The notes under the pieces: model-generated | Seen by the model: only the letters and a program-made list of their open reading frames with translations | Told to the model about the DNA's origin: nothing | Databases searched by the model: none | Translations under genes and position numbers: made by a program | Origin: Thiogranum longum | GTDB lineage: Bacteria; Pseudomonadota; Gammaproteobacteria; DSM-19610 | Length of the DNA: 64,000 nt | NCBI RefSeq assembly: GCF_004339085.1 | Contig: NZ_SMFX01000001.1 | Coordinates: forward strand, 1,806,242-1,870,241 | Reading direction: 5' to 3' | Part shown: positions 1-64,000 of the stretch, piece after piece | How positions within the stretch are numbered: position 1 is the stretch's first letter | Layout of the letters: every line of letters starts with the position of its first letter

Positions 1-467
1 CTGCGATCCTGCGGTGACAAGATCTCGCGGTCGTACTGGACGCGGGCATTGGCAATCTGCGACTGTGCGGCAGCGATCTGCGATAGCACCTCGCGGCGTT
101 TTGCCAGCAATTGCGAATCGTCTATGGCAACCAGGATGTCGTCTTTCTTGAACTTGTCACCCTCGGTACCGGCAATCATGTCAATGCGGCCCGGAATCTG
201 GGCGGTTAACGTAACCTCCTTGTAGGCAACCACGGTACCGCCCAGGGTGACGGCATTCGCTGCACTGCTGGCCTGCACCGTAACGATCTGTTCGCCACCC
301 GTGCTCTCCGCGGCCAGCGCGAGCGATGCAACAAGACTGGAAATAAAGAAACCAAGAAGGATAAAATGAAACGATGCAGGCTGCCGACAGAAGTCCGGCC
401 AATGAAATTCGCGGCGTTGTACAACAGAACTGACCCGCTTGACCGGCTTATGACCTGTTATCCTCAC
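1..467 (-). CDS. Periplasmic adaptor (membrane fusion protein) of an RND-type efflux system, partial
   Basis: The gene runs off the left edge, so only the N-terminal 155 residues are seen. They comprise a short cytoplasmic lead, a hydrophobic signal or anchor (ILLGFFISSLVASLALA), then a biotinyl-lipoyl-like beta segment (GGTVVAYKEVTLTAQIPGRI) followed by the start of an alpha-helical hairpin (LAKRREVLSQIAAAQSQIANA). This order is that of HlyD/AcrA-type adaptors, which link an inner-membrane RND pump to an outer-membrane channel. I chose the GTG at 467 because GGAG lies at a proper distance upstream and the frame is open from there; no ATG in this frame precedes the signal segment. The gene is divergent from a sigma-54 activator, and a -24/-12 promoter lies 100 bp upstream. 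The substrate is unknown. Confidence 0.75.
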   Translation of the reverse strand, partial: MRITGHKPVKRVSSVVQRREFHWPDFCRQPASFHFILLGFFISSLVASLALAAESTGGEQIVTVQASSAANAVTLGGTVVAYKEVTLTAQIPGRIDMIAGTEGDKFKKDDILVAIDDSQLLAKRREVLSQIAAAQSQIANARVQYDREILSPQDR

Positions 468-567
468 GGCTGTCTCCTCAGACACTATACTGTCAGTTGA
501 TGTCCTGACTTTTTCGCACCGCAACGCGAAACACATAGGGGCAGGAACATTAATTTACAGTGACTAG

Positions 568-583
568 AGCAAGGCCCGTACCA
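568..583 (-). promoter_or_regulatory. Putative sigma-54 (-24/-12) promoter for the efflux adaptor gene
   Basis: On the minus strand the sequence reads TGGTACGGGCCTTGCT. GG and GC are separated by exactly 10 nt, which fits the TGGCAC-N5-TTGC consensus with one change in the -24 box. Transcription would start near 557 and leave a leader of about 90 nt before the GTG at 467. The adjacent divergent gene encodes an activator with the GAFTGA motif, which supports the reading. Confidence 0.55.
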
Positions 584-634
584 GGTTTACATGTTTATGT
601 TTCTATTAGATTTTTCTATATCTCTGTTTGTGTC

Positions 635-646
635 GTTGCAACACAA
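635..646. promoter_or_regulatory. Putative activator half-site (12 bp repeat, copy 1)
   Basis: GTTGCAACACAA occurs here and again at 749-760, where it is the left part of a perfect palindrome. It lies about 80 bp upstream of the inferred sigma-54 start site, a usual distance for an enhancer-like upstream activating site. Confidence 0.4.
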
Positions 647-720
647 GTACCTGATACATTCCTTTCGCTTTAGTTCATTACCTGTTGAAAGCTTTTCTGT
701 TTTCGAGACAGAAATAAGCA

Positions 721-770
721 TGCAACAATTGTGCAACGGTTTTCACCCGTTGCAACACAAAAGTGTTGCA
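721..770. promoter_or_regulatory. Putative upstream activating sites with a 20 bp perfect palindrome
   Basis: A related TGCAACA motif starts at 721. At 751-770 there is a perfect inverted repeat, TGCAACAC-AAAA-GTGTTGCA. The dyad is typical of sites bound by Fis-type helix-turn-helix dimers of sigma-54 activators. It is placed between the activator gene (start 880) and the divergent efflux promoter, so it may serve both autoregulation and activation. Confidence 0.5.
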
Positions 771-879
771 TTTGATCTGCATCAACGTCCTGCAAAGTGC
801 AGAGAGATATATTTAGTACTCAATAATATTCTGATGCACTAGAACATCGGAAAATTGCAGTGTGAGATGAGGAGGCTGA

Positions 880-2223
880 ATGAAAACGCTGGAGCAGTTT
901 GCGCCGCTGATGGACGCAGTCATTGCGCACATTCACGAAGGAGTAATACTCACCGACTACAAGGGCAAGATCCTTTTCCACAACCCGGCAGCTGACGAGT
1001 TACTGGGATTTACGGACTTTGATTCCGTCAGTGATATTCAGGCATGTACCGGTATAGACTTGCAAAAGTCACTGACCACAGCCGCCAATAGCTCGCTGGC
1101 CATGGATCACCTGCCCGTTGGAAGGCATCACTTCGAGCAGCGCATCACGCGCAATGGAAAAACCCGCTTCCTGGAAGTGAATACCTCCACTGTGCCGGTT
1201 CCCGGCAAGCCTTCTCCGGTACATTTGATGGTTATGTCGGATATTACCGACAGGCGTCGCCTGCAGGCCGTGCTGAATGACGAGCGAAGCGCAGGGCTCA
1301 TTACACAGGATCCACACATGATCGAGATATCGGTCATGATGGAACAGATTGCATCTACCTGCGCATCGGTTTTGTTACAGGGTGAGTCCGGTACCGGAAA
1401 AAGCCTGATCGCACGTATGGTCCACGAAATGAGTGACCGGAGCAGCGAGCCACTGGTAGAAATCAACTGTGCAGCCATACCGGATGCATTGCTGGAGTCC
1501 GAACTGTTCGGACACGTCAAAGGCGCCTTCACCGGTGCAACCCAGGACCGTAAAGGCAGGTTACAGAGCGCACACGGCGGTACGCTGTTCCTGGATGAAA
1601 TCAGCGAATTGCCATTGCACCTGCAACCGAAATTACTCAAGGCACTGGAAGAACAAACCTTCCAGATGGTGGGATCGGACAAGAACATCAATGTTGATGT
1701 GCGTATTATCGTTGCCTCCAACCAGAACCTGCGGGAACTTGTCGATGCCGGTGACTTCCGCGCCGACCTTTATTACCGACTGGCCGTAATCCCGGTCGAG
1801 ATCCCTGCCCTGCGCGAACGGCCGGGCGACATTCCGCTACTGGTTCATTATATCTGCGACCAGCTGGTCAGTCGTGGTTACCCCGACAATATTGAATGTG
1901 ACTATGACGCGATGCAGATGATGATGAACTACCCGTGGCCGGGCAATGTACGCGAACTGAATAATGCTGTTGAACACGGCATGATCCTGGCCAGGAACGG
2001 ACGGGTAAGTCCGGACTGCCTGCCGTTTGATATACGCCATCACCGTAACAACTGCGAAGTACGCACCCGCACCAACACAGCTTCAACGGAATCCGACCCG
2101 CACAAGAAAGAAATACTCGATGCGCTCGCTGTCACTAACGGGAATCGCGCCAAGGCCGCACGTAACCTGGGAATAGACCGAAGTACACTCTGGCGTCGGA
2201 TGCACCGCCTGAACCTGATCTGA
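880..2223 (+). CDS. PAS-domain sigma-54-dependent transcriptional activator
   Basis: A 447-residue enhancer-binding protein. Residues 10-125 form a PAS-like sensor domain. Residues 140-375 form an AAA+ domain with Walker A GESGTGKS (168-175), the sigma-54-contacting GAFTGA loop (215-220) and Walker B FLDE (237-240). The C-terminus (425-445, NRAKAARNLGIDRSTLWRRM) is a Fis-type helix-turn-helix. All motifs needed for ATP-driven open-complex formation are present. There is no receiver domain, so the signal is probably sensed by the PAS domain or a partner. A GAGGAGG-like site precedes the ATG. The likely target is the divergent efflux operon, given the palindromes and -24/-12 element between them. 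Confidence 0.9.
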   Translation: MKTLEQFAPLMDAVIAHIHEGVILTDYKGKILFHNPAADELLGFTDFDSVSDIQACTGIDLQKSLTTAANSSLAMDHLPVGRHHFEQRITRNGKTRFLEVNTSTVPVPGKPSPVHLMVMSDITDRRRLQAVLNDERSAGLITQDPHMIEISVMMEQIASTCASVLLQGESGTGKSLIARMVHEMSDRSSEPLVEINCAAIPDALLESELFGHVKGAFTGATQDRKGRLQSAHGGTLFLDEISELPLHLQPKLLKALEEQTFQMVGSDKNINVDVRIIVASNQNLRELVDAGDFRADLYYRLAVIPVEIPALRERPGDIPLLVHYICDQLVSRGYPDNIECDYDAMQMMMNYPWPGNVRELNNAVEHGMILARNGRVSPDCLPFDIRHHRNNCEVRTRTNTASTESDPHKKEILDALAVTNGNRAKAARNLGIDRSTLWRRMHRLNLI

Positions 2224-2338
2224 GAGAAGCAATAATATTATATATATCAATAAGTAATACAATTTCGTTAATATTTAATTGATATTAATATTAGATTTAG
2301 CTAATATTACAGCCAGTAACTTTCAAAGGGAGACGAAT
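2224..2338. other. AT-rich intergenic region upstream of a small membrane peptide
   Basis: About 115 bp, much richer in A/T than the surrounding genes, with several overlapping TAATATT/AATATTA dyads. It probably contains the promoter of the 30-residue peptide that follows. I see no -24/-12 element in it. Confidence 0.3.
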
Positions 2339-2431
2339 ATGTTTCTGGATGCTTTCACGCTTAGTGGTGCCGTTATTGTCCTTGTTATGATTGGTGTAAC
2401 ACTGTACGCAACAGGCTGCTGCAAAAACTAG
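2339..2431 (+). CDS. 30-residue single-pass membrane peptide, unknown function
   Basis: The reading frame begins ATG at 2339 after AAAGGGAG and ends TAG at 2431. The peptide has an acidic residue near the start, a hydrophobic core of about 18 residues (SGAVIVLVMIGVTLYATG) and a short CCKN tail. A strong ribosome site and a clean membrane segment argue that it is translated. It is followed after 13 bp by the convergent histidine kinase gene. Small peptides of this kind often bind a larger membrane complex, but nothing here names its partner. I do not recognise a family. Confidence 0.5.
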   Translation: MFLDAFTLSGAVIVLVMIGVTLYATGCCKN

Positions 2432-2439
2432 ATACCGCC

Positions 2440-2458
2440 GTGGATCATTTCGATCCAC
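2440..2458. terminator. Small hairpin at a convergent gene end
   Basis: GTGGATC and GATCCAC form a 7 bp stem with a 5 nt loop, between the peptide gene and the end of the histidine kinase gene (its stop codon lies inside). No T-run follows on either strand, so termination activity is uncertain. Confidence 0.25.
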
Positions 2459-4787
2459 CCTCATCGAGTACACTTCTTATACGGCGGGCCAGGTCCGCCT
2501 CACGATAAGGCTTGTTCAACATGTGCGCGGAAAACCGCGCCAGACCATTATGGGCAATGATTTTTGAAGTATAGCCCGAGGTCAGCAAGACTTTAATACC
2601 CGGCCTTTTTTCCGTTGCCTGTTGCGCAAGTTCATAGCCGTTCATCCCACCTGGCATCACAACATCACTGAACAGTATATCGACCTGCTCATTGCCTTCC
2701 AGTATCTGCAAGGCCTGCGGGGCGTTTTCCGCAGTAAAGGTTCGATAACCCAGTCGGCTCAGATACTGGTCAGCAAGCTGCAGAAGATCGGACTCATCAT
2801 CGACAATCAGAACAGACTCACTGCCACCGGGTAACTCGCCCCTTTCAACCATGTCGCTACTCCCGGCATGCGCCTCGCCTGTTGCGCGCGGAAGATACAT
2901 ACGGACCGTCGTTCCAACACCGACTTCAGAATACACCTTGACGTTACCGCCATAACGACGTGCAAAACCATAGACCATCGCCATGCCCAGCCCGGTGCCC
3001 CTGCCTTCAGGCTTGGTGGTGAAGAACGGCTCGAAAACCCGCTCCAGAGTTTCCCCATCCATACCGGTACCGGTATCGCTGATCATTAGCTCTACATAAT
3101 CACCCGCCGTGGTTTCAGGGTTTATTGCTGCATAATCCGCATCCAGCCACCTGTTGGTTGTTTCAATCAGGAGCTTCCCGCCACCCGGCATGGCATCACG
3201 GGCATTTATCACCAGGTTCAGAATCGCATCCTGGAATTCTCCGGCGTTAATTTCAGTCTGCCACAATTCATCCGCCAGGAAATACTGCACCTCTATTTCA
3301 GGTGTGACCGAACGCGACACCATGGTCTCCAGGTCTTCCAGTACGGCATTAAGATCGACAATGTCTTTCTCCAGGCCTTTCTTGCGGGAAAATGCCAGCA
3401 GTTGCCGTGTAAGATCCATGCAGCGCAGTGTTGCGCGGGTGGCCGTATCGATCCACTTGCCCGACCGGTCATCAATACCGGCATCATTTTTCAGGATATC
3501 CAGGTAACCGATAACGATACCAAGCTGATTGTTGAAGTCATGCGCGATACCACCGGAAAGCTGCCCGATAGCATCCATTTTCTGGGCCCGGCGCAGGGCC
3601 TCTTCCATGCTGACGCGCTCAGTAATGTCCTGCACTGCACAGGTAAAGCGCAGCGCGTTACCGGCATCGTCATACAACGTCTTGCCACGCTCCTGGACAT
3701 ATTTTATCCGGCCATCCGGCATACACAGCCGGTGGTCGATATTGTATGGCACTCTGTTCTCGAGGGTTGCCTCGCAGGCAGCCACGACCCTGGCCCTGTC
3801 TTCCGGGTGAACGGCTTCGAGGAATGTCTCCAGTGTAAGATCTTTTTTCTGCGGATCAATTTCAAAAATACGGCAGGTTTCTTCAGACCACCAGTATATT
3901 TCATTGGTCAGGTCTATCTCCCAGTTACCGATATGCGCCATGCGCTGTGCTTCTGCCAGACGTTGTGAGGTTTCGTTCAGATTTTCCGCCTGCTTCCGGA
4001 AGCGCTGCTCACTATCATACAGGCGGCGCTGTTCGGTAGTTATTCGCCGCGCCATTTCATTGAAACTTTTCCCCAGCCTCGCCAGCTCGCCCTTGCCCTT
4101 CAGCTCAACCGGCTCAAACTGCCCTTTTGACATCTTGATACTGGCAGCACGCAATATATCCAGGGGTCTGCTGATGAAGTACTGGAATATCAACCATACC
4201 AGCGCAGCCCCCAGTAACAGCAACGGCGACATAATCGACATGTCCGCGACCAGCAGGTTGCGCACGCTCTGCCTGGCCCGCGTCAGGTCGTAGAGGAAGT
4301 AAATCTTTCCCTGCTGCAAATTACCCAGGCCATCACCTTCTCCGGTCAGTGAAACAGGCAGGGTTGCATGGATAGTATCGCCTTTGTCGTCGATGTGAAT
4401 ATCAAGATGCAGGCCATCACCCGGTTCACCGTGGCCATGAACAAGGCGCCCATACCCTGGCAGGCTTTGTTCAGCCTGAGCTCGCCATTCATAGCGATTG
4501 GCCAACAACACCTTGCCGCGGTGATCGATTACGGCCAGCACCAACAAGTCAGGATTAACTGAATATTGACTGACCAGAAACTGGGCTTCTTCTCTATCAC
4601 CGCGTAAAAGTTCATGGCTGATATTGACCTGCAGGTTGGACAAGGTGTCACGCCACAGTGACAACTGTTGTTGCTGGGTGCGCTCGACAAGGTGGCGGTA
4701 CTGAAGGGCACTCCACAACAGAAGCACCAGGCCGAGTAGCAGGGTAATAAATACCGGAAACCAGACACGCAGGTTCAGGGTGCGCAT
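2445..4787 (-). CDS. Membrane hybrid sensor histidine kinase (HAMP-PAS-HisKA-HATPase-REC)
   Basis: With the ATG at 4787 the protein has 780 residues. TM1 spans about 7-27 and TM2 about 186-205, enclosing a periplasmic domain. HAMP follows (206-258), then PAS/PAC (285-392), a dimerisation helix with the phospho-accepting H416 ([10 protein letters not shown]), an ATPase domain with N-box and G-boxes, and a C-terminal receiver (about 660-775) with VDDES and the acceptor Asp in FSDVVMPGG. The H-box type is that of hybrid kinases that often work without a fused output. I chose 4787 because it lies 1 nt after the stop of the upstream binding-protein gene; longer starts would overlap that gene. The two genes very likely form one sensing unit. 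Confidence 0.88.
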
Positions 4788-4788
4788 A

Positions 4789-5745
4789 TCAGAGCGACCC
4801 GGCCGGTAGAAAACGGGGCTGGAACATACCGGAAATCTCCACCTCATCGCGGAGCAACCCCGCACGATTCATAACCTCTGTCAGTGCGCGAGCCGTGGCT
4901 TCCAGTGCGGGTGGACTACCGCCAAGCAGGTGCCTGTTTTCAGCAAGCCCAGGGATTTTCAGGCCTTCAAACAGGGTCTTCATCTGCTCCGGCTCAACCC
5001 CGTATAGCGGCGCCATGCGACGATCAGCGTCATCAGGGTGGTCGCGTCGATAGGCCAGTGCAGAAAAATGTCCACGGACAAGGTCGTGAAGTTGTGACTC
5101 GTACTTTTCAATTGCTTCAGCGCGGACCACCAACACATCGATGATCCGGTTCGGAATCTGGCGGCTGTCGAATAACGGCACAGCACCCTGTGCCAGAAGA
5201 TGACTACGCACAGGCTCGAACGTCACCACGGCATCAACCTTGCCAGACTGGTAGATGCTCTCGTGCTCATCAACGCCGGCAAATTCCAGCGTCACGTCTT
5301 CAGGCTGCAACCCCGCTGCCCGCAGTGCTCCGTCCAGAAGAATGGCCCCAACGGCAGTATTTTCCACAGCAATTGTTTTTCCGCGCAACTGGCCCAGGCT
5401 GCGGATTGGCGGGCGGGCCAGTATTACATCGCCACCGGCTGACACATCCATGACCAGCAACACCTGGAGGTCCACAGCCCGTGAGCGGGCGGTCAGTACT
5501 TCATCAAGTGTCAAACAGGCTGCATCAAGAGAGCCCGCAGAAATTGCCTGCATCACTGTCGTCGCGGAAGGCAACTCTGCCAGGTGGATAGTCTGCTTTG
5601 GAAAGAGATCGAGGCTACGGGCGAGATAGAGACTTTCATAACCGGGCCAGATATTGCTGCCCACGCGCAACGGCTCTTCCATCGGGCGGCTGCAACCCCC
5701 TGACACCAGCAGTAAGGCAGCAATGCAGAAATATCTTATGAACAT
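4789..5745 (-). CDS. Periplasmic solute-binding lipoprotein (SsuA/TauA/NMT1-like)
   Basis: A 318-residue protein from the ATG at 5745, with a lipoprotein signal ending in VSGGC. The mature part has the class-II binding-protein layout of nitrate/sulfonate/taurine or thiamine-precursor binders (RVGSNIWPGYESLYLARSLDLF, then a hinge and DAVVTFEPVRSHLLAQGA). No permease or ATPase gene is nearby. Its stop codon is 1 nt from the start of the hybrid kinase, so it most likely presents a ligand to that kinase rather than feeding a transporter. A longer start at 5775 is possible, but the 5745 start gives a normal signal peptide. The ligand is unknown. Confidence 0.82.
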   Translation of the reverse strand: MFIRYFCIAALLLVSGGCSRPMEEPLRVGSNIWPGYESLYLARSLDLFPKQTIHLAELPSATTVMQAISAGSLDAACLTLDEVLTARSRAVDLQVLLVMDVSAGGDVILARPPIRSLGQLRGKTIAVENTAVGAILLDGALRAAGLQPEDVTLEFAGVDEHESIYQSGKVDAVVTFEPVRSHLLAQGAVPLFDSRQIPNRIIDVLVVRAEAIEKYESQLHDLVRGHFSALAYRRDHPDDADRRMAPLYGVEPEQMKTLFEGLKIPGLAENRHLLGGSPPALEATARALTEVMNRAGLLRDEVEISGMFQPRFLPAGSL

Positions 5746-5873
5746 GCTGTCTACCTGCTTCCTTTCATTGCCCACGCCTGACAGTCACACGCTACCCCGA
5801 CACTCATGCTATTTCAAGTTATTGTAATTCAATACATTGCATTGCCTTAAACCCTGTAACGGTTGACCTGCAC

Positions 5874-8549
5874 TTATCTGAACCGCTTGTGCAATTCCAT
5901 GACCACCAGTACCGACAGGGCAAGCAGCAACAAATCCAGCCAGTGTTGTGGCGACACCGGCTGTATCCGTAGCACGTCGCGCAGGCCGGGCGTGTACATT
6001 GCACCAATATGGATCAGCTGCGCTGCAACCGTTCCAACCAACAGAATCGGGTTGCGCAACGGGTTATGCCGGAAAACCGACCGCGTTTCGGAGCGACTGT
6101 TGAACACGTGAATATTCTCGAACAGCACCATCAGCAACAGCGTGCCGTTACGCGCTTCGTCAATATCAAGGCCACGCCCCAATAACCACTGGTAGACCGT
6201 AAAAGCCATACCGCCGATGACCAGCGCGGAAATCACAACACGTTCCACCATCAGGCGGTTGAACACCGCCTCGCGTGGCGGTCGTGGCGGCCGCCGCAAC
6301 TCGTCACCCTCGCCCGGTTCAAACGCAAGCGCGACATCCTGGATACCGTTGGTCACCAGGTTGAGCCATAGCAATTGCACCGCAAGCAGCGGTAGCGGCT
6401 GGGCGGTAAACAGCGCCAGCGTAAACAACACCAGCTCGGCAGCACCGGTCGACACCAGCAGGAATATTACCTTGCGCACATTGGCGTAGGCGACGCGCCC
6501 TTCCTCGACACCGGCTACGATAGAAGCAAAATTATCGTCGGTAATAATCATATCCGCGCTTTCACGCGCGACGTCGGTGCCACTGAGGCCCATGGCGATT
6601 CCGACCTGCGCGGCATGCAGAGCCGGCGCATCATTGGCGCCGTCACCACTGACAGCAACAAAATGCCCCTGTCGCTGCAGCGAGTGCACAATATCCAGTT
6701 TCTGGCGTGGCTCGACGCGGGCAAAAACCCGCGCATCGCGTACCAGTCGGTCCACCGCCGTTTCATCTTCCGCCTGGCGCAATTGCGGGCCGGTCACCAG
6801 CTGCTCGTCGCGTTGCACCAGCTCAAGTTCACGGGCAATAGCCAGTGCCGTCTGTGGATGATCGCCGGTCACCATGGCCACCGCGATACCGGCCTGACGA
6901 CAGGCTGCGACGGCGGCCCTGGCTTCAGGACGTAGCGGGTCAATCATTCCCACCAGGCCGAGCAAGGTCAGGTCATGCAGGTGTTCGCCGGAAAAGTGCT
7001 CACTACTGTCAACATTCACCTGACCATCGGCAATTGCCAGCACACGGAAGCCCTGTTCGGCCAGCGTTTGCGCGTGGCCTTCAAGCAGTGCCGTATCAAC
7101 CGGTACATCGCCGCCGCCGGTTGCCATCTTCGAGCACATCGGCAGCACACGCTCCAGCGCACCCTTGACAGACACACGCGACTCGCCTTCAACCCGATTG
7201 AGGCTCGCTGCGTACATGCGGTCCGACTCGAAAGGAATGATGGCCAGTTCCGGAAAGGCGTTGAGCATCTCCTCGCGGTTAAAACCGGCCTTGTGCGCCA
7301 GCGACAGTAACGCCACATCAACCGCATCGCCGTGCCACGTCCAGCTGCCGTCGCGGTGTCCCAGGAAAGCCTCGCTGGCCAATACGGCTGCCTGGCACAG
7401 GCGTTCCAGCAGGGCTTCTTCCGCAGCGGTCGGTGCGCCACGCGGCGCCAGGATCATACCCTCCGGAATAACGCCCTCGCCAGTGACTTCCCACGGTTCC
7501 AGCCCGGGAAACAGGATGCGCCGGGCCGTCAGTTGATTCACCGTCAGGGTCCCGGTCTTGTCGGTGGCGACAAAGGTACAGGAACCCAGTGCTTCCACGG
7601 CAACCAGTCGACGGATAATGACATGACGCTTTGCCATACGGTGCATACCCGTTGCCAACGCCACCGTCAGCGCCACCGGCAGACCTTCTGGAATAGCCGA
7701 TACCGCCAGTGCCACAGCCAGCAGGAAAACCTCGCTGTAGGACATGCCCTGCCATAACGCCACCACCGCCATGATGACAGCAGCCACACCGACAACAATG
7801 GCCACAAAGCGGGTGAAGCGTTCCATACGCACCACCAGCGGCGCTTTACCCAGCGCGTGCCCGAGTACGTCCGCCGCAATCTGGCCGAGCGCAGTGGCCA
7901 GCCCGGTTGAAACAACGACCCCGCGGCCACGGCCGCGCGACACCAGTGTGCCGGCAAAGGCCATATTACGGCGTTCGGCCAGTACCGCATCAACAGGCAA
8001 CACCGGCGTGTGATCCTTGTGAACCGGCAGCGATTCACCTGTCAGCAGGGACTCATCCACCTCGAGATCGTTCGCGGCAAGCAGGCGCAGGTCAGCCGGC
8101 ACGCGGTCACCGGATTCAAGTAACACGATATCCCCGGGCACCAGCCCGCTGGCATCGAATTCATAGGTATCACCGTCACGCAACACGCGGCAATGCGTCG
8201 CCACCAGCTCATTGAGCGCCGTGGCTGCGCGCTGGGCTGAATATTCCTGGACTGTTCCGATAACCGCATTGATCAGCAGTACCGCTGCGATAAAACCCGC
8301 ATCCGTCACATGCTGGATGAGCAGGGAAAGAATTGCCGCTGCCAGCAGTACATATATCAGTGGGCTGTAAAACTGACGGACAAAAACCTGTAGCAGCCCG
8401 GGTGGCCGGGCTTTCGGGAGTTCGTTGGGGCCATGTACCTGCAGGCGTGCTGCAGCTTCAGCCAGGGCAAGACCATGCGGCGAGGTGTGCAGTGCTTCCA
8501 GCACTTCCCCGGTGGATTTGGCATGTGGCGCAGGCATGGGATCCATCAT
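5874..8549 (-). CDS. P-type (P2) cation-transporting ATPase, Ca2+/Mn2+-like
   Basis: An 891-residue P-type ATPase. Landmarks are an N-terminal cation-ATPase domain (PNELPK), the actuator TGES loop (VDESLLTGESLPV), the M4 motif PEGLP used for ion binding in Ca2+-type pumps, the phosphorylation motif DKTGTLT (Asp about 330), the nucleotide-binding region, the GDGANDAPAL hinge, and C-terminal membrane helices. PEGLP and the size fit the P2A/PMR1-like group that exports Ca2+ or Mn2+; Na+ or Mg2+ transport cannot be excluded. I prefer the ATG at 8549 (AGG upstream) over the one at 8588. It stands alone, with a MITE-like element just upstream. Confidence 0.9.
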   Translation of the reverse strand: MMDPMPAPHAKSTGEVLEALHTSPHGLALAEAAARLQVHGPNELPKARPPGLLQVFVRQFYSPLIYVLLAAAILSLLIQHVTDAGFIAAVLLINAVIGTVQEYSAQRAATALNELVATHCRVLRDGDTYEFDASGLVPGDIVLLESGDRVPADLRLLAANDLEVDESLLTGESLPVHKDHTPVLPVDAVLAERRNMAFAGTLVSRGRGRGVVVSTGLATALGQIAADVLGHALGKAPLVVRMERFTRFVAIVVGVAAVIMAVVALWQGMSYSEVFLLAVALAVSAIPEGLPVALTVALATGMHRMAKRHVIIRRLVAVEALGSCTFVATDKTGTLTVNQLTARRILFPGLEPWEVTGEGVIPEGMILAPRGAPTAAEEALLERLCQAAVLASEAFLGHRDGSWTWHGDAVDVALLSLAHKAGFNREEMLNAFPELAIIPFESDRMYAASLNRVEGESRVSVKGALERVLPMCSKMATGGGDVPVDTALLEGHAQTLAEQGFRVLAIADGQVNVDSSEHFSGEHLHDLTLLGLVGMIDPLRPEARAAVAACRQAGIAVAMVTGDHPQTALAIARELELVQRDEQLVTGPQLRQAEDETAVDRLVRDARVFARVEPRQKLDIVHSLQRQGHFVAVSGDGANDAPALHAAQVGIAMGLSGTDVARESADMIITDDNFASIVAGVEEGRVAYANVRKVIFLLVSTGAAELVLFTLALFTAQPLPLLAVQLLWLNLVTNGIQDVALAFEPGEGDELRRPPRPPREAVFNRLMVERVVISALVIGGMAFTVYQWLLGRGLDIDEARNGTLLLMVLFENIHVFNSRSETRSVFRHNPLRNPILLVGTVAAQLIHIGAMYTPGLRDVLRIQPVSPQHWLDLLLLALSVLVVMELHKRFR

Positions 8550-8591
8550 GATTATGCCTGTTGTATCGCAACCGGGCGGGCGATACAACGT

Positions 8592-8747
8592 TTAAGGAAG
8601 CTCTGATTAATCCGTCATACCGGCGAAGGCCGGTATCCCTCTCATTGAAACCACTGGATTCTGGCATACGCCAGAATGACGGGAAATGAACTAAATGACG
8701 GGATATAAACTAAATGACGGAATATGAATTAATCAGAGGTTCCTTAA
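8592..8747. mobile_element. MITE-like element, copy 1 (20 bp terminal inverted repeats)
   Basis: The ends are 20 bp inverted repeats with one mismatch (TTAAGGAA.CTCTGATTAAT at 8592-8611 and its complement at 8728-8747). TTAA at both extremities may be the target duplication. The interior holds a REP-like hairpin (ATACCGGCGAAGGCCGGTAT), a second stem around TTCTGGCATACGCCAGAA, and two and a half tandem repeats of an AAATGACGG unit. It has no coding capacity. Its termini are closely similar to those of the element at 19348-19484, although the interiors differ. Confidence 0.6.
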
Positions 8748-8752
8748 TCTCT

Positions 8753-9334
8753 TCAGTTCGATTTCTTTACAAATTTTGTCAGGATCACAATCTGCTGACC
8801 GCTGACCTTGCCTTCAATCTGTTCCGGGTTGTCCGCCACCAGCCGTATGCCACGGACAGCTGTGCCGCGCTTGGCAGTGAAATTCGCACCTTTGACATCC
8901 AGGTCCTTGACCAGCGTGACCGTATCGCCCGCCTCGAGCACGGCGCCATTGCTATCGACGTGCCTGACAGTATTCCCGTCATTCTCTTCCGTGAGACCGG
9001 ACATTGCCCAGCCAAGCATATCTTCATCGAGATAAAGCATGTCGAGCAGATCCTGCGGCCACCCTTCTGCATGCAGGCGCGTAAGCATGCGCCACGCCAT
9101 CACCTGTACAGCCGGCACCTGGCTCCACATGCTGTCGTTCAGGCAACGCCAGTGATCGGGATCGACCTTGTCCGGGTCTTCAATCTGCTCGCGGCAGGTT
9201 GCACAGACCAGGATGCACTTGTCTGCACTGTCGCCCGCGTCAGGCGGGACAGCATAAACACCGAGGTTATCGGTTGCCGCACATAGTTCACATGTTGATC
9301 CGCTACGTTCCTGTAGCGTCTGTTCAATACTCAA
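8753..9334 (-). CDS. PhnA-like zinc-ribbon protein
   Basis: A 193-residue protein. The N-terminal half has a treble-clef or zinc-ribbon pattern (CELCAA near residue 14, CATC near residue 44). The C-terminal 70 residues are the conserved PhnA domain (NGAVLEAGDTVTLVKDLDVKG ... VRGIRLV). Despite the name, PhnA-family proteins have no proven role in phosphonate use in most bacteria. I place the start at the TTG at 9334: the family begins at SIEQTL, GGGTGG lies just upstream, and TTGA overlaps the stop of the preceding gene. The two genes are therefore translationally coupled. Confidence 0.75.
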   Translation of the reverse strand: MSIEQTLQERSGSTCELCAATDNLGVYAVPPDAGDSADKCILVCATCREQIEDPDKVDPDHWRCLNDSMWSQVPAVQVMAWRMLTRLHAEGWPQDLLDMLYLDEDMLGWAMSGLTEENDGNTVRHVDSNGAVLEAGDTVTLVKDLDVKGANFTAKRGTAVRGIRLVADNPEQIEGKVSGQQIVILTKFVKKSN

Positions 9335-9597
9335 TTTGTCCACCCGGTATGCCTGTCGATCCACTTCAAACTGATCCAGTACCAGAACGAAATCGGCAGC
9401 ATCATTGCAAACCAGCTCCAGTCCTCGATCACGAACAGGTTCGCGACCCACTCATGGTCAGTGAAAATTCCGGCCCAGGGAATGGTGTAAACGGTAAACA
9501 ATACACAAGCCCAGATCAGCAGCATGGCCCCTTTTCTTGTTGAAATACTCGAAAATGCGAGAAACACCCATATTGGCATCTTGTCTGTTTTTTCCAT
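9331..9597 (-). CDS. Small conserved membrane protein, unknown function
   Basis: An 88-residue protein with a conserved-looking opening (KMPIWVFLAFSSISTRKGA) and two hydrophobic segments (MLLIWACVLFTVYTIPWAGIF and WFAMMLPISFWYWISL). The last codons overlap the PhnA-like start by 4 nt. Starts at 9597 and 9624 are both possible; 9597 removes an unusual basic N-terminus. I recall similar short proteins in other gammaproteobacteria but know of no assigned function. Confidence 0.6.
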   Translation of the reverse strand: MEKTDKMPIWVFLAFSSISTRKGAMLLIWACVLFTVYTIPWAGIFTDHEWVANLFVIEDWSWFAMMLPISFWYWISLKWIDRHTGWTN

Positions 9598-9745
9598 TCG
9601 ATCTCTTCTGCCCCCCGGCTTCATGCTTGCTACCTGTAGCGTGCATTATACATGCCCCGGGGATATCACAAAAAGATCGAAATCGGGATTCGCATCAGAC
9701 AGTTTACAACGCTGGGGGTATTGCCGGGGCTATCTCAGCCGGAGA

Positions 9746-12187
9746 TCATGAAGAACGTTCTGAATTTGCCCTGGTGTGGATGTTGACGTGATCATTATTT
9801 TCTTCGCTCCAGGTATCGATCCACGGGGCTATCTTATCCGCTGGAACGGGGCGGCAAATATAATATCCTTGCGCATAGTTGCAACCCAGCACATCGAGGA
9901 GATCCAGTGCACCAGCAGTCTCAACACCTTCTGCCGTTACTTCCAGTCCCAGGTTATGCGCAAGATCGATGGTTGACCTGACAATGACAGCGTCATTGTC
10001 ATCCTGCTCCATATCCATAACAAATGACTTGTCGATCTTCAGCTCGTCCACCGGAATTCTTTTCAGGTACGCCAGCGAAGAATAGCCGGTTCCGAAGTCA
10101 TCGATGGATATTCCCACCCCCATCGAGTCAAGTGCACGGATCGTTTTTTGTGCTCTTTTTGTGTCCGACATTATGACGCTTTCAGTTATTTCAAGCTGTA
10201 ATTGCCCCGGATGAATATGATGCTCCCCGAGTATCCTGTCCAGGCGTTTGATGAACTGCTCATCCTGGATATTAAGGGTTGACACATTAACGGCAACATC
10301 AACACTGATACCCTGATCCTGCCACTTTCGACAATCGAGGCAGGCCCGGTTAATCACCCAGTTCGTTAATTCGATAATGGAATCGCCGAGCTCGATAATG
10401 GGTATAAATTGATCGGGAGGCAACAAACCGTGTTCAGGGTGCTGCCAGCGGATCAGCGCCTCAAGACTCGATACTGTCCTGTCTGAAACACGTATTTTGG
10501 GCTGGTAGTGGAGAATTAACTCGTTTTCTTTTATAGCCCTGGGCAAGCCACTGATGAGAGACAGCCTTTTCTGGCTGTGTATATCATAACTGTCATCGTA
10601 TAACGCAACACCCACCCCTGCCTTTTTGGCATGGTACATTGCAATATCTGCGTGTCGCATCAGTGTGCTGCTGTCAGTACCGTGCTCCGGGTACATTGCA
10701 ATACCGACACTGGCATCGATCAGCAGCCGCAGGCCTTCCATTTCGAAGTGCTCCTGGATAACCTGCCTTGCTCTTTCAGCCACCTTTCTCGCCTTGTCCA
10801 CGCTATCTGCATTTTTCAGAACAATCGCGAATTCATCACCACCAAGGCGCGCCAGCAATTCATCTTCATTCAGCACGCCCTGCAATCGTTTACTCAATTC
10901 CTTGAGCAATATGTCTCCGCATTTGTGGCCGAGCGAATCATTAATTTCCTTGAACCTGTCAAGATCGAGCAATAACAGCGCAAACGGTTTTCTGGTGGAT
11001 TGATTGCATTTATCCAGAACACTTTCAAGCGTTTCAAACAACCGGACCCTGTTGGGCAAGCCGGTCAATTCATCGTGGTAGGCCTGGTAGTGCAGCTTAT
11101 AACTTGTCTCGTCAAGGTTGGTGGCCATTTCATTAAACGAAGTTGACAGTGATGACAGTTCGGTATTCTCCGGGACATCAACACGAACCTCCCTGCCACC
11201 CTGCTTCAACTGGTCAATGGCACGCTCAAGCTCCTCCAGTGGACGCATCATCACCCTGGAAAAATAAACCACAGCAGCCACGGTTAAAACTGTCGCCAGG
11301 ATAAAAGCCAGGATAAAACGGCTGATCAACCGATCCAGCGGGGCGAGTGCTTCATCAACCGGCTGTTCTACAACCAGCCACCACCGGTGCACAGGATCGA
11401 AATGACTGACACCCGCTACGACATCGCCGGAAATACTGGTATATATGCTCAACATACTGCTTTCAGCCTGACTGAACAGGGCAGCAGGGACTGTTGAAGT
11501 GGATAAATCCCTGCCTGATAACACCAGGCTCGGGTCCGGGTAGGCAACCAGCTGCAAGGCTTCATCAACCACATACACATAACCGCTTTTCCCTACCGAT
11601 ATGGACTGCACTGTATCCCACAGCCACTTCAGGTTAACAATGGCCAGCACCGCACCGATCCGTCCGTTTTCAGAGCGCATGGGGGTTGCAACACGTATTG
11701 CTGGCTCCAGATATTCGGTAAACATAACAGAGCCGATAGTTCGTTTACCCGACAAGGCACGCTGTACCACAGCGTCATCATTAAATACCCGCACCTCGTC
11801 TTTACCCAACCCGCTCATTCGGGAAACACGCTTTACTTCTTTTCCTTCACTGTCAATCAGGCTGACTTCCTCAACCTCGGGTCGACGATTTAAAAAAGCG
11901 TTCAACAAGATCACGGGCTGTACGGCTGAGCCAGTGGCTCCGCCGGCCAGAAGCTCGGAGATGACTTCAGACTCGATGAATACCGGCAGAAAAAATCTCC
12001 CTATTTCATTCGTCGTACTCAGGGCTATTTCGCGTAATTGCTCACTCCTGGATTTGAGTAGCTCGTCGCGTGAGCCGTTGTAGGTCAACGCCCCCCACAA
12101 GACGATAGAGAACAGCTCCAGGGCTACGACAAGGAGAATGATCTTGCTGGCAACACGCCGTGGCGTTTTAACGGGGATTCTCTTCAT
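9746..12187 (-). CDS. Membrane cyclic-di-GMP protein with Cache, HAMP, GGDEF and EAL domains
   Basis: An 813-residue protein. TM1 (about 13-33) is followed by a large extracytoplasmic double-Cache sensor, TM2 near 290-310, HAMP (MRPLEELERAIDQLKQ), GGDEF (LARLGGDEFAIVL intact) and EAL (LEALIRWQHPEHG intact, with DDFGTGYSSLAYLKRIPVDELKID). Both catalytic signatures are complete, so it could make or degrade c-di-GMP depending on the signal. An upstream I-site RxxD is not obvious. Its ATG overlaps the stop of the preceding binding-protein gene by 4 nt (ATGA), so the two are translationally coupled. The binding protein may be the ligand-presenting partner of the Cache domain. Confidence 0.92.
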   Translation of the reverse strand: MKRIPVKTPRRVASKIILLVVALELFSIVLWGALTYNGSRDELLKSRSEQLREIALSTTNEIGRFFLPVFIESEVISELLAGGATGSAVQPVILLNAFLNRRPEVEEVSLIDSEGKEVKRVSRMSGLGKDEVRVFNDDAVVQRALSGKRTIGSVMFTEYLEPAIRVATPMRSENGRIGAVLAIVNLKWLWDTVQSISVGKSGYVYVVDEALQLVAYPDPSLVLSGRDLSTSTVPAALFSQAESSMLSIYTSISGDVVAGVSHFDPVHRWWLVVEQPVDEALAPLDRLISRFILAFILATVLTVAAVVYFSRVMMRPLEELERAIDQLKQGGREVRVDVPENTELSSLSTSFNEMATNLDETSYKLHYQAYHDELTGLPNRVRLFETLESVLDKCNQSTRKPFALLLLDLDRFKEINDSLGHKCGDILLKELSKRLQGVLNEDELLARLGGDEFAIVLKNADSVDKARKVAERARQVIQEHFEMEGLRLLIDASVGIAMYPEHGTDSSTLMRHADIAMYHAKKAGVGVALYDDSYDIHSQKRLSLISGLPRAIKENELILHYQPKIRVSDRTVSSLEALIRWQHPEHGLLPPDQFIPIIELGDSIIELTNWVINRACLDCRKWQDQGISVDVAVNVSTLNIQDEQFIKRLDRILGEHHIHPGQLQLEITESVIMSDTKRAQKTIRALDSMGVGISIDDFGTGYSSLAYLKRIPVDELKIDKSFVMDMEQDDNDAVIVRSTIDLAHNLGLEVTAEGVETAGALDLLDVLGCNYAQGYYICRPVPADKIAPWIDTWSEENNDHVNIHTRANSERSS

Positions 12188-13203
12188 TTAGTGATTGAGA
12201 TATATTCATTCACCTGGCTTCGTGCCACGTCATTCAGATCAATCTCCATATCCTTCCTGACATTTTCATTCATTGTATAAATAATTATCTTGGGTGTCTC
12301 AAACGGTATTTTTCCCGCTTCAACACCCTGCAGCACCTTGCCTGCAAGACGAGCGGCCTGCTTGCCCATATCATAAAAATTGGCCCCGTAACTGGCCAAT
12401 GCCCCTTTCTCCGCCAGGGGCCGGGAGTGCGTCATTAGCGGGAGTTTCAAGCGATACACATTCGGTAAAATTATTTCAGTCAATGCGTTGTCGATGGGTG
12501 CTGTCGGTACGGTCAACATGGCGTCAACCTCACCCGGCTCAAGACGTTTCATCGTTTGTTTTATTTCATCCCGACTGGAAACCGCCCTGGCGTCCACGAA
12601 TATACCACTCTTTTCGGCGACTTCTTTTGCTTTTTCAACACCGATTCGCGAAGGGGCGATAGACTTGTAATACAAAATCAGGATTTTCTTCATACCGGGC
12701 AACAGATCGCGCATAAGCTCAACACGCTTGCCTGACAACTCTGCGTTCAGGTTGTCCACACCTGTCACATCCCAGCCCGGGTCACTACGGCTTTTAACGA
12801 GACCTCTCTCGATGATCGAATTCACGTAGAGCACTACAACCGGTATCTTCGTACCGTCAACCATTTCCTTCATAGTGTCTGCTTCAAGCCCACCCGCCGC
12901 CACAAGCAGGTCAACCTTCTGATCGGCCAGTTCCTTGACAAGCACCTTCAATGCAGGTCTTTTGTTGCCGGCATTTCGGATTAAATAGCGTATTGAAAAA
13001 TCTTCATCGTTGGCGAGCCGGGTTAACTCCTCCTGAAAGCCATTCACCTGCGGCTGTCGCGAATCCCCGAACAGCACAATGCCGACAGTCTTGATATCCG
13101 TGTCTTCAGGGCTCCCGCACCCCGCCAGAACCAGCGCAATCGAAACAATAAATACCGCCATGAGATCGGCCCGCAAGCGCTTATATAACCCAAGATATTT
13201 CAT
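12184..13203 (-). CDS. ABC-type substrate-binding lipoprotein (PF04392-like), coupled to the GGDEF-EAL protein
   Basis: A 339-residue protein from the ATG at 13203, with a lipoprotein signal (FIVSIALVLAGC). The mature protein has the type-I periplasmic fold pattern of the uncharacterised ABC_sub_bind family (VGIVLFGDSRQPQVNGFQEEL ... VDLLVAAGG). No transporter permease or ATPase gene is adjacent. The gene ends inside the start of the GGDEF-EAL gene, so it looks like a dedicated input module. A start at 13239 is possible but would put basic residues ahead of an otherwise standard signal. Confidence 0.82.
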   Translation of the reverse strand: MKYLGLYKRLRADLMAVFIVSIALVLAGCGSPEDTDIKTVGIVLFGDSRQPQVNGFQEELTRLANDEDFSIRYLIRNAGNKRPALKVLVKELADQKVDLLVAAGGLEADTMKEMVDGTKIPVVVLYVNSIIERGLVKSRSDPGWDVTGVDNLNAELSGKRVELMRDLLPGMKKILILYYKSIAPSRIGVEKAKEVAEKSGIFVDARAVSSRDEIKQTMKRLEPGEVDAMLTVPTAPIDNALTEIILPNVYRLKLPLMTHSRPLAEKGALASYGANFYDMGKQAARLAGKVLQGVEAGKIPFETPKIIIYTMNENVRKDMEIDLNDVARSQVNEYISITK

Positions 13204-13312
13204 GGCGTTAGCCTGCCTGTGCAATTGTGTTACCTGCATAGTAGCACCCCACCCCGTCCTGCGTGCAAGTGGCCTTGAACTGACCCGAAAACAGTCCTGT
13301 TACCAGGACATT

Positions 13313-14668
13313 TCAGAACACCAGCGAGTACCCCAGCCCCACCACCGCACACGCGGCAATAACCGTCACCACTCCCACTTTGTAGCGGAACAACGCCACA
13401 AACGCTGCTGCACCGATCAGGGCGGAGAACCACTCGAAACGACCGTCGAACCCCTGCGGCCACAACACGTGATAGGCAAAGAACGCCGCCAGGTTGAGAA
13501 CCACACCCACCACTGCGGCAGTGATGCCGGTTAATGGTCCAGTGAACTTCACATCACCGCGCGTCGCCTCGACCGCCGGGGCACCGATCAGGATAAACAG
13601 GAACGAAGGCAGAAAGGTAAACAGCGTGGCGACACTGGCGCCGGCGGCACCCGCCAGCGGCAGCAGGTCCGGGCCAAACAGCTCTCGGGTCCAGCCGCCG
13701 ACATAACCCACAAACGCCACCACCATAATCAGCGGCCCGGGCGTGGTCTCACCCAGCGCCAGGCCGTCGATCATCTGCGCGCCGGTCAACCACTGGTAAT
13801 GCTCGACACCGCCCTGGTAGACATAGGGCAATACCGCATAGGCACCGCCAAACGTCACCAGCGCCGCCTTGGTAAAGAACCAGCCCATCTGCGTGAGTGT
13901 GCCGTCCCAACCCCAGCGCGACGCCAACAGCGCCAGCACACCGGCACCGATCGACACACCAACCAGCCCGATCGCGATGCAGCGACCCCAGCTAAAGCGG
14001 GCGTGCGCCGGCACCGGGGTATCATTATCAATAATCGCCGGGCCGTAAGAATTCTTGCCATCGCCGTGATGCCCGCCCGTCCTGAACTTGTCCGGCGCAA
14101 CCCGCGAACCGACCGCACCGATCAGGCCGGCCATCAGCACGATATAAGGAAAAGGCACATCAAAGGCGAAGATCGCGATAAACGCCAGCACCGCCAGTGC
14201 GCGCAGTACATTGTTCTTCAGCGCCCGCGAGCCAATGCGGTAAGCCGCAAACACCACAATCGCCGTCACCGCGGGCTTGATACCGTACAGAATCCCCTCC
14301 ACCGCCGGCACATCGCCAAACGCCAGGTAGACCCACGTCAGCCCCATCAGAATGAACAGCGACGGCAGCACAAACAGCACGCCGGCGACAATGCCGCCCC
14401 ACACCCCGTGCATCAGCCAGCCGATATAGGTCGCCAGTTGCTGCGCCTCCGGCCCCGGCAGCACCATGGTGTAGTTAAGCGCATGCAGGAAACGATGCTC
14501 GGAAATCCAGCGCCGCTTCTCGACCAGTTCCTGGTGCATCATGCTGATCTGGCCGGCAGGGCCACCGAAACTGATGAAGCCGAGTTTCAGCCAGTAGAAG
14601 AAGGCTTCAGCAAAAGAGACGGGCGGCGGTTGTTGTGTTGCATCGGGTGGAGCAGCTGGCACGCGCAT
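13313..14668 (-). CDS. chrA: Chromate transporter, ChrA (CHR) family, long form
   Basis: A 451-residue polytopic protein made of two homologous CHR halves. The first half has FISFGGPAGQISMMHQELVEKRRWI and LPGPEAQQLATYIGW. The second has FGGAYAVLPYVYQGGVEHYQWLTGAQMIDGLALGETTPGPL. These are the signature regions of ChrA proteins that export chromate. I chose the ATG at 14668 with AAGG close upstream; a GTG at 14689 is the alternative. No chrB-type regulator is near, and the gene is divergent from ftsH. Export of another oxyanion is possible. Confidence 0.9.
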   Translation of the reverse strand: MRVPAAPPDATQQPPPVSFAEAFFYWLKLGFISFGGPAGQISMMHQELVEKRRWISEHRFLHALNYTMVLPGPEAQQLATYIGWLMHGVWGGIVAGVLFVLPSLFILMGLTWVYLAFGDVPAVEGILYGIKPAVTAIVVFAAYRIGSRALKNNVLRALAVLAFIAIFAFDVPFPYIVLMAGLIGAVGSRVAPDKFRTGGHHGDGKNSYGPAIIDNDTPVPAHARFSWGRCIAIGLVGVSIGAGVLALLASRWGWDGTLTQMGWFFTKAALVTFGGAYAVLPYVYQGGVEHYQWLTGAQMIDGLALGETTPGPLIMVVAFVGYVGGWTRELFGPDLLPLAGAAGASVATLFTFLPSFLFILIGAPAVEATRGDVKFTGPLTGITAAVVGVVLNLAAFFAYHVLWPQGFDGRFEWFSALIGAAAFVALFRYKVGVVTVIAACAVVGLGYSLVF

Positions 14669-14819
14669 GGCACCTTTATCGTTATTCACCGCGACCGAGT
14701 ATACTCGAAGCCTGCATAACTAGCCTGCCCTGCTTTCACATCGTACAGGACGAATCGCATTGTCCGGTGTATCCTGTCCGCTGACGACTACGGGCACCCG
14801 CTAAACCGGTGAGGGTAAT

Positions 14820-16721
<1,902 letters not shown>

Positions 16722-16770
16722 ACCTGTCAGTTATGTCCACTTCAGCGATATTTCATCCACCCTGCAGGCC

Positions 16771-17199
16771 TCAGACCCACGGCACTGTTTCATCGACCAG
16801 TTGCGCATCATGCAGCTTTGATGCCTTGAGTCCATTTTCCGGCGCCTGGATTACGACATAATAGAGATCGTCCTGTCCCGTATTCCACCATGCACGCTTG
16901 ACGCCGGTGGCCACGCGCACCACGCTGCCCTCTTCTACCGGAAAGCGGTCATCACCGACCACCATCTCGCCTGCGCCACCGATAAAGACATAAACCTCTT
17001 CGTTGTCATTATGCGAGTGGTAAAAGTCGACCCCGGTATTCGGCGCATCCTTGTTGACCGACACCTCCATACCCGTCAGGCCGATGAGTTCACCGAGAAA
17101 CGCTTTACCCACCAGCCTGATGGGCGCCCCTTCCGGCGCAAACACGTGCTGCTCCAGCGCGTTGAGCTTTCCAATATTTGCCGTGGAATAATGGTTCAT
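16771..17199 (-). CDS. Small cupin-domain protein under TetR control
   Basis: A 142-residue single cupin (VDFYHSHNDNEEVYVFIGGAGEMVVGDD as motif 1, then a second beta motif around VVRVATGVKRAWWNTG). Metal ligands expected in cupin motif 1 (His-x-His, Glu) are present. The substrate cannot be told from the sequence. It is divergent from a TetR-type regulator, with two similar operator-like sites between the two genes, so it is probably the regulator's target. Confidence 0.75.
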   Translation of the reverse strand: MNHYSTANIGKLNALEQHVFAPEGAPIRLVGKAFLGELIGLTGMEVSVNKDAPNTGVDFYHSHNDNEEVYVFIGGAGEMVVGDDRFPVEEGSVVRVATGVKRAWWNTGQDDLYYVVIQAPENGLKASKLHDAQLVDETVPWV

Positions 17200-17238
17200 G
17201 ATGCATCTCCCTGATAATGAAAGATCTGGCTACTTATT

Positions 17239-17254
17239 GTAGCGTTCACTACAT
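17239..17254. promoter_or_regulatory. Putative TetR operator, copy 1
   Basis: TGTAGCGTTCACTACA has palindromic arms TGTAG/CTACA. Read on the other strand (TGTAGTGAACGCTACA) it aligns with copy 2 at 17288-17303. Confidence 0.5.
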
Positions 17255-17287
17255 TATTGCCCGTCGCCAGACCTGTCAAGACTTTTT

Positions 17288-17303
17288 TGTAGTGAATGTT
17301 ATA
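17288..17303. promoter_or_regulatory. Putative TetR operator, copy 2, overlapping the regulator's -10 box
   Basis: TGTAGTGAATGTTATA matches copy 1 in 13 of 16 positions. A TATAAT box lies at 17300-17305, about 30 nt before the TetR start codon, so binding here would block transcription of the regulator itself. Confidence 0.5.
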
Positions 17304-17334
17304 ATTGCTATACGGTTTAAAAGCAGGTGACCCG

Positions 17335-17931
17335 ATGGCCCGAACGAAGAATTTTGACGAAGACAAGGTACTGGAAGCCGCCATGCTGCTGTTCTGGGAA
17401 AAAGGCTACTCGGCAACATCCATGAAAGAACTCGAACAGGTCATGCAGCTCAACCCGACCAGCATCTACAACACCTTCGGCAGCAAGCGCGAACTGTTCC
17501 AGAAAGCCCTCAGGCTTTACATGAACAGCGCCCTGTCCGGCTTCATCGATGCAATAACAAATGCCAGGTCATTGCCGATCGCGCTGCAGAACGTGCTGAA
17601 CGAAGTCATACGCCTGCACTACAACCCGGGGCATCCCGGAGGCTGTATGGTGATGCTTTCCATACTGGAAAACGAGCAACACGATGAAGAAACAAGGGCG
17701 ATGCTGAACTCAGCCTTGCCCCTGTTGCGGGATACCCTCGTCAAACGCTTCAAACAGGCACAGGCTGCAGGCGAAATCAGTACTGAAATGGACAGCAAGG
17801 ACTTTGGCAATCACGTAACCGCATTGATTTCCGGCATGATCACCATGGCCAAATCGGGCTTTTCAAAAAATGAGCTCAAGCACCTGATACAGAGTTCAAG
17901 CGATTGCCTGTTGCAGCAGTGTGGCATTTAA
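17335..17931 (+). CDS. TetR-family transcriptional regulator
   Basis: A 198-residue protein that starts at ATG 17335 behind AGCAGGTGA. The N-terminal helix-turn-helix (FDEDKVLEAAMLLFWEKGYSATSMKELEQVMQLNPTSIYNTFGSKRELF) is typical of TetR proteins of the AcrR/NemR group. The C-terminal part is an all-helical ligand domain with three Cys residues (GGCMV and the terminal LLQQCGI). The neighbouring cupin gene is divergent and shares operator-like sites, so local repression is likely. The inducer is unknown. Confidence 0.88.
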   Translation: MARTKNFDEDKVLEAAMLLFWEKGYSATSMKELEQVMQLNPTSIYNTFGSKRELFQKALRLYMNSALSGFIDAITNARSLPIALQNVLNEVIRLHYNPGHPGGCMVMLSILENEQHDEETRAMLNSALPLLRDTLVKRFKQAQAAGEISTEMDSKDFGNHVTALISGMITMAKSGFSKNELKHLIQSSSDCLLQQCGI

Positions 17932-17946
17932 AACATAAGTTATACA

Positions 17947-19326
17947 TCAACATTCAGTGATACTTACGGCAAGGCCACCCAGCGATGTTTCCTTATATTT
18001 ATGCGACATTTCCAGTCCGGTTTGTTTCATCGCTTCAATACAGCTATCCAGCGGCATGAAATGATCACCACTTCCCCTGAGCGCCAGAGAGGTCGCTGTA
18101 TACGCCTTGATAGCGCCAAAACCATTACGTTCTATACATGGCACCTGCACAAGACCATTAACAGGATCACACGTCATACCCAGGTGGTGCTCAAGGGCGA
18201 TCTCTGCGGCATTTTCTACCTGTTGAGGCGTACCACCACGGGCAGAACACAGACCCGCAGCAGCCATCGCCGCCGCCGAGCCGACCTCACCCTGGCAACC
18301 CACTTCAGCGCCGGAAATCGAGCTTCGGTGTTTAATCAAACCTCCGATGGCACTGGCCGTAAGAAGAAACGCCCGCACCTGCTCAATAGTGCCTTGTTCA
18401 TGGTTGACAAAATAATAGAGAACCGCAGGTATCACACCGGCTGCACCGTTTGTTGGTGCGGTGACCACCATTTGTCCCGCAGCATTTTCCTCATTCACAG
18501 CCATGGCATACGCGCATAGCCAATCATTGATATTGGCGCTATCGGGATTGCTTTTAATATCCTCGTACAGGTGTTTTGCGCGACGGGAAATACCCAGCCC
18601 ACCGGGAAGAACCCCTTCAGCACTCAGCCCTTTCTCTATACACGCTTGCATGGCACCCCATATCTTGTCCATGCCCTCTAAAAGCAGATTTTCAGACAGA
18701 TGTTCGAGTTCATTAAGCTGTTTCATCCGGGCAATTGAAAGACCACTGTCTTTCGCCATCTGTAACATTGAACTGGCCGAGTCAAAAGCATATTGGCATG
18801 AAGCAGAAGACTCCATTTTAAGGGGCGCCTGCAATTGACTGATTTCTTCCAGGGTATTGATAAATCCGCCACCAATGGAAAAATACGTTTTGGAATATAG
18901 TATCCCGCCGTCAGCATCCGTAAGGTCAAACACCATCCCGTTGGGATGCTCGGGCAAGGGATCGCCTTTATCAAAAACGATGTGTTCCTCAGGATCAAAA
19001 CCAATGCAGGTATCGTTATCCAGGACAATACCGTTACTTTCCCGGACCTGTTTGAGCAGTTCAGTAACGTCTTTATCCGCAAGACTGTACGGTTGATAAC
19101 CGTGCAACCCCAAAGCCACCGCGTGATCGGTAGAATGCCCTTTTCCGGTAAAAGCCAGTGACCCTTTCAGGGTGCACCGGATAAATACCCTTTCTGTGCC
19201 GGATTGAACAAGCTTTTGTTCATTTATACGACTAACGAAATCATAGGCCGCAACCATTGGACCGAGCGTATGGGAACTCGATGGGCCGATGCCGATTTTA
19301 AAAAGGTCCAGTACGCTGATAAACAT
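17947..19326 (-). CDS. sdaA: L-serine ammonia-lyase (iron-sulfur)
   Basis: A 459-residue single-chain L-serine dehydratase that converts L-serine to pyruvate and ammonia. The beta-domain signature DLFKIGIGPSSSHTLGP and the alpha-domain cluster region (SGAEVGCQGEVGSAAAMAAAG, MTCDPVNGLVQVPCIERN) are present, with cysteines in the spacing used for a [4Fe-4S] cluster. Length and order match SdaA. The ATG at 19326 follows a GTG two codons upstream and gives the usual MFISVLDLFK opening. A MITE-like element lies only 22 bp upstream, so the promoter must be inside or beyond it. Confidence 0.95.
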   Translation of the reverse strand: MFISVLDLFKIGIGPSSSHTLGPMVAAYDFVSRINEQKLVQSGTERVFIRCTLKGSLAFTGKGHSTDHAVALGLHGYQPYSLADKDVTELLKQVRESNGIVLDNDTCIGFDPEEHIVFDKGDPLPEHPNGMVFDLTDADGGILYSKTYFSIGGGFINTLEEISQLQAPLKMESSASCQYAFDSASSMLQMAKDSGLSIARMKQLNELEHLSENLLLEGMDKIWGAMQACIEKGLSAEGVLPGGLGISRRAKHLYEDIKSNPDSANINDWLCAYAMAVNEENAAGQMVVTAPTNGAAGVIPAVLYYFVNHEQGTIEQVRAFLLTASAIGGLIKHRSSISGAEVGCQGEVGSAAAMAAAGLCSARGGTPQQVENAAEIALEHHLGMTCDPVNGLVQVPCIERNGFGAIKAYTATSLALRGSGDHFMPLDSCIEAMKQTGLEMSHKYKETSLGGLAVSITEC

Positions 19327-19347
19327 AATCACAAATACCGTTATATA

Positions 19348-19484
19348 CCAGGGAACCTCTGATTAATTCGTCATTGCGAGGAACGAAGTGACGCGGCAAT
19401 CTCTAACAGACTGATTCCATTGCAGGAGATTGCCGCGCTTCGCTCGCAATGACGTGAACTCTGAATTAATCAGAGGCTCCCTGG
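19348..19484. mobile_element. MITE-like element, copy 2 (22 bp terminal inverted repeats)
   Basis: Ends 19348-19369 and 19463-19484 are inverted repeats of 22 bp with one mismatch (core CCTCTGATTAATTC). The interior is a long imperfect hairpin of the common CGTCATTGCGAG type found in many gammaproteobacterial genomes. The termini are closely related to those at 8592-8747. It sits between nhaA and sdaA on the minus strand. Confidence 0.6.
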
Positions 19485-19500
19485 ATGAAAATCACTAACG

Positions 19501-20718
19501 TCAACCCACATTTTTTGCCGCGTCCTTGCTGAGTTGATTGTTGGAACGCAAACTCATACGTAAAACCATATAACCAATAATGCCAGATGCCAATGAACCT
19601 AAAATAATGCCGAGCCGTTCATCGAATGTCTGATTAACACCCGTTTCCTCGAATGCAAGTGACCCGATAAACAGACTCATTGTAAAACCAATGCCGCATA
19701 AGGCCGAAGTACCATACAGTGAACTCCAGGACATACCCATTGGCAACCTGGTCAGGTTAAGCTTGATCGCCAGCCAACAAAAACCGAAAACACCCGCCTG
19801 TTTTCCTGCGAATAAACCGAGCGCAATACCAAATGGAACGCTGTGGGCTATCTGTTCATATCCGACACCGGAAAGACTGATGCCGGCATTGGCGAAGGCA
19901 AATAGTGGCAATACAAAAAATGCAACAACAGCATGAAGGTCATGCTCCATTCTCTTCAAGGGCGAGTATGTAGTATTTGTTTTTGACTTCATCGGGATAA
20001 ACATGGCCAGAATAACGCCAGCCAATGTTGCATGGACACCGGACTTCAACATGGCGGCCCACATAACAGCACCAACCACGATATACAGGCTTGTCGATTC
20101 GGGATTGCGCTTGTTCAACAAGGCAAGAACGGTTATACAAAAGGCCACAACAGCAAGCGACGTAAGCGATATCTTTGCCGTGTAAAAAACAGCGATGATG
20201 ATAATCGCCCCGATATCATCAAAAATTGCCAATGAAGTGAGAAATATTTTAATACTGACAGGGACTCGTGAACCCATTAACGACAAGACGCCCAGTGCGA
20301 AAGCAATATCCGTTGCAGCCGGAATTGCCCAGCCTTTCATGGCCACGGGGTCTGCAAAATTGAAATACGTATAAATGAGCGCAGGAACCGCCATGCCACC
20401 AATTGCCCCGATACCGGGCAGAATGATATTGCGCTTATCCGAAAGTTCGCCCTCGATAAGCTCCCGCTTTAACTCCAGGCCGATCAGGAAAAAGAATATC
20501 GCCATTAACCCATCATTAACCCAGAGTAGTAAGGGTTTTGCGATAGCAAACGTGCCGACCTGAATCTCTACAGGCGTATTAAGAAATAAAGCATAATAAG
20601 ATTGTAGCGGTGTATTGGCGAATACCAGGGCAAGCATAGCCGCGAACATAAGAATAATGCCGCCAGACGACTCAAGTCTGAAGAACCTGGTAATGAATAA
20701 TTCTTGAGTATTGCTCAT
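19501..20718 (-). CDS. nhaA: Na+/H+ antiporter NhaA
   Basis: A 405-residue inner-membrane antiporter that exchanges internal Na+ for external H+ and supports pH and salt tolerance. The opening RFFRLESSGGIILMFAAMLALVFANTPL is characteristic, and the ion-binding Asp pair appears in SLAIFDDIGAIIIIAVFYT. About 12 hydrophobic segments are visible, and the length matches the family. It is transcribed toward sdaA with a MITE-like element between them. Confidence 0.95.
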   Translation of the reverse strand: MSNTQELFITRFFRLESSGGIILMFAAMLALVFANTPLQSYYALFLNTPVEIQVGTFAIAKPLLLWVNDGLMAIFFFLIGLELKRELIEGELSDKRNIILPGIGAIGGMAVPALIYTYFNFADPVAMKGWAIPAATDIAFALGVLSLMGSRVPVSIKIFLTSLAIFDDIGAIIIIAVFYTAKISLTSLAVVAFCITVLALLNKRNPESTSLYIVVGAVMWAAMLKSGVHATLAGVILAMFIPMKSKTNTTYSPLKRMEHDLHAVVAFFVLPLFAFANAGISLSGVGYEQIAHSVPFGIALGLFAGKQAGVFGFCWLAIKLNLTRLPMGMSWSSLYGTSALCGIGFTMSLFIGSLAFEETGVNQTFDERLGIILGSLASGIIGYMVLRMSLRSNNQLSKDAAKNVG

Positions 20719-20783
20719 GATATCCTTCGCGCTCCAGAGATTTAGATCAGTAGTACATATTCAAGATTAACCCTGTGCGAATA

Positions 20784-21089
20784 TTACATGCGTCCACTCT
20801 GACATTTCCAGCAGAAATCGAACGAGGCATCGTTAAGCTCACCGCAATGGGTACAGCGCCATTCTTTGGTGTTTTCCTGGTTAAAAGCCTTCTGTAGCAG
20901 CTTTTCCGCTCGTTCATAGTCGGCATCATTGGCCACCCAGAGCTCCGGCCAGGTATCGTGGGGTGACAGCTCGCCGATGCCGCCTGATACATACTCATTT
21001 TTCATGATGACTTCTATGCCCGAATTCTCGACAATGTTTTTGGCATTGCCAACCAGAATCGGATTCTCGTGCGTGTAGAGTAGTTTCAC
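20784..21089 (-). CDS. DUF2007-domain protein with C-terminal zinc ribbon
   Basis: A 101-residue protein. The first 70 residues match the DUF2007 pattern (LLYTHENPILVGNAKNIVENSGI ... AELWVANDADYERAEKLL in outline). The tail is a small zinc ribbon (WRCTHCG ... FDFCWKCQSG) with two CxxC pairs. DUF2007 proteins are often called putative signal-transducing proteins because of PII-like structure, but their role is not established. Confidence 0.75.
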   Translation of the reverse strand: MKLLYTHENPILVGNAKNIVENSGIEVIMKNEYVSGGIGELSPHDTWPELWVANDADYERAEKLLQKAFNQENTKEWRCTHCGELNDASFDFCWKCQSGRM

Positions 21090-21134
21090 AGGCTAATAGT
21101 CAATGATGTCCAACGAGACAACACCCATTATTTT

Positions 21135-21812
21135 TCAGTGCCCATGCAGTTCACGACCTGCCGCCGCCATGGCGTCCTCACTGAGTTGATCGCCACTGGC
21201 GGCAATCAGGTTTGACAACAGTTGTTTGGTCTCGTCCCGGCTATTGATGCGCGGAAACGCCATGTCCGGAACCGGGACATCGAGAAACCGGCAAAGTGGC
21301 TCCCAACCTTCACTGACCTGGTAGACAAGGAGCCTGTCGGCCGCGATAGAAGCAACGATTTCTGCGCTGCGTCGGGTGAAGAAATCGACCATATACACGC
21401 TATCCTGCATACGATTCTGCATCCTGTCCCAAATGGTCTTTTGCACCATCTCCCCAAACGGAGAATTTTTTATGAACGCGGCAAACTCAACAGAATGAAT
21501 CGTCTCGTTGGTTGAGTCAAACCATTTGTTCGCATCACGAACGGTCAGTATCACTTTCGCGTCCGGGTAATATGCCGCCAGCTCCTTCCAGTAGTTGCAG
21601 CCGGGATTATCAACGGTTGCGGAATAATCACTGAATATCCCGTCCCAATCCGCCTTACCTGCGGCCACATTGACCCAGTCCGCAGTACACTCAGGGTTTT
21701 TCAGCACTTCGCTCATGTGATAGCAACGACCAACACCCAGGGCTTCAAGCGCAACCTTCAGGGATGCCGTACCTGTCCGGCCCATGCCGGCCCCGATTAC
21801 TTTTAACGCCAT
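21135..21812 (-). CDS. P-loop sulfotransferase-family protein
   Basis: A 225-residue protein starting VIGAGMGRTGTASLKVALEALG, which is the 5'-phosphosulfate-binding loop of the Sulfotransfer_4 group. WFDSTNETIHS and LTVRDANKW form the 3'-phosphate region. Such enzymes move sulfate from PAPS to an acceptor, but many bacterial members are untested. The gene lies at the edge of the cassette region and has no attC after it, so I treat it as chromosomal. Confidence 0.75.
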   Translation of the reverse strand: MALKVIGAGMGRTGTASLKVALEALGVGRCYHMSEVLKNPECTADWVNVAAGKADWDGIFSDYSATVDNPGCNYWKELAAYYPDAKVILTVRDANKWFDSTNETIHSVEFAAFIKNSPFGEMVQKTIWDRMQNRMQDSVYMVDFFTRRSAEIVASIAADRLLVYQVSEGWEPLCRFLDVPVPDMAFPRINSRDETKQLLSNLIAASGDQLSEDAMAAAGRELHGH

Positions 21813-21873
21813 GGCTTTATCCTCCTGATGTCATTTCCAGAAAACACCCGCGACATTAACAACTGGCCTCTTA

Positions 21874-21953
21874 GACAGTATTTCCCTCAATGCATCATTA
21901 ATCAGTGTTTGATAACCTCGACCAAGCTTATCCCCCTTCTCACGGAATGCCTC
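21874..21953 (-). pseudogene. Fossil fragment of a brnA-like antitoxin gene
   Basis: This 80 bp stretch differs from 25140-25219, inside the intact brnA gene, at only 4 positions. Read on the minus strand it encodes EAFREKGDKLGRGYQTLI and the residues that follow, without a start codon, and the frame runs into an unrelated tail and stop near 21834. It is a duplicated, truncated remnant about 3.2 kb from its intact copy. Confidence 0.75.
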
Positions 21954-22000
21954 TTGAATATGCAGATGCGATATTATCTATTCTTAATCTCCTGGTTGGC

Positions 22001-22040
22001 ACATAACAGTGGTACTAACGAGCCCCCGTGTCTTGTTATA
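22001..22040 (-). repeat. Short attC-like site (terminal)
   Basis: On the minus strand it reads TATAACAAG ... GTTATGT over about 40 bp. The arms are weakly paired and it is shorter than a standard attC, so it may be a degenerate end of the array. It separates the SDR-like cassette from the brnA fossil. Confidence 0.35.
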
Positions 22041-22045
22041 CATTT

Positions 22046-22771
22046 TTATGCATGACTGTATATGACTGGCATTTTTCCCTTCCATTCATCCCATAGCTCT
22101 GAATTTATAGCTAACTCAGACATGAAATCAGCAACATTGATACGACTGATTGAGCCAGCATCAAATATCGCATTTCTAATGGGAGATGTGTATATATCGT
22201 ATTGACTGATTTGATCTTCATTTACAAGAGCATCGGGGCGAACCGCTGCCCACTCAATACTATTGTTGTTTTGTCCAATTTCAAGGCGAAGAAAATCAGC
22301 AGCATTCTCATTATCTACATGAGGAGGAAGCAAGAAACGCAAAATAGAAATAACAAACCTTTGGGAAAATGGAGGCTTTTCAGGAATGTCGCGATTGCTA
22401 TTGCCTGTTGTATTCATGAGAACTATTTTCATTTTGTTATTAGCGTGAACTGTCTCAGCAGTTTTGGTGATTTTTTTAACAGCATTAGTCACAAGACGTC
22501 TGGGATGACCAAACATGCCTTTGAAAGTTAAATTATGTCCCAGACAACATAGAACTGCTTCACAGTCTCTAACATACTGAGCAAGGTCACTTTCAGGTAT
22601 TTCGGATATATCTGCTTCAACTATTTGCAGGCCTGGATGAGGGCCAACTATGTTTGTTAGTGAACTTGCATTACGAACAATGGCAATTATCTCAACACCC
22701 TTCTTAAGCAGTATTTCTACAAGTAATCGACCCGTAGCACCACTTGCACCTAAAATTAACATTTTCTTCAT
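22046..22771 (-). CDS. NAD(P)-binding atypical SDR-family protein (cassette)
   Basis: A 241-residue protein with the dinucleotide-binding loop ILGASGATGRLLVEILL at its start, then ADISEIPESDL and VNTTGNSN-like segments. This is the pattern of NAD(P)H-binding proteins of the NmrA/YwnB type (PF13460). The catalytic Tyr-x-x-x-Lys of classical SDRs is not apparent, so it could be a reductase or a redox sensor. It begins 26 bp after the core of the attC at 22797-22853. Base composition is clearly more A/T-rich than the flanking core genes, consistent with transfer. Confidence 0.75.
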   Translation of the reverse strand: MKKMLILGASGATGRLLVEILLKKGVEIIAIVRNASSLTNIVGPHPGLQIVEADISEIPESDLAQYVRDCEAVLCCLGHNLTFKGMFGHPRRLVTNAVKKITKTAETVHANNKMKIVLMNTTGNSNRDIPEKPPFSQRFVISILRFLLPPHVDNENAADFLRLEIGQNNNSIEWAAVRPDALVNEDQISQYDIYTSPIRNAIFDAGSISRINVADFMSELAINSELWDEWKGKMPVIYSHA

Positions 22772-22796
22772 TTTGTCACTCGGACTTTATTAAGAT

Positions 22797-22853
22797 GCAT
22801 AACGATTAAGGCCAGTGGCGGCGAAGCCGTCCACCTGGGCCGTCTTGTTATCT
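22797..22853 (-). repeat. attC site A
   Basis: A 57 bp imperfect palindrome, reading AGATAACAAG ... GTTATGC on the minus strand. Its centre (GGACGGCTTCGCCGCC) is almost identical to sites D and H. Confidence 0.8.
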
Positions 22854-22865
22854 GGCTGTACCAGA

Positions 22866-23288
22866 TCAAACGATACCAATCTGTTGCAGCATGCCCATTT
22901 GGTCCCATTGCTCCCATCGTTCGATTACCTGCTCCCCTACCACTCGATCAAAAATCAATCCTTCAAACCGCGCCCGATTGCCCGTAGGCTGAGAATCCCC
23001 GAGAGGACCTGTGTGCGTTCCAACAGCCGACCATCGTGTCGCGACTTTGTCACCCGAGATAATTTGGTCTTCTACAGTCAGCTGTAAATCCGGGAACGCC
23101 GTCAATAAACCACCGACCAAATCTTTAAATGCAGCAACCGAAAGGTCTGGCTCCGGCGCTCCCGCCATATGGATAACACAGTTTGGTGAAAAGGCCTCAT
23201 CTGCGACCGAAACATCTCCACGATTCAGACCATCAATCCATAGTTTTTCGTACTTTGTCACTTCCATATCTATTTCCTCGCTTGTCAT
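22866..23288 (-). CDS. SnoaL-like / NTF2-fold protein (cassette)
   Basis: A 140-residue protein with the pattern of SnoaL-like ester cyclases (WIDGLNRGDVSVADEAFSPNCVIH ... VEDQIISGDKVATRWSAVGTHTGP ... FDRVVGEQVIERWEQWD). The fold binds small hydrophobic molecules; many members are of unknown substrate. It lies between attC B and attC A in cassette orientation. Confidence 0.75.
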   Translation of the reverse strand: MTSEEIDMEVTKYEKLWIDGLNRGDVSVADEAFSPNCVIHMAGAPEPDLSVAAFKDLVGGLLTAFPDLQLTVEDQIISGDKVATRWSAVGTHTGPLGDSQPTGNRARFEGLIFDRVVGEQVIERWEQWDQMGMLQQIGIV

Positions 23289-23301
23289 TTATAGATAACG
23301 G

Positions 23302-23382
23302 GCTAACGGCATGCACCCCGGCGGCACCGCGAGGTTTGCGGCGTCCGAGCCCCGCAGGGGCGGACCGGGTGCATTTGCTATG
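23302..23382 (-). repeat. attC site B
   Basis: On the minus strand it has arms GCACCCGG/CGGGGTGC around a central stem (GGACGCCGC) and ends in GTTAGCC. It is similar to sites G and J. The stop codon of the short VOC gene lies in its first bases. Confidence 0.65.
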
Positions 23383-23548
23383 CATTTATATCTGACCAAA
23401 CCGCAAACTCATTGCCACTTGGCTCTGTGAAGTGAAAGCGACGACCACCTGGAAATGACCACCCGAATACCTGTTTAAAGAAGTCCTTTGTAAATTCGAT
23501 ATCGCTCGAAGGGAATTCAACGTAATTTATTTTCTCATGCTCATTCAT
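23378..23548 (-). CDS. Short VOC (glyoxalase-like) protein, apparently internally deleted (cassette)
   Basis: A 56-residue frame with ATG at 23548 and TAG at 23378. It opens INYVEFPSSDIEFTKDFFKQ and continues VFGWSFPGGRRFHFTEPSGNE. The first part matches the beginning of VOC-family proteins and the end matches the usual last strand (FxDPSGNEFAVWSD). The roughly 60 residues normally found in between are missing. It is either a deletion remnant or a mini-protein kept by the cassette. Confidence 0.55.
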   Translation of the reverse strand: MNEHEKINYVEFPSSDIEFTKDFFKQVFGWSFPGGRRFHFTEPSGNEFAVWSDINA

Positions 23549-23568
23549 CGCCTAATTTCTCTATTTAT

Positions 23569-23607
23569 GCATAACGTCCAAAATTGGTGGTACCAATGGT
23601 GTTATCA
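23569..23607 (-). repeat. Short attC-like site C
   Basis: On the minus strand it reads TGATAACACCATTGGT ... GTTATGC over 39 bp, with a central ATTGGT-ACC-ACCAAT stem. It is shorter than standard attC sites. It embeds the stop codon of the upstream gene. Confidence 0.45.
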
Positions 23608-24003
23608 AGGCGGACCTCTCGAAATATGCGCTGCAAACCCATCTCTCGCCTCTCGGGAAAGAGGCGCCAGTTCGTCAGATGGTGCACGCTCAATGCTTAT
23701 GCCCATTGCTGTAGCAACTGAGGAGACATTATCCGCCTTACGCTCAGAATCAATGAATAGCTGTTGTGGTCGTGAGCCGGCCTGCGCCTCCGCTGCAGCC
23801 AACAACTTTCTTGATTGAAACTCTGACATCTCCGATTCGGTCACTCGAACCATCTCCATGCCGAAAATCATGCCTGTTGAAAGCTCCATGATTGCCAATG
23901 CGTTAAAATCACCATCTTGCGTGGTTTGTACCGGGACATCATTGAGTTGAAGCAGCAGCCATGCTTCGTTGTTCGTGAACTGTGCAGGATCGATTGGCAA
24001 CAT
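23605..24003 (-). CDS. Unknown cassette protein
   Basis: A 132-residue protein (141 if it starts at 24030) that I do not recognise. It opens LPIDPAQFTNNEAWLLLQLN, has a beta-rich first half (VPVQTTQDGDFNALAIMELSTGMIFGMEMV) and a helical middle (MSEFQSRKLLAAAEAQ), and no signal peptide or membrane segment. It ends within attC-like site C. A two-layer alpha/beta protein seems likely, but no catalytic motif is evident. Confidence 0.55.
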   Translation of the reverse strand: MLPIDPAQFTNNEAWLLLQLNDVPVQTTQDGDFNALAIMELSTGMIFGMEMVRVTESEMSEFQSRKLLAAAEAQAGSRPQQLFIDSERKADNVSSVATAMGISIERAPSDELAPLSREARDGFAAHISRGPP

Positions 24004-24184
24004 GAGCTCCAGGTTTATGAAACCTAGCATTGTATATCTGGAAAAATGCCGTGTTACAACACGTAAAATCTCCCTATATCCCGCACCACCTCACCTGGCA
24101 CGCCCCTTAATATTTGAAGAGAACCTACGCTTTTACTACATTATTTTCAAGCGGTTGAACGATTGATGCTGGAAACCACCAGAG

Positions 24185-24412
24185 TTAGTCCTGATTGAGG
24201 CCGAGTTCCATTTGCTTCTTTTTGGTTAGCCCCAGGGAAACAAGACGGTGAGATGCTGTCAGGTAGTACACGAGTTCATCATCTTCCGTACCAGGTGCAT
24301 CATAGTGTTGTATCCACTTCATTCCACGAGAAGCGAAGTAAGGTGCCGGCCGATAACCGGGCTCGTCGCTCAAATAATGAAAATTGAGTTCGGACGTTTT
24401 AAAGATCACCAA
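24185..24412 (-). pseudogene. 5'-truncated MmcQ/YjbR-like gene
   Basis: The 75-residue frame matches the C-terminal two-thirds of MmcQ/YjbR proteins (FKTSEL ... PGYRPAPYFASRGMKWIQHY, then LTASHRLVSLGLTKKKQ). The N-terminal 40-45 residues of that family are absent. It now begins at a GTG only 6 bp after the tag stop codon. Probably a remnant, though it could be translated by coupling to tag. Confidence 0.55.
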
Positions 24413-24418
24413 GGCACA

Positions 24419-25024
24419 TCATGGCCGTTTGAATTGCTTTCTGGCATTCGCCACTTTGGTTCTGCTCACACAACCTTTTGCATGGTCATTAACCAGCCCC
24501 ATCGCCTGCATAAAGGCATAAACCGTGGTTGGGCCGACAAACTTCCAGCCCTTTTTCTTTAAATCCTTCGATAGCGCCACGGATTCTTCGCAGGTAGAGA
24601 CAGTTTGCGGTTCAGCAAGCTTTTTCCTGTCGGGTTCATAACGCCAGAAGTAAGCGGCTAATGAACCTTCCTGTTTGATCAGCTCTTTTGCGCATTTTGC
24701 ATTATTGATCGCCGCCTCGATTTTACCCCGATGACGAACAATCCCTGCATCCTTAAGCAATCTGTCGATGTCTTTCTGTGTAAAACGCGCCATTTCATCG
24801 AAGTCAAAGTTGCGAAATGCGGCCCGAAAGTTCTCGCGCTTGGCAAGGATGGTTCGCCAACTTAACCCGGATTGGAAGCTTTCCAGACACAGCTTTTCAA
24901 ACAGGTGATAATCGTCGTCTACCGGGTAGCCCCATTCCTCGTCGTGATAGTCAATGTATTCCGGCGTCGCACTGCACCAGCTGCAACGCGGTTTACCATC
25001 GGGGCCTTTTATGAGATTGCTCAT
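24419..25024 (-). CDS. tag: DNA-3-methyladenine glycosylase I
   Basis: A 201-residue enzyme that removes 3-methyladenine from alkylated DNA. The opening RCSWCSATPEYIDYHDEEWG, the pocket region FQSGLSWRTILAKRENFR and the tail VNDHAKGC are classic Tag features, including the Cys/His ligands of the structural zinc. It sits in the cassette region but has no adjacent attC. A second, unrelated methyladenine glycosylase gene lies at 33513. Confidence 0.93.
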   Translation of the reverse strand: MSNLIKGPDGKPRCSWCSATPEYIDYHDEEWGYPVDDDYHLFEKLCLESFQSGLSWRTILAKRENFRAAFRNFDFDEMARFTQKDIDRLLKDAGIVRHRGKIEAAINNAKCAKELIKQEGSLAAYFWRYEPDRKKLAEPQTVSTCEESVALSKDLKKKGWKFVGPTTVYAFMQAMGLVNDHAKGCVSRTKVANARKQFKRP

Positions 25025-25066
25025 TTAATCAATTGTGACATGAAACCGGTAAGTGGGCCTTCCTGC

Positions 25067-25318
25067 TCAGCCTGCCTTTTTAAGCTCTTCACGAAGGATT
25101 CGCCTCAGGGTCCTGGCATCCACGGCAGAACCCTTCTTCGACAGTATTTCCCTCAAGGCATCATTGATCAGCGTTTGATAACCTCGACCAAGCTTATCCC
25201 CCTTCTCACGGAACGCCTCGATGATATCGTCGTCCAGGTAGATGGTAATACGAGTTTTACCCGTGTTTTTTACAACGGGTCCTCGTTTGCCTTTACTAAA
25301 GTCGTATTCCTTTTTCAT
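25067..25318 (-). CDS. brnA: BrnA-type antitoxin
   Basis: An 83-residue protein with the CopG/ribbon-helix-helix-like BrnA pattern (KTRITIYLDDDIIEAFREKG, GRGYQTLINDALREIL). It follows brnT by 7 bp, the usual toxin-first order. It would neutralise BrnT and repress the operon. A palindrome upstream of brnT is the probable operator. Confidence 0.88.
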   Translation of the reverse strand: MKKEYDFSKGKRGPVVKNTGKTRITIYLDDDIIEAFREKGDKLGRGYQTLINDALREILSKKGSAVDARTLRRILREELKKAG

Positions 25319-25325
25319 AACTTTT

Positions 25326-25574
25326 TCACTCTGGCTTCATTGCAGCGCGCGCAGAAATAATCCGTATTAAACTGCCGCGATATGTGTAAACAACAACCAC
25401 GATTCTGCCCAGGGCATCCATTCCAATCAGGACGAACCGCGCTTCACTCGATACCCCGGGATCGGGCATAGTGATGGCGTACTGATCGTAGAAAGCGGGT
25501 TCTACGTCAGAGAAGCGGATTCCATGCTTCGTGAAATTTGACCGCGCTTTCGCAGGGTCCCATTCAAGGTCCAT
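25326..25574 (-). CDS. brnT: BrnT-type ribonuclease toxin
   Basis: An 82-residue protein with the BrnT pattern: LEWDPAKARSNFTKHGIRFSD, a central VLIGMDALGRIVVVVYTYRG and the C-terminal IRIISARAAMKPE. BrnT is a RelE-fold RNase that stops growth by cutting RNA. The family's end is usually ISARKATKxER; here the arginine/lysine-rich tail is cut short (AAMKPE), which may weaken activity. Confidence 0.85.
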   Translation of the reverse strand: MDLEWDPAKARSNFTKHGIRFSDVEPAFYDQYAITMPDPGVSSEARFVLIGMDALGRIVVVVYTYRGSLIRIISARAAMKPE

Positions 25575-25580
25575 AAATAA

Positions 25581-25596
25581 ATAGTATGCATACTAT
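25581..25596. promoter_or_regulatory. Perfect 16 bp palindrome upstream of brnT
   Basis: ATAGTATGCATACTAT lies 7 bp upstream of the brnT start codon, a position expected for BrnA autorepression. Confidence 0.5.
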
Positions 25597-25698
25597 ATGT
25601 ATATAGCCAAGCTCTCTATCCTGGCAATACTATCTCTATGGGTTCCAGACCGAGCTCACGAAGCATTTCACCGGGATGTGGCGGGTTATGCACCTTCA

Positions 25699-26145
25699 TC
25701 ACGACTCATCATGGTCAATATGAATATCGTTCGGAAACGGCTTGCCTTTGCCGGTTTCGATGGCATCTTTCAGGCTAAGCAGGAATACAGCCCACTTGGT
25801 ACTACAGTGCCCCATGAACTCCGATTGTTCTTTCCACCCCGAATGCAAAAATAACACCCAGGTCTGGTTACCCTCACGACTCAGCTGAAACGACACTTCA
25901 GTGCCCATCCATGCGCCAGGCATCTCACCCGCGTGTTTCCACCGCACGAGCGCGTCAGTTTGTAACTCTATGACCTCAAAATCGGGGCCCATACCCTCAA
26001 AACGAAATTCGATAACAGACCCGACATCGCCTGCGCCGGAAGTGTCCGTTGTCCACCATTTGGACAGGCCTTCGTTTGTTGTTAATAATTCGAATACTTT
26101 ACCGGGGGGACAGTTGATCCCGATTCTGTGGATGATGTTTGGCAT
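25699..26145 (-). CDS. SRPBCC / AHSA1-like ligand-binding protein
   Basis: A 148-residue START-like protein (IIHRIGINCPPGKVFELLTTNEGLSKWWT ... FEGMGPDFEVIELQTDALVRWKH ... KWAVFLLSLKDAIETGKG). The fold binds hydrophobic ligands; no specific one can be inferred. I take the ATG at 26145 because the family begins there; 26172 is an alternative. Confidence 0.75.
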   Translation of the reverse strand: MPNIIHRIGINCPPGKVFELLTTNEGLSKWWTTDTSGAGDVGSVIEFRFEGMGPDFEVIELQTDALVRWKHAGEMPGAWMGTEVSFQLSREGNQTWVLFLHSGWKEQSEFMGHCSTKWAVFLLSLKDAIETGKGKPFPNDIHIDHDES

Positions 26146-26202
26146 AGCCTGAATAGCCTCCCGGGGAGTCAACCAAACCGCAGGAACTCCCGCACGTACA
26201 AA

Positions 26203-26646
26203 CTAATGCTGCTTTTCTTCAATCGGCATTGCATCCAGCGGGGCGACGAACCCTATATAAAGAATACAATCATCGCCTTTCCTGCAATACGCCTTATGAG
26301 GCAATTTTGCCGGCCCGTACGCGAAATCACCTTTGTTTATAACAGCCGTTTCATGATTATCATACGTGACTTCGAGTTCGCCCGAAACCAGGACCATGCG
26401 TTCCTGTGACGTATGCGTGTGGTATGGAATACTGAAATCACCAGGCACCTTAAAGTAAATATCAACATTGTTTTGTGCGGGATCGCCTTGTAATACCGCA
26501 ATCTCGCATCCTTCCGGTATAAAGGCAGGACATGGACCCCATTGCAGCGCCGGGGCATCTGCCGAGATAACCAATGCCTGGTCCGATGCAGACAAGTTTG
26601 TGGAAACTGCCAACAGCAGAGCGCCTGTTATTAATGTTTTTTTCAT
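26203..26646 (-). CDS. Secreted cupin-domain protein
   Basis: A 147-residue protein starting at ATG 26646 behind CAGGAG. It has a Sec signal (KKTLITGALLLAVSTNLSAS) and a single cupin with the metal-binding pattern PYHTHTSQERMVLVSGE in motif 1 and AYGPAKLPHKAYC in motif 2. Two Cys pairs (CPAFIPEGC and CRKGDDC) could form disulfides in the periplasm. Function unknown. Confidence 0.72.
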   Translation of the reverse strand: MKKTLITGALLLAVSTNLSASDQALVISADAPALQWGPCPAFIPEGCEIAVLQGDPAQNNVDIYFKVPGDFSIPYHTHTSQERMVLVSGELEVTYDNHETAVINKGDFAYGPAKLPHKAYCRKGDDCILYIGFVAPLDAMPIEEKQH

Positions 26647-26659
26647 TCCGATTCTCCTG

Positions 26660-26944
26660 TTACGTTTCATTATTAAACTTTTCTCGGTCAATGCCCCAAC
26701 CAATAAGATAACCTATACCTCCAGATATAAGGACATAAATTGGTATAAAAATAAAAATTAGCCCGGCTGTGGATGATCCTGTTCTCGACTCACCCCAATC
26801 AAATATCCAGGCCAAATGGATATAACCCGATAAAGCCATACTTCCCACAAGAAAGCCGACCGCGCCCCATAGCATAGGCCTTTTTCCGGCGCTTCTGGCA
26901 CCCATATAAAGATAGGATTGTGTAAGGCCCCATTCCCTATCCAT
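26660..26944 (-). CDS. Small two-helix membrane protein (cassette)
   Basis: A 94-residue protein with two hydrophobic segments (PMLWGAVGFLVGSMALSGYI and AGLIFIFIPIYVLISGGIGYLIGW). Short polar ends face the cytosol by the positive-inside rule. It starts just after the core of attC D, which marks it as the first gene of a cassette. I know no family. Confidence 0.5.
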   Translation of the reverse strand: MDREWGLTQSYLYMGARSAGKRPMLWGAVGFLVGSMALSGYIHLAWIFDWGESRTGSSTAGLIFIFIPIYVLISGGIGYLIGWGIDREKFNNET

Positions 26945-26949
26945 GAAAC

Positions 26950-27005
26950 TTAATGATTAAGGCCAGCGGCGGCGAAGCCGTCCGTCTGGGCCGAATTGTT
27001 ATGCC
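26950..27005 (-). repeat. attC site D
   Basis: On the minus strand it reads GGCATAACAA ... with the central stem shared with sites A and H. The last bases (CATTAAG) deviate from the GTTRRRY core, so the site may be decayed. Confidence 0.65.
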
Positions 27006-27595
27006 TAAATACAACCAGCGCGTTTTTGTTGACCAGCAACATACTCAGGGAAACTAGACGCACCTTCTGGCACGGCCACGTTGGCATCGGGGTTTCTAGT
27101 AATATTTTTCTGATATGCCTCCAGACTTTTTTCATAAGGCCCGCATTCTTCTTTATGCTCTCCAAGGAAATAGTATGCGAACCCCAAATTCAGATACGCA
27201 TTAGTGAGCGCATCATATTCTCCTGTCTTTACATAGTACGCGATACCTTTTTCGAAATACCGCTTTGATATTTCGAGCCTATTATCAAAAGTTGCTTCTT
27301 TATCCATAAATCCGTTTTCTCGGTAGAACTTCTCCCATTTTCCAATTGAATCAGATCTAAAGAAGAATCCGTATGTCACATTAGCTCTGCCAAGACAGGA
27401 ATAGTCATTGGAGTCAATGCATATTTCAATAGCTTCCCGTATCAGCCTCTCTGCGGGGAGAGGCCTTTCTTGATTGTTGAACAATTCAGCGGCCCAACCT
27501 AATTTTTCTCTGGGGTCACTGGTTTCTGGAACCAGCATGGCAGCGCACCCGTGTAGCAACACGCTCAATATCGCAAACCCGGTGATTCTTATCAT
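27005..27595 (-). CDS. Lipoprotein with TPR-like helices (cassette)
   Basis: A 196-residue protein from the ATG at 27595 (GAGGGAAGC upstream). Its lipobox-like SVLLHGC gives a lipid-modified Cys. The rest is helical, with TPR-like spacing (CLGRANVTYGFFFRS, ALTNAYLNLGFAYYFLGEH) and six further Cys residues. The stop codon is next to attC D. Such repeats bind proteins; the partner is unknown. Confidence 0.6.
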   Translation of the reverse strand: MIRITGFAILSVLLHGCAAMLVPETSDPREKLGWAAELFNNQERPLPAERLIREAIEICIDSNDYSCLGRANVTYGFFFRSDSIGKWEKFYRENGFMDKEATFDNRLEISKRYFEKGIAYYVKTGEYDALTNAYLNLGFAYYFLGEHKEECGPYEKSLEAYQKNITRNPDANVAVPEGASSFPEYVAGQQKRAGCI

Positions 27596-27605
27596 GCTTC
27601 CCTCT

Positions 27606-27845
27606 TTAGGCATATCGAAAACGAAGAGTATTGAAGGTAGCTACTGGTATCCATTTATTTTTAAGCATCGCATTTCTCAGGCCGCAACGAAATGCATAAT
27701 CCATTCTTCCAAGATCCATGAGCGCGCTATAGCGGTCATTCGTAATTTTTGTAATATCAATATCGTTTGGCAACACTGTTAAATTTAAAACAGCTTCATC
27801 TAAGATTACTATCGGCTTTTCCAAAACGAGGAAAGCATTAACCAT
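27606..27845 (-). CDS. Unknown short protein, possibly a remnant (cassette)
   Basis: A 79-residue frame ending 10 bp before the lipoprotein start. Sequence such as ITNDRYSALMDLGRMDYAFR looks like the C-terminal end of a larger enzyme, and no strong ribosome site precedes it. I do not recognise the family. Confidence 0.35.
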   Translation of the reverse strand: MVNAFLVLEKPIVILDEAVLNLTVLPNDIDITKITNDRYSALMDLGRMDYAFRCGLRNAMLKNKWIPVATFNTLRFRYA

Positions 27846-27904
27846 AACAATCTCAATCGCAGTCTCATTAGCCCCCCTAATATTTCTTAGGCCGCAAACG
27901 CTCG

Positions 27905-27976
27905 AATTAACATGCTATTTTTACACAGAGCAAAGCGGCGTGTAAAAATGGTCAATGTTGAATGAATAGTTATGTG
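27905..27976 (-). repeat. attC-like site E
   Basis: On the minus strand it runs from ACATAAC to GTTAATT. The centre has perfect 9 bp arms, TTTTTACAC (27918-27926) and GTGTAAAAA (27940-27948), around a 13 nt loop. It lies between the isomerase gene and the next reading frame, where a cassette boundary is expected. Confidence 0.5.
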
Positions 27977-28037
27977 TTTTTACCTGTATGTTATTCATTG
28001 TGCATTATTCCCTAATAGATATTCAGACTGATCCAAC

Positions 28038-28370
28038 CTATCGTGCATAAGAGGCTCGATCCATGTCAACCACTTCAACCGTTATTACCGAAACAGGGAG
28101 CTCCAGCGTTTTTACTCCTGAAAGAATGACCTGGCTCATACGATTTCGGTTGTCTTCATCGCGCCCCGAACAAATCCTTGCCTGTATATGAATATAAGGA
28201 TCAGTGCCATCAGCATAGGTATGCACACCAAACGCATACGCCCGGGTTTTAATTTGACTTAACTTATATAACCCACTGTCGACAATAGCATCACGTGCAG
28301 TTTTTAAGACCGTAGTGATATCAACATCTTTCATCGCCTGTTCCGGATACTCAATTATGATATGCGGCAT
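28038..28370 (-). CDS. 5-carboxymethyl-2-hydroxymuconate isomerase-like protein (cassette)
   Basis: A 110-residue tautomerase-superfamily protein. It starts with the catalytic Pro after Met (MPHIIIEYPEQ) and has the conserved segments KTRAYAFGVHTY and RNRMSQVILSG of the CHMI family, which works in homoprotocatechuate breakdown. No other gene of that pathway is present, so the true substrate may differ. AGGAGG precedes the ATG. It lies directly after the disrupted attC. Confidence 0.75.
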   Translation of the reverse strand: MPHIIIEYPEQAMKDVDITTVLKTARDAIVDSGLYKLSQIKTRAYAFGVHTYADGTDPYIHIQARICSGRDEDNRNRMSQVILSGVKTLELPVSVITVEVVDMDRASYAR

Positions 28371-28451
28371 TTCCTACCTCCTATTTATTCATTTTTTTAC
28401 ACATAACGTTGTACACCAGCCGAGTGATCTAGCACCACTTTCGTGGACACT

Positions 28452-29306
28452 TTATGCGCACAGCTTTTCATATTTCTCCGGCGATTGGTAGTCAATCCCC
28501 GAGTGCAGGCGCTCTCGATTGTAGAACTCTATATATTCAACGATATGTGCGACGGCATCAATGTCATTCTCAAACAGCCGGTGGTGTACCAGCTCGGCTT
28601 TAAGGGTATGGAAGAAGGATTCCGCCGTTGCATTGTCGAGTGGATTGCCTTTACGACTCATGCTTCGCGTCATACCCGCCGATTCTACCAGCGCACGATA
28701 TTCATGGGCCGCATACTCGATGCCTTGATCCGAGTGGAAGATACATCCTGCCTCCGGTGTGCAACGTGACAAGGCCATGCGTAAGGCGCTTTTGGTCAAC
28801 TCTGCGTTCCGCTTCCGACTAAACGACCAGCCCACGACCTTGCGGCTAAACAGATCCAGCACCACAGCATGGTAGAGCCATCCAGATCGGGTTTTGATGT
28901 GGGTAAAGTCCCCCACCCACTGCACACCCGGTGCCTCGGGTCTCGGCTCCTGTTTTAACCGGTTGCCCGTGCAGGAGTAAAACATATGCTGACCGGGTCG
29001 CCAGGCATACAGGCCTGTCGTGGAAGCCTTGATACCCAGCTCACGCATCAGGCGGTTGATTCGCCTTCGACTGCATGGATAGTCTTTATTGATCAGCTCC
29101 TGGTGCAGTCTGGCGGCACCATAACTGCGCCGGAATCCCTGGTGCAGCTCCCTGATGAGCGACATGAGTTTTTTGTCGTACTGGCGGTGCTGACTCTCCG
29201 GACGTGACTGCCACGCATAGAAGCCGCTGGGGGAGACACCCAGCAAGTCGCATAGCCTTGTGACCTTATATTGGCCTCGGTTCTTCTCGATAAAGGCGAA
29301 CTTCAC
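28452..29306 (-). CDS. IS3-family transposase, OrfB (DDE integrase domain)
   Basis: A 284-residue catalytic part of the transposase. It has an HTH_21-like N-terminus (VTRLCDLLGVSPSGFYAW) and an integrase core with the three acidic residues in VGDFTH, FHSDQGIEY and ATAESFFHTLK. It overlaps orfA by 4 nt in the -1 frame. An A7 run near 29337 in orfA is a probable slippery site that would give an OrfAB fusion. All motifs are intact. Confidence 0.92.
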   Translation of the reverse strand: MKFAFIEKNRGQYKVTRLCDLLGVSPSGFYAWQSRPESQHRQYDKKLMSLIRELHQGFRRSYGAARLHQELINKDYPCSRRRINRLMRELGIKASTTGLYAWRPGQHMFYSCTGNRLKQEPRPEAPGVQWVGDFTHIKTRSGWLYHAVVLDLFSRKVVGWSFSRKRNAELTKSALRMALSRCTPEAGCIFHSDQGIEYAAHEYRALVESAGMTRSMSRKGNPLDNATAESFFHTLKAELVHHRLFENDIDAVAHIVEYIEFYNRERLHSGIDYQSPEKYEKLCA

Positions 29307-29674
29307 CGCCTTGCTTTCTCGAAGAACCGCCGCGCTTTTTTTAACAGGTCCAGCTCCTCCGTGCGAAGTCCCAGCGTTTTCTCCAGTTCCCGAATCCGCT
29401 TGTTGGCCTTGATCAGTTCGTCGTCCTTGGCTTTGGCCGGATCTGTACGTGTCTTACGCCGTTTCAGCGATGACTTGGGCGGTTTCATATGCCTGTTCTC
29501 TCGTAACTCACCATTTTTGTGCTCCATTCGCCACCGGTAGAGCATGACAACATGGATGCCGAGGCCTTCTGCTATATCTTTGGCTGTAACGCTTGGGTGA
29601 TTCGCTAACTTAACGGCTTGTTGTTTGAATGCAAGGGTGTATCGGTCGTAGTTACGCTTCTTCGTCTGTCCCAT
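29303..29674 (-). CDS. IS3-family transposase, OrfA
   Basis: A 123-residue DNA-binding subunit with a helix-turn-helix (FKQQAVKLANHPSVTAKDIAEGLGIHVVMLYRWR) and a leucine-zipper-like coil (LIKANKRIRELEKTLGLR). Near the end, TTA AAA AAA G provides a -1 frameshift signal into orfB. Confidence 0.9.
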   Translation of the reverse strand: MGQTKKRNYDRYTLAFKQQAVKLANHPSVTAKDIAEGLGIHVVMLYRWRMEHKNGELRENRHMKPPKSSLKRRKTRTDPAKAKDDELIKANKRIRELEKTLGLRTEELDLLKKARRFFEKARR

Positions 29675-29797
29675 TTCCGGGCCTCTCTAGTAAAACAGTG
29701 GGTGACTGTCTACTAAAGTGGTGCTAGTTCAGCTGGCTAACCCAGAGCGACGAGGAACGAGGAGCGGCGGGTTAGCCAGTCCGGGTTGACGGGATGG

Positions 29798-30517
29798 TTA
29801 GACGCCTTTTCTCGCAGCCTCAAGATTTTGATCATTCTCAACGAGCCACTTCTCTAGCTTCTCATACTCAGCTGGCCAGACATTGTTGTATTCTTCTTCA
29901 AACACGCGCATAAACTCCAATGTCAATTCTCCCAGGTTGGAGGCATACAACTCAGCCCACCTGTTTTCAAAAACCGTTTCATATTCTTTCTCGTTTACAA
30001 ACGAGTAACCAAAGCAGACGCCTTCATAATTTGGGTGGGCGCTTTCACAAAGATCTGCGTAAATTTCGAAAATCCCGGGATATTTCTTCTCGCACCATTT
30101 TTCAAGTATTGTGTGTGTAACATTAATTGCGTTGAGTTTTGTAGTCTTATTCTTTGACCCCAACATTAACTGTGATGTCATGTCAGAAAAAGCATTGAAT
30201 TCTTCTTTTCCCTCCAGTACGGCTTTCATTTTCTGGTTTAAATAGATAAGAATACCAAGCGTCTCAATGGTGCTACGGAGCAGGATTCTTGCACCAAGAA
30301 TATGCCCGGTATTTGAAAGAACCACCATTTGGTTCAATAGGTCAGTTACACGCCAAAACGTGAGTTCTCGCAAAACAATGCTGCGATATGTGGCCTTCCA
30401 TTTATGTGCTGCTGGATTTCGGGAAATCAACCCACCAAGGTCTATCTTCTTACAGAGATAAGAATTCCAAACCTCCAATACTTTAGCCACATTTTCCATA
30501 TTGCAATTACTGTGCAT
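29798..30517 (-). CDS. Unknown helical cassette protein (DUF5677-like)
   Basis: A 239-residue, all-helical protein. The segment GHILGARILLRSTIETLGILIYLNQ resembles a motif seen in DUF5677-type proteins, sometimes carried on mobile elements. There is no signal peptide. The gene starts a few bases after the core of attC G and its stop lies in attC F, so it fills one cassette. The A/T-rich sequence points to a foreign origin. The function is not established. Confidence 0.6.
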   Translation of the reverse strand: MHSNCNMENVAKVLEVWNSYLCKKIDLGGLISRNPAAHKWKATYRSIVLRELTFWRVTDLLNQMVVLSNTGHILGARILLRSTIETLGILIYLNQKMKAVLEGKEEFNAFSDMTSQLMLGSKNKTTKLNAINVTHTILEKWCEKKYPGIFEIYADLCESAHPNYEGVCFGYSFVNEKEYETVFENRWAELYASNLGELTLEFMRVFEEEYNNVWPAEYEKLEKWLVENDQNLEAARKGV

Positions 30518-30522
30518 CAGGC

Positions 30523-30602
30523 ATCTAACGTCCAGCGCCAGGGGCGGTGCGCTGTTTGCACCGTCCCAGCCGCGAAGCGGCTAACTGGGCGCTGTTGTTA
30601 TA
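30523..30602 (-). repeat. attC site G
   Basis: An 80 bp site reading TATAACAACAGCGCCC ... and ending GTTAGAT on the minus strand, a perfect GTTRRRY core. Arms GGGCGCTG/CAGCGCC and a central GCCGCTTCGCGGC stem are clear. Confidence 0.85.
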
Positions 30603-30619
30603 CCGTAACAGCACGCGCT

Positions 30620-30967
30620 CTAAGGACATGGCCACGCTTCGGCAAACGCTTGACGAACTGCCTGCCAATCAGCCCAATGAAGGTTTTCTGGATGTGCCTC
30701 CGCCCATTTTATAAATACCTGCTTCATTTGAGTGTAACTAATGGCTAGATCCATCCCATTAGGTTTCGTTGGTGGGCAGCTCATTAGTTCTTTTTTCCCG
30801 TAATCGTTCGTTGTCCGCCCATCATAAAACCCGGCTATATACCCAGAGCAATACGAACTGTCTCTAACACCTTTACAATGACTTAGGAGTGTTTCTGCTG
30901 ATCCTGCCGCAATAGTATTTAAAGGCACCATCATTCCGATAAGCAGCATCATTGGTACTCGTGACAT
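30620..30967 (-). CDS. Rap1a/Tai-like secreted protein (cassette)
   Basis: A 115-residue protein from the ATG at 30967 (CAGGAAG upstream) with a Sec signal. The mature part has the Rap1a/Tai pattern: paired cysteines (LLSHCKGV, SSYCSGYIAGFYDG, LMSCPP, AWPCP) and VFIKWAEAHPENLHW. In Serratia, Rap proteins give immunity to type VI effectors; cassette-borne relatives are untested. No effector gene is near. Confidence 0.65.
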   Translation of the reverse strand: MSRVPMMLLIGMMVPLNTIAAGSAETLLSHCKGVRDSSYCSGYIAGFYDGRTTNDYGKKELMSCPPTKPNGMDLAISYTQMKQVFIKWAEAHPENLHWADWQAVRQAFAEAWPCP

Positions 30968-30993
30968 TGAATTCTTCCTGTATCTATTAAGCG

Positions 30994-31050
30994 GCATAAC
31001 GTTTAAGGCCAGTGGCGGCGAAGCCGTCCAACTGGGCCGCATTGTTATGA
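30994..31050 (-). repeat. attC site H
   Basis: A 57 bp site ending GTTATGC on the minus strand, differing from site A at only about 4 of 51 aligned positions. Confidence 0.85.
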
Positions 31051-31632
31051 GCTTTCCGATTCATAATTCAATATGCGCTTTGTTATTAGTGGTTGCGGGT
31101 CGTCATTTCCAATAGTATTTATGGTGTCCAGCTTTTTATCGAGAGCTACCGATGCGAACGCTAGTGATAGCCTAAAATCGAGAGGCGCACCAGAAATATC
31201 GTACTCCTCACTAGCTTTCTCAGACACATCTTTATATATGGGGAAATCCTTCAACGGTGAGCATAATTCACGAACGCGATCTTTATGAGCCCCTGAAGTT
31301 AAATCGCAACCCGATACCTCATGAGCAAAGTTGTTCCTAATTCTTCTAACGAGGTGTAGTGTTCTTGAAAGCTGACTATCGATTAAGCCCAGCCTAAAAC
31401 AAAGGTTAATTTTAGAACTATAGGTCGACAATGGAGAGTCGCCATCTAGAAGCTCATCTTTACCTGTTGGGCACGGAGTAAGATATCTCTCCAATATTTG
31501 GTATAGCAGTAAATCTAGTTTCGCAGCACCCAGCACCACGGCAGCCCTATCAGATTCTGCCATGAATTCTTCAAAGAAAGATTTCCAGTTTTCCTTCCCT
31601 AAGTGATGGCTCTTATTTTTACTCATATCCAT
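31045..31632 (-). CDS. MltR/HEPN-like protein (cassette)
   Basis: A 195-residue protein similar to the mannitol-repressor family in its core (ESDRAAVVLGAAKLDLLLYQI ... SKINLCFRLGLIDSQLSRTLHLVRRIRNNFAHE). The RxxxxFAH-like end of this motif is the hallmark of HEPN-type folds. Mannitol genes are absent, so a metabolic role is unlikely. It may be a nucleic-acid-acting or defence protein, which remains inference. Confidence 0.65.
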   Translation of the reverse strand: MDMSKNKSHHLGKENWKSFFEEFMAESDRAAVVLGAAKLDLLLYQILERYLTPCPTGKDELLDGDSPLSTYSSKINLCFRLGLIDSQLSRTLHLVRRIRNNFAHEVSGCDLTSGAHKDRVRELCSPLKDFPIYKDVSEKASEEYDISGAPLDFRLSLAFASVALDKKLDTINTIGNDDPQPLITKRILNYESESS

Positions 31633-31638
31633 TCCCGC

Positions 31639-31702
31639 TCATAACGTTTAAGCCCAGCTGCAGCCTGCGAAGCTGGCTGTCAGCTGGGGAACATGGTTAG
31701 GC
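31639..31702 (-). repeat. attC site I
   Basis: A 64 bp site reading GCCTAACCAT ... ending GTTATGA on the minus strand, with CCCAGCTG/CAGCTGGG arms and a GCAGGCT-type inner stem. Confidence 0.75.
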
Positions 31703-31706
31703 ATTC

Positions 31707-32384
31707 TTACCTCAGCGCTGATTGTGGTGACCATGAATTAGCATCCTGCTCTGCTTTCTTATAGTCTTCTGTAGATAATGTCTGTTTGCAGTACTTAACT
31801 GTACCCGCAGCTTGTTCCTTGACTCTACCATGCTTGGAATATTTCAATGCTCTTATTGCCCACATACAGCCTTTAACCATATCTGCTTGGCCTAACTGGC
31901 CAGATCCGTACATTTGACCTAAATTGAACATTGACTCAGCCCAGCCCAACTCCGCAGCACGTAAGTACAATGCATAACCCTTTTGCCTGTCTTTGGGGAC
32001 ACCTAAGCCTAGATCATGAAGGTAGCCGAGATTATTAGTTGCTAATGCATGATTTTGTTTTGCGGCTTTTTCGTACCAAATTATTGCTTCTTCATATTGC
32101 TTGTCTGCCTGGTACCCACTTCCTAAGCTATTCTGCGCTTCTGCATGACCTGCCTCCGCGGCTTTCCGGTACCATTTCTTGGCCTCATTTCCATCACTAC
32201 GAACACCCTTACCATAATCGTAAGCAGCACCCAGCTTAAATTGGGCTTCTGTATCCCCCGATTCGGCTTTTGCGATAAGCTTTTGTACTTCAGGGTCTGG
32301 CTGCGTTTGTTGTGAAGCACAACCAATCAAAAGCCCCCCAAGGATTAGCATTCCAATAAAGTACTGCGGTACTACTCTCTGCAT
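31707..32384 (-). CDS. Sel1-repeat lipoprotein (cassette)
   Basis: A 225-residue protein from the ATG at 32384 (GGGGA five bases upstream). The lipobox LLIGC is followed by about four Sel1-type repeats (AQFKLGAAYDYGKGVRSDG, AQNSLGSGYQADKQYEEAI, ATNNLGYLHDLGLGVPKD, SMFNLGQMYGSGQ). These form a curved protein-binding scaffold, probably anchored in a membrane facing the periplasm. It occupies one cassette between attC J and attC I. Confidence 0.8.
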   Translation of the reverse strand: MQRVVPQYFIGMLILGGLLIGCASQQTQPDPEVQKLIAKAESGDTEAQFKLGAAYDYGKGVRSDGNEAKKWYRKAAEAGHAEAQNSLGSGYQADKQYEEAIIWYEKAAKQNHALATNNLGYLHDLGLGVPKDRQKGYALYLRAAELGWAESMFNLGQMYGSGQLGQADMVKGCMWAIRALKYSKHGRVKEQAAGTVKYCKQTLSTEDYKKAEQDANSWSPQSALR

Positions 32385-32407
32385 ATTATTCCCCATTTAG
32401 CATGAAT

Positions 32408-32490
32408 GCCTAACGGCCTGCACCAGCGGCGCCGCGCTGTTTGCGGCGTCCGAGCCGCAAAGCGGCGAACTGGGTGCGGTGGTTATGTGG
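32408..32490 (-). repeat. attC site J
   Basis: An 83 bp site starting CACATAACC and ending GTTAGGC on the minus strand, a perfect GTTRRRY core, with long GC-rich arms. It is similar to sites B and G. Confidence 0.85.
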
Positions 32491-32860
32491 CATATGCAGC
32501 AGGAATACCATAAAGCACCGCCCCAGAGGAAAACACAAGAAAAAATACGACAGACCCCCAATGTTTTAGTTTAAAAAATACGATTTGCCCAATTGCCCTA
32601 AACAACCAAAACAGTGCGATAAGAACAAGGAGGCTATGGCCCAATGCTGATTCCATTAACTCCTTAGTATGTAACAGAGAGATATAGCCAAATATGACGA
32701 ATGTGAAAATAAGGCTTACGTTCATAACCTGCATTATTGCCCTATTTAAAAAAGACAATGTCCTAAGGTCTTCCCCCCAATTAAAGATACGCCAAAACAT
32801 GAGATGGAAAATTACGAAACCGAAACTATAGATACCGCCGGCCTTAATTAGTGCATCCAT
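32483..32860 (-). CDS. Four-helix membrane protein (cassette)
   Basis: A 125-residue protein with about four hydrophobic segments (GGIYSFGFVIFHLMFWRIF, VMNVSLIFTFVIFGYISLL, LGHSLLVLIALFWLFRAI, GSVVFFLVFSSGAVLYGI). A His in the first and a His in the third segment are notable. No family recognised. It starts after the core of attC K, and its stop is in attC J. Confidence 0.6.
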   Translation of the reverse strand: MDALIKAGGIYSFGFVIFHLMFWRIFNWGEDLRTLSFLNRAIMQVMNVSLIFTFVIFGYISLLHTKELMESALGHSLLVLIALFWLFRAIGQIVFFKLKHWGSVVFFLVFSSGAVLYGIPAAYAT

Positions 32861-32877
32861 CACTCAGTGTCCTTGCC

Positions 32878-32940
32878 ACATAACGGTGTAACTCAGCTGC
32901 ACGTGCGAAGCACGTGTCTGCTGTAGTGCGTTGTTCTACG
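32878..32940 (-). repeat. attC site K (last clear site)
   Basis: A 63 bp site reading CGTAGAACAAC ... GTTATGT on the minus strand, with a perfect ACGTGC-TTC-GCACGT hairpin. Confidence 0.75.
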
Positions 32941-33005
32941 GCAACCCTCTGAAGTATCAGTTTCCGCTGATCATAAAATGCGGACTGACCGGATGAACAC
33001 TTAGG

Positions 33006-33073
33006 TAAGCGAAGGCAGAAAGCGCTGTCTTTTCCAAGCACGCTTGAAACGCAGCGCTTTCTGCCTTCGCTTA
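33006..33073. repeat. 22 bp perfect inverted repeat
   Basis: Arms at 33006-33027 and 33052-33073 are exact complements, giving a strong hairpin. A T7 run follows about 10 nt after the right arm, so it might terminate plus-strand transcription; it could also be a recombination site. Confidence 0.6.
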
Positions 33074-33156
33074 ATATCATGTTTTTTTCATCCTGTCTGT
33101 CCGCTTTTTCTGTTCAGCTTTATAAGAAATTTCGGTTTGACCGCTAGAACTATAGT

Positions 33157-33385
33157 TAGACGGCGTATGCCGTATATCCGGAAACACGCGGCGCGGGCCA
33201 TATAGCTCCCCCAGTCGGGTGGCTATACGGCGATTGCCGTCTATCATGACTTTTTTGCGCAAAATGAAATCCCCCTAACCTACTGTTACTTTTATACAAA
33301 TTAACGGCAGGTTTCAAGCGGTAATAGTAGACGGCGTGCGCCGTGATATCGGGAATTTGGGTGGATAGGCGGCGTGTGCCGTCTA
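33157..33385. repeat. Four dispersed copies of a 20 bp palindrome
   Basis: The copies start at 33157, 33224, 33328 and 33366 and share ACGGCG...GCCGT. Start-to-start spacings are 67, 104 and 38 bp, so this is not a regular array. Confidence 0.55.
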
Positions 33386-33512
33386 ATACGTCCATTTTTT
33401 GTTGCAAACGCGGCGCTGCAACTCCGTGATAACCCTGTGTAAAGCGGACAACGCCTGTATCCGGAATGCTGCTGTATGGATCAACAGTAGCTACCTGAAG
33501 GCGCGTTACTGT

Positions 33513-34114
33513 CTAGTCCACTGCCGCCCAGATATACCAGCTCGCCACCGTCCGGTATGGGCGCCAGGCTTCCGCCAGTTCAATGTAGGTATCGTGCGGG
33601 ACATCCTCCCCCAACCCCCAATGCACCCGCATGGACTTCCTTAACGCAAGATCCCCCACCGGCAACACATCCATCCGGCCCAGTGAAAACATTAACAACA
33701 TCTCGGCGGTCCATTGCCCGATACCGGGCAGGTCCATCAGTCGTTCTGCCACGCGTTCATCATCCAGTGTATCGAGACCATGCAGGTCCAGTTCGTCCTG
33801 GCGCACGCGGCGTGCGATTTCGCGGATGTAACGTATCTTCGCGCCGCTCAGGCCGCAACGTCGCAGGGTGGTTTCGCGTACGCGGTAAAAATGTTGGGGA
33901 TGAAACACGTCACTGTCAAAGTGTTTGAGCAGGCGGCCTTCGATGCTGCGCGCGGCCTTGACGGAGAGTTGCTGGTTGACGATGGCCCACACCAGGGTGT
34001 GGAAGCGCGGGTGTGGGTCGCGTTGCAGGGTGCAGGGGCCGTGCTGTTCGATCATGCGGGCGAGGACCGGGTCAGTTTTTGCCAGGTAGCGTTCGGCCTG
34101 GCGCAGTGCTTTTT

Positions 34115-34118
<4 letters not shown>
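33513..34118 (-). CDS. AlkA-like DNA-3-methyladenine glycosylase II (HhH-GPD)
   Basis: A 201-residue base-excision repair enzyme with HhH-GPD architecture: the early FHTLVWAIVNQQLSVKAARSI, the hairpin LPGIGQWTAEMLLMF and the catalytic Asp in VLPVGDLALRKSM. It lacks the N-terminal Ada/AlkA beta domain, as the short bacterial forms do. It starts at GTG 34118, which overlaps the stop of the upstream 51-residue peptide by 4 nt, making it the last gene of a ligA-led operon. Confidence 0.9.
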
Positions 34119-37028
<2,910 letters not shown>

Positions 37029-37034
37029 ATCCGT

Positions 37035-40000
37035 CTAGACCGCCGCGAGTTGCACGGCCTCATCGACATCCACGGACACCAGGCGCGAGACGCCCGGTTC
37101 GTGCATGGTGACGCCGGTGAGCTGGTTGGCAAGATCCATGGTGATCTTGTTGTGGGTGATGAACACGAACTGCACGCGTTCGGACATTTCCTGCACCATG
37201 CTGCAGAAGCGGGCGACGTTGGCGTCATCGAGCGGTGCATCGACCTCGTCGAGCATGCAGAACGGTGACGGGTTGAGTTCGAAGATGGAGAACACCAGCG
37301 CCACGGCGGTGAGTGCCTTTTCGCCACCGGACAGCAGGTGGATGGTGCTGTTGCGCTTGCCCGGGGGACGCGCCATGACGGTCACGCCAGTGTCGAGCAG
37401 GTCTTCGCCGGTCAGTTCCAGGTAGGCGTGGCCGCCGCCGAACAGGCGCGGGAACATGGCCTGCAAACCGCTGTTGACCTTGTCGAAGGTCTCCTTGAAG
37501 CGGGTACGCGTCTCGCGGTCGATCTTGCGGATGGCGTTTTCCAGTGTATCCAGTGCCGAGGTGACGTCCAGGTGCTGGGCGTCGAGGTATTGCTTGCGCT
37601 CGGACTGCTCTTCGTATTCCTCGATGGCGGCGAGGTTGATGGGGCCCAGCCGGGCGATACGGTTGGCCAGTGATTCGGCCTCGGTTTCCCAGGCTTCCAG
37701 GGTGGCATCTTCGGCCATTTCTTCGGCCAGCTGCGCCAGCTCGAAACCGCTTTCGGCGATCTGCTCCAGCAGCGTCTCGCCGCGCACCTTGATCTCCTGC
37801 CAATGCAGTTTTTCCTGGCCCAGGCGGTCGCGCAATTGTTCGGCCTGCTGTTCTTCGCGGTGACGCTTCTGTTCGTCTTCGCGCAGCTTGTGCTCGACGG
37901 CTTCCAGTTTGCGGCGCCGGTCGGCGAGTTCGGTTTCGACTTCGTGGCGCTGTTTGAGGCTGACTTCGAGTTCTTCTTCCAGCTGCTTCAGTGGCGCTTC
38001 GCCGTCGGCCAGTGACTGGCGCAGTTCTTCGCGGCGCTGTTGCAGGTGACCCTGCTGGCCGCGCATGCGTTCCAGGTTCTGGCGAGTGGTTTCCTGCTCG
38101 GTGTGCATGGACTGGTATTTGAGTTCCAGTTCGTGCGCCTGGTCGCGGTCGCGCTGGGCTTCGCTGCGCGCTTGTTCGAGGGCCTGGCGCAACTGGTCGC
38201 GCTGCGCGGAGCGCTGTTCGCGTTCGTCGGCCAGGGTATCGATGGTGGACAGGGCTTCGTGCAGGCGGGCGCGGGCTTCGTCGGCGGCCTTGGTGTCTTC
38301 GCTCAACTGGCTGGCGATTTCGCCGGCTTCCTGTTGCAGCGCTTCGTTGCGTTTGTGGATCTGTTCGAGACGGGTGCGGCGCGCATCGAACTGGGCGCGT
38401 GCATCGCTGAAATCACGGTGCGCGCGGTTGGCCTCGACCTGCATTTCCTCGCGCTGCGCCTCGGCGGTCTGGAGTTCGCCGCGACCGCTTTCGAGGGCGC
38501 TTTCGAGGCTGGCTATCAGTTGTTGTTTTTCTTTAAGTTGTCCCTGTAACGCATTGATTTCTTTCTCACGTTCCAGTACGCCGGACTTGCCGTCGGCATC
38601 GCGCGCGACGCGCAGCCAGCCGGGGCCGACCCAGATACCGTCGCGGGTCACCACGGATTCGTGCGCGGCCAGGCGCGGGCGCATCTGCAAGGCTTCGTTG
38701 AGGCTGTCGGCGGCGTAGACACCGGCCAGCAGACCGTTAAGCGACCAGGGGGCGCGGACTTTCTGTGTCAGCGGGGTACCGGCGCTGGCGCTTTCTTCGG
38801 CGACATTCGCACGGGTGTCGACCAATGACAGCGTGCCTTGCTTGATGTCGGCCAACGTGTCGGACACGGCATCGCTGCCATCGACGCACACAGCCTCAAG
38901 GTAAAAGCCCAGCGCGGTTTCCACGGCGCGTTCCCAGCCGCTGTCCACGTCGAGTTGTTTGGCGAGGCGCGGGGCATCGTCCAGGCCCTGTGCTTCCAGC
39001 CAGTGTTTGATCTCGCCTTCGTTCTCGCCCAGCGCGGCTTGCTGCAAGGCCTGCAGGGACGACAGGCGACCACGAATGTCCTGCTGCTCGCCCTGCGCCT
39101 GGTTGAGTTCACGCTGCTGGTTACGCGTGCTCTCGCGCAGTTCGTCGATGCGCGCCCGCAGGGTTTCGAGCTGACCCTGCAAGGCGGTCGCCACTTGCTG
39201 GCGTTCGGTGGCCTGGTTTTCCAGTTCGGTGATTTCGGCTTCCAGCGCGGCGCTGTCGAGTTGCTTCTGTTCCTGCTCGATGCGCTCGCGGCGCTGTGCC
39301 AGCTGGTTGAGGTGACGCTCCAGGTGATCGATGCGGGTGCGTTCGACCTGCGCGGTCTGGGTGATTTCATTGGCGCGGGTGTTGAACGTGTCCCACTCGC
39401 TCTGCCAGGTCTGCATGGCCTGCTCGGCCGCCTCGCGTTTGGCGCGCGATGCGTCGGCACGGGTCCGTGCCTGCTCGCGGGCCGGGGTGTTCTCGGCCAG
39501 TTCTTTCGCCAGTTGCTCCAGGCGCTGGCTGTCGACCTTGATGTGCGCCTGTACTTCGTTCCACGCCTGCTCGGTTTTCTCCAGCTCTTCCTGCTGGGTC
39601 TGGCGGGTTTCCTTGCCGTGCTGAATGGCCTGTTCGATGCGCGCCACTTCGGCGCCCAGCTCGTAGAAGCGGCCCTGCACTTCATTGAAGCGGTCGGTGG
39701 CCTCGACATGCGCGTCGCGACCTGTCTCCAGCCCGGCTTCGACCGCACGCAATGCGGCCATGACAGCCTCCAGCGCGGTCTCGTTTTCCTGGATGCGCTT
39801 GCGGCGGTCGGCACTTTCTTCGTGCAGCGACTGGTAACGCAGCGTCAGCAGCTCGGCCTTGACCCGGCGTTCCTGCTCGCGCAGATCCTTGAAGCGTTCA
39901 GCGCTGCGCGCCTGGCGTTTCAGCTTTTCAAGTTGTTTCTCAATTTCATCACGTAAGTCATCGAGACGTGAGAGGTTTTCCTTGGTGTGCCTGATGCGAT

Positions 40001-40544
40001 TTTCGGTTTCGCGGCGGCGCTCCTTGTATTTGGAGATGCCGGCGGCCTCTTCCAGGAAGTTGCGCAGGTCTTCCGGTTTGGCCTCGATCAGGCGCGAAAT
40101 GGTGCCCTGCTCGATGATGGAATAACTGCGCGGCCCGAGACCGGTGCCGAGGAAAATGTCGGTAATGTCGCGGCGTCGGCAACGGGTGCCGTTCAGGAAG
40201 TACGCCGACTGCCCGTCGCGCGTGACCTGGCGACGCAGGGAGATTTCATTGTAGTTGGCATACTGGCCGCCCAGCGCGCCGTCCGCGTTGTCGAATACCA
40301 GCTCGACCGAGGCCTGCGCCACCGGCTTGCGCGCCGTGGAGCCGTTGAAGATGACGTCGGCCATGGAGTCGCCACGCAGGTGCTTGGCCGAGCTTTCGCC
40401 CATGACCCAGCGCACCGCGTCGATGACGTTGGATTTGCCGCACCCGTTCGGCCCTACCACACCCGTCAGCTCGGACGGAAAGTGCACGGTAGTGGGGTCG
40501 ACGAAAGATTTAAAACCGGAGAGTTTAAGCTTGCTCAGTCGCAT
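37035..40544 (-). CDS. smc: Chromosome segregation protein SMC
   Basis: A 1169-residue SMC protein: an N-terminal ATPase head (LKLSGFKSFVDPTTVHF, Walker A GPNGCGKSN), a long coiled coil, a hinge around 510-650, a second coiled coil and a C-terminal head with LSGGEKALTAVALVF and Walker B FCMLDEVDAPLDD. It forms a dimer that compacts and separates DNA. I use the ATG at 40544, which gives the family's MRLSKLKLSGFKSF opening, rather than the one at 40601. It stands 6 bp from zipA. Confidence 0.97.
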   Translation of the reverse strand: MRLSKLKLSGFKSFVDPTTVHFPSELTGVVGPNGCGKSNVIDAVRWVMGESSAKHLRGDSMADVIFNGSTARKPVAQASVELVFDNADGALGGQYANYNEISLRRQVTRDGQSAYFLNGTRCRRRDITDIFLGTGLGPRSYSIIEQGTISRLIEAKPEDLRNFLEEAAGISKYKERRRETENRIRHTKENLSRLDDLRDEIEKQLEKLKRQARSAERFKDLREQERRVKAELLTLRYQSLHEESADRRKRIQENETALEAVMAALRAVEAGLETGRDAHVEATDRFNEVQGRFYELGAEVARIEQAIQHGKETRQTQQEELEKTEQAWNEVQAHIKVDSQRLEQLAKELAENTPAREQARTRADASRAKREAAEQAMQTWQSEWDTFNTRANEITQTAQVERTRIDHLERHLNQLAQRRERIEQEQKQLDSAALEAEITELENQATERQQVATALQGQLETLRARIDELRESTRNQQRELNQAQGEQQDIRGRLSSLQALQQAALGENEGEIKHWLEAQGLDDAPRLAKQLDVDSGWERAVETALGFYLEAVCVDGSDAVSDTLADIKQGTLSLVDTRANVAEESASAGTPLTQKVRAPWSLNGLLAGVYAADSLNEALQMRPRLAAHESVVTRDGIWVGPGWLRVARDADGKSGVLEREKEINALQGQLKEKQQLIASLESALESGRGELQTAEAQREEMQVEANRAHRDFSDARAQFDARRTRLEQIHKRNEALQQEAGEIASQLSEDTKAADEARARLHEALSTIDTLADEREQRSAQRDQLRQALEQARSEAQRDRDQAHELELKYQSMHTEQETTRQNLERMRGQQGHLQQRREELRQSLADGEAPLKQLEEELEVSLKQRHEVETELADRRRKLEAVEHKLREDEQKRHREEQQAEQLRDRLGQEKLHWQEIKVRGETLLEQIAESGFELAQLAEEMAEDATLEAWETEAESLANRIARLGPINLAAIEEYEEQSERKQYLDAQHLDVTSALDTLENAIRKIDRETRTRFKETFDKVNSGLQAMFPRLFGGGHAYLELTGEDLLDTGVTVMARPPGKRNSTIHLLSGGEKALTAVALVFSIFELNPSPFCMLDEVDAPLDDANVARFCSMVQEMSERVQFVFITHNKITMDLANQLTGVTMHEPGVSRLVSVDVDEAVQLAAV

Positions 40545-40625
40545 GGCCGAACTGTACCGATACCGGCTATGTCTGACAAGGTTGACATGACACCAAAACA
40601 CCCCTCGTCATGCCGGCGCAGCATT

Positions 40626-40710
40626 CCCGTCATTGCGAGCGTAGCGAAGCAATCTCCCACAGCCTCGCACCCGATCAAACAGATTGCTTCGCTGCGCTCG
40701 CAATGACGGG
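40626..40710. repeat. REP-like hairpin element
   Basis: Arms of 30 bp (40626-40655 and 40681-40710) pair with one mismatch and start CCCGTCATTGCGAGCG. The same motif forms the interior of the element at 19348-19484, but the CTCTGATTAAT termini are absent here. Confidence 0.7.
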
Positions 40711-40832
40711 CCCGGGATTTCGTGTTGTTTCGACATTAAAATGCCAACTCCCTGTTCCCTTGATACTTGTGTTGTTTGGCGTATATCCGGGATAAGCGGA
40801 TAGAAGGGCCCCGTCAGGCTGGCGCCAGACAA

Positions 40833-41240
40833 TCAGCGACGGAACTGCAAGCGGCGAGGCACCTGATTCCAGGCACCCGTACGACCATAGAAGCTGAGAA
40901 TGCGTTTACTGGTGAGCACAGTCGCTGAATAGTCCTCGACCTGAATGGCTTCAGTTTTCTCGCCAGCCTCGCGGCGGATACTCTGCCAACCGCCGGCAAT
41001 GACGCCATAAGCTACAAAGCGCTGATTGGTCACAATAACAGCTACCGCATTACCGGTCTCATGGGCTTCAATGTGTTCCTTCGCCTTCAGTTTCACACTC
41101 TCGAAAGTGCCTGACCGGGTATTGGAGGCTATAACCTCGCTGCTTTCGATGACCAGAAATAAAACCCGTTCTACTTCGTCGGCCTGTACTACCGCCACTG
41201 GTAACAGGCATAACAACAGGGACAACATTCTGGATTTCAC
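40833..41240 (-). CDS. Exported hypothetical protein
   Basis: A 135-residue protein with a signal peptide (MLSLLLCLLPVAVVQA) and a beta-rich mature part (VERVLFLVIESSEVIASNT ... AVAVIVTNQRFVAYGV ... TVLTSKRILSFYG). The repeating V/I-S/T-N/K-x-R pattern may be two or three copies of a small propeller or barrel strand. Start GTG 41240 with GGTGA upstream. No known family. Confidence 0.6.
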   Translation of the reverse strand: MKSRMLSLLLCLLPVAVVQADEVERVLFLVIESSEVIASNTRSGTFESVKLKAKEHIEAHETGNAVAVIVTNQRFVAYGVIAGGWQSIRREAGEKTEAIQVEDYSATVLTSKRILSFYGRTGAWNQVPRRLQFRR

Positions 41241-41422
41241 AATGATTCACCAGTGTATGTGGAGAATTGGGTGGACCAGTGGCCACCCGGGTTGGTTCCT
41301 TGAATACCCGGAACACAAGGATTTAACGGGCTGCACCCATGGCCTGAACATGTCGCTGGAAAGCAATGCCCTGCCCCCCCTGACACTTGTGTTGCTTGAA
41401 CCGCATACTGTATCTTGCGCGC

Positions 41423-41812
41423 ATGTCTACACAGCCCAGCAAAGCACTCGAAACCTTCGACAATCCGCACCCTCAGCGCGATTACACCATCCGTATCCGC
41501 ATGCCGGAATTCACCTGCCTGTGCCCGAAGACCGGTCAGCCGGATTTCGCCGAGCTGGAGCTGGAGTATGTGCCGCACGAGTACTGCGTGGAACTGAAAT
41601 CGCTGAAGATGTATATCTGGTCGTTCCGCGACGAGGGCGCTTTCCACGAGGACGTGACCAACCAGATCCTCGACAAGCTGGTGTCGGTCTGTAATCCGCG
41701 TTTCATGCGCCTGACGGCCGACTTCAACGTGCGCGGCGGGGTTTACACCACCATCGTCGCCGAACACCGCGACCCGGTCTGGAAAGCGCCGGAGCGGGTC
41801 GAGCTGCCCTGA
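41423..41812 (+). CDS. queF: NADPH-dependent 7-cyano-7-deazaguanine reductase
   Basis: A 129-residue short-type QueF that reduces preQ0 to preQ1 in queuosine synthesis. The catalytic Cys34 is in [11 protein letters not shown], and the NADPH motif [11 protein letters not shown] follows. An internal ATG at 41423 gives the family start. It is 6 bp from the kinase gene, probably in one operon. Confidence 0.95.
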
Positions 41813-41818
41813 GCCCCC

Positions 41819-43174
41819 ATGAGCACCCGGCAGGCCTTCATCGGGATTGATGTCGGCACCTCCGGCATGCGTGCCTGCGCGATCGATGCGCATGATGCAG
41901 TACTCGCCTCCGTAACCACGCCCCTGCCTGCGCCCGAACGCGGCACCGCCGACAAGAGTGTGCAACAGGACCCTGCCCTCTGGTGGCAGGCGCTGTGCGA
42001 CGCGCTGGACAAGCTGGCGGCTTCCCTGCGCAATACACAGGTGGTGCGGATTGCGCTCGACGGCACCTCCTCCACGCTGCTGCTGTGCAAGCCGGACGGC
42101 ACACCGCTCACCCCGGCACTGATGTATAACGACGCGCGCGCGCTACAGGCGGCCGAACGGGTCAGCGCCGTGGCCCCGCAACACAGTGCCGCGCGTGGCG
42201 CCAGCGCCAGCCTGGCCAAGTACCTGTACCTGCGTGATCAACTCGACAGCCCCGACAGCGCAGCCATCCCCCTTCACCAGGCCGACTGGCTGACCGGAAA
42301 ACTCAGCGGGCAATTCCGCTACAGCGACGAGAACAACGCGCTGAAACTCGGCTACGACCCGGTCGCGCGACAATGGTCCGAATGGTTGGCGGATGTCGGG
42401 GTAGATCTAACCGCCTTGCCGGAAATCGTCGCGCCGGGCACCCCTGTCGGCGCACTGTCTGATGAACTGGCCACGCGCTGGCACTGGCCCGGCGCACAAC
42501 TGGTCGCCGGCACCACCGACAGTACTGCCGGTTTCCTCGCCACCGGCGCAACACAGGTGGGTACCGGCGTCACTTCACTGGGCAGCACACTGGTGGTGAA
42601 AGTATTGTCCAACCAGCCGGTGTTCGACGCCGACCATGGCATCTACAGTCACCGCCTCGGTGACCGCTGGCTGGCCGGCGGCGCCTCAAACGCCGGGGGT
42701 GCCGTGCTGAAACCGTTTTTCAATCACTGCGACATCAACCGTTACAGTCGCCTGCTCGACCCTGACCATCCCACCGGCCTCGACTACTACCCGTTACCCG
42801 CGCCCGGCGAACGCTTCCCGATTGCCGACCCGGCACTGGCGCCACGACTGACCCCTCGCCCGGCATCTGAGCGGGAATTTTTCCAGGCCATCCTCGAAGG
42901 CCTGGCGAATATCGAAGCTGAGGGCTATCGACTGCTCCGCGCGTGCGGCGCACCTGTAGTGAAGCAGGTTCTGACGGTAGGGGGTGGCGCGCATAACAGG
43001 CGTTGGGAGAAACTGCGCGCAAAGAAACTGGGGGTGCCGGTTTCACAGGCACTGCACAGCGAAGCGGCGTTTGGCGCCGCGAGGCTGGCGCGGGATGGGG
43101 GGGAGTTCAGCGCTTCTGCAAACCCTCCTCCCGAACCCACATCACCGTCGCCCCCGCCACCGCCGCCGGCATGA
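41819..43174 (+). CDS. FGGY-family carbohydrate kinase (ribulokinase/xylulokinase-like)
   Basis: A 451-residue sugar kinase with an N-terminal ATPase fold (AFIGIDVGTSGMRACAID) and the C-terminal signature VLTVGGGAHNRRWEKLRAKKLGVPV. HQADWLTG and IVAPGTPVGALSD match the D-ribulokinase-like group. The end is odd: about 25 residues rich in Pro and Ser (EPTSPSPPPPPPA) are encoded antisense to the end of cysZ, so the stop has probably been lost and a new tail gained. Confidence 0.85.
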   Translation: MSTRQAFIGIDVGTSGMRACAIDAHDAVLASVTTPLPAPERGTADKSVQQDPALWWQALCDALDKLAASLRNTQVVRIALDGTSSTLLLCKPDGTPLTPALMYNDARALQAAERVSAVAPQHSAARGASASLAKYLYLRDQLDSPDSAAIPLHQADWLTGKLSGQFRYSDENNALKLGYDPVARQWSEWLADVGVDLTALPEIVAPGTPVGALSDELATRWHWPGAQLVAGTTDSTAGFLATGATQVGTGVTSLGSTLVVKVLSNQPVFDADHGIYSHRLGDRWLAGGASNAGGAVLKPFFNHCDINRYSRLLDPDHPTGLDYYPLPAPGERFPIADPALAPRLTPRPASEREFFQAILEGLANIEAEGYRLLRACGAPVVKQVLTVGGGAHNRRWEKLRAKKLGVPVSQALHSEAAFGAARLARDGGEFSASANPPPEPTSPSPPPPPPA

Positions 43175-43838
43175 CAACAAAGTTCACCACCGGAATCATC
43201 GTGGCAACCATCACCAGCCCACCGAAGCTCCATGCCAGTAAGGGCCGCTTGCGTAACCGCGCCCGTTGATCGGCGAAAAACAGCCGGTGATTGCCCATCG
43301 GGTAATCGATGTACTGCACTGTCATCATCCACGCGCCGAATAACACCCACAGCACCGTCGCCGGTACATTCACCAGCGGAATCCACAGCAGGATAAACAG
43401 CGGGATGGCACGCAGCAGGTAGTACAGCAGCTTGCGCAGTTCCGAAAAGGTCGCCGGCAGTATGTCGCGCACCACGTCACGCCAGTTCGACGCGAAAGCC
43501 TTGCCGGTCAGGTGCGCTTCCACCGCCTCGGCCAATAACCCGTTGAAGGGCGCACCAATGAGGTTGGCGACGACTGAAAAGCTGTAGAAGATCACCACCA
43601 GGCTGGTTGTCCAGAACAGCGGTACGATAAAGAAACTCAACCACTGCAACCACGATGGCAGGCGCGACAACATCCATTGCGTTGTACCGTCGACCCAGTG
43701 GTAGGCCCAGGCAATAAGGCCACCGAACAGCAATAGATTGATGAGCAGCGGAATGATGACGAAGCGGCGCAGTTTCGGGCGCGTTAACAGGGCCGCGCCC
43801 TGCAGCAGGTAACGTGGGCCGTTGAGAAGGTCTTTCAT
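43107..43838 (-). CDS. cysZ: CysZ-like sulfate permease (EI24 family)
   Basis: A 243-residue inner-membrane protein with the EI24/CysZ layout. It opens LNGPRYLLQGAALLTRPKLRRFVIIPLLINLLL, has four to six membrane segments, and includes the family block YIDYPMGNHRLFF. CysZ brings sulfate into the cell for cysteine synthesis. Its start overlaps the stop of the upstream aminotransferase by 1 nt (TAATG). The last 68 bp overlap the convergent kinase gene. Confidence 0.9.
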   Translation of the reverse strand: MKDLLNGPRYLLQGAALLTRPKLRRFVIIPLLINLLLFGGLIAWAYHWVDGTTQWMLSRLPSWLQWLSFFIVPLFWTTSLVVIFYSFSVVANLIGAPFNGLLAEAVEAHLTGKAFASNWRDVVRDILPATFSELRKLLYYLLRAIPLFILLWIPLVNVPATVLWVLFGAWMMTVQYIDYPMGNHRLFFADQRARLRKRPLLAWSFGGLVMVATMIPVVNFVVMPAAVAGATVMWVREEGLQKR

Positions 43839-44992
43839 TATTTTTTCAGGTGTCCGGCAATGCGTTCGACACCGAGCTTTAAATTATCCATACCCGTTGT
43901 ATAGGCGAAACGTACGTGCTGCTTCACCTGCCAGTCGCCGAAGTCGATACCGGGGGTGATGGCGACACCGGCCTGCTCCAGCACATCATGTGTAAAGACA
44001 AAGCTGTCGTCCGTCAGGCGTTCGCAGTTGGCGTACAGGTAAAAGGCGCCTTCCGGCTGCACGGGGATATCGAAGCCCAGCGCGGTCAGCGCCGGCAACA
44101 GGTAATCACGGCGCTGCTGAAATGCCTGCCGGCGTGATTCGATGATGGCTTGCGCGTCATCCTCGTACGCTGCCAGTGCGGCGTACTGGGCCAGGGTCGG
44201 CGCGGCGAGGAACAGGTTTTGCGCCAATGCATCGAGGGCGTCGATGTGGGCCTCGGGTGCCACCAGCCAGCCAAGCCGCCAGCCGGTCATGCCCTGGTAC
44301 TTGGAAAAGCTGTTGATCACGAATACGTCATCGCCCAGTGCCAGCGCGGAACGCGGACGCTCACCGTAGGTCAGCCCCTGGTAGATTTCATCGACAATGA
44401 GGCTGCCACCGCGTTGGCGTACGGCGTGATACAGGGCCTCGAGCCGATCCGGCGCGATCACGGTACCGGTCGGGTTGGACGGGCTGGCGATCATGGCGCA
44501 ACAGGTATTGTCGGCCCAGTGTTTTTCAATGCTGGCGGCGTCGAGCTGGTAGTGCTGATCGGCGCTAACCGGCACACGCACCGGCCGGGCGTCGAACAGG
44601 CGCACGAAGTTGCTGTTACAGGGGTAGCCCGGGTCGGCCATCAGCACATCGCTGCCGGGATCGACCAGCAGCGCCAGCAATAGTTGCAGGGCGCCGGAGG
44701 CACCGGGCGTGACAAGGATGCGGCGCGGATCGATATCCAGGCCATCATGTTTGCGGTAATCGCGGGCAATGGCCTCGCGCAGTTGGCGCAGGCCCACGGC
44801 CGGGGTGTAATGGGTGCGGCCTTCCTGCAGGGCGCGGATGCCGGCATCGATAATCGGCTGCGGGGTGGAGAAGTCCGGCTCGCCGATCTCCATGTGTACA
44901 ATGCTGCGCCCCTGCGCTTCCAGCTCGCGCGCCCGCGCCAGCAGCGCCATCACATGAAACGGCGTGATGAATTCAATGCGCCGCGCGGTCAC
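43838..44992 (-). CDS. Class I/II PLP-dependent aminotransferase
   Basis: A 384-residue fold-type I enzyme. The PLP Lys lies in VINSFSKYQGMTGWRLGW, with GEPDFSTPQPIIDAGIRALQEGRTHYTPAVGLRQLREAIA near the N-terminus. It starts at GTG 44992, directly after the TGA of the phosphatase. The substrate pair is unknown, but aspartate/aromatic or alanine type is likely. Confidence 0.9.
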   Translation of the reverse strand: MTARRIEFITPFHVMALLARARELEAQGRSIVHMEIGEPDFSTPQPIIDAGIRALQEGRTHYTPAVGLRQLREAIARDYRKHDGLDIDPRRILVTPGASGALQLLLALLVDPGSDVLMADPGYPCNSNFVRLFDARPVRVPVSADQHYQLDAASIEKHWADNTCCAMIASPSNPTGTVIAPDRLEALYHAVRQRGGSLIVDEIYQGLTYGERPRSALALGDDVFVINSFSKYQGMTGWRLGWLVAPEAHIDALDALAQNLFLAAPTLAQYAALAAYEDDAQAIIESRRQAFQQRRDYLLPALTALGFDIPVQPEGAFYLYANCERLTDDSFVFTHDVLEQAGVAITPGIDFGDWQVKQHVRFAYTTGMDNLKLGVERIAGHLKK

Positions 44993-45769
44993 TCAGCTTG
45001 CCTCTCCCCGGGTGGCCGCGTGCAGTCTGTGGAGACACTCGACGTCGATGCAGGGTTTGTCGCACGGTTCGCCGGAAAGCACTGTCATGGGCGCATCCGG
45101 CTCACCGAGCGTATCCACCACCAGTACCGCACCGGTGAAATCGTGGTCACGGGTATAATCGTTGGTTGTGATCAGGGTTTCCAGTCCGGCATCGCGCGCC
45201 GCACGCAGACCGTTCGCGGAATCCTCCAGCGCCAGGCATTCATCCGGACTTACGTCCATGGCCTGCATGGCGTAATGGTAGATATCCGGCGCAGGTTTCT
45301 TGGCCGGCACCACGGCACCGGCGGCAATCACCTCAAACCAGCCGATGGCCTCGTGCGAGATACTGTGCTGTAACAAGGCGGTCACATTGGCCGGGGTGGT
45401 GGTGGTGGCAATGCCCAGCCTCAGCCCTGCCGCACGCGCTTCCTCGATCAGGCGTAATACGCCCGGGCGCAGCGGCAGGTCACCGGCCGCCATGGTGCGG
45501 GTGTAGATGTCGGTCTTGGCGGCATGCAGGCCAGCCACGTATTCATCGAGCTTCAGTGGCGGCTCGAAATCCTGCCGGTGTGTCGCCAGGTAGTGCTTGA
45601 TGCGCTCTTTGCCGCCGGTGACCGCCAGTAATTCAGCATACAAGGCCGGTGACCACTCCCAGTCCAGACCCGCCTGCCTGAATGCCTTGTTAAAAGACTG
45701 ACGATGGATTTCTTCCGTATCCGCCAGTGTTCCATCAACATCGAACAGCAAGGTTGTTAACCGACCCAT
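44993..45769 (-). CDS. CbbY-like HAD-family phosphatase
   Basis: A 258-residue HAD hydrolase. Motif I is FDVDGTLADTEEIHRQSFNKAF, motif II is GIATTTTPANV, and motif III/IV is LEDSANGLRAARDAGLETL. This matches CbbY/beta-phosphoglucomutase-like enzymes that act on sugar phosphates such as xylulose bisphosphate. It is first in a cluster with the aminotransferase and cysZ. Confidence 0.88.
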   Translation of the reverse strand: MGRLTTLLFDVDGTLADTEEIHRQSFNKAFRQAGLDWEWSPALYAELLAVTGGKERIKHYLATHRQDFEPPLKLDEYVAGLHAAKTDIYTRTMAAGDLPLRPGVLRLIEEARAAGLRLGIATTTTPANVTALLQHSISHEAIGWFEVIAAGAVVPAKKPAPDIYHYAMQAMDVSPDECLALEDSANGLRAARDAGLETLITTNDYTRDHDFTGAVLVVDTLGEPDAPMTVLSGEPCDKPCIDVECLHRLHAATRGEAS

Positions 45770-45980
45770 AAAATTATCCTGCCCACCAAATCCGTCTAGC
45801 GTACCGCACTGGTGAAACCCGCAACAAGCCTCATTGACCCGACACTTTTAACCGATTCATGCTTGACTCCGTCGATGCACAGCCGGAAACTACGCCACTT
45901 GGTCGGCCGGGGGCAGAATACTTGCCACGGGTACGGGTTTCTGATATAGAGCACCGCTTGTTTTAATTTGGAGAAGTTGC

Positions 45981-46808
45981 ATGGCTGCCAAGAAAAAGGC
46001 TGCGAAGGCGAAAGCGAAGAAAAAGGTTGCGGCAAAGAAGACAGTAACGAAGAAGAAAGTCGCCGCCAAAAAGGCACCGGCAAAGAAAAAGGCACCAGCG
46101 AAGAAAAAAGCTGTCGCCAGGAAAACCGTTGCGAAGAAAAAACCCGCCAGCAAAAAAGCTGCCGCTAAAAAAGCGCCGGTAAAGAAAAAGGTCGCGGCGA
46201 AGAAAGTCGCTGCGAAGAAAGTCGCTGCGAAGAAAGTCGCTGCGAAGAAAGCCCCTGCGAAGAAAGTAGCTACAAAGAAAACGTCTGCCAAGAAAGCTGC
46301 CGCAAAGGCACCGGTAGAAGTACTCACACCGAGAGCAAAGGCGCCGAAAAAGAAATCAGCGCACAGGCCAGCACCTGCCCCGCTCTCCGCCAATGCCGGC
46401 CCTGTACCCGGTATCGCGCCCTATATCGAAAAGAAGGGCGAGGAATACATGAGCGAAGGACAGGTCGCGCACTTCCGTAAAATTCTTAATGCATGGAAGC
46501 ATGACCTGATGGAAGAAGTGGACCGCACGGTCCATCACATGCAGGACGAAGCCGCCAACTTCCCCGATCCGAATGACCGCGCCACGCAGGAATCAGAGTT
46601 CAGCATGGAGCTGCGCGCCCGCGATCGCGAACGCAAGCTGATCAAAAAGATCGATGAAGCGCTGATGAACCTGGAAAACGATGAATACGGTTACTGCGAA
46701 GCCTGCGGTATCGAAATCGGTATCCGCCGCCTCGAGGCGCGCCCGACCGCCACGCTTTGCATCGACTGCAAGACGCTGGACGAAATCCGGGAAAAACAAC
46801 GCGGCTAA
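45981..46808 (+). CDS. dksA: DksA with a long Lys/Ala-rich (histone H1-like) N-terminal extension
   Basis: A 275-residue protein. Residues 1-135 are low-complexity Lys/Ala/Pro repeats (AAKK type), like histone H1 or AlgP tails and probably DNA-binding. The rest is a full DksA: the coiled-coil tip DPNDRATQ with the acidic pair that enters the RNA polymerase secondary channel, [15 protein letters not shown], and a zinc finger CEAC ... CIDC. DksA with ppGpp reprograms transcription in the stringent response. The fusion is unusual in that E. coli DksA has only 151 residues. It is followed by gluQ, its usual neighbour. Confidence 0.92.
46197..46271 (+). repeat. 15 bp tandem repeat inside the dksA extension
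   Basis: Five consecutive copies of GCGAAGAAAGTCGCT (the last two with changes), coding for AKKVA units. Length variation between strains is likely by slippage. Confidence 0.75.
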
Positions 46809-46814
46809 AAAATT

Positions 46815-46835
46815 CCCTGCTGCCGGGCAGCAGGG
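46815..46835. terminator. Hairpin after dksA
   Basis: CCCTGCTGCC pairs with GGCAGCAGGG to give a 10 bp stem. On the plus strand no T-run follows, so if it acts it is rho-independent only in part; an A-run precedes it. Confidence 0.3.
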
Positions 46836-46967
46836 ATAACCCTTCGCTCTCGACCAGCCGGTCGTCCACCGGGTTATCCGGCAAGCGTACCGGGTGATCC
46901 AGGGTATCTCCGTGCAGACTTTTTCGTCTGCTGACAAGGCCGGCTCTGGCCAAGTACTATGCACTTC

Positions 46968-47858
46968 ATGCCGGACACCCCCTACATTGGCCGTTTTGCA
47001 CCCTCACCTACCGGACCGCTGCATTTCGGCTCGCTGGTCGCTGCACTGGGCAGTTATCTTGATGCGCGCGCACAGGGCGGGCGCTGGCTGGTACGCATGG
47101 AAGACCTCGACCCGCCACGTGAAATGCCGGACGCGGCAGAGGACATCCTGCAAACGCTGGAAGACTTTGCGTTGCGGCATGACGGCGCGGTGATGTACCA
47201 GAGTCAGCGGCATGCCGCTTACCAGGCCACGCTTGAACAACTGATTGAACAGGGCATGGCTTACCCTTGCGCCTGTACGCGCCGGGAAATACGCGAGGCC
47301 GACCTGCCCGGCGGCATCTACCCGGGCACCTGCCGCAGTGGCCTGCAGGAGGGCCGCGAGGCACGCTCGGTACGCGCCCGCGTCGATAACAGCGTGATCC
47401 ATTTTACGGATCGTCTGCAAGGCCCCGTGGAGGAAAACCTTGTAACGCAGGTCGGTGATTTTATCCTGCACCGCGCCGACGGTCTGTTTGCCTACCAGCT
47501 TGCCGTGGTGGTCGATGATGCAGCGCAAGGTGTAACCGATATCGTGCGCGGGGCTGACCTGCTGGATTCCACCTGCCGCCAGATATGGCTGCAACAAAAA
47601 CTCGGACTGCCGACCCCCGCTTACCTGCACCTGCCGGTCGCGGTGAAGGCGGATGGCGCCAAGCTCAGCAAACAGACCTTTGCCGCACCGCTCGATCGCA
47701 ACCAACCCACACGGCAACTGGCGCGTGCGTTGCGCTTCCTGGGTCACACGGTGCCTGCCGAACTGGAACAGGAATCACCGGCCAGTTTTCTGCACTGGGC
47801 CATCGGGATATGGCGCATTGACCTGCTGCCGCGGGTAGCGACGATAGAAGCACGTTGA
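46968..47858 (+). CDS. gluQ: Glutamyl-Q tRNA(Asp) synthetase
   Basis: A 296-residue enzyme that attaches glutamate to queuosine in tRNA-Asp. It is a truncated class I GluRS with YIGRFAPSPTGPLHFGSL (HIGH-like), VDDAAQGVTDIVRGADLLDSTCRQ and KADGAKLSKQT (KLSKQ, KMSKS-like), and no anticodon domain. It lies directly after dksA, as in E. coli. queF upstream belongs to the same queuosine pathway. ATG 46959 is an alternative start. Confidence 0.95.
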   Translation: MPDTPYIGRFAPSPTGPLHFGSLVAALGSYLDARAQGGRWLVRMEDLDPPREMPDAAEDILQTLEDFALRHDGAVMYQSQRHAAYQATLEQLIEQGMAYPCACTRREIREADLPGGIYPGTCRSGLQEGREARSVRARVDNSVIHFTDRLQGPVEENLVTQVGDFILHRADGLFAYQLAVVVDDAAQGVTDIVRGADLLDSTCRQIWLQQKLGLPTPAYLHLPVAVKADGAKLSKQTFAAPLDRNQPTRQLARALRFLGHTVPAELEQESPASFLHWAIGIWRIDLLPRVATIEAR

Positions 47859-47926
47859 AGCGGTACGAAGATTATCCGTACAATGACCAGACAACATTCC
47901 GTTCCAGTCTGTCCGGAGCAGCGGCC

Positions 47927-48784
47927 ATGAAGTTTGCACAGTTTGTTTTAGTATTTTGCGGTGTACTGCTGGTCACCGGTTTACCATGCGCCGTTGCCGA
48001 CACGCCCCTCCTGCTGGGCATTCACCCCTACAAGACGCCCTCCCGTCTGCTCGCCGCTTTCACACCTCTGGCTGACTACCTGTCAAAAGGACTCGGAAGA
48101 CGGGTGGAAATCCGCATCAGCCCGGACTACCAGTCGCATATCCAGGCTATCGGCGAAGACCGTCTCGATATCGCCTACCTGGGACCGGCTTCGTACATTG
48201 CATTGACGGAAAAGTATGGCGAAAAACCCTTGCTGGCAAAACAGGTGATACACGGCAAGGCCACTTTTCGTGGCGCGATCATTGCCCGCAGCGACAGCAC
48301 CATCCGCTCACTCGCTGAACTGAAGGGAAAACGCTTCGCCTTTGGCGACCCGGAGTCGACTATGAGCAGCCTGCTACCACGTTATATGCTGCTACAGGCC
48401 GGCATCAGACTCGAAGACCTGGCAGCCTACCGTTTCCTCGGCTCGCACAACAATGTGGCGCTCGGTGTGCTCTCCGGTGATTTCGATGCCGGGGGTGTCA
48501 AAGAGGCCGTCTACAAGAAATACCGGGCAAAAGGCCTGAAACTCGTCACTTACACACCGGAAATCGCGGAACACCTGTTCGTCGCCAGCAAGCGCATGGA
48601 TCGCAGCAGGGTCAAGCGTATCGGCAACCTGCTGTTGGCTCTCGACAAGTCAGCGAATGGCCGCAAGATCATGGAAGCCATCAAGCCCGGCATGACCGCC
48701 ATGGTTCGCGTGAAAGACAGCGATTATCAAACACTGCGCGACATTCTGCGCACCCTGAAACGTGCTGACGGAGATTCCGGGTGA
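47927..48784 (+). CDS. PhnD-like periplasmic substrate-binding protein, coupled to a histidine kinase
   Basis: A 285-residue protein from the ATG at 47927 (GGAG upstream) with a signal peptide. The mature protein has the phosphate/phosphonate PhnD pattern (PLLLGIHPYKTPSRLLAAFTPLADYLS ... DIAYLGPASYIALTE ... KRFAFGDPESTMSSLLPRYML). No ABC permease or ATPase is near. Its last codon overlaps the kinase start by 4 nt, so it may be a sensor input for that kinase. Confidence 0.82.
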   Translation: MKFAQFVLVFCGVLLVTGLPCAVADTPLLLGIHPYKTPSRLLAAFTPLADYLSKGLGRRVEIRISPDYQSHIQAIGEDRLDIAYLGPASYIALTEKYGEKPLLAKQVIHGKATFRGAIIARSDSTIRSLAELKGKRFAFGDPESTMSSLLPRYMLLQAGIRLEDLAAYRFLGSHNNVALGVLSGDFDAGGVKEAVYKKYRAKGLKLVTYTPEIAEHLFVASKRMDRSRVKRIGNLLLALDKSANGRKIMEAIKPGMTAMVRVKDSDYQTLRDILRTLKRADGDSG

Positions 48785-50031
48785 CAGAAGAGCTGTCCAG
48801 GACAAGGCGCTCGATTATCGGCTTCATCGCTGTTCTTGGCATCTTCATGGCCATTGCAGATGGCCTGATTATTTCCCAGGTTTACCAGCGCAATATCACC
48901 GAACTGGAAACCTCCGTGTCGAATGAGGCCAGGATCTTTGCCAACCTGGTGTCAGAGGACCTGACCCGCGGCGACTACAGTTCTGTCGAAAGCGCTGCGC
49001 TCAACTGGGGCTCCAGCAGTACGCACATCAGCAGTATCGACATCGTCACAGCCAACGGCTTTGAACTGGGCAGCTACAAAAAGGCTGAACACCCGGAACA
49101 CTGGAAGCAGTTCAGCCAGACCATCCACTACGGTGACAATGCATCTGCATCTATCCACCTGACTGTCGACACGTCCCATATTCGCGCATATACACTGACT
49201 CTGTTAAGCCAGTTAATCGCTTTTTCCCTGGCACTCATTGTAATGCTGGGCTATGTCCTGCGACGTATTGCGCTACGCCCCCTGAATGAAGAAATCGAGG
49301 AACATCTGCGCACCGAAGAACAACTGGAAAAAAGTGCTCACAGACTGAAACTTGCCAAAAACGAACTCGAAGCCTACAGCTACACCCTGGCGCATGACCT
49401 GCGTACGCCACTCAGGGCAATTATCAGTTTTGCACAGATTATAAAAGAAGACAGTGCTGGCAAACTTGACGAAGAAGACCTCGATCACTTGAACCGTATT
49501 CACCATGCCGGCCAGCACATGAGTGCGCTGATCGATGACCTGATACAGCTCTCACGCCTTTCACAGGCGACCGTGAAACCCGCTGACTGTGATATCAGCG
49601 CAATTGCGACAGCCCTGCTCGAGCAACACCGGCAGGCGGACGCAGAACGTGAGATCACCTGCCGCGAACAACCCGGGATGCGGGTTCGCGGGGATCCGAA
49701 GCTGGTTGAACAACTACTGGGCAACCTGATAGACAACGCCTGGAAATATACTCGACATACCGCAAACCCGATGATTGAGGTCGGGATGCGCAGGCAGCGT
49801 GGCGTAAAATATTTTTATGTGCGCGACAACGGTGCCGGGTTTGATATGCAGTATGTCGACAAGCTGTTCGAGCCCTTCCAGCGACTGCATACCTCAACGG
49901 AATTTGAAGGGACGGGCATCGGCCTTGCCAGTGTCAGACGTGTCGTGCAAATGCACAATGGCGAAATCCATGCCGAAGCAGCGCCTGGTAAAGGCTGCAC
50001 GATTACTTTCTCACTGGAGCCGGGTCGCTGA
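48781..50031 (+). CDS. Membrane sensor histidine kinase
   Basis: A 416-residue kinase with TM1 (11-33), a periplasmic segment, TM2 (137-160), a short coil, then HisKA with H205 (YTLAHDLRTPLRAI) and an HATPase domain with N-box (LLGNLIDNAWKYTR) and G-boxes (DNGAGFDMQYVDKLFEPFQRLH, GTGIGLASV). GTG 48781 overlaps the upstream TGA. Downstream genes are acs and a two-receiver regulator, which may be its partner. Confidence 0.9.
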   Translation: MTEELSRTRRSIIGFIAVLGIFMAIADGLIISQVYQRNITELETSVSNEARIFANLVSEDLTRGDYSSVESAALNWGSSSTHISSIDIVTANGFELGSYKKAEHPEHWKQFSQTIHYGDNASASIHLTVDTSHIRAYTLTLLSQLIAFSLALIVMLGYVLRRIALRPLNEEIEEHLRTEEQLEKSAHRLKLAKNELEAYSYTLAHDLRTPLRAIISFAQIIKEDSAGKLDEEDLDHLNRIHHAGQHMSALIDDLIQLSRLSQATVKPADCDISAIATALLEQHRQADAEREITCREQPGMRVRGDPKLVEQLLGNLIDNAWKYTRHTANPMIEVGMRRQRGVKYFYVRDNGAGFDMQYVDKLFEPFQRLHTSTEFEGTGIGLASVRRVVQMHNGEIHAEAAPGKGCTITFSLEPGR

Positions 50032-50145
50032 CATCCACCCACACACCCGAAGCGCATTGATACTGCTTCCCGATTGTCCGTACAATGTGCCAAATCTGAA
50101 CAACAATACAGGCTTGCCTATCCAGCCACCAGAAGGAGTTTGTGG

Positions 50146-52083
50146 ATGTCCGAGGAAAAGGTCTACCCGGTACCCCCCGCCTTTGCTGCCAAGGCACACA
50201 TTAATGAAACACAGTACCGCGACATGTACCAGCGCTCCATCGACGATCCTGACGGGTTCTGGGGTCAGCAGGCAGAAGCGTTCATCAGCTGGTACAAGCC
50301 CTGGGACAAGGTGCTCGACTGGGACTTCAACGAGCCCCGCATCGAGTGGTTTGGCGGCGCCGAGCTTAACGCCAGCTATAACTGTATCGACCGGCACCTG
50401 GATACGCGTGGCGACCAGACAGCCATTGTATGGGAGGGCGACGACCCGGCCCAGGACAAGTGCATTACCTACAACGAGCTGCACCGTGAAGTTTGCAGCT
50501 TCTCCAATGTGCTGAAAAAGCGTGGCGTCAGAAAAGGCGACCGGGTATGTATCTATATGCCGATGATCCCGGAAGCGGCCTACGCCATGCTGGCCTGCGC
50601 GCGCATCGGTGCGGTGCACTCGGTAGTGTTCGGTGGCTTCTCGGCGGAGTCGATCAAGGACCGCATTCTCGACTCGGACTGCCGTGTGGTGATTACCGCC
50701 GATGAAGGTGTTCGCGGCGGCAAGGCCGTGGCGCTCAAGGCACACACCGACAAGGCGCTGGAAGGTTGCCCGGATGTGCACACGGTGGTTGTGGTACGTC
50801 GTACCGGCGGCCACATCCAGTGGCACGAGGAACGTGACGTGTGGCTGCATGAGATCGCCGCTACCGTCGATGCAAACTGCGAGCCGGAACACATGTCCGC
50901 CGAGGATCCGCTGTTCATCCTTTATACGTCGGGCTCCACCGGCAAACCCAAGGGCGTCCTGCACACCACCGGTGGCTACCTGTTGTATGCCGCCATGACA
51001 CACCAGTATGTGTTTGACTACCAGGACGGTGAAACCTACTGGTGCACCGCCGACGTTGGCTGGATTACCGGCCATACCTATATTGTGTATGGCCCGCTGG
51101 CGAATGGCGCAAAGACGCTGATGTTCGAAGGTATTCCCACCTGGCCGGATGCCTCGCGCTTCTGGCAGGTGTGCGACAAGCACCAGGTCACAACTTTTTA
51201 TACTGCGCCAACCGCCATACGCGCGCTGATGCGAGAAGGCGAAGGCCCGGTCAAGAAGACCAGCCGCAGCAGCCTGCGCCTGCTTGGCACAGTCGGTGAG
51301 CCGATCAACCCGGAAGCCTGGGAATGGTACTACCATGTTGTCGGTGACGGACGCTGCCCGATTGTCGATACCTGGTGGCAGACTGAAACCGGTGGCCACA
51401 TGATTACGCCCCTGCCCGGCGCAATTGCCACCAAACCCGGTTCGGCAACCGTGCCGTTTTTTGGTGTGGCGCCGGCGCTGGTCGATAACGAGGGCAAGCT
51501 GCTGGAAGGCGAGGCCGAAGGCAACCTGGTCATCACGCGCCCCTGGCCGGCCATGATGCGCACCGTGTACGGTGACCATAAACGCTTCAAGGAGACGTAC
51601 TTTTCAACCTATCCCGGCATGTACTTCAGCGGTGACGGTGCGCGCCGCGACAAGGACGGCTATTACTGGATTACCGGGCGTGTTGATGACGTACTGAACG
51701 TCTCCGGGCACCGCCTGGGTACGGCGGAACTGGAAAGTGCGCTGGTGTTGCACGATGCCGTTGCCGAGGCGGCCGTGGTCGGCTACCCGCATGACATCAA
51801 GGGCCAGGGTATTTATGCCTACGTCACCCTGGTCAAGGGTATTGAACCGACTGACGCGCTCAAGACCGAACTGATCAAACTGGTTCGTAACGAAATCGGG
51901 CCTATCGCCACCATTGATGTCCTGCAGTGGGCGCCGGCATTGCCCAAAACCCGTTCCGGAAAAATCATGCGCCGCATCCTGCGCAAGATTGCCGCCAATG
52001 AAATCGATAGCCTGGGTGACACCAGCACACTCGCCGATCCGGGCGTGGTCGATGAACTGCTCGCCAACCGGGCCCATCAATGA
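50146..52083 (+). CDS. acs: Acetyl-CoA synthetase (AMP-forming)
   Basis: A 645-residue acyl-CoA synthetase. The core motif is [22 protein letters not shown], with [16 protein letters not shown] for acyl/AMP binding and the acetylatable Lys near the end ([17 protein letters not shown]). Acs converts acetate and CoA to acetyl-CoA. Start ATG 50146 with AAGGAG seven bases upstream. The gene overlaps the following response regulator by 4 nt, a rarely seen pairing. Confidence 0.95.
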
Positions 52084-52874
52084 GCCTGCTTTCATTACAA
52101 CAACTTGATGTACTGCTGGTTGAACCCTCCTCTACGCAACATCGTATAATCGATGGCTACCTCACCGCGATGGGAACGCCTGCCATTCGCTGGGCCCAGG
52201 ATGGTGATACCGCGCTGGCACTGATGCAGGCCAACACGCCTGACCTTGTGATCAGTACCATGCACCTGCCCGATATGACCGGCACCGATCTGGTTCTGCG
52301 CATGCGTGAGGATGACCAGTTGATTGATGTTGCCTTCATGCTGATCTCCAGCGAGACGGATATCCATTATCTGGAACCACTACGCCAGGCCGGTGTTATC
52401 GCCATCCTTCCCAAGCCCTGCACCCAGGAACAGCTTCGTACCGCCATGTACAACGCGCTGGATTTTCTGGAACCGGAACCGCTGGAACTGGAGAACATTG
52501 CTCCGGAAGAACTGAATGTACTGGTGGTTGATGACAGTTTCACATCGCGGCGCATTATTCTCAGTATGCTGGAGAAGCTCGGTGTCGAAAAAATCAGCGA
52601 AGCCGAAAACGGCAAACAGGCCATTGGCATTATCGAAAGCCAGTTCTTCGACCTGATTGTCACGGACTACAACATGCCCGAGATGGACGGAAGGGAACTC
52701 AGCACCTATATCCGCAGTGAAAGCAGCCAACAGAGCGTGCCGGTGCTGATGGTGACTTCTGAAACCGACAAGGCAAGGCTGGCCGGTGTGGAACAAAGCG
52801 GGGTTTCGGCCATTTTCGACAAACCGTTCAACGTCGATACACTGCGCAGCGCCATTCAGCGACTGCTCTCCTGA
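52080..52874 (+). CDS. Two-receiver response regulator with a degenerate first domain
   Basis: A 264-residue protein of two REC domains and no output domain. In the first (1-125) the acceptor Asp is replaced by Thr60 ([11 protein letters not shown]) and the acidic pair is reduced to a single Glu (LLVEPS), although K112 is kept. In the second (145-264) D151/D152, the acceptor D196 ([12 protein letters not shown]) and K248 (FDKPF) are intact. The start overlaps the acs stop (ATGA). The first domain may act as a phosphorylation-independent partner surface. Confidence 0.88.
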
Positions 52875-52879
52875 CCAGG

Positions 52880-53845
52880 ATGCCGGCAGATGGCGGGTTC
52901 CGGGCTGCCTGGTGGCTACCGGGCGCCCACCTGCAGACACTCTTTCCGACACTGTTCCGTGTTCGCAGACCCCCGCCTCTGAAACGCGAACGACTTGAAC
53001 TCACCGACGGCGATTTCCTCGACCTGGACTGGACACGCGAACAGACGGGGCCGTTGGTACTCCTGCTGCATGGCCTGGAAGGCTCATTAGATTCACACTA
53101 CGCCTCCAGCTTTCTGGAGACGCTGGATCGTTCCGGACTGCAGTGTGTACAGATGTACTTTCGCGGCTGTAACGGTGAACCCAACCGGCTGCCACGTGGC
53201 TACCACTCAGGCGAAACCGGCGACCTGCAAACGATTATTGAGCATATCAGGCAGCGCTACCCCGAACGCGACCTGTATACCGTCGGTGTCTCACTGGGCG
53301 GGAATGTATTACTGAAATGGCTGGGCGAGAACCCGCAACAGCAGCAGCTACAGCGCGCCGTTGCGATATCGGTACCGTTTGACCTGGCCAATTCCGCAGC
53401 CCGGCTGGAGCGCGGGTTGTCGCGCCTCTACCAGGCCTACCTGCTGCGCAAGCTAAGGCACTCACTGCGTCGCAAGGCACAGCATGTCGACATGCCGATT
53501 GATATGTCACGTCTGTCGAAACTCACCACATTCCGCCAGTTCGACAATGAAGTCACCGCACGCCTGCACGGTTTTGACGGTGTTGATGATTACTACACAA
53601 AATCCAGCAGCCGACAGTTTGTATCACGCATCACCACACCGACGCTGATTATTCACGCACTGGATGACCCGTTCATGACTCCCGACGCCATTCCCCGCAG
53701 CGACGAAACGGGTCCTGGCGTAGTACTCGAACTTTATCGCAGCGGCGGTCATGTAGGATTTGTTTCCGGACGATGGCCCCTGCGCCCGCATTACTGGCTC
53801 GATCAGCGCGTTGCAGCCTACCTGATCGCCGGGGAAAGTCAGTGA
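52880..53845 (+). CDS. YheT-family alpha/beta hydrolase
   Basis: A 321-residue alpha/beta hydrolase (UPF0017/YheT group). It has LVLLLHGLEGSLDS (oxyanion region), the nucleophile elbow GVSLGGNVLLKW, the acid in HALDDPFMTPDAIP and the His in YRSGGHVGFVSG. Enzymes of this group are esterases of unknown natural substrate. Confidence 0.88.
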   Translation: MPADGGFRAAWWLPGAHLQTLFPTLFRVRRPPPLKRERLELTDGDFLDLDWTREQTGPLVLLLHGLEGSLDSHYASSFLETLDRSGLQCVQMYFRGCNGEPNRLPRGYHSGETGDLQTIIEHIRQRYPERDLYTVGVSLGGNVLLKWLGENPQQQQLQRAVAISVPFDLANSAARLERGLSRLYQAYLLRKLRHSLRRKAQHVDMPIDMSRLSKLTTFRQFDNEVTARLHGFDGVDDYYTKSSSRQFVSRITTPTLIIHALDDPFMTPDAIPRSDETGPGVVLELYRSGGHVGFVSGRWPLRPHYWLDQRVAAYLIAGESQ

Positions 53846-54226
53846 TCCAGCGCTATTCTTGCACCATATCTGTGCACTATAAGTAAATTCTTATTCTCTC
53901 GATTCAGGCCGGTGTTGTTCCTGTTTGTCGCTGAACCCTGTCAGCACAGGCGCATCGGCAATACCCAAGATAATTTCTAGCTTCAATCCATATCCTGTTG
54001 TTTTGGCTAATCTAGTATAGATATTTTTAATGCGGGAATAGACATAACAAGCGGTTAAGCAACAGAATTTCTCAACACTGTCCTCAAGCTGTGTAGGGTC
54101 ATGCCGATACTCCACCCAGACTGATTCGTCAATACCTTGGCGCACAGAATTGAGAATCTACACCCTGCAGGGAGCCGCTTTTACGGTCCCCTACGACCAG
54201 GATGACCTGTTGAGGCTAAACACACT
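53846..54226. other. Intergenic region
   Basis: About 380 bp. The A/T-rich central part holds only a weak 84-codon minus-strand frame without a ribosome site. No repeat, RNA or clear promoter is seen, although the promoter of the next gene must be here. Confidence 0.4.
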
Positions 54227-55597
54227 ATGACACGTTCGAACCTGATCAAGACAACCGCGCTGAGCCTGGTGCTACTGTCAGGCGCAAGCCATGCATCCGA
54301 AGCTGATATTTACTCGATCCACTTCACTGAAGATGGCAGACATCTTATTACAGGTGGTGCCGGAGGCTATACGCTGGCCGAAAAGGTCGAGCATACCGGT
54401 GGTATAAAAATCTGGGATGCAAAGAGTGGCGCACTGGTCGAGGCGCTGGGTGACCGCAAGGATCTGGATGCACTGTTCGGTAGCCAGTATGGCCGCGTGG
54501 GCAACCGCCGCTGGGGGATCAGCAACTTCAAGGATGTGGTGATGACGGGTTCCTACCCGAGCGGCAAGGTGCTGGTGATACCGAGTTCACTGGGTGTTAT
54601 GGATAACAACCAGAAAACACAGCTGCCTGGCTTCATCGGTGGCTACATGGATTTCTCGGGCAAGCAGCCGGCCCGTATTGAACTGTCAAAGATCAATGCC
54701 AAGAACGGTAACTGCGACCCCAAGACCGGTTTCCATGATTATGTCGGGCCGATTGTGCCTTCCAATAACGGCAAGTTCGCCGCCATCGTGGTGAATACCT
54801 GTACGGCACGCACCAACGACAAGGACCAGCAGGTCGCCTTTGAATACAATTCCGATTTACACGTGATGGATCTGGAAAAATTCACCATCACCCGCACCAT
54901 CGAACATATCGATGCAGGCGTCTACGCGCTGGGTATTACCGATGCCGGTAACCGCGTGGCATTCGTCGGCCGTGACCAGTTCGCTGTCATCGATACCGAC
55001 AGCGACAAACGTCATGTTGTCGAAACCTACTCGGGCAGTGATTTCATGATTCCGCGCCAGTTCAGCTCCCTGCAATTCAGCAAGGATGGCAAACAACTGA
55101 TCTCGCTGCGCAATGTATACGACATCGAAAGCGGCAAGGAACACACCCTGAAATGGGCCAGCGGCGACGCCAAGAAGCCACGCCGTATTTCCAGTGTTCG
55201 TGTTTCACCCGACCTGAAGTTTTTCGCCATTGTCATGCCGAAGCGTTCATTGATTACCTTCGGTGACGACGGCCTGCCCCACTCTTACGGCAAGGCGGAC
55301 AAGGTTGTGTTGCTGAGCACCACTACCGGTGAACGCACCGAGCTTGAAATTACCGAGTCCATGACCGAAGGCAAGCGTTGTGTCACGGATATTTCCCCGG
55401 ACAGCCAGCGCGTCGCTGTAGGCTGCAAGGGTGGTCTGCTACGCGTGTATGACTCGCAGACCGGTAAACTGGTCTGGAACAAGCAGAACCTCGGCAAGAA
55501 GTCTGATAACGGCCTCATGCAGGTCGAGTATGACGATGGCCTGGATAACCTGTACAGCATGCTGGACAGCTCAAAGGACAGCTTGCTGTTGAACTAG
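54227..55597 (+). CDS. Secreted beta-propeller (WD40-like) protein
   Basis: A 456-residue protein with a signal peptide (TALSLVLLSGASHASEA). It carries repeating blade-type strands such as YSIHFTEDGRHLITGG, GGIKIWDAKSGALVEALG, GVYALGITDAGNRVAFVG and KFFAIVMPKR, each ending with an aromatic/charged D-x-x-S/T-G turn. Five to seven blades are likely, though no classic WD pairs are kept. The Cys pairs fit a periplasmic home. Function unknown. Confidence 0.75.
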   Translation: MTRSNLIKTTALSLVLLSGASHASEADIYSIHFTEDGRHLITGGAGGYTLAEKVEHTGGIKIWDAKSGALVEALGDRKDLDALFGSQYGRVGNRRWGISNFKDVVMTGSYPSGKVLVIPSSLGVMDNNQKTQLPGFIGGYMDFSGKQPARIELSKINAKNGNCDPKTGFHDYVGPIVPSNNGKFAAIVVNTCTARTNDKDQQVAFEYNSDLHVMDLEKFTITRTIEHIDAGVYALGITDAGNRVAFVGRDQFAVIDTDSDKRHVVETYSGSDFMIPRQFSSLQFSKDGKQLISLRNVYDIESGKEHTLKWASGDAKKPRRISSVRVSPDLKFFAIVMPKRSLITFGDDGLPHSYGKADKVVLLSTTTGERTELEITESMTEGKRCVTDISPDSQRVAVGCKGGLLRVYDSQTGKLVWNKQNLGKKSDNGLMQVEYDDGLDNLYSMLDSSKDSLLLN

Positions 55598-55619
55598 CTC
55601 ACTGTTGAACTGGCTTACT

Positions 55620-55644
55620 GTCATACCGGCGAAAGCCGGTATCC
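55620..55644. repeat. REP-like hairpin
   Basis: ATACCGGC-GAAA-GCCGGTAT forms a strong stem. The same motif occurs in the interior of the element at 8592-8747. Confidence 0.6.
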
Positions 55645-55646
55645 AT

Positions 55647-55672
55647 AAAAAAAGGGCCTTACGGCCCTTTTT

Positions 55673-55674
<2 letters not shown>
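55647..55674. terminator. Bidirectional rho-independent terminator
   Basis: A7-GGGCC-TTAC-GGCCC-T7. The G/C stem with A and T runs on both sides would terminate both the propeller gene and pnp, whose stop codon starts in the T-run at 55673-55675. Confidence 0.85.
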
Positions 55675-57751
<2,077 letters not shown>

Positions 57752-57808
57752 TGGCAAGTCCTTAACTGGTGGCTACAGCTGTTGATTGAATGCAATATCG
57801 AAGAGGTA

Positions 57809-58078
57809 TTAGCGACGCAGACCCAGGCGACCAATCAGGTCCTGGTAACGGCTGACGTCCTTGCCCTTGAGGTAATCGAGCAATTTACGGCGGTTGCTGA
57901 CCATGCGTAACAGACCCTGGCGGGAATGGTGGTCATGCTTGTGTTCCTGGAAGTGTGATGTCAGTTCCTGGATGTTTGCGGTCAGCAGCGCGACCTGTAC
58001 TTCGGGGGAACCGGTGTCGCCCTGCGCGCGCTGGTAATCAGTGACAATCTGTTGTTTCTGTTCGGTTGATAAAGCCAT
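57809..58078 (-). CDS. rpsO: 30S ribosomal protein S15
   Basis: An 89-residue protein ([32 protein letters not shown] ... [23 protein letters not shown]). It binds 16S rRNA early in 30S assembly. ATG 58078 with GGAG upstream; a longer frame from 58090 lacks family support. Confidence 0.97.
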
Positions 58079-58174
58079 GCTTTGCTCCAAAATGTAAGTC
58101 GTATTGTTGCATCCAGCGAACAGGCCAGACGCAAGCCGGGTAGTTTACCTGTACAGGCCTGTTCGCTCAATAGC

Positions 58175-59092
58175 TTAGGCACCTTTCATCATCCGGCGCG
58201 GGGCGACCCGGCCGTCGTCGAGAATTTCGCCCATGCCGAGGAAGGTATGCTCGCCCTCGTACAGTCGCACCCAGCCGCTGGTCGGTGCGCGCGGCACCAG
58301 AACGGCCTGCCCCTGGCGCAGGTAGAACGCTGCATCAGCGGATAAATTCACGTTTGGCCATTGAGTTAGCGCAGTTTCAATGGGTAGCAGCAGGTCATCA
58401 GTGGCACGTTTATCTTCTTCCTTGACCGCTTCAAGCTGCTCCAGGGTGACGAGATTTTCATCACCATACGGGCCAACGGCCGTGCGCCGCAGTGCCGACA
58501 CGTGTGCACCACAGCCAAGCCTCTCGCCAATATCCTCTACCAATGTACGGACATAGGTGCCTTTCGAGCAATGTACCGAAATATCCAGCCAATCGTCGCC
58601 GCGCCCGGTCAGGGTGAGTTCGTGGATATCCACGGGGCGCGGGTCGCGCTCCACCTCGACACCCTGGCGGGCCAGTTTGTAGAGTCGCTGACCTTCGTGC
58701 TTGAGCGCCGAGTACATGGGCGGGATCTGTTCGATGGCGCCACGGAATTGCTCCAGCACCGATTCAATCTGTGCATCGCTGTAGTTTTCCACCGGGCGGG
58801 TGCTGACCACTTCACCTTCCGCATCCGCCGTGGTGGTCTTCACGCCCAGCTGGCAGCGCACTTCATAGCGTTTGTCGGCATCCAGCAGGAATGCGGATAC
58901 CTTGGTGGCCTCGCCCATACAGACAGGCAACACACCGGACGCGAGTGGGTCCAGACTGCCGGTATGACCGGCCTTTTTGGCAAAATACAGGCGTTTGACC
59001 TGTTGCAGGGCGTCGTTGGAGGTTATCCCCGACGGTTTATCCAGCAACAAAATGCCATTTACATCCCGGCCTCGTACGCGGCGTCGACCCAT
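58175..59092 (-). CDS. truB: tRNA pseudouridine-55 synthase
   Basis: A 305-residue enzyme that makes pseudouridine at position 55 of the T loop. It has GILLLDKPSGITSNDALQQVKRL and the catalytic Asp in KKAGHTGSLDPLASGVLPVCMGEAT. The C-terminal PUA-like part (VLVPRAPTSGWVRLYEGEHTFLGMGEI) is complete. It lies 14 bp after rbfA. Confidence 0.96.
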   Translation of the reverse strand: MGRRRVRGRDVNGILLLDKPSGITSNDALQQVKRLYFAKKAGHTGSLDPLASGVLPVCMGEATKVSAFLLDADKRYEVRCQLGVKTTTADAEGEVVSTRPVENYSDAQIESVLEQFRGAIEQIPPMYSALKHEGQRLYKLARQGVEVERDPRPVDIHELTLTGRGDDWLDISVHCSKGTYVRTLVEDIGERLGCGAHVSALRRTAVGPYGDENLVTLEQLEAVKEEDKRATDDLLLPIETALTQWPNVNLSADAAFYLRQGQAVLVPRAPTSGWVRLYEGEHTFLGMGEILDDGRVAPRRMMKGA

Positions 59093-59106
59093 AATCGGTA
59101 AAATCC

Positions 59107-59496
59107 TCAGTTGTTATCAGGATCGGTATCGTCGTCGGGTTTCGCATCTGCCTTCACGACAGAATCGATCAACGCGCTCAGACGGGCCCCTTCCTGAAGG
59201 GAATGATCCTGTTTGAAATGGAGTTGCGGTACATGCCGCATCTTGAGTGTCTGCCCCAGCAGGTGGCGCAGGAAGCCCGCCGCACCTTCCAGCGCTTTCA
59301 GCAGTTCGGTGATTTCTTCCTGCTCGCCCAGGGTCGAGACGTAGACTTTGGCATGAGACAGATCACGCGAAACCTCAACAGCCGACACGCTGACCAGGCC
59401 AACGCGCGGATCGCGCACTTCGTCACGAATCAGAGTCGCGAGTTCGCGCTGAATCTGCTCGCCAACACGGCGCGTTCTGGGAAAATCTCTGGGCAT
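59107..59496 (-). CDS. rbfA: 30S ribosome-binding factor
   Basis: A 129-residue KH-like factor that helps mature the 16S rRNA 5' end (RTRRVGEQIQRELATLIRDEVRDPRVGLVSVSAVEVSRDLSHAKVYVS). The length and C-terminal acidic tail are normal. It sits between infB and truB. Confidence 0.95.
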   Translation of the reverse strand: MPRDFPRTRRVGEQIQRELATLIRDEVRDPRVGLVSVSAVEVSRDLSHAKVYVSTLGEQEEITELLKALEGAAGFLRHLLGQTLKMRHVPQLHFKQDHSLQEGARLSALIDSVVKADAKPDDDTDPDNN

Positions 59497-59544
59497 GACA
59501 ACTCACCGTCGCTACCGGAAACCGGCGCGATCTCAACGGCCGGA

Positions 59545-62088
59545 TTATTCGACCGTACGCGCCCTCTCTGTCCGTTCGAAGACTTCGATCTGGTCGCCGG
59601 GCTTGACGTCATTGTAGCCCTTCACGCCGATACCGCATTCGGTACCGCTGCGCACCTCGTTGACGTCGTCCTTGAAACGACGCAGCGATTCCAGCTCGCC
59701 TTCATAAATAACCACATTGTCGCGCAATACCCGGATAGGGGCATTACGACGCACCACGCCTTCGGTCACCATACAGCCGGCAATCGCACCGATCTTTGGT
59801 GCCCGGAATACATCGCGCACCTCGGCGAGACCGATGATCTCTTCGGTGACTTCCGGTGACAACATACCGGAGACAGCCGCCTTGACATGGTCAATGGCAT
59901 CGTAGATAACACTGTAATAATGCAAATCGATTTCGTTTTCTTCGACAATGCGTCGCGCCGAGGCATCGGCACGCACGTTAAAGCCGATCAGAATGGCATT
60001 GGATGCCAGCGCCAGGTTGGCGTCGGTTTCGGTGATACCACCGACACCCGAGGACACCACGTTGACCGTGACTTCATCGGTCACAATGCGGGTCAAGGCT
60101 TCACGTAATGCTTCGACACTGCCCTGCACGTCCGCCTTGAGCACGATATTGAGCGTCTGTTTCACGCCCTTGCCCATGTTGCTGAACACGTCTTCCAGTC
60201 TGGACTGGTGCTGACGGGACAGTTTCACTTCGCGCTGTTTCTGCTGACGGAATTCGGCCAGCTCGCGTGCCTTGCGCTCGTCATTGATAACCTGCGCGTC
60301 TTCGCCCGCCGCCGGTGTTCCGGACAGACCCAGCACCACTGCCGGCATGGACGGTCCGGCCGATTCAATCGGCTTGCCGGACTCATCAAACATGGCACGT
60401 ACGCGCCCGATCTCGTGACCGGTCACCAGTGTGTCGCCTTTTTTCAGTACGCCGTTCTGCACCAGGATTGTCGCTACCGGGCCACGGCCCTTGTCGAGGG
60501 CTGACTCGATCACAACACCCTGTGCAGGGCAGTCCACAACAGCCTTCAGTTCCAGCAGTTCGGCCTGCAGCAACACGGCGTCGAGCAGTTCATCAACGCC
60601 CTGCCCGGTTTTGGCAGACACTTCGATGAACTGGGTATCACCACCCCAGTCTTCCGGAATGACGCCCTTTTGTGACAGTTCGGTTTTTACCCGTTCGGGA
60701 TCCGCGTCCGGCTTGTCGATCTTGTTGATGGCGACAACCACCGGCACACCGGCCGCCTTGCTGTGTTCAACCGCTTCGATGGTCTGCGGCATGGCGCCAT
60801 CGTCGGCTGCCACTACCAGGATAACGAGATCCGTCACTTTGGCACCACGTGCACGCATCGCAGTGAAGGCCGCGTGTCCGGGTGTATCAAGGAAGCTGAT
60901 CATACCCTTGCCGGTTTCGACGTGGTAGGCACCGATGTGCTGGGTGATACCACCCGCTTCGCCGGCGGCAACGCGGGTGCGGCGGATATAGTCGAGCAAT
61001 GAAGTCTTGCCGTGATCGACGTGACCCATAATGGTCACAACCGGCGGACGTGGCACCTGCTCGCCCGTCACTTTGGCGGCGGCCTGCTGCTCGATCTCGA
61101 TTTCCAGATCGTTTTCGGAAACCTGTTTGGCGGTATGGCCCAGTTCTTCAACCAGCAGAACCGCCGTATCCTGGTCCAGTGACTGGTTGATGGTAGCCAT
61201 GACACCCATCTTCATCAGTGACTTGATCAGCTCGGTCGCCTTGATAGAAAGTTTCTGCGCCAGGTCACCGACGGAGATAGCTTCCGGAATCTCCACTTCG
61301 CGTACAACCGGTGCAGTCGGTCGCTCGAAGCCATGCTCGCCGGATGACTTGACGGCAACACCTGAACGACGTCCACTGGGTTTTTTACGACGCCCGCCCT
61401 TGCCCTTGGCAACGTGCAATTCCTTGCGGCCATACTTGGTCGGCTGATCGGCAACTGGCTCGCGGTGGCGCGTCTTGCGCTCTTTTTCGGTTTTTTGCTG
61501 GCGCGCTTCCTGCTCGGCGCGCGCCTGTGCCTGGGCTTCATCCGAAACCTTGCTTTCCGCTTCTTTTACCTTGCGCGCTTCTTCCTCTTCTTTCAGGCGC
61601 AGGACTTCCTCGCTCTGCTTGCGCTCTTCTTCCACCTTGCGTTCAGCCTCTTCCTCGGCACGGCGCAGGGCGTCTTTCTCGGCCTGGATCTTGGCTTCAC
61701 GTTCGGCCAGCAGGCGCGCCTTTTCCTCGGCCTCCTGCTTGAGCCGGTCTTCTTCTTCGGCAACCAGTTCGGCACGCTTGACGTAAGTGCGCTTCTTGCG
61801 AACTTCGACGCTGACCGTCTTGGCTGTTGCGCCGCGACCGGATGAGCCGGTTTTCAGCTCCGTGTGCATCTTGCGACGCAGCGTCACTTTTTTCGGCTGT
61901 GTCTCGGTGGGGGCTTCAGTTCTGCCATGGCTCTTACGCAGATAGCTGAGTAACTGCATCTTCTCCTTGTCGGAGATTGTTTCATCCGCATCACTGATCT
62001 GCATGCCGGCCTCGCCCAGCTGCGCCAGCAGGCGGTCCACCGGCAAGCCGACTACATCAGCAAATTGTCGTACTGTAACGTCGCTCAT
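59545..62088 (-). CDS. infB: Translation initiation factor IF-2
   Basis: An 847-residue GTPase. The N-terminal domain ([25 protein letters not shown]) is followed by a long charged, coil-forming linker (about residues 110-210), then the G domain ([42 protein letters not shown]) and domains that bind fMet-tRNA. It brings initiator tRNA to the 30S subunit. It follows nusA by 21 bp. Confidence 0.97.
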
Positions 62089-62109
62089 CGTAAGGCGTCT
62101 CCTCGACGG

Positions 62110-63642
62110 TTACCCTTGTTCTTCTTCTGCAAACCAGGGCGCACGCGCCGTCATAATCAGTTTACCCGCGCGCTCCTCGTCCATGCCATCGATATCCATC
62201 AGGTCATCAATAGCCTGTTCCGCCAGGTCTTCCATCGTCACTATGCCTTTCCCTGCCAGCGTGAAGGCCAGGTCTTCGTCCATGCCTTCCATCTCCAGCA
62301 GATCATCTGCCGGACGACTGCCACCAAGGTTTTCCTCACTGGCAATGGCACGTGTCAGCAGCACATCGCGGGCGCGTCCGCGCAACTCTTCGACGATATC
62401 TTCCTCGAATTCCTCGATCTGCAACAGCTCGCTGTTGGGTACGTAGGCAATTTCCTCGACCGTTGAGAAACCTTCCTGCACCAGGATTACAGCGACTTCC
62501 TCGTCGACATCCAGGTCTTCCTTGAACAGGTTGGTGAGAACCTTCATTTCTTCCTCGGACTTCTCGGCAGCCTGCTGTTCGTCCATCACGTTCAGTTCCC
62601 AGCCGGTCAGCTGGCTGGCCAGGCGCACGTTCTGGCCGCCACGCCCGATGGCCTGCGACAGCTGGTCGTTGGCTACTGCCACATCCATGCTGTGCTTGTC
62701 TTCGTCGACCACAATCGACACGACTTCAGCCGGTGACATGGCGTTGATAACAAACTGCGCCGGGTTCTCATCCCAAAGAATGATGTCGACGCGTTCACCG
62801 GCGAGTTCGGTGGATACGGTCTGCACGCGTGATCCACGCATGCCGACACAGGCACCGACCGGGTCAATGCGCGGGTCGTTGGATTTCACCGCAATCTTGG
62901 CGCGCATGCCCGGGTCACGGGCAGCGCCGAGAATCTCGATCAGGTCCTGGCCGACCTCCGGCACTTCCAGCTTGAACAGCTCCACCAGGAATTCCGGTGC
63001 CACGCGACTGACGAACAGCTGCGGTCCGCGCTGCTCGCTGCGCACTTCCTTGAGGTAGCCGCGCAGGCGGTCACCGGGGCGCACAGCCTCGCGCGGGATC
63101 ATTTCCTCGCGGTAGATAATAGCCTCGGCGTTAGCCCCCAGGTCCAGGTAGACATTGCCGCGTTCCACACGCTTGACGATACCGGTCACCAGTTCGCCAA
63201 CACGATCCTGGTAGGCATCAACCACCTGGGCACGCTCGGCTTCGCGAACCTTCTGCACGATAACCTGCTTGGCGGTCTGCGCACCGATACGGCCGAAATC
63301 AATAGATTCGATCTCTTCCTCGATGTAGTCACCGACCTGGATATCCGGGTTCTGCTTGCGCGCCTCTTCCAGCAGGATCTGGCGGCTGGGATAGCGGAAG
63401 CCACCTTCTTCGTCGTCTTCACCCGCTTCGGTGTCAGGATGTTCCTCGACCACTTCCCAACGTCGGAAGGTCTTGTAGTCACCGGTCTCGCGGTCTATTT
63501 CGACGCGCGCCTCGATGTCTCCCTCGTGGCATTTTTTGGTCGCCGATGCCAGTGCAGCCTCGATCGCGCCAAAGATGATCTCTTTGTTGATACCCTTCTC
63601 GTTGGCAACAGCATCTACGACCAAAAGAATTTCTTTACTCAT
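62110..63642 (-). CDS. nusA: Transcription termination/antitermination factor NusA
   Basis: A 510-residue factor with an N-terminal RNA-polymerase-binding domain ([32 protein letters not shown]), S1, two KH domains and two acidic C-terminal repeats ([38 protein letters not shown]). It regulates pausing and termination. The start overlaps the rimP stop by 1 nt (TAATG). Confidence 0.97.
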
Positions 63643-64000
63643 TACGCACCCTCCGCACGATGCGAATCAAAATCGGGAACCAGTCGCGCCCGGTCTATTT
63701 CATCCGGCGCCACCACAAGTTCTTCCTCACCCAGCTGCACCACGACATGGCCATCTCTCAGGCCTATCAGGGTGCCCTGGAATTTACGCCGGCCGTTCAC
63801 GGCAGCCGTTAGCTGCACGCTGATTTCATGCCCGGCGAAACGCTCAAAATCTTTCAGCTGGTACAGCGGCCGGTCCAGACCGGGCGACGACACTTCCAGT
63901 GCGTACTGCCCGCGGATCGGGTCCTCAACATCCAGGATACCGCTCACCTGGTGGCTGACCTTCCTGCAGTCTTCCACCGTAATGCCCTGCTCGCTGTCAA
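63642..64000 (-). CDS. rimP: Ribosome maturation factor RimP, partial
   Basis: The C-terminal 119 residues of RimP; the N-terminus lies beyond the right edge (the frame is open through [11 protein letters not shown]). It has [16 protein letters not shown] and the SH3-like end ([38 protein letters not shown]). It assists 30S assembly and heads the nusA operon. Confidence 0.95.

Follow-up and report, generated by a model that had tools for sequence, protein, structure and literature searches.

A putative palindromic attI platform at the edge of an integrase-less cassette array in Thiogranum longum

We analyzed a stretch of 64,000 nucleotides (the window), i.e., bases 1806242-1870241 of the single-contig genome of Thiogranum longum (G000; 2.92 Mb, rated 100% complete). 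The window carries an array of gene cassettes on the minus strand, and the palindromes under study lie at the 5' side of this array, the place of attI and intI in a complete integron. In the rest of the array, which has no integrase (22797-32488, minus strand), an attC model (R3) matched at 22797, 23301 (weakly), 26948, 30523, 30994, 31639 and 32408. Together with the attC of the first cassette, at 32878, all eight R3 matches listed in the window are on the minus strand with the platform at their 5' side; it should be noted that six of the eight, including the one at 32878, were training rows of R3, the exceptions being 30994 and 23301. The window thus holds eight attC matches (one of them weak) and no intI, and its array resembles in this respect a CALIN, i.e., a cluster of attC sites (at least two) lacking an integrase. 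Such clusters are presented as proposed degraded integrons in the available part of PMC9024848, and as mobilisable in trans in that of PMC12444791. Within the array, an IS3-like transposase (28443-29674, with rve domains in the ORF 28452-29306) is apparently inserted inside an attC, the halves of which, read by eye, flank it around 28400-28440 and 29725-29803.

The chromosomal flank begins with a gene for an AlkA-like glycosylase (33513-34118, minus strand; Pfam HhH-GPD, 52.7 bits), which is present in 17 of 20 genomes of the family, followed by ligA (34267-36321, minus strand; Pfam DNA_ligase_aden, 336 bits), 71% identical to the gene beside one platform of a relative (G002 C39). One of the array cassettes also carries a glycosylase gene, for a methyladenine glycosylase (24419-25024; Pfam Adenine_glyco, 243 bits), the platform-adjoining chromosomal gene encoding a different base-excision glycosylase (HhH-GPD). 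In the stretch between array and flank, 32941-33512, the only overlapping ORFs of at least 80 amino acids are 33156-33407 (minus strand) and 33399-33644 (plus strand). Both are candidate ORFs and no gene is evident, in line with the original prediction that the repeats of this stretch are not explained by any gene.

The first gene cassette (32878-33147, minus strand), which is putatively non-coding, runs from its attC at the left end (32878-32945, minus strand; R3 score of 50.2 bits at 32878-32939, a training row) up to an AAC triplet at 33148-33150. Cassettes that adjoin the platform in G010 and G002 align with it over its entire length, and it is 73% identical between G000 and G002. Its hairpin (33006-33073; fold z of -8.8) has perfect arms of 22 bp, 33006-33027 and 33052-33073 (27 bp at 93%), and sits within an imperfect palindrome of 153 bp (32966-33118). 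With loops of up to 40 allowed, no longer perfect inverted repeat exists in 32941-33512, and 100 dinucleotide shuffles of the same stretch gave 9 bp at most. Across three sequences, seven of the 42 predicted hairpin pairs have paired changes that keep the pair; therefore, the stem is apparently maintained. The hairpin is a candidate promoter, terminator or DNA hairpin. The cassette is similar to known ORF-less gene cassettes in being putatively non-coding with an attC of its own; however, it differs from them in the palindrome of ~150 bp and the conserved hairpin, and in its position, which is next to the platform in each of the three genomes in which we found it. A search for the hairpin in 369 genomes of the class, under strict filters, returned G000, G002 and one match in G302, around which no platform was seen by eye; this result does not name G010, which carries the hairpin.

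Next to the first cassette lies the putative attI platform (33148-33415; minus strand, in the cassette orientation), which contains four palindromic units. Unit 1 (33157-33176) has the form TAGACGGC-GTAT-GCCGTATA and scores 33.3 bits with a model of the unit (R1); units 2 (33224-33243), 3 (33328-33347) and 4 (33366-33385) score 28.6, 24.9 and 33.0 bits, respectively, all four being training rows of R1. The copies are direct, and the consensus of 26 units is TAGACGGCGTGCGCCGTATAACA. When similar 17-mers (up to three mismatches) were grouped, the largest family in 32941-33512 had four copies, compared to at most two in 500 shuffles. Conversely, the number of dyads in 33131-33470 was three, with a mean of 1.3 and a maximum of five in 200 shuffles; the single palindromes are thus unremarkable, and it is their repetition and conservation that count. 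Both the 22-bp inverted repeat and the four palindromes of the original prediction are therefore real and exceed shuffled sequence, and they belong to different features. As read from the sequence, the inverted repeat is a separate feature, the core of the non-coding first cassette to the left of 33148; the palindromes belong to the adjacent platform at 33148-33415, and a LexA-like box lies beyond.

A second copy of the platform in G000 (L014), 74% identical to the first over 272 columns, forms the 5' edge of another intI-less array, its nearest attC being at L014:7874. The AAC triplet at 33148-33150, which adjoins the first cassette, is the presumed junction of the window platform; the junction of the second copy is GAC, not AAC, and the tails of the units in G000 have lost AAC. 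When the platform module was used as a blastn query against the 20 family genomes, E values below 0.001 were obtained for these two copies only. A pattern of 20 bases gave 13 matches in the same genomes, compared to six for the reversed control; its sole match in G000 (at 2092226) is away from the platforms, and no platform was seen by eye at the matches in G001 C3, G001 C179 and G010 C20. Distant blastn returned no plasmid or phage relatives, and one degenerate pattern run over species genomes, from which records near the own genome may be excluded, had no match.

The LexA-box-like site, CTGT-N8-ACAG, is at 33472-33487, and 15 of its 16 bases are identical to the box at L038:7204 that precedes the intact intI of G000. 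It is the single occurrence of this motif in the window, where about one is expected by chance. LexA boxes are frequent in intI promoters, according to the available part of PMC3108266, and in the relatives analyzed here they are located just upstream of intI. We infer from this sequence likeness that 33472-33487 may be a remnant of a lost intI promoter. No LexA-like box was found near the second platform of G000; one without intI was found at G008 C69, and an imperfect one, by eye, at G003 C91.

No intI follows the platform in the window, and tblastn revealed no intI remnant at the platform edge; the matches that integrase ORFs gave in other parts of the window are short and seem spurious. 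The sole integrase gene of G000 above the TIGR02249 cut-off is at 878 kb, away from the window; no clear unit is present in its attI region, where R1 scores 13.2 bits at best. It should be noted that the stretch 24020-24086 of the window array is 85% identical to a palindrome near this intact intI (L038:7399-7465), which may reflect exchange between the two integrons. Another part of the same locus, L038:758-844, is matched by the window stretches 19427-19457 and 40627-40707, and an inverted-repeat element of the GTCATTGCGAGG type was seen by eye at 19350-19480.

Using TIGR02249 with E <=1e-60, we found 13 integrase genes in 12 of the 20 family genomes. Seven of these (G003, G004, G005, G008, G009a, G015 and G016; 67-78% identical among themselves) form a clade linked to the palindromes, and four (G000, G002, G009b and G018) form another clade; the integrases of G006 and G019, the upstream DNA of which looks coding, were left out. 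The integrase of G000 itself is 52-59% identical to the palindrome-linked clade and 63-76% identical to those of G002, G018 and G009b. All seven loci of the palindrome-linked clade, one of them weakly, have palindromes of the window type, in the same order and with the same spacing, between the array and the LexA box and intI; thus, the palindromes of these relatives do lie between intI and the first cassette. R1 scores six of the seven loci at E <0.03; five of these six were training rows, at which the score is circular, and G008 was not. G016 has no R1 match at E <=1, and its layout is visible in the alignment only. A contig end truncates the G005 locus, of which units 3 and 4 are seen, unit 1 is disrupted in G008, and G009b, from the other clade, has one unit-like stretch (an R1 training row).

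We also found 14 platforms without intI in nine of the 20 genomes. An attC is present beside eight of them, i.e., the window platform, the second platform of G000, G002 C39, G007, G008 C69, C206 and C136, and G010 C59. No attC was found on the visible array side of the other six (G002 C52, G003 C91, G004 C137, G005 C124, G005 C219 and G011 C182), where this side ends with the contig after about 5 to 530 bp, or about 1.6 kb in G005 C124. An additional degenerate intI-less platform, at G010 C57, was not counted among the 14. On the side expected to carry intI, the flank of each of the 14 has no integrase match (TIGR02249; flank ORFs read), and tblastn with eleven integrase ORFs against 13 of the loci (all except C136) revealed no integrase remnant at the edges, apart from a translated promoter stretch in L123. 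Outside the training set, R1 reached at least 22 bits at nine loci among the matches listed in the 20 genomes. Six of them are full platforms (G002 C39 and C52, G003 C91, G007, and G008 C206 and C136), of which G003 C91 almost duplicates a training locus; one is the degenerate G010 C57, and two, in G018 C58 and G012 C513, are inside long ORFs and chance-like. The starts of the two platform contigs of G002 (L125:1-104 and L126:2-105) are 98% identical over 104 bp, which is perhaps a common cassette or an assembly break.

A platform alignment was built for 18 of the 21 platforms (the G005 intI locus, G005 C219 and G008 C136 were left out). Unit 1 is kept in 17 of the 18. In 15 of these, units 1 and 4 are 208-213 bp apart, and the distance is 219 bp in G002 C39 and 198 bp in G005 C124, in an alignment that tends to equalise such distances. 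The constancy of this distance despite divergence argues for a fixed protein-DNA assembly.

The layout of the window edge (array, AAC junction, four spaced units and LexA-like box) recurs between the array and intI of the relatives, and for this reason we consider it probable that a chromosomal integron, the intI of which is missing and was most likely lost, has its attI platform at 33148-33415. This agrees with one of the readings offered in the original prediction, an attI-like platform. In the available part of PMC4792948, IntI joins a folded attC strand to a duplex attI at AAC/GTT. By analogy, the integrase would hold the duplex platform and join it, at AAC/GTT, to the attC that an incoming cassette presents in folded form. 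Each dyad of ~20-24 bp would offer two binding sites in inverted orientation, either to the integrase or to an accessory protein, and would have a role similar to that of the direct repeats next to the attI1 core. Protein-binding sites had also been predicted originally, and they are compatible with the attI platform reading. Covariation among the 26 units did not exceed that of shuffles; the dyad itself is thus unproven as a selected feature, and RNA structure receives no support from this result, so that protein-binding dyads are the likeliest interpretation of the palindromes. In G002, both arms of the dyad have changed together compared to the other genus (GCGGGCG..CGCCCG, by eye), in keeping with recognition by a dimer.

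The proposed platform is similar to the attI1 site of class 1 integrons in being a duplex insertion site by the first cassette, with an AAC/GTT junction and repeats beside the core. However, attI1 is described in the available part of PMC4792948 as a site of about 65 bp with two direct repeats beside the core, whereas the platform has four (weakly, five) palindromic dyads of 20-24 bp over about 240 bp, with fixed spacing, and no adjoining intI in the window. In contrast to a CALIN, the 5' edge of the window array retains a LexA-like box and a platform that is recognisable as attI-type. The available part of PMC9024848 describes attI outside class 1 integrons as poorly known, and IntegronFinder as not detecting it there. 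For Xanthomonas, the available part of PMC12444791 already describes or states both the occurrence of integrase-less arrays at conserved loci and the use of such arrays in trans; our finding is therefore a variant of what is known. No literature match, by title or start of abstract among the matches listed, was found for palindromic, orphan or multiple attI, CALIN with attI, in-trans use or integrons of Thiogranum.

The same palindromes might instead be operators, bound by a transcription factor of the integrase or cassette promoter and having no part in recombination. Near-perfect dyads of 20 bp, in several copies between two expected promoters, would suit such a role, and the joint change of both arms in G002 is what a dimeric regulator would require. 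However, the units persist at the 14 platforms without intI, so that control of intI alone would be insufficient to keep them, and a sigma-70 consensus scan revealed no promoter in 32850-33520. We regard operators as rather unlikely, although they are the best of the alternatives.

A structured RNA from the platform, either a cis-regulator or a small RNA, was suggested by the original prediction and by the minus-strand fold of 33150-33420, which is better than that of shuffles (z of -3.8). The homologous second copy, however, has a z of only -1.0, and the 26 units show no covariation beyond shuffles, nor is there any Rfam family at gathering score in the window; structured RNA is very improbable for the palindromes, and the stem with paired changes is that of the first-cassette hairpin, a different feature. 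Degenerate attC sites were another of the original suggestions; a cluster of them, or of cassette remnants, would be palindromic and would adjoin a real attC, as the units do, and the unit tails GCATAAC/GTATAAC are like attC core sites. Yet 33149-33415 gave no R3 match at E <=0.1, although the model detects attC sites in the array, and the units were not seen to contain the CAG..CTG boxes that the aligned attC set displays. Degenerate attC sites with the R''/L''/L'/R' organization were accordingly rejected for the platform, and we give this possibility very little credence. Least credible of all are REP/BIME-type elements lying at an array edge by chance, since these repeated imperfect palindromes of intergenic DNA, despite their resemblance to REPs, are not scattered across G000, as the original prediction had asked, but occupy two places only by blastn and pattern (the third blastn match has 17 bases and E of 1.66; R1 matches of at least 21.8 bits, among those listed for 150 of 613 candidates scored, are confined to the two platforms, the best elsewhere having 19.1 bits), both at array edges, with an order and spacing of units conserved across genera.

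Returning to the attI platform reading, some of the intI-less platforms share their chromosomal flanks. Next to the window platform are alkA and then ligA; ligA also follows the G002 C39 platform, which has a matching first cassette. The gene adjoining the G005 C219 and G011 C182 platforms is, as we assume from the start of its protein, glmS; an intI-less platform is thus located directly beside it in two species (L132 and L133). The target site of Tn7 lies in the neighbourhood of glmS. G008 C69, without intI, adjoins a molybdopterin oxidoreductase gene that is 68% identical to the gene beside the intI of G000; hence, at least one intI-less platform is at a place where another species has intI. 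These shared flanks make some of the intI-less platforms look old and vertically inherited.

The four genomes G003, G004, G005 and G008 each have one intI-bearing platform and from one to three without intI, and one integrase may serve several platforms in trans there. In G000, an integrase of the palindrome-linked clade was not found, the unit tails are without AAC and the second junction is GAC; for these reasons its platforms, judged by sequence, are probably relics, or at best poor acceptors. Each of the four most similar platform pairs (94, 88, 79 and 71% identity) comes from a single genome, and the four correspond to the four starred forks in the tree; the maximum among 146 between-genome pairs is 58%, although identities of this kind depend on the alignment of very divergent DNA. 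The remaining three same-genome pairs have 57, 53 and 48%. At the common ligA locus of G000 and G002, the platforms are 47% identical, close to the 45% of shuffled sequences, whereas the first cassettes are conserved at the level given above; the two platforms within G002 are 79% identical, and those within G000 were compared above. The likeness within genomes hints at concerted evolution, or at late duplication after the split combined with very fast evolution. We suggest, as a tentative and rather doubtful possibility, a distributed integron with several intI-less attI platforms per genome, one integrase acting in trans and concerted evolution that changes the palindromes together. A recognisable multi-palindrome attI could distinguish arrays that grew on a genuine platform from those seeded by chance elsewhere, could show where integrase genes were lost, and could offer a test of one integrase feeding several insertion sites per chromosome.

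We also compared 80 named intI loci. Two of them match contigs of the family in length (L136, G016 C77, and L137, G003 C158), with no R1 match in L136 and 24.7 bits in L137. Among the other 78, the best R1 score was 18.1 bits, at a place in L148 that is not upstream of intI; weak matches of 15.6-17.7 bits within 500 bp upstream of intI in L140, L143, L160 and L177 are only suggestive of units in other lineages. A count of dyads in the DNA preceding intI, made for 77 of the 80 loci, gave 160 versus 95.2 in shuffles, a comparison with no intergenic control. The multi-palindrome attI may be wider than the family. In L160 and L202, repeated palindromes of their own sequence were seen by eye in the 420 bases before intI.
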